Positions 1-39,732 of a DNA stretch of 39,732 nucleotides are shown here, in pieces. Below the pieces are notes generated by a model. The model was not told the origin of the DNA. It ran no database searches and saw only the letters and a program-made list of their open reading frames with translations. The stretch is from Candidatus Doudnabacteria bacterium RIFCSPHIGHO2_01_48_18 (GTDB lineage: Bacteria > Patescibacteriota > Doudnabacteria > UBA920 > 2-01-FULL-46-14): positions 1 through 39,732 of the forward strand of contig MFEF01000004.1 in NCBI GenBank assembly GCA_001777515.1, given 5' to 3'. The position numbers were made by a program, and so were the translations under genes. Positions within the stretch are counted from its first letter, which is position 1, and each line of letters opens with the position of its first letter.

Positions 1-1168
1 CCTTGGTAGTAATGGCATCGCCAAGCATGATATTATTCACTTTTTTAAAATAGGATGCGTTTTTTGTAAAAAATAACGCCAGAAACTGTTTGATTTGATC
101 ATTTAGTTCCGTGCCTGATTCAACTCTCACCAACCCCATCAAATCTTCCCTCGTATCCACCCCTAAGGGCTTCTGAAATTTTATCCATTCATAAGTCACT
201 GTATAGACAACCTTTACAATATCTTTTTCCATCGTGTCATACATATAAGTAAAGGAAAAATTGTCTGTGCTGAAATCTTCTTTTACGAGTATCTCCCGCA
301 ATGCAGTCACTGTATGGATTTTATACTCATCCAGAAGTCGCAAGTAACTCTCTCGCCAGTTCTTCAGCCAGTTTCGAATATAGTTTTTATCCACGAACAA
401 CGGCTCGAGATCCTGTTCGAGATTTTTGTCGCTTACTTTGTTGATCTGAATCGTGAGCTTATCGAAAAGCGCGCGAGGGTCTTTGACATCGATATCTTTC
501 GCACTTATGTAATCGAAATCTGGCACTACTTTCTTATTCATATACCAGAGGAGGTCATAAATATCTCTGCCCTTTTCCTCGTAGATCGCCTCGCCTACGC
601 CGCGAGTCCCTCGTAGAAAGATGGCGGCAATCTTGCTCGCCATAAGCGCGGACATATTGTAAGTGATGATAACGAACGACAACTGATCACGATTTATCGG
701 CCTGCGCTCGGTAACGGTTTTCGGCGCCACGAAATGATTGAGGTCAATCTTTATGTGTATCTGTTTCGATGAATGCCCAAAGCTTAGCTCTTCGCCGACA
801 GTGAATTTTAAGAGCAATCCGCGGCCCTTGGTGGTTTTAATCGATAAGAAGTCGGCATTCGTACCGTAGGTGTTGGCGAAATGCTCATCGACTTCTTTTT
901 TCAGCTCATCAAGAAACTTTTCGGTTACCTCGTGTGTGACTTCGAAATCAAGATCAACGGACATGCGATCCAATCCATGAATGATGCGCAGAGCCGAACC
1001 ACCATACATGATCCAGCTGTTGTATTCCGGATGATGATAGATGAAATTGAGAACGTAATACTGCAACTCCTCTTTGAGCGCGTTACGCCGTGTCTCGGCA
1101 TCAAGGCCGCCGTAGTTAGCGAGGTCTTCCAGCTTTCTTTTTAAGATTGAGGTTAGTCGTTCACTCAT
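1..1168 (-). CDS. AbiEii-like nucleotidyltransferase toxin, 3' end off the window
   Basis: My own minus-strand translation from ATG at 1168 (absent from the ORF track because it runs off the edge): MSERLTSILKRKLEDLANYGGLDAETRRNALKEELQYYVLNFIYHHPEYNSWIMYGGSALRIIHGLDRMSVDLDFE... The GGSAL plus DLDFE motifs are typical of AbiEii/DUF1814 nucleotidyltransferases. Overlaps the AbiEi stop. Confidence 0.88.
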   Translation of the reverse strand, partial: MSERLTSILKRKLEDLANYGGLDAETRRNALKEELQYYVLNFIYHHPEYNSWIMYGGSALRIIHGLDRMSVDLDFEVTHEVTEKFLDELKKEVDEHFANTYGTNADFLSIKTTKGRGLLLKFTVGEELSFGHSSKQIHIKIDLNHFVAPKTVTERRPINRDQLSFVIITYNMSALMASKIAAIFLRGTRGVGEAIYEEKGRDIYDLLWYMNKKVVPDFDYISAKDIDVKDPRALFDKLTIQINKVSDKNLEQDLEPLFVDKNYIRNWLKNWRESYLRLLDEYKIHTVTALREILVKEDFSTDNFSFTYMYDTMEKDIVKVVYTVTYEWIKFQKPLGVDTREDLMGLVRVESGTELNDQIKQFLALFFTKNASYFKKVNNIMLGDAITTK

Positions 1169-1778
1169 GGGAGTATTTTTTAATCATTGTATAAAACTTT
1201 TCCTGTTCTATCTTATCCATTTCGTCAATGTCGATCCGCAATTCCTCGACCAACGCTTTGATGTTCTCCGATTTAGTGCCGCGGAACTGATGCGTTCTGA
1301 AATACAGTAAATCGAACAATGCTTTCGAGGGCGAGGCTATATAAAAATCAAACTTGCCCTTAGTAAGGGAAAATTCGGAAAACAAATCCTTCTTGATTGA
1401 CTGGTATGAGAAATTACCGGCCTTGGTCTCGAAATCTCGCGTGGCTTTGGGAGAGACCGAAGTAATGGAATGGACCGCTTCCGTAGCGAGATTGTAATAC
1501 TGGAGAGCCGCCCATGAGCTCACGTAGGAAGGCGTGCGTATCACGTTAGCGAGATAAAACGAATAAGAAATGTCGTTCTTATTTTTCTCAAAGAAGTCGG
1601 TAGACACGTACAAACCCTTATTGAGCCAGATGATTTCTTTGTATTTCAAAAACCGGCTGATGTAAGTGTCAACCGTGCCGTCCTTAAGCCCCAGCTGTTT
1701 ACCAAGCTGATAAACAGTATTCTTCCCGAAATGGGGTAAGGATTTAAGCTGTTCTAATAGGTTTTTTCTGCTTTTCAT
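1161..1778 (-). CDS. AbiEi-like winged-helix antitoxin / transcriptional regulator
   Basis: 205 aa starting MKSRKNLLEQLKSLPHFGKNTVYQLGKQLGLKDGTVDTYISRFLKYKEIIWLNKGLYV. The N-terminal extension in the ORF track (to 1892) crosses the likely promoter. Eight-nt overlap with the AbiEii gene. Confidence 0.82.
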   Translation of the reverse strand: MKSRKNLLEQLKSLPHFGKNTVYQLGKQLGLKDGTVDTYISRFLKYKEIIWLNKGLYVSTDFFEKNKNDISYSFYLANVIRTPSYVSSWAALQYYNLATEAVHSITSVSPKATRDFETKAGNFSYQSIKKDLFSEFSLTKGKFDFYIASPSKALFDLLYFRTHQFRGTKSENIKALVEELRIDIDEMDKIEQEKFYTMIKKYSHE

Positions 1779-1790
1779 GATTATAACACT

Positions 1791-1819
1791 AGTGTACCAT
1801 ACGCGAAATGTGCTGTAAA
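1791..1819 (-). promoter_or_regulatory. Sigma70-type promoter of the abiE pair: -35 TTTACA, 17-bp spacer, extended -10 TGGTACACT
   Basis: Minus strand TTTACA-N17-TACACT; -10 is 12 nt from the ATG. The palindrome ACACTAGTGT (1786-1795) overlaps the -10. Confidence 0.65.
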
Positions 1820-1879
1820 GCCTGATATCCGCTTTTCTGTCATGAACGGGCAAAAGTATCCTATTTTGTTCAGTTGTAT

Positions 1880-1921
1880 CACTGTACTGCACAAAAAAGG
1901 GACTTTTTGTGCAGTACAGTG
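1880..1921. repeat. Perfect 18-bp inverted repeat, 6-nt spacer
   Basis: CACTGTACTGCACAAAAA (1880-1897) AGGGAC TTTTTGTGCAGTACAGTG (1904-1921); arms are exact reverse complements. Confidence 0.95.
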
Positions 1922-2054
1922 TGCAAAGTATGCAAAATCGGCATCAGGCTCTTAAATTCGGTCAAACCGGTGGGATTGGATCGGGAAGCGGTATCAATGG
2001 TGTACCGGTGTCGCAAAGCTCGCTACAAGGGCAACAAATGGCAAATTCGGGGTA

Positions 2055-2080
2055 ACACAAAACCGCCTTTCGGCGGCTTT
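2055..2080 (-). terminator. Intrinsic terminator after the VirD4-like gene
   Basis: Minus strand CCGCC-GAAA-GGCGG followed by TTTTGTGTT. Confidence 0.65.
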
Positions 2081-2187
2081 GGTTTAGATCGTGACAACTG
2101 GGATTTTTTTGGATGTATAATCTCCCCCCTCTCTTACTTTGCTCGAATTTCAGCGAACCGAGCATCAGCCCAATCTTTCCAATCTTT

Positions 2188-3864
2188 CTAAAATTTTATT
2201 TTTTGTCCAGGTTTGATTGACTGTCCGGGCTGAGCGAGTTTTGTCTCAGGTGCAACCTCCTGCTTTTCCTCCGTGCTGGGTGAGGGCGTTTTTTCTTTCG
2301 GTTCTCCAAAATTGAATATAAGCTTGTTGGCTACTTTTTTTGCGGTCTCCTCGCGTTTTTTTTCCGTTTCTTTGGCCACCGTGTCCCAGATTTCCGTAGA
2401 TTTTGGCTTGTTTTGCGGTTTTTTTTCTTTCACCTCTGGTACTGCGACTTTTACTTCCTCTGGCTTGTGTGCCTCTGTCTCTGGGGCCGCAGTTTTTCTC
2501 TCAAAGATGACCCCGCCGCGAGCCGCCTCTTCTTCGTCAATGGTTAGCTCTGCATTAGCCGCTTCTTTGTGGTATTCCTGGCCCATCCATTTTGTAATTC
2601 TTTCTTCGATTTCTTCACGTTTATTGCCGTATCTTTCTCTGGACACTTTGATAACCTTGTCCTCGTTGCCGGTTTTTTGCGCAAGCGGCTGCAGGGTTAC
2701 TCCGCTAAACGGGTGAGATGACACGCCATTGATCATGAGTTTCAAATATATATGGTATTTGGTTAGGTTTACCATGTCGTTGGGGGTGAAAGTCGGGTCA
2801 AATTCGCTCTCGAGCGCTTCCGCGTCCGTGGCTCCAATGCGAAACAAAATAATGGTTCCTACGTTTCCGAAAACCGCATCTTTGATCTTGGTGCTATTCT
2901 CGGTAATCAACTGTCCAATATACTGGTGCGCGATCGTCAGATTCAAGCGATATTTTCTTGCCTCGGAAAGAATCGTGGCAAACGATTCGGTCGCGAAATT
3001 TTGAAATTCGTCGACATAGAGATAGAAATCTTTTCGTTCATCCTCGGGAACATCCACCCGGCTCATGGCCGCGAGCTGCAGCTTGGTAATGAACATAGCA
3101 CCCAGCAAGGCAGAGTTATCCTCGCCAATTCTACCTTTCGAAAGATTCAGGAGCAGGATTTTCTTTTGATCCATGAGCTCTCGCAGATCGATGGAGCTTT
3201 TGGTCTGTCCGACAATGTTGCGGATCAGTGCGGATGATAAGAATTGTCCAACTTTGTTTTGGATTGGGGCGATAGCCTCGCTGCGAAATTTGTCGTTGTA
3301 ATTGGCGAATTCGTCCACCCAGAAAGATTTCACGACCGGGTCGCGGATGTTGGCCACGATACGCTGCCGGAATTTTTTGTCGACGAGCATGCGCGCGATG
3401 CCAAGCATGGTGTTTCCCGGGGTGTCCAGAAGAGCCAAGATCGTGTTGTTGAGGATATATTCCATCCGCGCGCTCCAGACATTTGCCCACATTTTGGTGA
3501 AAACTCCCATGAGACCCGAGGCAACCAGATGTTTGTATTTTGGATCGACTGATTCCAGCGGGTTAAAAGCTATCGGATAATCAAGATCAGCCGGGTTAAA
3601 ATACACCACGTCGTTAATGCGCGAGGAGGGAATATAGTTCAGGATTTTTTCCACGGAATCACCATGCGGATCTACAAAAGCTACGCCATTCCCCGCGACA
3701 ATATCCTGCACAATCATATTTTCGATCATAGTGGTCTTACCCATGCCGGTTTTACCGATAATATAAACATGGCGGCGTCTATCATCTGTTTTGATGCCAA
3801 AAGCAACTTCCTTGTTTCTGAAATTTGTTCGCGCAAAAACGTTGATTTGCTCTTTTTCAGCCAT
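2188..3864 (-). CDS. VirD4/TraG-like type IV secretion/DNA-translocation ATPase
   Basis: Walker A IIGKTGMGKTTMIENM, VDPHGDSVEKIL, LYVDEFQNFATESFATILSEARKYRLNLTIAHQY: signature of the VirD4/TraG/HerA-like family. Charged low-complexity C-terminus. Confidence 0.85.
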   Translation of the reverse strand: MAEKEQINVFARTNFRNKEVAFGIKTDDRRRHVYIIGKTGMGKTTMIENMIVQDIVAGNGVAFVDPHGDSVEKILNYIPSSRINDVVYFNPADLDYPIAFNPLESVDPKYKHLVASGLMGVFTKMWANVWSARMEYILNNTILALLDTPGNTMLGIARMLVDKKFRQRIVANIRDPVVKSFWVDEFANYNDKFRSEAIAPIQNKVGQFLSSALIRNIVGQTKSSIDLRELMDQKKILLLNLSKGRIGEDNSALLGAMFITKLQLAAMSRVDVPEDERKDFYLYVDEFQNFATESFATILSEARKYRLNLTIAHQYIGQLITENSTKIKDAVFGNVGTIILFRIGATDAEALESEFDPTFTPNDMVNLTKYHIYLKLMINGVSSHPFSGVTLQPLAQKTGNEDKVIKVSRERYGNKREEIEERITKWMGQEYHKEAANAELTIDEEEAARGGVIFERKTAAPETEAHKPEEVKVAVPEVKEKKPQNKPKSTEIWDTVAKETEKKREETAKKVANKLIFNFGEPKEKTPSPSTEEKQEVAPETKLAQPGQSIKPGQKIKF

Positions 3865-3867
3865 ATG

Positions 3868-5175
3868 TTATAGATCCGGAACTATTGGTAAATCTATCGG
3901 CGGTTGTTCTTTTTTGACCTGAACTTTTTCAACATTCGGAACCTTCACCGTCAGCATCGGGAAATGGATAAGAGTGGCGAGTTCTTCCGTGCTCATGATA
4001 TTGGTTTTGGGGCCATGGAACCAAAAACGATTTTTCATAAAGCGAAAATATTTGCGTTTTCTCCACTCGAGACGGAATCTGGTAATTGGCTTCTCCCATT
4101 CCTTAAATAAATAGTAGTTGACTTTGGTCCAGCGTGCCAGATAAGGCTTAAGGGAATTGATATTTGCCGCGCCAAATGCTTTAAAAGCTCCGATGACGGC
4201 GCGAAGGATCAGGGTCGGGTTGTATTTCTCTTTCGGCGCCACATACATGCAGTGAATCTTAGTTTGATACGTCCAATGCGACAGCTTGGTTTCGATGAGG
4301 CCGATAGTCTGTTTCTCCGCTTCAGTCAAATGCAGCATAAGGCTAGGCGGTTCTTCTTTGTGGGCCGGCGCGTGCTCTGCGTCGGAGCGGATGAATAGAT
4401 CGAGAAAGGGACCAATAATTTTTCCGAGAAAGCCCATGATCGGATCGCTGCCATGATGTCCGTCCTGAAACTCCGGCACGCCTTTTAATTTTTGCACAAA
4501 CTCGTACCCATGTTCCTTCCAGTCATTCCCGATAGGTCGAAGAACAAACTGGATGACAAACATTTCGTAGGGGCTGATCTTGCCCAGCTCTTCCCATATC
4601 CCAGCCACCGGATCAACCATGGTTTCCGCGGTAGGGTGCTCAAAAAATTTGTAGGTTTTGATTGGGTATTCGTTGCGCCGGATGTAGCGGAATGTAAAAG
4701 CGAAAATGTCATAGGGCGAGGTGTTGGGGTCATAAGGAGGCAATTTAGTAAAATAGTCCTCCGCCTCGGTGATTTCTGCCGCTGGAAATTCGGAATAGAT
4801 TGCCGCTTCTATCGAATCGCGGTGTTTTGGCAGACATCGGATATAGTTGCCAATTACCCCTCCGATACTCGTAATTTCCCAAGTGATCCATATTTGAAAC
4901 TGCCCTTCTAGATGCGACTCTGCCCAGCTGATAGTTTCCTGAATGGAATGCAGCTGGTCAAAAATGTTTTCGAACGCCAGCGGACTCCTTTCGTTTTCCG
5001 GGGGCACGGTCACCTTCAGAAAAATCCATTTGAGGCTGTTGTACCACTCGATTTGAAGATGCTCAAGATAAAGCTCGTAAAACATATAAAGCATCGCGCC
5101 GGCAAAGATGATCCACCCGCCGTGCACCAGAAGCCATTCAGCTGTTCTGAGAACTTCTACTAAATCATTGTACAT
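3868..5175 (-). CDS. Conserved membrane-anchored protein of unknown function, partner of the VirD4-like ATPase
   Basis: 435 aa ORF, N-terminal TM ([19 protein letters not shown]); gene spacing indicates an operon with the ATPase. Confidence 0.75.
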
Positions 5176-6301
5176 TGATATATTTATTTTCCGCGTTTTT
5201 GCGGAATTTGTTTTTGTTTGATAAGCCCACGATAATCGTGTTTCTTTTGACCACTCGCTGCTTGAAGACAGCTTCTATAATTTGTTCTTTTGATAATGGC
5301 TCGCCGGCCTTGCGAATAACCTCAGTGATAATATCCGCGACTACGCCTTTTTGATATCCCCATTCTGCAAGCGCGTATATGCCGCGACCGACCAGAACGA
5401 AACGCTTGTCTTTGATTAGCTCATTGTGCACTGATTCTTTGTGGGCAGTGCGGCTGTCAAAACCCTGTTTATTAATGAGTTCGGTGATTTTCGAGTAGTG
5501 TTCAGGTTTGCCAATGTGGGAAAGAATCAAAAATGCTTTATCGCCGACATCTTTGGGATTGATCTGCGCCCATGAGACGAGACCAATTTCGTCGTAGGGA
5601 TTGCGGCCAAGCAGTTTTGAGACACTCATGTGGCTTTCGATCGCATCAACGGAAATATTTTCAAGTTCCGGAATGGCTAAACGCTCCTTGATGAGTTTTG
5701 CCAATTCTGACACAGGCAGGGGCTTGCCTTTTTCCCGCAAAATTTCCGCGGCTGCTTTGGATAGCAGTCCCAAAAATTCACGGTCAAACCCGGCCAGGTA
5801 CCAGCTTTGATGATAATCAGCGCTTTCCCGGAGCAAGCCAAAGGCTGGCGCAAGATTGAGAATAAATGCGACACTTTGCTTCGCGGCGGCAGAGCTGTTT
5901 CCAGTCAGAAGCGATGACATGATCTGATTCTCTCTGGCTAGGTTTCCCCTATCTTCCACGATTTGAAATATCAGATCTACCCCTTTGCGTAAATTCTCCG
6001 GCATGGCCAGCTTTTGCAATTTTTTGAAAGCATCTTTTTCGATCTGTCTAATACGCTCGCGCGTTAGATTCAGTTTTTGCCCGATTTGCTCGAGGGTCAA
6101 GCTTTCGCCGTCCTCCAGCCCGTATCTGCCAACCAAAACCTGCCTTTCCCGTTCAGGAAGTTTGCTTAGATGATCCAGAACAGCGCCTTGCGGGTCGAAT
6201 GTCCTGAGGACTTCGTTTTGCTGCGAAAAGCTTATGGTGTCGAGAATGCCGTGCGATGGCTCCTGTTCAGACTGTCCATCCACGCTCGTGTTGTTCTTCA
6301 T
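5165..6301 (-). CDS. Sigma-70 region 4-like HTH fused to a C-terminal HARE-HTH-like domain
   Basis: [52 protein letters not shown] is sigma region 4; C-terminal [26 protein letters not shown]...[15 protein letters not shown] resembles HARE-HTH. Start moved to MKNNTS at 6301 because the ORF-track N-terminus overlaps the promoter. Confidence 0.82.
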
Positions 6302-6308
6302 GCTTGCT

Positions 6309-6337
6309 AGTATAGCATAAAAGCAAGCATTTGTCAA
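6309..6337 (-). promoter_or_regulatory. Near-consensus promoter TTGACA-N17-TATACT, 7 nt from the ATG
   Basis: Minus strand TTGACA (6337-6332), TATACT (6314-6309), ATG at 6301; an 8-bp inverted repeat ATGCTTGC-N15-GCAAGCAT spans 6300-6330. Confidence 0.8.
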
Positions 6338-6350
6338 AAAAATCAGGGGA

Positions 6351-7244
6351 CTACCTTTTTTGCCAAAGATACAGTATGGGGCTTGCGATAAAAATTGAGG
6401 AATAGGTTCCTACTACCACGCCAACCAGAAGCGCCAAGACAAAATAGAAAATCGTTCCTGCTCCGAACAGCAGCAAAGCGATCATCACGAAAATCAAAGA
6501 AGATCCGGTGTTGATTGATCTGGCGAGCGTGGAATAAATTGAAAAGTCAATTATTTTATCAAGCGGTTTGAATTTGTATTTACCCAGGCTCTCGCGAATA
6601 CGGTCAAATACGACAATTGTGTCATGAACGCTGTAGCCGAAAACCGTGAGCAGCGCCGTTACAAACAGCGAATCAACATCTACACTCTTGTACCTTCCTA
6701 AAACGACAAACAGACCGACCGTTATGATCAGGTTATGCGCAAGCGTGATAATGACTGCGAAACCGAGCTTCCAGGAAGATATTTTGGCTTCTTTGGCGAT
6801 TTCCGAAACTTTGCGAAACGAATAAGCAATATACAAAACAATACCGAGCACAACCAGCACAATTTGCAAATACGCTCTGTTTACCAGTTCTTTTCCGACG
6901 GCGGGACCGATTGAATCAAATCTTAGCTCTTGGAAATTTCCGAAGCGGTCGGAAATAGTTCTTTTGAAATTCGCGAGCGTCTCCCCTTCCAGCGGCCGGG
7001 TTTTGATAAACAAAATGGTTTCACTGGATGATTGAACTACTGCGTCGGAAAAGCCGCTGCTGGCCAGGTGTCCTCTGAGTTCCACAGGATTCACAGGTTT
7101 TTCAAATTGAATCTCCAGAAGCGAACCGCCGCGAAACTCGATACTGGGCTGCAGCCCCCAGGTAAAAAGTAAAACCAATGATGCTACGATGAGCGCGCCT
7201 GAGATCGCAAACCAGATTTTGTACGTTCTGATAACGCTAAACAT
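6351..7244 (-). CDS. secF: Protein translocase subunit SecF
   Basis: [28 protein letters not shown], typical TM pattern; follows secD. Confidence 0.96.
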
Positions 7245-8502
7245 TGTTTTTGAGCTGCATTAATCTTAGGAAAGTTCTGCTGACTATGAGCGCGGTAAAC
7301 ATAGATACCGCCACACCAATGCCAAGCGTGACCGCAAATCCGCGGATCAGACTGGATCCAAAATACCCCAATATAAACACGGTTATCAGCGATGACAGAT
7401 TTGAATCCCTGATCGCGTTCCAGGCTCTCCTGAAACCCTCTTCCCTGGATTTTTCTTGCCCCTGGCCGTCCCTGACCTCTTCTTTGGTGCGTTCAAAAAC
7501 TAGAATATTGGCGTCCACAGCCATGCCCACAGACAGAATAAAGCCCGCGATTCCAGCCAGGGTCAGAGTCATACCAAACAATTTGAAAATCGCGAGGCTG
7601 AGGAGAACGTAAATAACAAGCGCCGCAACAGCGATAAATCCCGGAAAGCGATAATAGCTGATCATAAACAAAGCGATCGCGATAAAACCTATCAGACCGG
7701 CCGCCGCGCTTTTACGCAAAGATTCCTGACCAAGCGAAGGCCCGACATTTTGCTGCTGAATCAGCTTGATTGGTACCGGAAGAGCGCCAGCGTTCAGACG
7801 TTCCACGAGCTGTCTGGCATCATCGCGCGTGAAATCGCCAGTGATTACCGCTTGTCCGGAAGTGATCTCCTGCTGAACTGTTGGCGCGGAGATCGGCTGC
7901 CCGTCGAGAAATATGGCGACTGGTCCCCCAATATTGCGTTTAGTTATTGCTGAAAATAACTGCTTGCCATCGTCATTGAACCGCAGGCTGATCTGGGGGA
8001 TGCCAGAGCTTGGATCAAATACTATTTCTGATCGCTGCAGATGTTTTCCCGACAATCCTGTTGGTTTGAACTGCTGCAACATGTCGATTTGCGCGGGATC
8101 TTCCGGAGCTGCATAGTCTGGGTTCAGCTCGCGAAATTCTAAAAACGGAGTCTGCCCAATCTGCTTGATTGCTTCGTTGATATCTTTGACACCTGGGAGT
8201 TCAACAATCAAGCGATCCTTGCTCGCGACCTGTACCACAGGCTCAGTGACACCAAAAGCATTTACGCGTCGCTCAATGACCTCGCGTACACTGTCCATCG
8301 CGTCGTCGCGGTCGCCTTCCGGTATGTCGTGCAGATTCCCTTCATAGACAAGGTGTGTGCCGCCCTGCAGATCGAGTCCTAAACGGAACGGCAAAGTTTT
8401 GTTGATCTTCAGAAGCGGCAGCTTATCAAACACAATAAAGCCGGCGGTGACCGCCAGCAGCAGGATTGCTATAAATTTTATAAACAGTACACCCTTAGAC
8501 AT
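7237..8502 (-). CDS. secD: Protein translocase subunit SecD
   Basis: RLGLDLQGGTHLVYE, GFILSVGMAVDANILVFERTKEE. Confidence 0.97.
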   Translation of the reverse strand: MSKGVLFIKFIAILLLAVTAGFIVFDKLPLLKINKTLPFRLGLDLQGGTHLVYEGNLHDIPEGDRDDAMDSVREVIERRVNAFGVTEPVVQVASKDRLIVELPGVKDINEAIKQIGQTPFLEFRELNPDYAAPEDPAQIDMLQQFKPTGLSGKHLQRSEIVFDPSSGIPQISLRFNDDGKQLFSAITKRNIGGPVAIFLDGQPISAPTVQQEITSGQAVITGDFTRDDARQLVERLNAGALPVPIKLIQQQNVGPSLGQESLRKSAAAGLIGFIAIALFMISYYRFPGFIAVAALVIYVLLSLAIFKLFGMTLTLAGIAGFILSVGMAVDANILVFERTKEEVRDGQGQEKSREEGFRRAWNAIRDSNLSSLITVFILGYFGSSLIRGFAVTLGIGVAVSMFTALIVSRTFLRLMQLKNNV

Positions 8503-8510
8503 CTCCCGAT

Positions 8511-8539
8511 ATTATGCCAAAACCGGGCAGAAATGCCAA
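8511..8539 (-). promoter_or_regulatory. Promoter of secD: TTGGCA-N17-CATAAT with extended TGG, 8 nt from the ATG
   Basis: Minus strand TTGGCA TTTCTGCCCGGTTTTGG CATAAT ATCGGGAG ATG. Confidence 0.6.
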
Positions 8540-8601
8540 GGCCGCGGCTACCTTTTCGCTAGCAGTCGCTTCAGCTGGCAACTCTTTCCAGCACCTGCGA
8601 C

Positions 8602-9180
8602 CTAGTCATAGTTTGCCTTGGCAAGGAGTTTTAGCGTCAGTGTTTTGGGCAGGCCCATAATGCTTTCTACCTCGCCATGTATTCTTTCGATAAACGGACT
8701 GAATAGCGGGTGCTCTACAGCGAAGCCACCAGCGCGATCAAGGACATTAACCTCCCTATTAGCGATTATTTTATCGAGCGAGTCCTCAGTGAATCTTTTA
8801 AAATCAACCGCAGCGACATCGACACCGGAAAAGCGCTGGTTGTTTATTGTATTTGTAACGACCACGGAGGTTACCGGTTTGACTGAAGCATTGGCGTAGC
8901 TTCTGAGCATTCGCTTCGCGTCTTCCGCGTCCTCCGGTTTTTCCAAGATGAGATCATTGAAGCTCACAACCTGGTCAGAAGTAATGATGATGGCCGGTTC
9001 GCGGATTTTGCCGAGAATAGCGTCGGCTTTAGCGTTGGCGAGAGCCAGCACTAATCGCTGGGGATCGTCGAGGCGAATAGCCTTCTCGTCAATATTCGGC
9101 GTTATTATTTCAAAGCTGAACCCCATGTCCTCCAGAATTTTTTTGCGCCTTGCTGAGGCCGAACCTAGTATGAGTTTCAT
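8602..9180 (-). CDS. maf: Maf-like nucleoside triphosphate pyrophosphatase
   Basis: MKLILGSASARRKKILEDMGFSFEIITPNIDEKAIR. Confidence 0.93.
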   Translation of the reverse strand: MKLILGSASARRKKILEDMGFSFEIITPNIDEKAIRLDDPQRLVLALANAKADAILGKIREPAIIITSDQVVSFNDLILEKPEDAEDAKRMLRSYANASVKPVTSVVVTNTINNQRFSGVDVAAVDFKRFTEDSLDKIIANREVNVLDRAGGFAVEHPLFSPFIERIHGEVESIMGLPKTLTLKLLAKANYD

Positions 9181-9629
9181 TCCGAGACCAGGTGAAAATG
9201 CAAATACGTCACGTCTTGATAGCCTGGTCCGTTAGTGACCAGCTGATAGGTCGTAAGATTTTTATCCCTGATGATTCTTTGCGCAACCGCGATTGCGTCA
9301 AGCAGATAAACGCGTTCATCTTCGGAAACCTCGGCAATGTTTTTGATGTCTTTCTTCGGAACAATGACATAGTGATGCTTGGCTTTCGCGGCAGGATGAA
9401 CCATGGCAACGGTCTTGTCTGTCTCATAAATCTTATCAGGGATATAATCGGCTGCGTATTTGACGCCAATGGAAGCAAGGAGCCCCAGCGCTTCGTTGGT
9501 TTGAAGGCAGGCTGGTTCGCAGTTTTGAAAATCCAGCGGCTGCCGGCGCTGTGTTTCTGAAAATAAATACGCTCCCCCGCCGATCCCGATCAGGAGCAAC
9601 AGTAAGTAAAACAAAAAATTTCGAATCAT
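9177..9629 (-). CDS. HIT-family protein with N-terminal membrane anchor/signal
   Basis: FLFYLLLLLIGIGGGAYLF TM, then HHYVIVPKKDIKNIAE...YQLVTNGPGYQDVTYLHFHLVSE. Confidence 0.85.
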   Translation of the reverse strand: MIRNFLFYLLLLLIGIGGGAYLFSETQRRQPLDFQNCEPACLQTNEALGLLASIGVKYAADYIPDKIYETDKTVAMVHPAAKAKHHYVIVPKKDIKNIAEVSEDERVYLLDAIAVAQRIIRDKNLTTYQLVTNGPGYQDVTYLHFHLVSE

Positions 9630-12215
9630 TTATTTTTGCGAGATTAACTTTTGATGTTCATCAGTGTTAAGCATACCGCACTTTTTCCATTTTTTTCCAC
9701 TGCCGCAGGGGCAAGGATCATTGCGGCCAATTTCTTTTCCTTCTGGGGTCAGCGCCTTTGTCTGTACCGCAGAAGTTCTACTCGATTCTTCTCTCGGCTT
9801 TACTTCTACCCTGAAAATAGTATAAACGATAGTGCGGTCAATAGCCCGCAGCATCTGCTCAAAAAGGCGCAGGCCATCCTGTTTGTATTCAATGAGCGGG
9901 TCTTTTTGCGCGTAACCGCGCAGCCGCACTGACTGGCGCAGGTGATCCATAGTGTCCAGATGCTCCATCCAGAAATTGTCCATAGTTTGCAGCGTGATAA
10001 TTTTTTCGATCTCGCGCAGCAGTGGAGCGGTGAGATGTTCTTCTCTGTGCGAATAGAGTTTTCCAGTTGCCGTTGTCAAATCAGTTATCAACATCTCTGC
10101 GCCAGATTTCTTAACTTTCTCCTCAAACTCGGGACCGAGCGGAAAAATAGTATTCAAAGCCTTGATTCGAGTTTCAACGTCCTCCTCGGTGCTGACAATC
10201 GCCGTAATTTCCTGGTTGATCTTCTCCAAAATCTGTGCCCTGAGGTCGATCTCGCCCTTCAGAATTTTGCGGCGCCGGTTGTAGATGGTCTCGCGCTGCT
10301 TGTTGAGGACATCGTCAAAATCGAGGACGTGTTTTCGGGTATCAAAATTGAATCCCTCGATTTTTCGCTGAGCATTTTCGATGGATTTGCTGACGAGCGA
10401 ATTTTCGATTGGCTGATCATCTGGAACGCCAAGGCTGTCCATCATTTTCTTCACGCGCTCACCGCCAAAAATCCTCATCAGATCATCATCAAGCGAAATA
10501 AAGAACTGTGACGAACCTGGATCGCCCTGACGACCGGCGCGTCCGCGCAGTTGGTTATCAATGCGTCTGGCTTCATGGCGCTCTGTGCCAAGGATGTGCA
10601 AGCCCCCCGCTTCTCTGACCTGTTTTGCTTCTCCTGCGCCGGGCGGGTTACCGCCAAGTAAAATGTCTACGCCGCGGCCTGCAATGTTTGTGGCCAGTGT
10701 GACTGCCCCAAGGCGTCCGGCCTGCGCGATAATGTGCGCTTCGCGCTCATGGTTCTTGGCATTCAAGACCTCGTGTTTAACTCCGGCTTTTTTGAGGAGC
10801 TGCGAGAGGTGTTCATTCCTCTCGATAGAAATCGTGCCGACTAGCATCGGCTGACCGGTGTTGTTGCGCTCTTTGATTTCTCTGATGATCGCCGTGAATT
10901 TTCCTGCTTCACTTTTGTAGACGCTATCAGGAAGATCTTTCCTGATCATGTCTTTGTTAGTGGGGATCTCTACCACGTCGAGCTTGTAGATTTTGTGGAA
11001 CTCTTCCGCCTCGGTCTGGGCGGTTCCAGTCATGCCAGCAAGCTTTTTGTAAAGGCGGAAATAGTTCTGAAATGTTATAGTCGCGAGGGTTTTGGATTCC
11101 TGTTTAACCCGAACGTTTTCCTTGGCCTCAATGGCTTGATGTAAGCCCTCGGAGTAGCGCCGGCCGATCATCATGCGGCCGGTGAATTCATCGACGATGA
11201 TGATTTCGCCGCCGCGCGATACATAATCTCGGTCAAGCTTGAACAAGGTTTGCGCGCGCAAGGCTACATCGGCATGGTGGCGAAGCTTAATATCGCTGTA
11301 GATTTCCTGCCCGTATTTCTTCTCGAGTTTTTCATATCCTTTCTCGGTATAGGTAACCTGGCGGTGCTTTTCCTCAAGCACATAGTCATCAGGCGACAGA
11401 GTTTTCGCAAATCCTGCAAACTCGCGGTAAAGATCTGTGCTTTCCACGTCAGGCGCGGAAATGATAAGCGGAGTCCTGGCCTCATCAATAAGAATAGAAT
11501 CCACCTCGTCCACAATAGCGTAATGCAGCTCGCGCTGGACCATTTGTTTGAGCGACGGAGCCATGTTGTCCCTGAGATAATCAAAGCCAAATTCATTGTT
11601 CGTGCCGTAGAGAATATCAGCCGCGTAAGCTTGCTGCCGCGAGACAGGAATCATGTTCTCGACATCTACCTGCAGGATTTCTTCTTTTTCAGACTGAGCA
11701 GCGGCCGTTTTAGAATAGAGATACGAAGCCTCGTGACTGATCGCTGATACGCTCAAGCCCAGATAATCATAAACCTGTCCCATCCATGAAGCATCGCGCC
11801 GCGCCAGGTAATCGTTAACAGTTACCAGATGTACTCCTCTGCCGGCAAGAGCGTTGAGATAAATGGCTAAGGTCGCGGTCAAAGTTTTTCCTTCACCGGT
11901 GCGCATTTCCGTGACTTTGCCCTGATGCAGCATGATCGAGCCAATGAGCTGCACATCGTAGTGCCGCTGTTTGAGGGTTCGCTTGGCCGCTTCACGCACC
12001 GCGGCGAATGCTTCAGGAAGAATCTCGTCGAGAATTTTCTTTTGTTCGTCCCATTCTTTGCCTGCGAGCATATCCCGCCATTTTTTCGTTTGTTCTTTTA
12101 GCTGCTCGTGCGAAAAACTCTCGAATTTTGATTCGAGGCTGTTGATCTGATCTATTATTGTTTTTGCTGCTTTGACTGGGTTTTCAGTACCCAAAAGCTT
12201 GCCGAAAATGCCCAT
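9630..12215 (-). CDS. secA: Preprotein translocase ATPase SecA
   Basis: MRTGEGKTLTATLAIYLNAL, VDEVDSILIDEARTPLIIS, GRAGRQGDPGSSQF, C-terminal CPCGSGKKWKKC. Confidence 0.98.
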   Translation of the reverse strand: MGIFGKLLGTENPVKAAKTIIDQINSLESKFESFSHEQLKEQTKKWRDMLAGKEWDEQKKILDEILPEAFAAVREAAKRTLKQRHYDVQLIGSIMLHQGKVTEMRTGEGKTLTATLAIYLNALAGRGVHLVTVNDYLARRDASWMGQVYDYLGLSVSAISHEASYLYSKTAAAQSEKEEILQVDVENMIPVSRQQAYAADILYGTNNEFGFDYLRDNMAPSLKQMVQRELHYAIVDEVDSILIDEARTPLIISAPDVESTDLYREFAGFAKTLSPDDYVLEEKHRQVTYTEKGYEKLEKKYGQEIYSDIKLRHHADVALRAQTLFKLDRDYVSRGGEIIIVDEFTGRMMIGRRYSEGLHQAIEAKENVRVKQESKTLATITFQNYFRLYKKLAGMTGTAQTEAEEFHKIYKLDVVEIPTNKDMIRKDLPDSVYKSEAGKFTAIIREIKERNNTGQPMLVGTISIERNEHLSQLLKKAGVKHEVLNAKNHEREAHIIAQAGRLGAVTLATNIAGRGVDILLGGNPPGAGEAKQVREAGGLHILGTERHEARRIDNQLRGRAGRQGDPGSSQFFISLDDDLMRIFGGERVKKMMDSLGVPDDQPIENSLVSKSIENAQRKIEGFNFDTRKHVLDFDDVLNKQRETIYNRRRKILKGEIDLRAQILEKINQEITAIVSTEEDVETRIKALNTIFPLGPEFEEKVKKSGAEMLITDLTTATGKLYSHREEHLTAPLLREIEKIITLQTMDNFWMEHLDTMDHLRQSVRLRGYAQKDPLIEYKQDGLRLFEQMLRAIDRTIVYTIFRVEVKPREESSRTSAVQTKALTPEGKEIGRNDPCPCGSGKKWKKCGMLNTDEHQKLISQK

Positions 12216-12228
12216 ATGTTATGGGTAG

Positions 12229-12257
12229 ATTGTACCTCAAATCGGGCATAAATTCAA
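12229..12257 (-). promoter_or_regulatory. secA promoter: TTGAAT-N17-TACAAT
   Basis: Minus strand -35 at 12257-12252, -10 at 12234-12229, ATG at 12215. Confidence 0.65.
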
Positions 12258-12283
12258 CGACTCAAGCGGCGGTTGAGCCGTTG
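12255..12283. repeat. Inverted repeat between divergent promoters
   Basis: CAACGACTCAA gcggcgg TTGAGCCGTTG, 10 of 11 arm positions paired; each arm ends inside one -35 box. Confidence 0.85.
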
Positions 12284-12309
12284 ACAATACTTGATTGTAA
12301 GTCTATTCT
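12281..12309 (+). promoter_or_regulatory. Promoter TTGACA-N17-TATTCT of the DUF218-like gene
   Basis: Followed by SD GAGGAGGG (12326-12333) and ATG at 12337. Confidence 0.7.
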
Positions 12310-12336
12310 GATTAGCTACAACCTTGAGGAGGGTTC

Positions 12337-12930
12337 ATGGAAAGAATCGCGATTGTTGATATTGCCTGCGGTTCGGTTTCTGACGGAGTGACTTGCCAAA
12401 CGAGCGACATGCGAGATCGCGAAGCAGTGCGCGCAGCTCGAGAAGCGCTGGAGTCAACCAAGATACCCCCGTTGATAATTGTCACGGGCAGCGTACCGCG
12501 CACACCCGGTGGAGTCACACTGGCTCAGCTGAAAAAGCGGAATGTTGAAAAGCTTCTAGCTGAGCAGGGTCTGCAAAAAATTCCTGTTTTTATTGCCGAG
12601 CAGGGATATGATTCATTTTCTGAAGCGCGTTCGATTACCAGTCTGCTGCGCCTATCTGATTTCACCGCTTTTACCTTAGTCAGTTCGCACTGGTACATGC
12701 CATACGGCGGTGAGATATGGCAGCGGCGGGCGGAGGAAAACAAACTTTGCATGACGGCCTGGAGCGTTGTAACTCCGACCGGAGCAAAGACGAGAAAAAT
12801 CTACCGGCGCAACAGCCGGATTCTCAAAGCCGCAATCGTACTGCGAATGGAACCGCTGTTAGAATTTTTTGTCGGTCTTCAGACCTCAAGACGAAAAACA
12901 AAGGGGTTCACATGGACCGGCTGCGACTAA
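12337..12930 (+). CDS. DUF218/YdcF-like protein
   Basis: LIIVTGSVPRT...EARSITSLLRLSDFTAFTLVSSHWYMPYGGEIWQRRAEENKL resembles the DUF218 fold; strong SD and promoter. Confidence 0.5.
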   Translation: MERIAIVDIACGSVSDGVTCQTSDMRDREAVRAAREALESTKIPPLIIVTGSVPRTPGGVTLAQLKKRNVEKLLAEQGLQKIPVFIAEQGYDSFSEARSITSLLRLSDFTAFTLVSSHWYMPYGGEIWQRRAEENKLCMTAWSVVTPTGAKTRKIYRRNSRILKAAIVLRMEPLLEFFVGLQTSRRKTKGFTWTGCD

Positions 12931-12983
12931 AAACAATTGCTTTGACCCGCTCGAGGTAAATCTTCGGCGGGTCAATTGTTTTT
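12929..12983. terminator. Bidirectional terminator between convergent genes
   Basis: AAAAACAATTG..GACCCGC ... GCGGGTCAATTGTTTTT. Confidence 0.8.
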
Positions 12984-13365
12984 ACCTCTGGCTTTTGCGA
13001 AAGCCGGCGGCCCGGGCTTCGGCTTCGCTGTCAAAACACATCTCGGGAACAGTGCGGTTGTAAAATGACCCGCCGGGCATGTGGTAGATTTTTGAATTGG
13101 ACGAAATATTGCCTTTGATTTTGCCAGTGCAGTCCGCGCTATCAGTGCTTGCGCCCGCTACTTGACCATTTTCGTTTAATGATTGCGAAACCGCAGTGTT
13201 TAGAGTATCATTAATTTTAGTTAAATCGATTGCTGGTTCTTCGATCGTTATCTCAGGAGGTTTTGGATTGTTGTAAAATTGGCCGAGTCCAAAAAACAAG
13301 CCAGCAGTCAGAAGATATCCTATCACCAGAGCAATTTTTTGCTCGCTACCCCTAACCTTTGACAT
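12982..13365 (-). CDS. Membrane-anchored sunset-domain protein
   Basis: From MSKVRGSEQKIALVIGYLLTAGLFFGLGQF; C-terminus CTGKIKGNISSNSKIYHMPGGSFYNRTVPEMCFDSEAEARAAGFRKSQR. Confidence 0.8.
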   Translation of the reverse strand: MSKVRGSEQKIALVIGYLLTAGLFFGLGQFYNNPKPPEITIEEPAIDLTKINDTLNTAVSQSLNENGQVAGASTDSADCTGKIKGNISSNSKIYHMPGGSFYNRTVPEMCFDSEAEARAAGFRKSQR

Positions 13366-14653
13366 GAAATTCAAATACGCCTTCAACCTGGGACGGGTGT
13401 TCACGTTATCACTGGCAGAGTTGTTTGCGGTGTTTGAAAACATGCGTTTGAATTTTCGCCTCGTGGATCTGTACCGCGAGGTTTTGATTATCGAAACAGA
13501 AGAGCGCCTCGATGCGGTGAAGCTGCAAAAGCTGCTGGGGGGAACTATCAAGATCATGCAGGTCATAGATTCGCTCGGACGCAAGGCGCGGCTTACCCCG
13601 TCGTTGGTCTTCAAAGATTATTTTGACGCAAAACAGCTCAAAGAGCAATTTCTGGCGAATTATTCCGGCAAAATACAAATTGGCATCTCCTACTACCCGC
13701 TAGCAAATCCCAGTGAACTGCCGATCCGCGGCGACAACAAGCGCTTGGGTTTTGCTATCAAGCAGATTTTAACCGCGGCCGGCTATTCGGTTCGTCTGGT
13801 ACTGCCGCAGATGGGAGGGCTGGCTTTGCCGTCTGTCGTGGTCACAAACGAGCATCTGCTTGAAAAGGGCGCGGAAATGGCTTTTTTGGTTGGACAGGAA
13901 CGGGTCTACCTTGCAAAAACCTTGATAGTGCAAAATTTTGAAGACTACGGCCGCCGTGATTACCAGCGTCCAGCAAGAGACATGAATGTGGGTATGCTTC
14001 CCCCAAAAGTAGCACAGGTCATGATCAACCTTGCCCAGCTGCCGATGGGCACAACTAACCTCAAACACGCAGTGCTGGACCCGTTTGTGGGCGCCGGCAC
14101 GGTGATTCAGGAAGCGCTGATCATGGGATACAAAGGAATCGGCTCAGATATTTCCCCCAAATCAATAGAGAACGCGGAGAAAAACCTCGAATGGATTAAA
14201 AACCGCTACAAGCTCCCGCCAGGACGTTTTGAGCTCATGGTTACGGATGCCAAGCATTTGGCGGAGAATCTGCCCAAGCTCGAGATAGACGCGGTCGTTA
14301 CCGAAGCCACTCTGGGGCCAGCGTATTCAACCGTGCCAAAGCAGGATGTGATAGACAAGAATTTCAAAGAGCTTGGGGATATTTACACAGGCACTTTCAA
14401 ATCCCTCCGGCAGATTTTGCCAGCAGGGAAAAAAGTGGTCATAGCCATCCCTGCCTACCGGACTGCTGCCGGTTACCAGTATTTCCCAGGTGTTGACAAC
14501 CTCCTCAAATTGGGTTACGATGTCGTCACTCCTTTGCCGGAGATTGTGACGGAAAAATACGGATTTTTGCAGGTCACTCCCCGCCAAACCATAATCTACG
14601 ACCGCAAGGAGCAGTTTGTCTCAAGGGAAATCTTTATATTTAAAACAATTTAA
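13364..14653 (+). CDS. Trm11/COG1041-like SAM-dependent RNA/DNA methyltransferase
   Basis: VLDPFVGAGTVIQEALIMGYKGIGSDISPKSIENAEKNLEW is a Rossmann SAM-binding region; N-terminal region consistent with a substrate-binding (THUMP-like) part. Confidence 0.82.
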   Translation: MKFKYAFNLGRVFTLSLAELFAVFENMRLNFRLVDLYREVLIIETEERLDAVKLQKLLGGTIKIMQVIDSLGRKARLTPSLVFKDYFDAKQLKEQFLANYSGKIQIGISYYPLANPSELPIRGDNKRLGFAIKQILTAAGYSVRLVLPQMGGLALPSVVVTNEHLLEKGAEMAFLVGQERVYLAKTLIVQNFEDYGRRDYQRPARDMNVGMLPPKVAQVMINLAQLPMGTTNLKHAVLDPFVGAGTVIQEALIMGYKGIGSDISPKSIENAEKNLEWIKNRYKLPPGRFELMVTDAKHLAENLPKLEIDAVVTEATLGPAYSTVPKQDVIDKNFKELGDIYTGTFKSLRQILPAGKKVVIAIPAYRTAAGYQYFPGVDNLLKLGYDVVTPLPEIVTEKYGFLQVTPRQTIIYDRKEQFVSREIFIFKTI

Positions 14654-14659
14654 GAAGAC

Positions 14660-14932
14660 ATGGCTCATAAAAAGGCCGGCGGAAGTACAAGCTTAGGACG
14701 CGATTCAATCTCAAAACGCTTGGGCGTGAAGATTTTTGGCGGCCAAAAAGTTAACGCCGGTAATGTTATCATCAGACAGCGCGGCACCAAATACGGCCCC
14801 GGAACAAATGTCAGAATTGGTTCAGATGACACTCTCTACGCAGTCAAAGGCGGTACTGTCCAGTTTAAATCAAAAAAGACCAAGCGCTTCGACCGCGGCC
14901 TGGTTACGAAAACAATCGTCAGCGTAGTCTGA
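14660..14932 (+). CDS. rpmA: 50S ribosomal protein L27 (bL27)
   Basis: [51 protein letters not shown]. Confidence 0.98.
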
Positions 14933-14934
14933 AA

Positions 14935-16596
14935 CTACGCTGATTTTTTAACAGCAGCTTTGATAAACCCATCAAACAGGGCCTGCGGTTTCCAGGGACG
15001 ACTGTTAAACTCCGGATGAAACTGTACCCCTAAAAACCAGGGGTGCAGTTTTGGGCGCAGTTCAGATATTTCAACGAGGTCTTTCTTCGGATAGATACCA
15101 GAGAATATCATACCGTGCTTCTCCAGATCGTTGCGGTACTTGTTGTTGACCTCATAGCGGTGGCGGTGCCGCTCCACTACGCTGCCGGTTTTATAGGCGT
15201 CAAAGGCTAATGTGCCTTTTATGATTTTGCATGGATAGTCCCCTAACCTCATAGTCGCGCCGAAATTTTTGTCAGCGAGATTTTTCTTTTGCTCCTCCAT
15301 CACGTCGATCACAGGGTATTTAGTATTACGGTCAACCTCCGTGGAATTGGCGCCGCCCATTTTTGCCACGTTTCTGGCGAACTCTACCACTGCCAATTGC
15401 ATACCATAGCAAAGACCGAAATACGGGATCTTTTTCTCACGGGCGAATTTTATGGCTGCAAGGATTCCTTCTACTCCCCTGCCCCCAAATCCGCCCGGCA
15501 CGAGAATCCCATCCATTTTCGCAAGCTTGCCGACACTGCTCGGATTTTTTTCGAAATCTTCGGAATTGATCCAGTGAAGCTTAGGGACCCGGTTATTGGC
15601 CCACGCTGAGTGCCGCAGAGATTCCACTACGGAAATGTACGAGTCGACAAGCGTGTAATCTCCAGTGTTGAAATATTTGCCTACCACGCCGATATTTAGC
15701 GGAAGCTTCGCATTCTTGATCTTGCGGACCAGGGCTTTCCAGTCCCGCAAATCCTGTTTTCTGGGACGCATGCCGAATTTTTCTAAAATTTTATCCCCAA
15801 ACCGATCCTTTTCCATAATCAGCGGCACTTCATAGATAGATTCAGCGTCGGGCGCAGAGATGACGTCTCCCGGAGCAACACTGCACAGAAGGGACAACTT
15901 TTGTTTGCGTTTTTCGTCCATAGGCAGCTCTGAGCGGCCAATGATAAAATCAGGCTGAATGCCAGCGGAATTCAAAGTCCGAACCGCATACTGCGTTGGT
16001 TTGGTTTTCATTTCTCCGACCATTTTCGGCACAGGCAAGTAGCTAACCAAAGCGAACTGGACACGGCCCGGATTCTGGAGTTTCAGCATACGTCCCGCTT
16101 CAAGGAATAAAACGTTTTGATATTCGCCTACAGTGCCGCCGATTTCTACTATCACAAAATCTGGATTGCCTTTTTTGGCAATGACATTGATACGTCTGAT
16201 AATCTCATTCGGAATATCAGGGACCACCTCGACGTCCTCGCCTTTGTATTCGAGATTACGTTCGCGCCTGATCACCTCCTGATATATCTGGCCGGTAGTG
16301 ACATAATTATCGCGGGTTGAAAGATTCCCGGTAAACCGTTCGTAGTTGCCGAGGTCCTGGTCTGCTTCTATGCCATCGCTGCCTACAAAGACTTCGCCGT
16401 GTTCGGTTGGACGCATGGTGCCAGCGTCAATGTTCACATACATATCACATTTGATCATGCCAACTCTGTAACCCTTGGACAGCAAAATACGGCCGATACT
16501 GGCCGTAGTTACTCCTTTGCCTACCGAGGACATCACTCCTCCGATAACAAAGATATATCGAGTTTGGCTATGGTTAGTCTGTGCTTGTTTGGCCAT
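14935..16596 (-). CDS. pyrG: CTP synthase
   Basis: YIFVIGGVMSSVGKGVTTASIGRILLSKG; GATase motif PYFGLCYGMQLAVVEFARNV. Confidence 0.98.
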   Translation of the reverse strand: MAKQAQTNHSQTRYIFVIGGVMSSVGKGVTTASIGRILLSKGYRVGMIKCDMYVNIDAGTMRPTEHGEVFVGSDGIEADQDLGNYERFTGNLSTRDNYVTTGQIYQEVIRRERNLEYKGEDVEVVPDIPNEIIRRINVIAKKGNPDFVIVEIGGTVGEYQNVLFLEAGRMLKLQNPGRVQFALVSYLPVPKMVGEMKTKPTQYAVRTLNSAGIQPDFIIGRSELPMDEKRKQKLSLLCSVAPGDVISAPDAESIYEVPLIMEKDRFGDKILEKFGMRPRKQDLRDWKALVRKIKNAKLPLNIGVVGKYFNTGDYTLVDSYISVVESLRHSAWANNRVPKLHWINSEDFEKNPSSVGKLAKMDGILVPGGFGGRGVEGILAAIKFAREKKIPYFGLCYGMQLAVVEFARNVAKMGGANSTEVDRNTKYPVIDVMEEQKKNLADKNFGATMRLGDYPCKIIKGTLAFDAYKTGSVVERHRHRYEVNNKYRNDLEKHGMIFSGIYPKKDLVEISELRPKLHPWFLGVQFHPEFNSRPWKPQALFDGFIKAAVKKSA

Positions 16597-17030
16597 TATT
16601 TTGACGCGGTTACAATCACCTTGGTTTTAGCTTTGCCCACCGAATGGATTTCAAGAGTGATCTCGTGCTCTCCGGCGTTTTTTATAGGAGAATATTCATC
16701 CAGACGCAGGTTTTTTAGCGTCGCGTCTCCCTGCTCGATTTTAGCGAGTATTTCTGATTTTTTCAAGCCCGCATAAAGATGCCCGTTTTTGCCAGCCGGC
16801 AGCTGGAACTCATAGATCCTTTTGGCGGCCGTTTCAAGAGCTTTTAGGCGTCTTTTTGCCTCTTCGCCTGATTTCCTGTCTTTGTCCTGAGCAGCCCGTA
16901 CCAGCTCTTCGGTGGCTGGTTTTCCTAGCCCCGCAGGCAGTAAAAAGTTGCGGGCATAGCCGTCCGAGACCTCTTTCACGTCTCCCTGGCGCCCAATTTT
17001 TTTGACGTCCTTTAGAAGAATGATGCGCAT
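16596..17030 (-). CDS. rplI: 50S ribosomal protein L9 (bL9)
   Basis: MRIILLKDVKKIGRQGDVKEVSDGYARNFLLPAGLGKPATEE. Confidence 0.97.
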   Translation of the reverse strand: MRIILLKDVKKIGRQGDVKEVSDGYARNFLLPAGLGKPATEELVRAAQDKDRKSGEEAKRRLKALETAAKRIYEFQLPAGKNGHLYAGLKKSEILAKIEQGDATLKNLRLDEYSPIKNAGEHEITLEIHSVGKAKTKVIVTASK

Positions 17031-17944
17031 CAGATTCGCAGATACCTGCGGACTACGATCATGGATGAAAGCACTCCGAGTATCATGCCAGTAACCAGCA
17101 GCAGCGCGAACAGCAGGGCAAAATTTAAACCAAGGTAATCAAATCTCGCTATATCGAGCTCCAGGAAACCGGTGATCTTTGGCGTGGCAAGATATAGCAC
17201 TGGATAAAGCACGACCGCTGTAACAATAGCGCCGGCAAGCCCATATAGTATTCCTTCAACAATAAACGGGCCGCGGATATACCAGTTACTTGCTCCCACG
17301 AGCCTCATGATTTCTATTTCTTCCCTGCGGTTATAGATAGTGAGTCGGATCGTGTTAAACATGACAATGACGGTAATCGCGCTAAAGATCAGGGTCATGG
17401 CCAACCCCAGGTTTTCCACGCCGCCCGTGATGCGGTCAAGCCGCTCTACGATATCGCGTTTGTCCGTGATTTTTTTCACGTAAGGCGTGAGCTTCTCATC
17501 TTCAAACATATTGATAATCTGCGGGTAATCTTCCAGACTGTTGACCCGGATAGCCAGCGAGGCTGGAAATGGGTTTTCCGCGTCTGTGAACTGTTCGACG
17601 GACTCGATGAGGAGCGGTTCGTCCTGGTGGAGTTCTTTGAATTTTTCCCGGGCATCAACCGAAGGAATGAACGTGACTCCCCTTACTTGAGGAAGGAGAG
17701 CGACCTGCTTCTCTATCTGTTTGATCACCGGTTCGGTCGCGTCAAGCTTAAAATAGACGCTGATATCCACCTTTTGCTGAATCGTCTCAAGCGAGATCGC
17801 GGTCAGGGTATTTAAAATGAGGAGGCTGGCGATAATAAACAGGGTAATAACCATGACCGATGTTGCCGCGAGCGACAGCCAGAAATTTCGCGAATAGTTC
17901 AGCGCTCCGTTTTTGAATATGCGGTAAAAAGTGATTCGGTTCAC
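17030..17944 (-). CDS. ftsX: Cell division protein FtsX (GTG start)
   Basis: VNRITFYRIFKNGALNYSRNFWLSLAATSVMVITLF...REEIEIMRLVGASNWYIRGPFIVEGILYGLAGA. Confidence 0.92.
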   Translation of the reverse strand: MNRITFYRIFKNGALNYSRNFWLSLAATSVMVITLFIIASLLILNTLTAISLETIQQKVDISVYFKLDATEPVIKQIEKQVALLPQVRGVTFIPSVDAREKFKELHQDEPLLIESVEQFTDAENPFPASLAIRVNSLEDYPQIINMFEDEKLTPYVKKITDKRDIVERLDRITGGVENLGLAMTLIFSAITVIVMFNTIRLTIYNRREEIEIMRLVGASNWYIRGPFIVEGILYGLAGAIVTAVVLYPVLYLATPKITGFLELDIARFDYLGLNFALLFALLLVTGMILGVLSSMIVVRRYLRI

Positions 17945-17999
17945 CCTGTTAGAAACTCCATAAATTAATATTATGACGGTTAACCATATAGCAAGGTAT

Positions 18000-18692
18000 T
18001 CACGTGGACGCCTCCAGCCGATATTTGCCCTGAGCCACATCAGAAACCAGCTTGCCCGACTCGAGCACTACCACGCGCTTTTTGATCTTATCCACGAGCT
18101 CTCTGGCGTGGGTGGCTAAAATGATTGTTGTGCCCATTTCATTAATCTTGCGAAGCAGGGTCAGAATTTCCAGGGCATTGACCTCATCAAGGTTACCGGT
18201 TGGTTCGTCTGCCAAAAGCAGCAGTGGTCTGTGAGCGAGCGCTCGGGCAATGGCTACGCGTTGCTTTTCTCCGCCGGAAAGCTGGTCAGGAAACGCTCCT
18301 GCTTTGTTTTCGAGGCCCACAAGGCCCAGGAACTGCGGGACTTCTACCTCAATCTGCGGTCGCGGCATACCATCAACCTCCATAGCGTAGGATACGTTTT
18401 CAAAAGCGGTCCTTGTCGGCAAAAGTTTCATGTCCTGAAACACCACGCCAATCTTGCGGCGCAGATATGGAATATCTTTTGGCGCGATCCGGGAAATGTC
18501 TATGTCCTCGATAAAAATGGTACCCAGGGACGGAGTATCTTCTCGGATGATTAGCTTTAACAGAGTGGATTTGCCAGCGCCGCTCTTGCCGACAATGGAA
18601 ATAAAATCCCCAGGGAGAATTTCAAAATCCAAGTCATCCAGCGCTTTCGTGCCGTTGTCATATATTTTTGAAACGTGATCGAATTTGATCAT
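18000..18692 (-). CDS. ftsE: Cell division ATP-binding protein FtsE
   Basis: IVGKSGAGKSTLLKLI, LSGGEKQRVAIARALAHRPLLLLADEPTGNLD; paired with ftsX. Confidence 0.95.
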   Translation of the reverse strand: MIKFDHVSKIYDNGTKALDDLDFEILPGDFISIVGKSGAGKSTLLKLIIREDTPSLGTIFIEDIDISRIAPKDIPYLRRKIGVVFQDMKLLPTRTAFENVSYAMEVDGMPRPQIEVEVPQFLGLVGLENKAGAFPDQLSGGEKQRVAIARALAHRPLLLLADEPTGNLDEVNALEILTLLRKINEMGTTIILATHARELVDKIKKRVVVLESGKLVSDVAQGKYRLEAST

Positions 18693-18700
18693 CTTGAATA

Positions 18701-19790
18701 TTATTTACTGCTTTCCAAATATTTTTCAACAAAATTTTCGAGGTGGCCGTCCAATATCTCATCAATGTTGCTGGTTTCGAGTCCGGTGCGGTGATCTTTG
18801 ACGAGTTGATACGGATGCATGGTGTAGCTTCGGATCTGATTGCCCCACTCCGCGCTTTTGTACTCTCCTCGAAGTTCCAGTTTTTTTTCGATCTGCTTTT
18901 CTTCGTCGAGCTTTTTGAGCTTGGCTGTGAGGATTTTCATGGCCTGTTCTTTGTTCTGGGTCTGGCTGCGCTCGTTTTGGATGGAGACTGTTATGCCGGT
19001 AGGGATATGCGTGAGGCGGATCGCTGAATACGTAGTGTTCACTGACTGTCCGCCGTGCCCGGACGCGGTCTTGGCTTCGACTTTTAGTTCCTTGGGATCA
19101 AGCTTCAGCTCTTCCTGGGTTTCCAATACAGGCAAAACCTCGACAAGCGCAAACGATGTCTCTCTGGTGTGAGCTGGGTTGAACGGCGAAAGCCTGATCA
19201 AACGGTGCACACCAGCCTCGCTTTTGAGATATCCGTATGCATAGCTGCCGCGAACCTCAAACATGGCGCTCTTGATGCCGCCTTCAGGGTTGCGATTGTT
19301 GTCGATAAGCATTGTTTTGAAACCTTTCTTCTCAGTAAATCTCAAATACATTCGCAGTAAAATTTCTGCCCAATCCTGGGCGTCGAGCCCGCCCGCGCCA
19401 GAGTGTATCGAAACTATGGCATCATGGTCATCGTATTTATCGCTGAAAAAGGTGCTTATGCGCGTTTCCTCATATCTGCGTTTCAGATCACTGTAGAGTT
19501 TCTCCAGCTCTTTTTCATCCTCTCCCAATTTAGCGAGCTCTGAAAGCTCCGAGATATCTTTTTCGAGCGTCTCCCAAAATTCAACTTGATTTTTGAGCCC
19601 AGCCAGCTTCTTGCTTGTTTCCTGCGCTTTTCGGTTATCGTTCCAAAAACCGCTCTGAGTTGTTTGTTCTTCCAATTCTAGGATTTTCTGTTTCTTTTGG
19701 GACAGCTCAAAGATGCCCCCGTAGGTCTTCTATCGAAGACCTTAGCTCTGCGATGCGGCTCGATAAGGTCGTGTCATTCATATTAACCAT
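18701..19790 (-). CDS. prfB: Peptide chain release factor 2, with programmed +1 frameshift at in-frame UGA (19709-19707)
   Basis: Zero frame MVNMNDTTLSSRIAELRSSIEDLRGHL-UGA, then +1 frame ELSQKKQKILELEEQTTQSGFW...; slip site CTTTGAG preceded by CGGGGG. The ORF track shows only the +1-frame part. Confidence 0.95.
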
Positions 19791-19791
19791 T

Positions 19792-20271
19792 TTATCGAAT
19801 TTTCTCGTATTTGGCAAAGGTGAAGCCTTCGTGAGGTTCTTCCTCTACCTTGTTCCAAATTGCAGAATCAATCAGAGGGAAAAATACGTCGCCACCTGAA
19901 TCCATCTCAACGTGAGTGATATAAAGCGCATTAGCTTGATCAATGGTCTGCGCAAAAATTTGTCCGCCGCCGATAACGAAGATGTCATCAGATTTTAATT
20001 CCGCAAGTGCCGAGCCCAAGTCATTAAAGACCAATACACCCCCCGGTACTTTGCAATCCTTGTTGGAAGTAATAACTACATTTTTTCGTTTTGGCAGCGG
20101 CTTGCCATTGCGCGACATGATCGATTCAAAAGTCTTACGGCCCATGAGCACTGTCTTGCCTGTAGTCAATGCTTTAAAACGCTTAAGATCTTCCGGGAGA
20201 TACCACGGAAGATCATTTTCCTTTCCTATCACGAAATTTTTGTCTACAGCAGCGATAAGTATTATTGGCAT
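19792..20271 (-). CDS. folA: Dihydrofolate reductase
   Basis: MPIILIAAVDKNFVIGKENDLPWYLPEDLKRFKALTTGKTVLMGRKTFES. Confidence 0.97.
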   Translation of the reverse strand: MPIILIAAVDKNFVIGKENDLPWYLPEDLKRFKALTTGKTVLMGRKTFESIMSRNGKPLPKRKNVVITSNKDCKVPGGVLVFNDLGSALAELKSDDIFVIGGGQIFAQTIDQANALYITHVEMDSGGDVFFPLIDSAIWNKVEEEPHEGFTFAKYEKIR

Positions 20272-20315
20272 ATTGCTACAAAAACGACGATCGTTGCATT
20301 TGTGGCAATCGGCTC

Positions 20316-21110
20316 CTAAACTGCGATCGGAGCCTTGATTGCTGGATGCGGATCATAATTTTCCAGGGTAAAATCTTCGTGTTTGAAACCGAAGAGCGAT
20401 TTTATTTCGGGATTTAATTTCATTGTCGGCAGCGCGCGCGGGGATCGACTCAACTGTTCCCTTACCTGCTCAAAATGATTCGCATAAATATGGGTATCGC
20501 CAAGCGTATGCACAAAGGTGCCGGGCTGAAGTCCCGTGACCTGCGCCATCATCATCGTCAGGAGCGCGTATGAGGCAATGTTGAATGGCACGCCCAGGAA
20601 TACGTCAGCGGAGCGCTGATAAAGCTGGCAGGACAGCTTGCCGTCCGCTATGTAAAACTGAAACAGGCAATGGCAGGGGGGAAGAGCCATTTTGGGTATC
20701 TCAGCGACATTCCAGGCTGAAAGAATGATCCTGCGCGATTTTGGATCGTTTTGAATCAAATCCAGGATCTGCTGTATCTGGTCAATCTCTTTGCCGTCCG
20801 CAGTTTTCCACCGCCGCCATTGCGCGCCATAGACAGGACCAAGCTCGCCATTTTTGTCCGCCCACTCATCCCAGATTTTTACGCCATTCTCTTGCAGATA
20901 TTTAATGTTCGTGTCGCCCTTGAGGAACCACAACAATTCGTGAATGATGGATTTGAAATGCAGTTTTTTGGTGGTGAGCGCGGGAAACCCTTCAGACAAA
21001 TCAAAGCGCATCTGGTGGCCAAAGATGCTCCTCGTGCCAGTGCCGGTCCGGTCAGGGCGATCGGTCCCCTCTTCCATTATTTTTTTGAGCAGATCTAAGT
21101 ATTGTTGCAT
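20316..21110 (-). CDS. thyA: Thymidylate synthase
   Basis: [50 protein letters not shown]. Confidence 0.98.
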
Positions 21111-21179
21111 CGTCGCAATCGGTATTACCTTCGCCGCCTGCTCCGCAGACCTGCTACGGTATACTTATTGCTCCTCTTT

Positions 21180-21233
21180 CCAAAAGCGCGTGCTCCCCGT
21201 TCGACAAGCTCAGGGTGCGCTACTCGTTTTTGG
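21180..21233. repeat. Intergenic hairpin element with GTTCGACAAGCTCAGGG core
   Basis: CCAAAAGCGCGT ... ACTCGTTTTTGG imperfect arms (10/12) around GTTCGACAAGCTCAGGG (21199-21215). Confidence 0.6.
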
Positions 21234-21237
21234 AATC

Positions 21238-21825
21238 TTAATGTAAAATCTTAATCACCTCTTGCCAGATATCTTCGGCGACTTTTTCTTTATCTTGATT
21301 GGCATCCACGATTTTCCAGCCGAATTCGGCGGCAAGCTCCTTGTGGATTGCATCAACTTTATTTATAAACCCTGCATCTGTTTCGTGCAAATGGTCTTTT
21401 TCTATGCTTGATTCAAAGCGCTTGCCGCCAAGCAAAATGGCAATGTCCTCGAAATTAAATTTCCTGTTAATCTCCAGCAAAAAATCCTTATCCACGCCCC
21501 CGCCAATGCCCCAGGCCACTCCCGTACCCCAATAATCTTCCGCTACCACGTCGCGACCTGATTCGAGGTCCATCTTCAGGGTAGGTTCATACTGCTCCCT
21601 GTTCTTCGCATAAAGGATTTGCGCGTCTTTGGCTGTGAGCTTGTCAGGGTTGCCGCCTCGTAAATAACTGTTCAGGGCTGGACCGGTTGGCTCGAGATCA
21701 TAGATCGGATATTTGAGATATTTTGCTTTTCTGCCAGCCGAGTTCAGCCTTTCGACAAGGATCCTGGCCTGGGTGCTTTTGCCAAGGTTATTGATTCCAT
21801 AAAGAACTATCAGCTTGCCGGTCAT
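21238..21825 (-). CDS. tmk: Thymidylate kinase
   Basis: LIVLYGINNLGKSTQARILVERL; downstream of dut, beside thyA. Confidence 0.88.
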   Translation of the reverse strand: MTGKLIVLYGINNLGKSTQARILVERLNSAGRKAKYLKYPIYDLEPTGPALNSYLRGGNPDKLTAKDAQILYAKNREQYEPTLKMDLESGRDVVAEDYWGTGVAWGIGGGVDKDFLLEINRKFNFEDIAILLGGKRFESSIEKDHLHETDAGFINKVDAIHKELAAEFGWKIVDANQDKEKVAEDIWQEVIKILH

Positions 21826-22118
21826 TTTACCAGGGCGCTAACTATTACGAGCACAACAAACGGGAGGGGCAGTACGCAAACCCCAAATAAAGACCAGTGC
21901 TTGCCGTCCATGTCTTTGGCATGCGCGACAATGCTAAGGATAAGACTGAACGCCATGCTAAAAAAACCAATCACTACTGCGGCTATGACCCAGCCAGCGC
22001 TCCTGATCGCGGGAATAAAAACAAAAAAGATCGCCAGCGCAGAAGGAAAGAGTCCTGCCATAAATCCCACGATTCCCCAGTTTATTTTTTTGCTGCTTTC
22101 GTGACGCTGCTCTGACAT
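21822..22118 (-). CDS. Small multi-TM protein, unknown function
   Basis: MSEQRHESSKKINWGIVGFMAGLFPSALAIFFVF...; overlaps tmk start and lies just after dut. Confidence 0.7.
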   Translation of the reverse strand: MSEQRHESSKKINWGIVGFMAGLFPSALAIFFVFIPAIRSAGWVIAAVVIGFFSMAFSLILSIVAHAKDMDGKHWSLFGVCVLPLPFVVLVIVSALVK

Positions 22119-22119
22119 G

Positions 22120-22554
22120 CTAATTTGCGCCCGTGCTACCAAAGCCTCCTCGGGAATCCACCCTTACCTCATCAACCTCTTCCCAATCAGCCTGGTTAAC
22201 TGGAATAAATAACCCCTGCGCAATTCGTTCGCCCTTTTCCACGGTAACTGACTCCACACCCGGATTCCACAAGATGAGTCCAATCTCATCCTCTGGCCCC
22301 GAAAAGTCCCGATCAATTACCCCCATTGCGTTCGCGAGCATAAGTCCTTTTTTGAGAAATAGGCTGGAACGAGCTAACACGGCGAGAAAATAACCGCGGG
22401 GGGCTTCGATGATGTTGTTGGAGGAAATAATTTTTACTTCCTTTGGCCCGATAGTCACCGATTCTCTGCAAAAAAAATCGAAACCGGCAGATTCTTTGGT
22501 TTTGTAACCAGGCAGTGCGACCGCTTTATCGATTCGCTTGATCTTAACCTTCAT
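22120..22554 (-). CDS. dut: dUTP diphosphatase
   Basis: ESAGFDFF, ARSSLFLKKGLMLANAMGVIDRDFSG, C-terminal RGGFGSTG. Confidence 0.96.
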   Translation of the reverse strand: MKVKIKRIDKAVALPGYKTKESAGFDFFCRESVTIGPKEVKIISSNNIIEAPRGYFLAVLARSSLFLKKGLMLANAMGVIDRDFSGPEDEIGLILWNPGVESVTVEKGERIAQGLFIPVNQADWEEVDEVRVDSRGGFGSTGAN

Positions 22555-23122
22555 TGTTATCTGAAGTTATTTTACTCCCCACTGGGTCGTGCTGGAATTT
22601 ATATTTGGAGCTTTCACGTTTAGTATAGGGTTGCGCCGTCTCTGAGGACAGCTCTTCGAACAACAGCTGGCAGACGCGCATCTCCGGATAAACGCGGACC
22701 GGGACGAGGCCAATGTTGCTGATCTCCAGGACGAGATTGCCTTTCCAGCCTGGGTCGAATTTACCTGCAGTAGAGTGAATGACAATCCCCAATCTTCCCA
22801 AACTGGAACGACCCTCGAGTCTGCCTGCGAGGTTGTTTGGAATCTCTACGGATTCGAGGGTAGTTGCCAGCATGAATTCGCCGGGGTGGATAGTGAAAGG
22901 CTCGTGGTTTTGCTTGTTGATGAGACTCGTGAGATTCTGAAACGTGTCTGGCTGCTGAACGTCGATGTACGGCTGTTCTGTGCGCTTAAAAACCATGAAC
23001 TGATGACCGAGCCGCAAATCTATAGACATGGGGCCCAAGGCAACATTCAAATCAGGCATAGGGCTGATCTTGATCTCGCCGCTTTCAAACTTGGTTTTGA
23101 TATCTTTGTCCGAGAGAATCAT
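22544..23122 (-). CDS. dcd: dCTP deaminase
   Basis: MILSDKDIKTKFESGEIKISP...IDLRLG...LEGRSSLGRLGIVIHSTAGKFDPGWKG. Confidence 0.95.
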   Translation of the reverse strand: MILSDKDIKTKFESGEIKISPMPDLNVALGPMSIDLRLGHQFMVFKRTEQPYIDVQQPDTFQNLTSLINKQNHEPFTIHPGEFMLATTLESVEIPNNLAGRLEGRSSLGRLGIVIHSTAGKFDPGWKGNLVLEISNIGLVPVRVYPEMRVCQLLFEELSSETAQPYTKRESSKYKFQHDPVGSKITSDNNEG

Positions 23123-23132
23123 TAAATAACCC

Positions 23133-23234
23133 TTAGCTTACTCGCTTTCTAGCTTATTAGATTATAATCTATAAAATCAAACACCTCAACCGCGGTTGAG
23201 GTGTTTCTAAAAAGCTAGTTAGCTGGTAAGCTAA
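23133..23234. repeat. Nested inverted-repeat module: outer 23-bp imperfect IR, inner 28-bp perfect palindrome (terminator), plus dcd promoter
   Basis: Outer TTAGCTTACTCGCTTTCTAGCTT / AAGCTAGTTAGCTGGTAAGCTAA (19/23); inner AAACACCTCAACCGCGGTTGAGGTGTTT at 23179-23206; minus TTGAGG-N17-TATAAT. Confidence 0.85.
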
Positions 23235-23908
23235 TTGCCTACCCTGATTCCCGGACCCATTGAGCTTGAAAGCGTAATGGAGGCGACGAACTCTTTTTTA
23301 ACAGACGTGGGTTTAGCGCGGTGAATGGCTTCCTTGAGGGTTTTAAAATTCTCAATCAATTTCTGCTCATCAAACGAAACCTTGCCAATAACCTGATGAA
23401 TATTTCCGGAATCATCGGTTTTAACATCAATCTTTGACCCGGATTTGAGATCTTTTACCATTTGGGAAATATTATCGCCAACTGTACCGGCCTTGGGACT
23501 TGGCATGAGGCCGCGCTGCCCCAGGATCTTGGCAATAGCCGCAAGTGATTTCATCATAGAACCATCCGCGACCGCTATATCAAAATCGGTTTTTTCGGTT
23601 TGCCTGATCTGCTTCACGAGATCTTCGCCGCCCACGACATCCGCCCCCGCAGCTGCGGCTTCTTTTTCCTTCGCCGGACTAACGAACACGGCGACGCGCA
23701 GAGTTTTTCCAATGCCATGCGGCAGAGAAATCTGGCTTCTAAGCTTTTGGTCAGTCTGCTTTGGATCGATATTCAGGCGGAAATGAACCTCAACTGAGGC
23801 ATCAAATTTGACTGTGGATGTCTGCTTAACAAGCCTCACTGCTTCCTCAAGCGAGTAAAGTTTTTCGCGATCAACCAGTTTCAGAGATTCTGCTAACCGT
23901 TTAGACAT
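23231..23908 (-). CDS. rplA: 50S ribosomal protein L1 (uL1)
   Basis: MSKRLAESLKLVDREKLYSLEEAVRLVKQTSTVKFDASVEVHFRLNIDPKQTDQ. Confidence 0.96.
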   Translation of the reverse strand: MSKRLAESLKLVDREKLYSLEEAVRLVKQTSTVKFDASVEVHFRLNIDPKQTDQKLRSQISLPHGIGKTLRVAVFVSPAKEKEAAAAGADVVGGEDLVKQIRQTEKTDFDIAVADGSMMKSLAAIAKILGQRGLMPSPKAGTVGDNISQMVKDLKSGSKIDVKTDDSGNIHQVIGKVSFDEQKLIENFKTLKEAIHRAKPTSVKKEFVASITLSSSMGPGIRVGN

Positions 23909-24257
23909 TTGGTATATCCTTGTCATCTTTCACTTTGCCCCAGTGATAGAACCACACTGGCAAACCTACGAGTATAAATGCCAGGCTGTTCGCAGCCTGG
24001 TTCTGGCGGCGGGCTGAGCGCTCTTCTTTACGCTGCGCGTCGCATTCGTCTTTTGAAAGCTCTCTCGGCGATTCCCCTTCTTTGATAGGCGCTCGGCTGT
24101 ATTCATAACAGGGTCCCGCGTAGAACTGATCATCAGCCTTGGTAAAGACGTAGGTCTTAAGGCCTAGGTTCAAAAGCTGGACAGATCCTATCAGAACCAA
24201 TACTAAACCGATAAGGCTCGTGAGGTACAAATATACGCGGCGCAATGTAATGTTCAT
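23901..24257 (-). CDS. Two-TM protein of unknown function between rplK and rplA
   Basis: RRVYLYLTSLIGLVLVLIGSVQLLNL...ANSLAFILVGLPVWFYHWGKV. Confidence 0.78.
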   Translation of the reverse strand: MNITLRRVYLYLTSLIGLVLVLIGSVQLLNLGLKTYVFTKADDQFYAGPCYEYSRAPIKEGESPRELSKDECDAQRKEERSARRQNQAANSLAFILVGLPVWFYHWGKVKDDKDIPNV

Positions 24258-24274
24258 GTTGTTATTATTAAAAT

Positions 24275-24700
24275 TTATTTATCAATTTCAGCGCCCATGG
24301 ATCTGGCGGTCCCGGCTACGATTCGCTCAGCAGCTTCAATGTCATTGGCGTTAAGATCCTGCATTTTGCTTTCCGCGATCTGGCGAAGCTGTGCTTTGGA
24401 GAGCTTGCCAATCTTGTTCTTCAGCGGGTTAGCAGCGCCCTTTTGGACCTTGAGTGCTTTGCGAATCATGTCCGAAACCGGCGGAGTTTTGAATTCCAGC
24501 GCAAAACTGCGGTCCTCAAAAATCGTGATGATAACCGGAATGACAGAATCACCTTTATCCCTGGTGCCGTCATTAAATTTATTGCAGAAATCCATCAGGT
24601 TGATGCCGTGGGGACCAAGCGCGGTTCCGACCGGAGGCGCCGGGTTGGCTTTACCCGCCGGGATTTGGAGCTTTAATGTAGCTTTGATTTTCTTAGCCAT
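24275..24700 (-). CDS. rplK: 50S ribosomal protein L11 (uL11)
   Basis: [35 protein letters not shown]. Confidence 0.98.
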
Positions 24701-24715
24701 AGTTATTTGTCCTTA

Positions 24716-25261
24716 CTAAATCTTTTTAGCTTGTAAGAAATCTAGTTCAACCGGGGTTTCTCGGCCAAAGATCGAAATGAGCACTTTGATCTTGCCTTTG
24801 GCTTCGTCGATCTCGGAAACCTTGCCTTCGTAGCCTTTGAACGGACCGTCTGTAATGCGGACCAGGTCATGGACGACAAATTCTATCTTGTACTTCGGCT
24901 CCTCGAGGCCCATTCGCTTCTGAATAACCTTGACCTCTTCGTCTGAAATAGGTGTTGGGATTGTACCAGAACCGACGAAGCCTGTCACGTTGGGGGTGTT
25001 TCGGACCACATACCAGGAATCATCAGTAACGATCATGCTGACGAGCACGTATCCTGGGAAAATTTTCTCCTCCACGGTCGAGCGCTTACCCTCGCGAATC
25101 TTGATCTTTTTTTCTTTCGGCACAATGACCTCAAAAATCTTGTCGTCCATGCCCATGGACTCGATTCTCTGCTTGAGGTTATTTACCACAGAATCTTCAT
25201 ACCCAGAATAGGTATGAAGGACGTACCAATGTTTTTCACCTGTTGTAACTTGCCTCGGCAT
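24716..25261 (-). CDS. nusG: Transcription termination/antitermination protein NusG
   Basis: KHWYVLHTYSGYEDSVVNNLKQRIES, EKIFPGYVLVSM, KOW motif GPFKGYEGKVSEID. Confidence 0.98.
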   Translation of the reverse strand: MPRQVTTGEKHWYVLHTYSGYEDSVVNNLKQRIESMGMDDKIFEVIVPKEKKIKIREGKRSTVEEKIFPGYVLVSMIVTDDSWYVVRNTPNVTGFVGSGTIPTPISDEEVKVIQKRMGLEEPKYKIEFVVHDLVRITDGPFKGYEGKVSEIDEAKGKIKVLISIFGRETPVELDFLQAKKI

Positions 25262-25270
25262 ATTATCTGT

Positions 25271-25456
25271 TTATCTGTTGACCAGAAAGCCAATTAATTT
25301 GGCAAGGCCGAAATCTATGAGACCAAGAAACACGGCGACAATCGCGCAGAACAGCGCAACAATGCCCGTCATTTTGAATGCTTCTCGTCTGGACGGCCAG
25401 ACAACCTTGCCTAGCTCAAGCTTTACTTCTCTAAAAAATTGTACGATTCTTCCCAT
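25271..25456 (-). CDS. secE: Preprotein translocase subunit SecE
   Basis: FFREVKLELGKVVWPSRREAFKMTGIVALFCAIVAVFLGLIDFGLAKLI. Confidence 0.96.
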   Translation of the reverse strand: MGRIVQFFREVKLELGKVVWPSRREAFKMTGIVALFCAIVAVFLGLIDFGLAKLIGFLVNR

Positions 25457-25485
25457 AAATTGCCTGTTTAAGCCAAAATTAAGCT

Positions 25486-25516
25486 TTTTTAAAAGGCCTT
25501 TCGCGGCCTTTTATTT
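25486..25516 (-). terminator. Intrinsic terminator between gyrB and secE
   Basis: Minus AAAGGCC-GCGAAA-GGCCTTTTAAAAAAG. Confidence 0.7.
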
Positions 25517-25575
25517 AACTGCGGTCATTATACCATAGCAGTTGGAATAAACGCAAATGTAGGGCCATTTGGTTC

Positions 25576-27594
<2,019 letters not shown>

Positions 27595-28734
27595 TTATCT
27601 TAGCTCGGCATTAAACTGCTTTTTGGTCTCTTCATAGAGTCTGTTTTGAAGCGGTTCAACCTCTTCGGTTTTGAGGGTCCGTTCTGGGCTTCGGTAAATA
27701 ACGCGGTATGTATAGCTCCTTTTATCTGAGCCGAATTTTTTCGCATCCTCGTATTTATCCAGCAGCTCTACCTGTTCAACCAGGTCGCCGCCGATCTCAC
27801 GGATGAGATCAAAATAGTCATTGGGAACGAAACTTTTATCTACCACAAAGGAAATATCTCGGGTAATCGGCGGGTATTTCGAAACCTCTTTAAATTTATT
27901 GCCAAGCTTCAGCTGCTTTTTGACGCGTTCATCCTGGGACCAGAGAAGCCTTATGTCAGGTATGTCCATGGAAATCATGGCAAACCTCTCAATGCCTGGA
28001 CCGAACGCCCAGCCGGTCCATTTTTCAGGATCCACACCTAATTTTTCAAACACGCTGCCTTTGACTATTCCGGAACCAACAACCTCGAGCCATTTATCGC
28101 CTTTTTGAATCTCCATCTCAAGCGACGGATCAGTATACGGAAACGTATCGGGGTTAAACCGGTATTTCACGCCGTCCCCAAAAATCGCCTTTGCGTAGTC
28201 AGCGAGAGATGCCTTCAGATCTTCAATCGTAATGACCTTTTTATCTTTGGGCGACAAATACCAGGCATCCATCTGATGGAAGACATTCATATGCCTGTTA
28301 TCGAGCTCATCTTTACGGTACACTTTTCCGTAGGAAAAACACCCAACCGGTTCACCAGCTTCCATGCGTTTTTTTACACCCGGGTCTTGCAGGTAGTAAT
28401 ACCACATCACTGTCGTATGCGTGCGCAGGATATGGTTGTCATCAACATAATAAGTATCAGAGCGCGAACGCGCCGGGTGGTCAGGGGCAAAATCAAATAA
28501 ATCAAAACTTATGTCAGTCGGCACGATTTCCGGTACTTCGATCACGTCAAATCCCTGAAATGATGGCGCCGCCAAAACGCGCCCCACGATTTCGCAGATC
28601 GGACTCCCGGGAGTGCGCGATAAATCCGGCATATTCAAATAACGTTTGAGGCGGTTTGCCGGGGCGTCATTTTTGTTTTCTAATTCTTTTTTTAGCCTAT
28701 CTTCGTCTTCTGATTTAACAACAATGTTGGCCAT
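27595..28734 (-). CDS. Phenylalanine--tRNA ligase, mitochondrial-type single chain (PheS catalytic core + C-terminal FDX-ACB)
   Basis: Class II core LRTHTTVMWYYY..., FGPGIERFAMISMDIPDIRLLWSQDERVKKQL; C-terminal KYPPITRDISFVVDKSFVPNDYFDLIREIGGDLVEQVELLDKYEDAKKFGSDKRSYTYRVIYRSPERTLK is an FDX-ACB domain. Confidence 0.93.
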   Translation of the reverse strand: MANIVVKSEDEDRLKKELENKNDAPANRLKRYLNMPDLSRTPGSPICEIVGRVLAAPSFQGFDVIEVPEIVPTDISFDLFDFAPDHPARSRSDTYYVDDNHILRTHTTVMWYYYLQDPGVKKRMEAGEPVGCFSYGKVYRKDELDNRHMNVFHQMDAWYLSPKDKKVITIEDLKASLADYAKAIFGDGVKYRFNPDTFPYTDPSLEMEIQKGDKWLEVVGSGIVKGSVFEKLGVDPEKWTGWAFGPGIERFAMISMDIPDIRLLWSQDERVKKQLKLGNKFKEVSKYPPITRDISFVVDKSFVPNDYFDLIREIGGDLVEQVELLDKYEDAKKFGSDKRSYTYRVIYRSPERTLKTEEVEPLQNRLYEETKKQFNAELR

Positions 28735-28737
28735 TGA

Positions 28738-29772
28738 TTATCGAAATTTAAAACTGTTAACTATTCCGGTGTAATACTGATCGAGCGCAGCAGAATCACT
28801 GCAGTTCCATGTTATTGCAATTACAGAATTTCCCTTCCTGAAAAATATCCCATCGTTACTGCAGCCATATTCATCCGCTGTCATGGATCTGAGTCTGACA
28901 GCTGAAGCGCCGTTTATGTTTAATTCCTCAACGGCCTGATAACGTTCGTATACAGCGGTAACCCAATCTTTCAAATTTTGCGCTTCAGCTTGCCCGGCAA
29001 GCGTGATAACAAACGGGTCGGCGGTTATTTCTTCATCGGGAGCTGAGCCAGCGATATAAAGTCCTACTGTTTGCCCATTATTCTCCTCCCGCAGGACCAA
29101 TTCTTGCGGGTATTCAACGCTGTAATTGTACGCTTTATTCACATAAAGCGTTTTATTGCTCGCAGCCGCAGCGTCTGCTTTTGTTCTCAAAGTAGTTATG
29201 GTTGGTTCATGCAAGCCCAAATCCACGCTCTTCTGCAGCCATTTTTGCCGCTCAGCAGAATCAGCTCTATCTGTAGAGTTGAGGACTGGGCTATAACCGC
29301 GCGCGACTTCTTGACCGTCATCATAACTGTCGCTGTCAGTGTCAAAGAGCATGGGATCACTACCGAAGATATCAACCTCATCGCCGTCAGCGATTCCATC
29401 GCCATCACTGTCTGCCTTTTGAAAATCAGTCCCCGCGATGTCTTCTCGCTCGTTTGAGAGGCCATCATCGTCAGTATCCGCCCTGGCCAGGGTCGCGGGG
29501 TCATCAATGCTTAGTTTCGGCTGGACATTGGGCAGATTAGCCTGGATGCGCATGTAAATGTAGTATCCGGCGGCAGCCAAAACCGCGATCGTGAAAATTC
29601 CCGCGATGATCGCGATGGTTTTCTTGCCGCGCTGTGGAGCGGGCCTCGAAACCAGATTGGCTGGACCATCGGCAGGAGGCGTGGCCGGCTTGGTACCCTC
29701 AAATTTTGGCATGACAACGAAATCTAAACCACTTTTGTCTGCGTCAGATTTTTTGTTATTAATAACGTCCAT
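28738..29772 (-). CDS. Single-TM protein with thrombospondin type 3-like Ca-binding repeats
   Basis: ADTDDDGLSNEREDIAGTDFQKADSDGDGIADGDEVDIFGSDPMLFDTDSDSYDDGQEVARG; TM IAIIAGIFTIAVLAAAGYYIYM. Confidence 0.85.
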   Translation of the reverse strand: MDVINNKKSDADKSGLDFVVMPKFEGTKPATPPADGPANLVSRPAPQRGKKTIAIIAGIFTIAVLAAAGYYIYMRIQANLPNVQPKLSIDDPATLARADTDDDGLSNEREDIAGTDFQKADSDGDGIADGDEVDIFGSDPMLFDTDSDSYDDGQEVARGYSPVLNSTDRADSAERQKWLQKSVDLGLHEPTITTLRTKADAAAASNKTLYVNKAYNYSVEYPQELVLREENNGQTVGLYIAGSAPDEEITADPFVITLAGQAEAQNLKDWVTAVYERYQAVEELNINGASAVRLRSMTADEYGCSNDGIFFRKGNSVIAITWNCSDSAALDQYYTGIVNSFKFR

Positions 29773-29774
29773 AA

Positions 29775-30140
29775 CTATTGAATATAAAGCTCAAGTAAGA
29801 CAAAGATCAAAAACAGCAACCCCGCGGACCAGAGGTTAAAGACTTTTCCCGCTTGAAGCATAAGTATCGCTACGGTCAAAAAACCGATTAATACCGCTTG
29901 TCGATTTGAGGCCCTGACCAGATCGCTGCGCACGGCCCCGCGCCACAGTGTGATGCGAACAGCGTATCCTGCGAACAAAGCTGCTCCATAACTACCTGTA
30001 AATACCAGGATATACACGGCGGCGAGCGGCCATGCCCCGCCTTTGTCAGGAGCAAAGCCTAAAATCACATACGCCAGGCCCGCCGCTGCTATAACCACGG
30101 CTCCAAAAGCAAGGAACATGTGTGTAACTGGTTTTGCCAT
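29775..30140 (-). CDS. Multi-TM protein, unknown function
   Basis: 121 aa hydrophobic ORF, 2 nt from the next gene. Confidence 0.65.
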   Translation of the reverse strand: MAKPVTHMFLAFGAVVIAAAGLAYVILGFAPDKGGAWPLAAVYILVFTGSYGAALFAGYAVRITLWRGAVRSDLVRASNRQAVLIGFLTVAILMLQAGKVFNLWSAGLLFLIFVLLELYIQ

Positions 30141-30153
30141 GTGATTAGCGTGC

Positions 30154-30159
30154 TATAAT
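30154..30159 (+). promoter_or_regulatory. Extended -10 TGCTATAAT within palindromic TATAATTATA shared by divergent genes
   Basis: 10 nt upstream of ATG at 30170; the same palindrome provides TATAAT on the minus strand. Confidence 0.55.
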
Positions 30160-30169
30160 TATACCATAA

Positions 30170-31147
30170 ATGAACCCCATATCCAACTTTTTCATAGCTC
30201 AGGAAAGCAACAACTATCGGCCTGGCGCGCTATCCTACAAGGCTTTGTTTATTTACGCTCTGTTACTGCTCCTGCTGAGGTTATTGCTAGCGTCGCTGCC
30301 AGCTCAAAGCGCCGCCGTCGAATCGCAAACCCTCATGGATTTGATCAATGCTGAACGCTCGAACAGGAACCTGACGACGCTCACCACACATCAGAGCTTG
30401 GTCTTCGCTGCTTCGCAGAAATCTCAGGATATGATTGAACGCGATTATTTTGCTCACATTGATCCTGACGGCAACTATATCTGGGGCAGAATAACGGCGG
30501 CTGGATACGGCGCATACAAGATATTGGGCGAAAACCTTGCCGTAGATTTTTTGACTTCGGAAGGCATGGTCAAAGCATGGATAGACAGCCCGACACACAG
30601 AGATAATTTACTGCATAGAGATTTTCTGGAACAGGGACTGGTCGCGCTTTACGGAGATTTTAACGACAGATATACCAACCTCACCACAAGCCTTTTTGGA
30701 ACGAGGGTGGCAGGCACGTTCACTCCTCCGCCGCCTCCGTCGCAACAGCTGTCACAACCTTCGCTTCCGCCTGCGGGCGGATCAGCGCCAACACCTGCCC
30801 CACCGCCTCCAGTCGCTCTTGTTCCTGCGCAGCAGCCTGTTTCCAATCCGACAACAACGCAGCCGACAATTACTCCTGTGACGAGCACGCAAAGACCGAT
30901 TGAACATCGTCCATGCTGCGCTCAAACCGGGACTGATGGACTTTTGTCGAAACTAAACCTTCAATCAGCGGTTGCGACCAGTCGGATAATATTCACGCTG
31001 ATCGGGATCATGCTTCTCGGGATCTTTTCTATTGATTCCGTGATAATCTCAAAACATGAGGCTGCTGTTGTCCGCAGCCATTCCAGCGCTCATTTATTCG
31101 GGCTGATGATTCTGGTTCTGATTTCAATACTGATTTGGTGGTGGTAA
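30170..31147 (+). CDS. CAP/SCP (YkwD-like) protein, Pro-rich linker and C-terminal TM
   Basis: LMDLINAERSNRNLTTLTTHQSLVFAASQKSQDMIERDYFAHIDPDGNYIWGRITAAGYGAYKILGENLAVDF...WIDSPTHRDNLLHRDFLEQGL. Confidence 0.92.
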   Translation: MNPISNFFIAQESNNYRPGALSYKALFIYALLLLLLRLLLASLPAQSAAVESQTLMDLINAERSNRNLTTLTTHQSLVFAASQKSQDMIERDYFAHIDPDGNYIWGRITAAGYGAYKILGENLAVDFLTSEGMVKAWIDSPTHRDNLLHRDFLEQGLVALYGDFNDRYTNLTTSLFGTRVAGTFTPPPPPSQQLSQPSLPPAGGSAPTPAPPPPVALVPAQQPVSNPTTTQPTITPVTSTQRPIEHRPCCAQTGTDGLLSKLNLQSAVATSRIIFTLIGIMLLGIFSIDSVIISKHEAAVVRSHSSAHLFGLMILVLISILIWWW

Positions 31148-31149
31148 GC

Positions 31150-31223
31150 CCCCACACCAAAAAATCTGAATTATATTCCGGCGAAGCTGAAGAAATATTT
31201 TCTTAGATTTTTCTGGTGTGGGG
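31150..31223. terminator. Inverted-repeat terminator between convergent genes
   Basis: CCCCACACCAAAAAATCT ... AGATTTTTCTGGTGTGGGG (one-nt bulge). Confidence 0.75.
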
Positions 31224-31228
31224 TAAAT

Positions 31229-32128
31229 CTAGTAAATCCGTTCGGAGAAATTGGTTGTACTGAACACTAAGACTAAAATCAGAAACAGTACCGCGAAATA
31301 TTCGTAAATCAATTCGCGTCTCAGGTTGTTTTCTATGAATTTGTGCTGCATCAGACCCCAAATCGCGTTATACACTGCAGAAATAGCAAGCGCGCCGCTA
31401 AAATAATTGACGTTCCAAATGCTGAAAATCATCGCGGCAAACTCCGCGGTCACGAGACCACCGATGAGTATCAACTTCACGGTATTGTGACGAATATAAT
31501 GGTGCTGATAGAAAGCTTGGTGTATCAAAACATAGGTGAGCGCGAAAACCGCCATCGCGAAACTAATCGCCCCGGCGCCGAAATACCGGACCAAGCCAAA
31601 AACAGCGGTAAAAGAAGCATGTGACGCAAAAAGTTTTGTGAGAAAAATGATTTGACGCACGTTGCGGTGCGTATTTTTATGCTCATAAAAGACTGTTTTC
31701 ATGTACCAGTAAGCAATGGTTAGCGCCGCGGAAGAAGCCAGTATGACCACCTGCTTTATACCCGTTTCGAATGGGTTCAAAAAAAGCAAAACCACCGCTG
31801 ACCAATATATTATCCCTGGCAAGACCAGAAAATTGTAGTAATGAACGCCGTGATTGTCCGCAGAAAGGTAAGCGAACCTCGACCTTATGCCGTGAATCAC
31901 CGTTTTTTTCCAGGCGCGCAAAGTTTTGGTGGGGCGGAGGTGCAGGTCAAAGACCACGCTTTGCCAGAAAACAAGAAAGGCGTAGCCGACGAGGCTGATC
32001 CAGAGGAAATGCCCCAGTTGGTAGGATTCGAGCGATTTACTGATCGCCTGCAAACCGAAAAAACTGGCGAGTGTTGCGACAGCGACAATTATTAATTTGT
32101 GGTTTTTCGGATGGACAACGTGCTTCAC
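31229..32128 (-). CDS. Polytopic membrane protein, unknown function
   Basis: 299 aa with many TM segments and scattered His residues. Confidence 0.75.
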   Translation of the reverse strand: MKHVVHPKNHKLIIVAVATLASFFGLQAISKSLESYQLGHFLWISLVGYAFLVFWQSVVFDLHLRPTKTLRAWKKTVIHGIRSRFAYLSADNHGVHYYNFLVLPGIIYWSAVVLLFLNPFETGIKQVVILASSAALTIAYWYMKTVFYEHKNTHRNVRQIIFLTKLFASHASFTAVFGLVRYFGAGAISFAMAVFALTYVLIHQAFYQHHYIRHNTVKLILIGGLVTAEFAAMIFSIWNVNYFSGALAISAVYNAIWGLMQHKFIENNLRRELIYEYFAVLFLILVLVFSTTNFSERIY

Positions 32129-32152
32129 AGGGTTTTTGTTTTAGTATCGTTT

Positions 32153-35080
32153 CTAGAGTTCCAATTCAAGATATTTGCACTTGGTTTTGTGGGAGGCCTG
32201 TTGATCATATTTCAGAAACGCATTGCTTCTGGTGCAATCCACTATTTTTTCAACCCATTCCAGAAAATCCTGTTTCAGCTCCTCAATATCCTTTGCTCCG
32301 CCAAGAAATGACTTCTTTTCCAATTTATCCTTTAAATACCAATATTGCAAATCTGCAACCTTTTCTCCAAAGGCTTCTGTGGCCGCCCACTGGTAACTGA
32401 GGAGCTGCTTCTTATCAACCTTCTCAATATTCCTTGAAGCGCCGGTTTTGTAATCGATGATGCGCAGTCCTAAATCAGTCTCGTCAACCCTGTCAATTTT
32501 ACCAGTAAAATAGTAATTCCCTAGTTTCAGCTTGAAAGCTTTTTCCAAATATTTCGGCTTGGGATTGTTGGCCTGGCACTCCGCGTAAAAATCAGTGATG
32601 ATTCGCATGCCAACTTTTTTATATTCCTCCATCTGCTGGCGGGAGTCATACCAGTCATCTATCCAGGATTTTTCGTATATGCTTCGAAGTGTTTCAAAAG
32701 CCGGCAGCTCAGGTTTGGCAGGCGATCCAAACAAGTCCGGTGAGTTTATGGTCTGTTTGTACAGATTCAAATATTTTTCTAGTACTGTGTGAATCGTTAT
32801 CCCAAACGACTGCACGCCGCTGCCAGCGACCGGTAAGCGCATAATGTAACGGTATTTGTACTCCAGCGGGCATTTTTCGAACAGCGAAATCTGCGAAAAA
32901 GAAAAATATTTTGGTAATGGCAGCTTGAACGGCTCAAATTTGATTCGTTTCACTATCGCTACTTGTCCCGTGGCTTTTGCCGCCTTGGTTTTTTCCACCA
33001 GTCCGAGGTCGTGCAAAAAAAGCGATGGCCGCTTCTTCCTTTTTCCGCCGTAATCCTCCGCGGAGGTCAAATACAAGCCGAGTTTTGCCCTGGTCATCGC
33101 CACGTAAAACAACCTTCGTTCTTCTTCAATATGAAAATCCCCTTCTGGCAAAAACTCCTTGATAAGCTCCACAGGAATCTCAATTTGTTCGCGCCGCTCT
33201 ATGGTTGGAAACCTCTTGTCTACCATGCCCACCACGAAGACGTGGGTAAATTCAAGGCCTTTGGCCGCATGAACCGTGAGCAGTTTCACTGCTTCTGGAC
33301 CTGATTCCGGATCAAACTCCACATCGCCTTCCTCCCCTGCTTCCTGCTCCAGAAGCAGGGTTGTCAAAAAAGTCCTGGTTGATTTGTCAGGCGATTCATT
33401 TTGAAAATCTTGGATGCGGCGGCGGAAGGTTTCCAGGTATCGGGCATTCTGCATGCCTTCGTGGGTAGCTGTATCGATACGGTTAGTGAATTTGAGGTCG
33501 TTGATAGCTGCTACATAGATTTGATCAGCGGTTTTGGTTTTGACAAGCTCGCTGTGTTTGCGCAGGATCTCAAAAAACAGCCTGATGCCAGTTTTGGAAT
33601 CGTCGTCAATAGTTGGAGCGGCGATTTTCAAGGCCTCAAACAACGAAAGAGACTTGCGTTTGGCATAGGATGCGTACTCGACGATCGCATCGTGGGAGAT
33701 TCTAAATATCGGCAGTTTCAAAACGCGGTAAAGCGCAGGGCTCTCATGATAGTTATCCAGGAGCTTGAAATACGCGAGGATATCAAGAATGATAGTTTTG
33801 TTGTACAGGCCTTTGTTGGCAAAATATATAAATGGCACGCCTTCTTCCTCAAGTTTTGTAAGAAACGGCTCTAGGGTGCCATGGGACCTCGCGAGTATAG
33901 CAAAATCATTAAGTGTCAAAGCCGGATATTCTCTTTGTAGCTCTGCGATTTTATTTACCACGAGGTTCGCCTCTAACAGATAATCAGAAGCTTCTAAATG
34001 CAAAATCTGTCCAGGCGAAGTTGTTTGGCTTTTGAGCTTCTTTGAGAGTTTCAGCTTTATCTCGAGGCGGTCCGGGTTGTTGGCCTGGATAAAATCGTAT
34101 GCGCTGTCCAGAATCTTTTGTCCGGAACGATAGTTGTCGGTGAGGGAAATAAATTTTCCTTCCGGGTAATCCTTTTGGAAATGCAGAATGTTAGAAATAG
34201 ATGCGCCGCGGAATTTGAAAATACTTTGATCATCATCTCCAACCACGGTGATGTTATTATCTGGCGCCGCCAAAAGCTTTAACAGCTCATACTGCGCCAG
34301 GTTGGTATCCTGAAATTCGTCGACGAGGATGTATTTATAGCGCCTCTGTAAGCGCGCCAGAATCTTCGGTCTTTTTTTCAATAATTGCAGAGTGTAATTG
34401 ATGAGGTCGCCAAAATCGAGCGCTGAATTTTCTACAAGCATTTTATTGTAAACATGGTATGCGCCGGCAATTTCCCTTAACCTTTTCGGTTCCCCTGGGA
34501 CATCATCTTCTGTCCGTGTTTCCGCGCCTCCAGTATCCAATTCCAGCTTTTCTGCGTAATCCAAATATTCTTCAGGGGTGATGAGCTCATCCTTAAGCCT
34601 GGAAAAGTGCGACAGCATAGCTTTGATGAATTTGGTGGGGTTCCCCAGAGGCCGGTAATAATCGAGGTCAAATTTATCAAGGTTGTTGCGAACGAGAAGC
34701 CACTGTCCAACCTCATTCAATACTTTGAAATCAGGCAGACCAATCTCAATCCCGTATTCGCGTAAAATCTGTTCACCAAAGGCATGAAACGTTGAAATCT
34801 GCATGTTTACGTAACCTGTCGGAACAAGCATGTCCACGCGCTCTTCCATTTCCCCTGCTGCTTTCTCCCCAAAAGCGAGGGCCAAAATCTCATCCGGTTT
34901 GGCGCCTTGCTCGATAAGGTATGCGATGCGCCTGGTGATAACAGTGGTTTTTCCCGTACCCGCGCCAGCAACAATAAGAAGCGGACCGTCTTTGTGCGTG
35001 ACCGCTTTTTCCTGCTCGGCATTGAGACCGTCCAGGAGCTTGGATTTTTTTAAAATTTTAATTTCGGTCTGCGAGGGCAT
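32153..35080 (-). CDS. UvrD/PcrA-like SF1 helicase with C-terminal PD-(D/E)XK nuclease
   Basis: LNAEQEKAVTHKDGPLLIVAGAGTGKTTVITRRIAYLI, DEFQDTNLAQYELL, VGDDDQSIFKFRGA; C-terminal FTGKIDRVDETDLGLRIIDYKTG. Confidence 0.95.
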   Translation of the reverse strand: MPSQTEIKILKKSKLLDGLNAEQEKAVTHKDGPLLIVAGAGTGKTTVITRRIAYLIEQGAKPDEILALAFGEKAAGEMEERVDMLVPTGYVNMQISTFHAFGEQILREYGIEIGLPDFKVLNEVGQWLLVRNNLDKFDLDYYRPLGNPTKFIKAMLSHFSRLKDELITPEEYLDYAEKLELDTGGAETRTEDDVPGEPKRLREIAGAYHVYNKMLVENSALDFGDLINYTLQLLKKRPKILARLQRRYKYILVDEFQDTNLAQYELLKLLAAPDNNITVVGDDDQSIFKFRGASISNILHFQKDYPEGKFISLTDNYRSGQKILDSAYDFIQANNPDRLEIKLKLSKKLKSQTTSPGQILHLEASDYLLEANLVVNKIAELQREYPALTLNDFAILARSHGTLEPFLTKLEEEGVPFIYFANKGLYNKTIILDILAYFKLLDNYHESPALYRVLKLPIFRISHDAIVEYASYAKRKSLSLFEALKIAAPTIDDDSKTGIRLFFEILRKHSELVKTKTADQIYVAAINDLKFTNRIDTATHEGMQNARYLETFRRRIQDFQNESPDKSTRTFLTTLLLEQEAGEEGDVEFDPESGPEAVKLLTVHAAKGLEFTHVFVVGMVDKRFPTIERREQIEIPVELIKEFLPEGDFHIEEERRLFYVAMTRAKLGLYLTSAEDYGGKRKKRPSLFLHDLGLVEKTKAAKATGQVAIVKRIKFEPFKLPLPKYFSFSQISLFEKCPLEYKYRYIMRLPVAGSGVQSFGITIHTVLEKYLNLYKQTINSPDLFGSPAKPELPAFETLRSIYEKSWIDDWYDSRQQMEEYKKVGMRIITDFYAECQANNPKPKYLEKAFKLKLGNYYFTGKIDRVDETDLGLRIIDYKTGASRNIEKVDKKQLLSYQWAATEAFGEKVADLQYWYLKDKLEKKSFLGGAKDIEELKQDFLEWVEKIVDCTRSNAFLKYDQQASHKTKCKYLELEL

Positions 35081-35086
35081 GAGATT

Positions 35087-35092
35087 ATTTTA
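35087..35092 (-). promoter_or_regulatory. Extended -10 TGTTAAAAT, 6 nt from the helicase ATG
   Basis: Minus strand GTGTTAAAATAATCTCATG. Confidence 0.5.
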
Positions 35093-35123
35093 ACACGAAC
35101 GGCGCATCTGCTGCTTGAGCCGT

Positions 35124-35576
35124 TCAATTACCCATGATCATCCGGGACCAATCAGACCAGGCCGAGCCATCATCAGGCGACTCCGCTTTATATTTGGTCC
35201 AGAATTCTTCCGGAGTAACGATTTTGGTGCCATGATATTCCTCAAGGGCAAGAACTTCTCTATCCCTGGTCACAAGATAATCAGCCGCTGAAGAAACAGC
35301 TGACTCTATCAGTTTATTGTCTTCTGGGTCAGTGACAACATTGAGAGGCTGATAAACTTTGACGATCTGCAGATTCGCAAAAAAATCTTCAAGCGCGTTT
35401 TTATATTCGCGGTCACGGACCAATTTTCGCAGCATCTGACGATTCTCGGACATGGTCTGATGGGTAGCAAAAGCGCCAAGCCGGCCGTCGATTACTTCTC
35501 TGATGATCTTAAACGCAATCGAATTCTCATCGTCTGCTCCCTGTATGATCACATTGGTATCAACAACGATTTTCAT
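35124..35576 (-). CDS. PIN-domain ribonuclease (COG1569-type putative toxin)
   Basis: MKIVVDTNVIIQGADDENS...VVTDPEDNKLIESAVSSAADYLVTRDREVLAL. Confidence 0.88.
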   Translation of the reverse strand: MKIVVDTNVIIQGADDENSIAFKIIREVIDGRLGAFATHQTMSENRQMLRKLVRDREYKNALEDFFANLQIVKVYQPLNVVTDPEDNKLIESAVSSAADYLVTRDREVLALEEYHGTKIVTPEEFWTKYKAESPDDGSAWSDWSRMIMGN

Positions 35577-35698
35577 AGCATCTTGTAGGATTCAAAAATA
35601 ATCGATGCGCCGAGAGCAATGCCGGAAAGCCCCACGACCTCGAGCGCGTGCTTGAGTCCAAAGACAAACCCGGTTGCAAGAAGCAGTAGTGAATTCAT
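35573..35698 (-). CDS. 41-aa hydrophobic peptide coupled to VanZ and PIN genes
   Basis: MNSLLLLATGFVFGLKHALEVVGLSGIALGASIIFESYKML (not in ORF track); ATGA overlaps at both ends. Confidence 0.6.
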   Translation of the reverse strand: MNSLLLLATGFVFGLKHALEVVGLSGIALGASIIFESYKML

Positions 35699-36003
35699 TT
35701 TCTGTGCAGATAAATCGTCGCCAGGCCCGCGATGCCGGCAATAGAGTCATACCAATCAAGCGTACGGCCGAAATATCGGTTCTGCAGATGCTCGACCAGG
35801 AGAGCATAAAAAACCAGCACCACAAAGACCGTTGACCGATTTTCGCGATAAGCCAGAAAACCATAATACCCTAAAGCCGCGAAAATAAAAAAGTGTACTG
35901 CTTTATCAACGCCATATCCCGATGGTGTTTCCGTCCTGACGGGTGCCACAAACAAAATAAAGCTCACCAATACGCAACACCAAAATAAAGCCTTTTTAGA
36001 CAA
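35695..36003 (-). CDS. VanZ-like membrane protein (TTG start)
   Basis: VDKAVHFFIFAALGYYGFL...LVEHLQNRYFGRTLDWYDSIAGIAGL. Confidence 0.82.
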   Translation of the reverse strand: MSKKALFWCCVLVSFILFVAPVRTETPSGYGVDKAVHFFIFAALGYYGFLAYRENRSTVFVVLVFYALLVEHLQNRYFGRTLDWYDSIAGIAGLATIYLHRK

Positions 36004-36934
36004 CTACCGGCTCCTCGCGCGCCGCCATTTCGCTTTCTCTGTTATTGACCAGCGAAAGACCGATTACAGACGCGAGTAAAACAAGTCCGCCGGCAATCTG
36101 AACCGGCGAAAGCGTGGCGCCTAAAAATTTCCAGTTGATAATAACCGCGGAAAACGGAAACGCCAGCTCGCAAATCGTGGCGATGCTGGCTTTCGTGCTC
36201 TTCAGTCCTACATAATAAATAAACAAAGACACAAATCCCGCAAGCACGGCGATAATAAAAACATAATACCAGTCTGTCCTGGTTGCCGCAGCGATCTCAC
36301 CTAACCTGCCGTAATAGATTTGTATCAGGAACAAAAAAACCAGCGCGGATAAAAATCTGACCGCGGTCATGGCTTGGAAACTGATTTTCTTGAGAACAAC
36401 CCTTCCAAAAACCGTGGAGCCGGCCCACAGAAATGCTGCCGCGAGCGCTAACAGTGCTCCGGTAGTTTGTCCGCCAAGCGCGAAATCCTGAATCCGTGCG
36501 TCGGGGTATGTGATCAGGTACGCCCCAAATATCCCAAAACCAGCCCATATCCAAAACCCGCGCGTCAGTTTTTCTTTGAGAAGCAGGGTCGCTAAGGCGA
36601 CCGCGAAAAACGGCTGAATCTTCTGGAGCAAGATGGGAACTGTCGGCATGTATCCAAAGGCGGCAAAACTTTGCGTAAACAGCACCGTGGCGAGCGCGGA
36701 TCCGCCAAAACCGATGAAAATAACCGCAAGCCACTCCCTGAGCCCCAAGCCTCGCAGTTCTTTCAGATATCGAAAAAGAAATACAAATACAAACACTGCG
36801 ATAATAATATGCTCCATGAGCACGATCGTCGTGGCTGACAAAATTTTTGTTAGCGGTACCCGAAACGGAGCGTCCACGGCCCAAAGCATCGCCGCGATTA
36901 ACACCAAGAAAGGACCTAGATTGTATTTACTCAT
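35996..36934 (-). CDS. EamA/DMT-family transporter, likely riboflavin transporter (RibN-like)
   Basis: Ten-TM EamA pattern; located directly behind an FMN riboswitch and terminator. Confidence 0.88.
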   Translation of the reverse strand: MSKYNLGPFLVLIAAMLWAVDAPFRVPLTKILSATTIVLMEHIIIAVFVFVFLFRYLKELRGLGLREWLAVIFIGFGGSALATVLFTQSFAAFGYMPTVPILLQKIQPFFAVALATLLLKEKLTRGFWIWAGFGIFGAYLITYPDARIQDFALGGQTTGALLALAAAFLWAGSTVFGRVVLKKISFQAMTAVRFLSALVFLFLIQIYYGRLGEIAAATRTDWYYVFIIAVLAGFVSLFIYYVGLKSTKASIATICELAFPFSAVIINWKFLGATLSPVQIAGGLVLLASVIGLSLVNNRESEMAAREEPVVV

Positions 36935-36938
36935 AGAC

Positions 36939-36967
36939 AAAAAAAATTAATGCCCTCATTTAAGGGC
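36939..36967 (-). terminator. Riboswitch expression-platform terminator
   Basis: Minus GCCCT-TAAATG-AGGGC-ATTAATTTTTTTT, T run ends 4 nt before the ATG. Confidence 0.85.
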
Positions 36968-36981
36968 GCGGAAAGAATCAG

Positions 36982-37088
36982 CCTTCTTTCATCCGGACTA
37001 TACCGTCGGCTCTGGTATTCCACCAGATCATGCTCTTGGAGCTCGTGGGCTTTCACCACCGGTGAGGAATTTCGCCTCGCCCTGAAGG
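36982..37088 (-). ncRNA. FMN riboswitch (RFN element) aptamer
   Basis: Minus CCTTCAGGGCGAGGCGAAATTCCTCACCGGTGGTGAAAGCCCACGAGCTCCAAGAGCATGATCTGGTGGAATACCAGAGCCGACGGTATAGTCCGGATGAAAGAAGG matches the RFN consensus. Confidence 0.97.
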
Positions 37089-37109
37089 TAAAAGAATTGT
37101 AGCATACAT

Positions 37110-37496
37110 CTACTCTGTTCTGCCATAAGTTTTAAAAAAATCACGGGCAGCTTTTTCATCCCGATTCATCTGTTCCACCAAATCGGCTTCGGTATCGAAT
37201 TTACGCGCCTCACGAATCTTTTCCAGCAGCTTTACGCAAATTTCCTGACCATAAAGATTGTGGCTGAAATCTAAAATGTAGACTTCCAATTTCTTCTCAT
37301 TTTCGCCAAAAGTCGCGGCGGCGCCAATGAATGCTAAAGACGGATATTTTGACCCGTCGTGCTCTGTAAGGGCAGTATAAATCCCCTCTTCCAAATCAGC
37401 TTCCTTAATACGAATGTTCGCGGTGGGAAAACCCAACCGCGTTCCGCGTCCCAGATTTTTTTCGACTATTCCGGTGATTCGCTTGCGCTGAAACAT
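37110..37496 (-). CDS. Stand-alone riboflavin kinase (flavokinase domain only)
   Basis: ITGIVEKNLGRGTRLGFPTANIRIKEADLEEGIYTAL...LEVYILDFSHNLYGQEICVKLLEKIREARKF; lacks the adenylyltransferase half of RibF. Confidence 0.9.
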   Translation of the reverse strand: MFQRKRITGIVEKNLGRGTRLGFPTANIRIKEADLEEGIYTALTEHDGSKYPSLAFIGAAATFGENEKKLEVYILDFSHNLYGQEICVKLLEKIREARKFDTEADLVEQMNRDEKAARDFFKTYGRTE

Positions 37497-37498
37497 GG

Positions 37499-38032
37499 TT
37501 ATATATCAAGCCATAAAATACAAGCAGTGTGGTTGCAAGAATCCCCCCAGCTTCCAGTGGTGTATCCCGGGGCGCAAATAGCATCGCTCGGCGGCCCAGC
37601 CTCCATGCCCCAATGTAAACCAAGTGGTTTAGGTGTACCTTCCGAATAGTACATATAAGCATCCCCCTGACACTGGGTCTTGTTAGCAGGGTCGTCAGGA
37701 ATAGTTGGTATGAATTCCTTAAGGGCATTATCCAGGGCCACTGATCCAGAGTAGCCTCCTGAGCCTGGCCAGCATGTACTGATACCCCCATGCCCCAAAC
37801 ACCATCTCATACCAGCTCCAGCCGCAGGAGGAACACCGTACTTGTCAAAATAAAGCATGATCGCCTTCGTAAGCTGATTTATATCTGCTCTGCGCCTGGC
37901 GTCTCTGGCTTTGGCGCGGGCCGAATTCAAACTTACCATAATCACGCTCGCCAAAAGGCCAATCACTGAAATTACAACCAATAGTTCGATGAGTGTAAAA
38001 CCTTTTCTGCTACGCATTTTAGATTCTTTCAA
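37499..38032 (-). CDS. Type IV pilin-like protein
   Basis: RKGFTLIELLVVISVIGLLASVIMVSLNSARAKARDARR. Confidence 0.93.
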   Translation of the reverse strand: MKESKMRSRKGFTLIELLVVISVIGLLASVIMVSLNSARAKARDARRRADINQLTKAIMLYFDKYGVPPAAGAGMRWCLGHGGISTCWPGSGGYSGSVALDNALKEFIPTIPDDPANKTQCQGDAYMYYSEGTPKPLGLHWGMEAGPPSDAICAPGYTTGSWGDSCNHTACILWLDI

Positions 38033-38035
38033 ATT

Positions 38036-38638
38036 CTATATTGCCAAATCTCCAATTCGATAGTTTGGTGTCCCGTAACCGGCACACGGCCATACACTGA
38101 TCATGTTATTATCAGGCCACTGGCTGGAATTTAAATTGGTCGTTGACTGATCTTCAAGCGTGGCATACAAAACGTACTCTTTCCCGAGCGTGCCAGGGTT
38201 TCGAAAAGATTCACTAATGTAAACATATTCCGCATTATAGCAATTCACGTTCGGATATTTTGGGTCGTTGGGGCAATCAGGCATGAACTGCGTAAAATTC
38301 GTTTGATTACAAAGGGAACTAAATACAGCGTAGGAAACAGATGCATTAGCGTTGCTCCAGGCGGATGTCGGATACCCGCCGTAAGTATCATAGTAAAGCT
38401 CAAGAGCTCTCGTAATCTGCGTCAATTCAGCTTTTCTTCTACTATCCCTCGCTTTGGCGCGGGCCGAATTCAAACTTACCATAATCACGCTCGCCAAAAG
38501 GCCAATCACTGAAATTACAACCAGCAACTCTATTAAAGTAAACCCGGCACCAGTTTTATCTGTTGCGACAACTTTTACTCGCTTAATAACTTGCATTAAT
38601 TTAAACTGGTGCTGGGTAAACCCCTTTTGGCCGCGCAT
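38036..38638 (-). CDS. Type IV pilin-like protein with long leader
   Basis: GAGFTLIELLVVISVIGLLASVIMVSLNSARAKARDSRR; ATG overlaps the upstream stop (TGATG). Confidence 0.93.
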   Translation of the reverse strand: MRGQKGFTQHQFKLMQVIKRVKVVATDKTGAGFTLIELLVVISVIGLLASVIMVSLNSARAKARDSRRKAELTQITRALELYYDTYGGYPTSAWSNANASVSYAVFSSLCNQTNFTQFMPDCPNDPKYPNVNCYNAEYVYISESFRNPGTLGKEYVLYATLEDQSTTNLNSSQWPDNNMISVWPCAGYGTPNYRIGDLAI

Positions 38639-39048
38639 CAAAACCTTTTTAAAATTTTATTAGTTTTGTAAATTCTAGATCTGTACGATTTGAGTCTCAA
38701 CACTTTCACTTTTTTAAGCCCTGCGTCTGCCAGCTTTTGTTTCAAGTTCTCTGTAAAAACCGTTTGGTCATACCCTAAAGCGATTATATCAGGTTTTTGG
38801 GAAACTATGTGCTTTATATAGTCATCCCTGGAGCCTAAAACAGCCTTATCAACGATTTTTAGGTTTTCCAGCATCAGTTTTCTCTCCATTTCCGAATGCA
38901 GGGGTTTATGACCTTTTATCTGCTTGATAAACTTTTCCCGCGCCAGAGAAACAATCAAAAAATCACCAAGCTTTTTCGCCTGTCGCAAAAAACTGATGTG
39001 CCCGGGATGCAAAATATCAAATGTCCCAAAAACCATTATGCGTTTCAT
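38638..39048 (-). CDS. RibL-like (archaeal-type, COG0615) FAD synthetase / cytidylyltransferase-family protein
   Basis: IMVFGTFDILHPGHISFLRQAKKLGDFLIVSLAREKFIKQIKGHKPLHSEMERKLMLENLKIVDKAVLGSRDDYIKHIVSQKPDIIALGYDQ. Confidence 0.8.
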   Translation of the reverse strand: MKRIMVFGTFDILHPGHISFLRQAKKLGDFLIVSLAREKFIKQIKGHKPLHSEMERKLMLENLKIVDKAVLGSRDDYIKHIVSQKPDIIALGYDQTVFTENLKQKLADAGLKKVKVLRLKSYRSRIYKTNKILKRF

Positions 39049-39049
39049 T

Positions 39050-39598
39050 TTAGCTGCTTACCTGAATCGTACACCACAATTGTCCGCCGCCGGGATTTGC
39101 AGGAGGTGCAAAATCAGGGCAATTTGTTCCCAGGCCGGCTGGTTCTATATTAAATTGCAGGATATAAGTCCGGCCATCATCCGAAATATACCTGTAGTTA
39201 AGATTTGGCGCGCCGTTATCCTCTAAAGGATCATTTATTTTGGTAGTAATATAAGCACTTAATGTTGGAAGAAAATCTGATGCACCGCTCGGTACATGGC
39301 TATAATCGCAGTTACAGCCTGCCTCGTTGGAATCAAGCGGATATTGACCATTAGCATTATAGTACAAAGCTAACGCTGTCTGAATCTGTCGCATGTCCGC
39401 CAGTCTTTTTGTATTGCGCGCTTTAACCCGGGCCGAGTTTAAGGCAATTAAAATCACGCTCGCGAGCAATCCGATTACGGAGATTACCACCAAGAGTTCA
39501 ATAAGCGTAAACCCCTTTGTTTTTTCATTTTGAGACGGATATATCTCAACTAAATCTTCGTATATTCTTGTTTTCTTCATATTCGGTGACCCCCGCAC
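39050..39598 (-). CDS. Type IV pilin-like protein
   Basis: KGFTLIELLVVISVIGLLASVILIALNSARVKARNTKR. Confidence 0.93.
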   Translation of the reverse strand: MRGSPNMKKTRIYEDLVEIYPSQNEKTKGFTLIELLVVISVIGLLASVILIALNSARVKARNTKRLADMRQIQTALALYYNANGQYPLDSNEAGCNCDYSHVPSGASDFLPTLSAYITTKINDPLEDNGAPNLNYRYISDDGRTYILQFNIEPAGLGTNCPDFAPPANPGGGQLWCTIQVSS

Positions 39599-39603
39599 CC
39601 ATA

Positions 39604-39675
39604 TGTCCCCACGAGGAATTGAACCTCGATCTCAGCCTTCGGAGGGCCGCGCTCTATCCGTTGAGCTATGGAGAC
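39604..39675 (-). tRNA. tRNA-Arg(CCG)
   Basis: Minus GTCTCCA-TA-GCTC-AACGGATA-GAGC-G-CGGCC-CTCCGAA-GGCTG-AGAT-CGAGG-TTCAATT-CCTCG-TGGGGAC-A folds as a cloverleaf; 3' CCA not encoded. Confidence 0.93.
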
Positions 39676-39732
39676 GCAAAGGTGCGGGGGCGGACCAGTG
39701 GCTTACTGCCTTAAAAATTTCACATTCTTCGG

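Follow-up and report, generated by a model that had tools for sequence, protein, structure and literature searches.

Genes and domains at the locus

The window (the whole stretch of 39,732 nucleotides that was analysed) belongs to a Patescibacteria draft genome, G000 (919 kb, 33 contigs, 100% complete), and encodes on its minus strand, at 27595..28734 (stop codon included), a single-chain phenylalanyl-tRNA synthetase (PheRS) of 379 residues, the sole PheRS candidate of the genome. The ORF begins with ATG and contains no internal stop. An earlier note on this DNA described a chain of the same length and position, both of which are confirmed; the strand, the altered phenylalanine pocket and the linkage to gyrB are absent from that note.

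The arrangement noted earlier, a PheS-like core and then an FDX-ACB domain in one chain, is borne out by HMMER matches to both domains. The PheS-type class II catalytic core (PF01409; 27913..28557, minus strand, residues 60-274) scores 187 bits (E = 4.7e-55) by hmmscan, far over the cut-off, and has a PheRS fold in the structure model; a six-frame search of the genome returned a PF01409 match with identical limits. Ten residues separate the core from the FDX-ACB anticodon-binding domain (PF03147; 27598..27882, minus strand, residues 285-379), which is matched over the full profile (1-94) with 88.8 bits (E = 3.4e-25, hmmscan), also far over the cut-off. In two-subunit PheRS, the FDX-ACB domain sits at the end of PheT. 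The class II core is predicted to activate phenylalanine with ATP and then to load it on tRNA-Phe, and His106, Arg140, Gln154 and the residues of motifs 2 and 3 are kept in all or nearly all relatives. The C-terminal FDX-ACB domain is predicted to bind the anticodon arm and, by analogy with human FARS2, probably swings open to admit the tRNA.

The AlphaFold2 model of the protein (pLDDT 92, pTM 0.86) starts with two short helices (residues 9-19 and 24-34), in line with the statement that an N-terminal coiled coil is missing. Its TM score is 0.77 against tRNA-free human FARS2 (3cmq) and 0.59 against the open tRNA-bound form. Among solved proteins, the top sequence matches are without exception human FARS2 (204 bits, E = 2e-59; bacterial PheS, 4e-38), such that FARS2 is indeed the closest solved protein in sequence and fold, but the architecture is not confined to mitochondria and this bacterium. 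Three NCBIfam models score below their cut-offs: NF051887, SrmL (242.4 bits; cut-off 300), TIGR00469, mitochondrial PheRS (237.6 bits; curated cut-off 258.35), and TIGR00468, bacterial PheS (163.3 bits; cut-off 237.45). Since the TIGR00469 score places the protein outside the mitochondrial equivalog, we file it as a variant of PheRS-M.

Downstream of the PheRS gene, at a distance of 87 bp, lies gyrB (25576..27507, minus strand; assigned by Pfam), a gene that identifies the pheRS locus whichever enzyme type is present. The interval between the PheRS stop and gyrB (27507-27594) contains a 13-bp perfect inverted repeat, CCCTCACCCTTTC / GAAAGGGTGAGGG, with a potential stem of ~15 bp that covers the gyrB Shine-Dalgarno sequence and start codon (-31.7 kcal/mol, z -4.7); this stem possibly controls gyrB translation. 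The exact repeat is absent from the loci retrieved from other genomes. Upstream, a gene for a TSP3-repeat protein (28738..29772, minus strand) ends 3 nt short of the PheRS start codon, its own stop included; it is probably cotranscribed with the PheRS gene and lies outside the enzyme, and a homologue stands upstream in several class members. Window positions 30170-31147 encode a CAP/SCP-domain protein that contains a proline-rich stretch and, at its C-terminal end, hydrophobic segments.

The PheRS complement and the phenylalanine pocket

The earlier note saw no pheT adjacent to the gene; none lies beside it, and searches for three PheT domains, PF17759, PF03484 and PF03483 (CLM, B5 and B3/4), find none elsewhere in G000, whereas each was detected in 14/14 positive-control genomes. 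A second PheS was likewise not found in G000: the other PF01409 match is a 489-aa ORF with 21 bits only, which we take to be a related class II enzyme, for example LysRS. The genome search thus finds no canonical pheS/pheT pair, the finding that the earlier note had named as contrary to its assignment.

This genome content recurs among relatives. Single-chain PheRS is the only form in 32 of the 44 genomes of the class and PheS/PheT the only form in nine; three genomes have neither and none has both. Among 287 genomes of the phylum, in which single-chain matches score at least 381 bits and PheS matches at most 172, PheT is present in 251 and the single chain in 27, of which six do not belong to the class; again no genome has both. 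A scan of GTDB species genomes yielded 68 loci, every one from a Parcubacteria-type lineage or a bacterial MAG. Because the exclusion pattern spans more than one draft, an assembly gap is an unreasonable explanation for the missing pheT, and the lack of PheT and of a second PheS, together with mutual exclusion, indicates that the window protein is almost certainly the cell's sole PheRS. A viral origin of the gene was rejected: two scans of IMG/VR found no relatives, and the phage and plasmid matches are ordinary PheS or SrmL.

A gene for tRNA-Phe was not found in the G000 draft, nor was tRNA-Gly(GCC), its neighbour in several relatives. Both absences likely reflect one assembly gap, because G001, from the same genus, has tRNA-Phe (81% match) and the gene that usually adjoins it is missing here as well. 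Comparison of single-chain and PheT genomes revealed no difference in tRNA-Phe by enzyme type, and G019 (single-chain) and G042 (PheT) have identical copies of the tRNA. The tRNA-Phe of the class, with either enzyme type (L126-L136), carries the anticodon loop CTGAAGA (G at position 37) and not the usual bacterial TGAAAA, which is why a search pattern with the latter loop gave no match. An odd 69-nt tRNA-like match in the source genome (L116:312-380, G000:C3:10025-10093; 34 bits) has an irregular anticodon arm and is rejected by ARAGORN.

In human FARS2, Gln124 and Glu159 contact the hydroxyl of m-Tyr by hydrogen bonds (PMC3275996). The corresponding pocket positions were counted from hmmalign for the single-chain family (n = 93 relatives) and from MAFFT for the canonical enzymes, many of which hmmalign misaligned. 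In the window protein, the place of Gln124 (MAFFT, FARS2 numbering) is taken by Trp111 (28402..28404, minus strand), a residue invariant in the family (93/93 relatives); the same place holds Gln in 9/9 other bacteria and in 44/51 of the canonical Patescibacteria sampled. Asp156 (28267..28269, minus strand) is the equivalent of Glu159, a position with Asp in 68/93 relatives and Gly in 25/93. Wherever Gly156 occurs, residue 107 has become Asp (D107/G156 in 25, T107/D156 in 67, D107/D156 in one), as if one carboxylate had moved inside the pocket, and because the Gly156 forms cluster in the tree, the D107/G156 pairing may be a single event. Tyr200 (28135..28137, minus strand) is the equivalent of Phe234, changing the aromatic pair from FPF to FPY; this place has Tyr in 89 of 92 readable relatives and Phe in FARS2 and in 9/9 other bacteria. 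Ser121 is Thr in the family, whereas Phe232 and Thr235 (Thr201 here) are kept.

FARS2 itself retains the bacterial residues of the pocket (S/Q/E/F). The label of a mitochondrial-type enzyme given in the earlier note therefore holds for the architecture but not for the phenylalanine pocket, which departs at four positions from the bacterial as well as the mitochondrial form. Intermediate steps toward this pocket exist, judging from alignment, among canonical Patescibacteria PheS: Thr108 and Asp156 occur together in 11/51 of these sequences and in 0/9 other bacteria (MAFFT), and in the sequences that have them the Gln is sometimes replaced by S, T, Y or D.

With no B3/B4 editing domain and, as we infer, no editing in trans, the synthetic site itself must keep out Tyr and m-Tyr. 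The Trp at residue 111 and the change of Glu159 to Asp or Gly remove both side chains that bind the m-Tyr hydroxyl, and we propose that these substitutions tighten the synthetic site. A tightened pocket would compensate for the lost editing domain; alternatively, the changes could lower affinity for phenylalanine instead of improving discrimination.

Relation to FARS2 and history of the locus

Single-chain PheRS is the mitochondrial type of the textbooks. Like FARS2 (PDB 3cmq, 3tup), the window protein consists of one chain in which a PheS-type core is directly followed by FDX-ACB, with neither a coiled coil nor an editing domain; unlike FARS2, it lacks an insert of ~25 residues after motif 2 (alignment gap at FARS2 175-202), and the two cores are about 38% identical. 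The motifs that the earlier note compared with human FARS2 agree with the PDB sequences (window/human: IPDIRLLWSQDER / IPDIRLFWCEDER, IGGDLVEQVELLDK / IGGDLVEKVDLIDK and YRVIYRSPERTLK / YRITYRHMERTLS). The close match claimed on that basis is found in the FDX-ACB domain, where FARS2 is 33-51% identical to the single-chain family (mean 41%; window protein 44.9%) and 18-33% identical to bacterial PheT, but not in the catalytic core, where FARS2 is about equally close to the family (mean 36.8%) and to bacterial PheS (mean 35.5%).

Trees calculated without SrmL split FARS2 and the family from the canonical enzymes (core 100/98, FDX 98/95), and in a larger set with one eukaryotic sequence FARS2 and the family stand together in 1000/1000 bootstraps. 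When SrmL is included, a grouping of FARS2 with the canonical enzymes is not rejected (p-AU 0.523, again with one eukaryotic sequence). FARS2 falls beside the bacterial family or, for the FDX domain, within it. A fused ancestor shared by FARS2 and the family is thus favoured but not settled by these comparisons, since the signal comes mainly from the FDX domain and one eukaryotic sequence with long branches falls short of proof. That such bacterial enzymes bear on where mitochondrial PheRS came from, as the earlier note anticipated, is upheld by this grouping.

The gene neighbourhood links the two enzyme types. Among 95 single-chain loci, gyrB was found in 71, never farther away than 3.5 kb and mostly (58) as the next gene downstream in the same orientation; of the loci that extend over 3 kb to each side, only five lack it. 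The two-subunit loci examined in the phylum (17, those of the class among them) have gyrB immediately or shortly after pheT, again in the same orientation. The presence of gyrB beside both enzyme types indicates that the single-chain gene sits in the pheST slot, in which repeated replacements, of the two-subunit genes by it or the reverse, would have taken place: PheRS type changes about five times on the gyrB tree of the class. The single-chain tree is in conflict with the gyrB tree, and G032 (L143) and G035 (L157), two members of one genus with sister gyrB genes, have single-chain PheRS from two distant branches. Replacement of PheRS by horizontally acquired copies at a fixed locus would best explain this conflict. 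We hold it very probable that the window protein is a sole, single-chain PheRS that works like mitochondrial PheRS and occupies a pheST slot in which enzyme type has been swapped repeatedly within the class.

How this chain arose is a separate matter. The heterotetrameric enzymes share with it a homologous core (25-41% identical), an FDX-ACB domain (the last domain of PheT) and, in Patescibacteria, the location beside gyrB; the single chain differs in being the product of one gene, not two, and in having no coiled coil, no B1-B7 and no B3/B4 editing domain. Between these forms stand reduced enzymes. Many Patescibacteria have a core-only PheS of 227-259 aa without a coiled coil, several of them together with a PheT of 616-668 aa (L202-L217, L219-L221, L271-L274, L189, L190). 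These enzymes have lost the coiled coil, as has the single chain, and in some gyrB is adjacent or the Thr108/Asp156 states are present; they are still two chains, and the short PheT proteins tested (L189, L190) keep B3/4, B5, CLM and FDX-ACB. Two families, f28 and f74, include both genomes with reduced PheS/PheT and single-chain carriers. Core-only PheS with short PheT is a plausible intermediate toward the single chain.

One account of the origin, compatible with the functional reading above, places it inside Patescibacteria: a deletion in place would have joined a core-only PheS to the final domain of an already short PheT beside gyrB, and the fused gene would then have spread. The constant order pheS-pheT-gyrB in the 17 canonical loci, the occurrence of reduced forms in families that also carry the single chain, and the pocket states shared with 11/51 canonical Patescibacteria PheS are in its favour, as are trees without FARS2, in which the family joins the short forms (88/94) and these are nearest in 965/1000 bootstraps. 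With FARS2 included, however, the attachment is divided among other bacteria (416 of 1000), long Patescibacteria sequences (283) and short forms (273), the joint clade with FARS2 is neither shown nor rejected (p-AU 0.436), and the join to the fast-evolving short forms may be long-branch attraction. FARS2 has neither the Thr nor the Asp state, so that a fusion in place would also need parallel gain or a reversion in FARS2. We regard this account as tentative, a serious candidate that falls somewhat short of even likelihood. A single branch of single-chain forms apart from the canonical enzymes, obtained in the first small trees, was not retained, as with broader sampling the attachment varies with FARS2; because of this dependence we claim no rooted origin.

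A more far-reaching version is that mitochondrial PheRS came from, or shares its fusion with, a Patescibacteria single chain made by collapse of pheS-pheT beside gyrB, the bacterial form having spread by repeated replacement while its pocket was rebuilt round the invariant Trp to exclude tyrosine without editing. We consider this broader scenario unlikely, if still worth stating.

Alternative readings and significance

Almost all class II synthetases are oligomers, and the monomeric state proposed for the window protein deserves scrutiny. Human mitochondrial PheRS is named as the only known monomeric class II enzyme (PMC3275996), and the protein could be a PheRS that acts as a homodimer or relies on an unrecognised partner for the missing tRNA contacts. 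The chain nevertheless has both domains that are sufficient in FARS2, and its model fits monomeric FARS2 over its length; no conserved partner gene stands beside all loci, as gyrB neighbours canonical loci too. An oligomeric enzyme is accordingly improbable, and a monomer is the preferred reading.

Horizontal transfer of a mitochondrial PheRS gene from a eukaryote into Patescibacteria would account for the grouping of FARS2 with the family in all bootstraps of the larger set and for FDX-ACB features that the two share and that are unseen in PheT. FARS2, however, lies beside the family or, for FDX, inside it, and a single eukaryotic sequence decides the direction for neither side. The FARS2 pocket is S/Q/E/F, whereas the Thr and Asp of the family also occur in canonical Patescibacteria PheS, and the gene occupies the native pheST-gyrB slot. 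Such a transfer is very improbable.

The same two-domain architecture and a similar length are found in SrmL, the "PheS-related mystery ligase" of NF051887, to which no function is assigned. Carriers seen are a 635-kb uncultured phage genome, plasmids of Glutamicibacter and Azotobacter, and the Patescibacterium G177 (SrmL genes L125:3872-4948, L123:3830-4948, L124:3842-4954 and, in G177, L188). In G177, the SrmL-like gene coexists with PheS and PheT, evidence that an accessory gene, too, has the fused architecture. That the window protein is an SrmL-like paralogue for another substrate, with the true PheRS missing from the assembly, is hardly credible: it has the architecture, the Asp at the Glu159 place and the Tyr at the Phe234 place in common with SrmL and scores slightly higher with NF051887 (242 bits) than with pheS_mito (237.6), but genuine SrmL proteins reach 423-524 bits and have HPY/HYY where PheRS has FPF/FPY, and the single-chain family, in strict mutual exclusion across hundreds of genomes, never accompanies PheT.

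A review describes the prokaryotic PheRS heterotetramer as conserved in all known species and the single chain as mitochondrial (PMC3275996), and we found no report of a bacterial single-chain PheRS in the literature collection searched. The bacteria described here form a contrasting set in which a single-chain PheRS with no editing domain is the only PheRS. This form serves many Patescibacteria, and with SrmL its architecture extends to a third family. Against the bacterial enzymes one can set the puzzle of how mitochondrial PheRS originated, and they complete a natural series that runs from full PheS/PheT, through core-only PheS with short PheT, to one chain. Whether a synthetic site can replace editing against Tyr and m-Tyr becomes a question testable on two related enzymes. 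The locus presents an essential gene that appears to have switched type repeatedly at one place while tRNA-Phe can stay unchanged.
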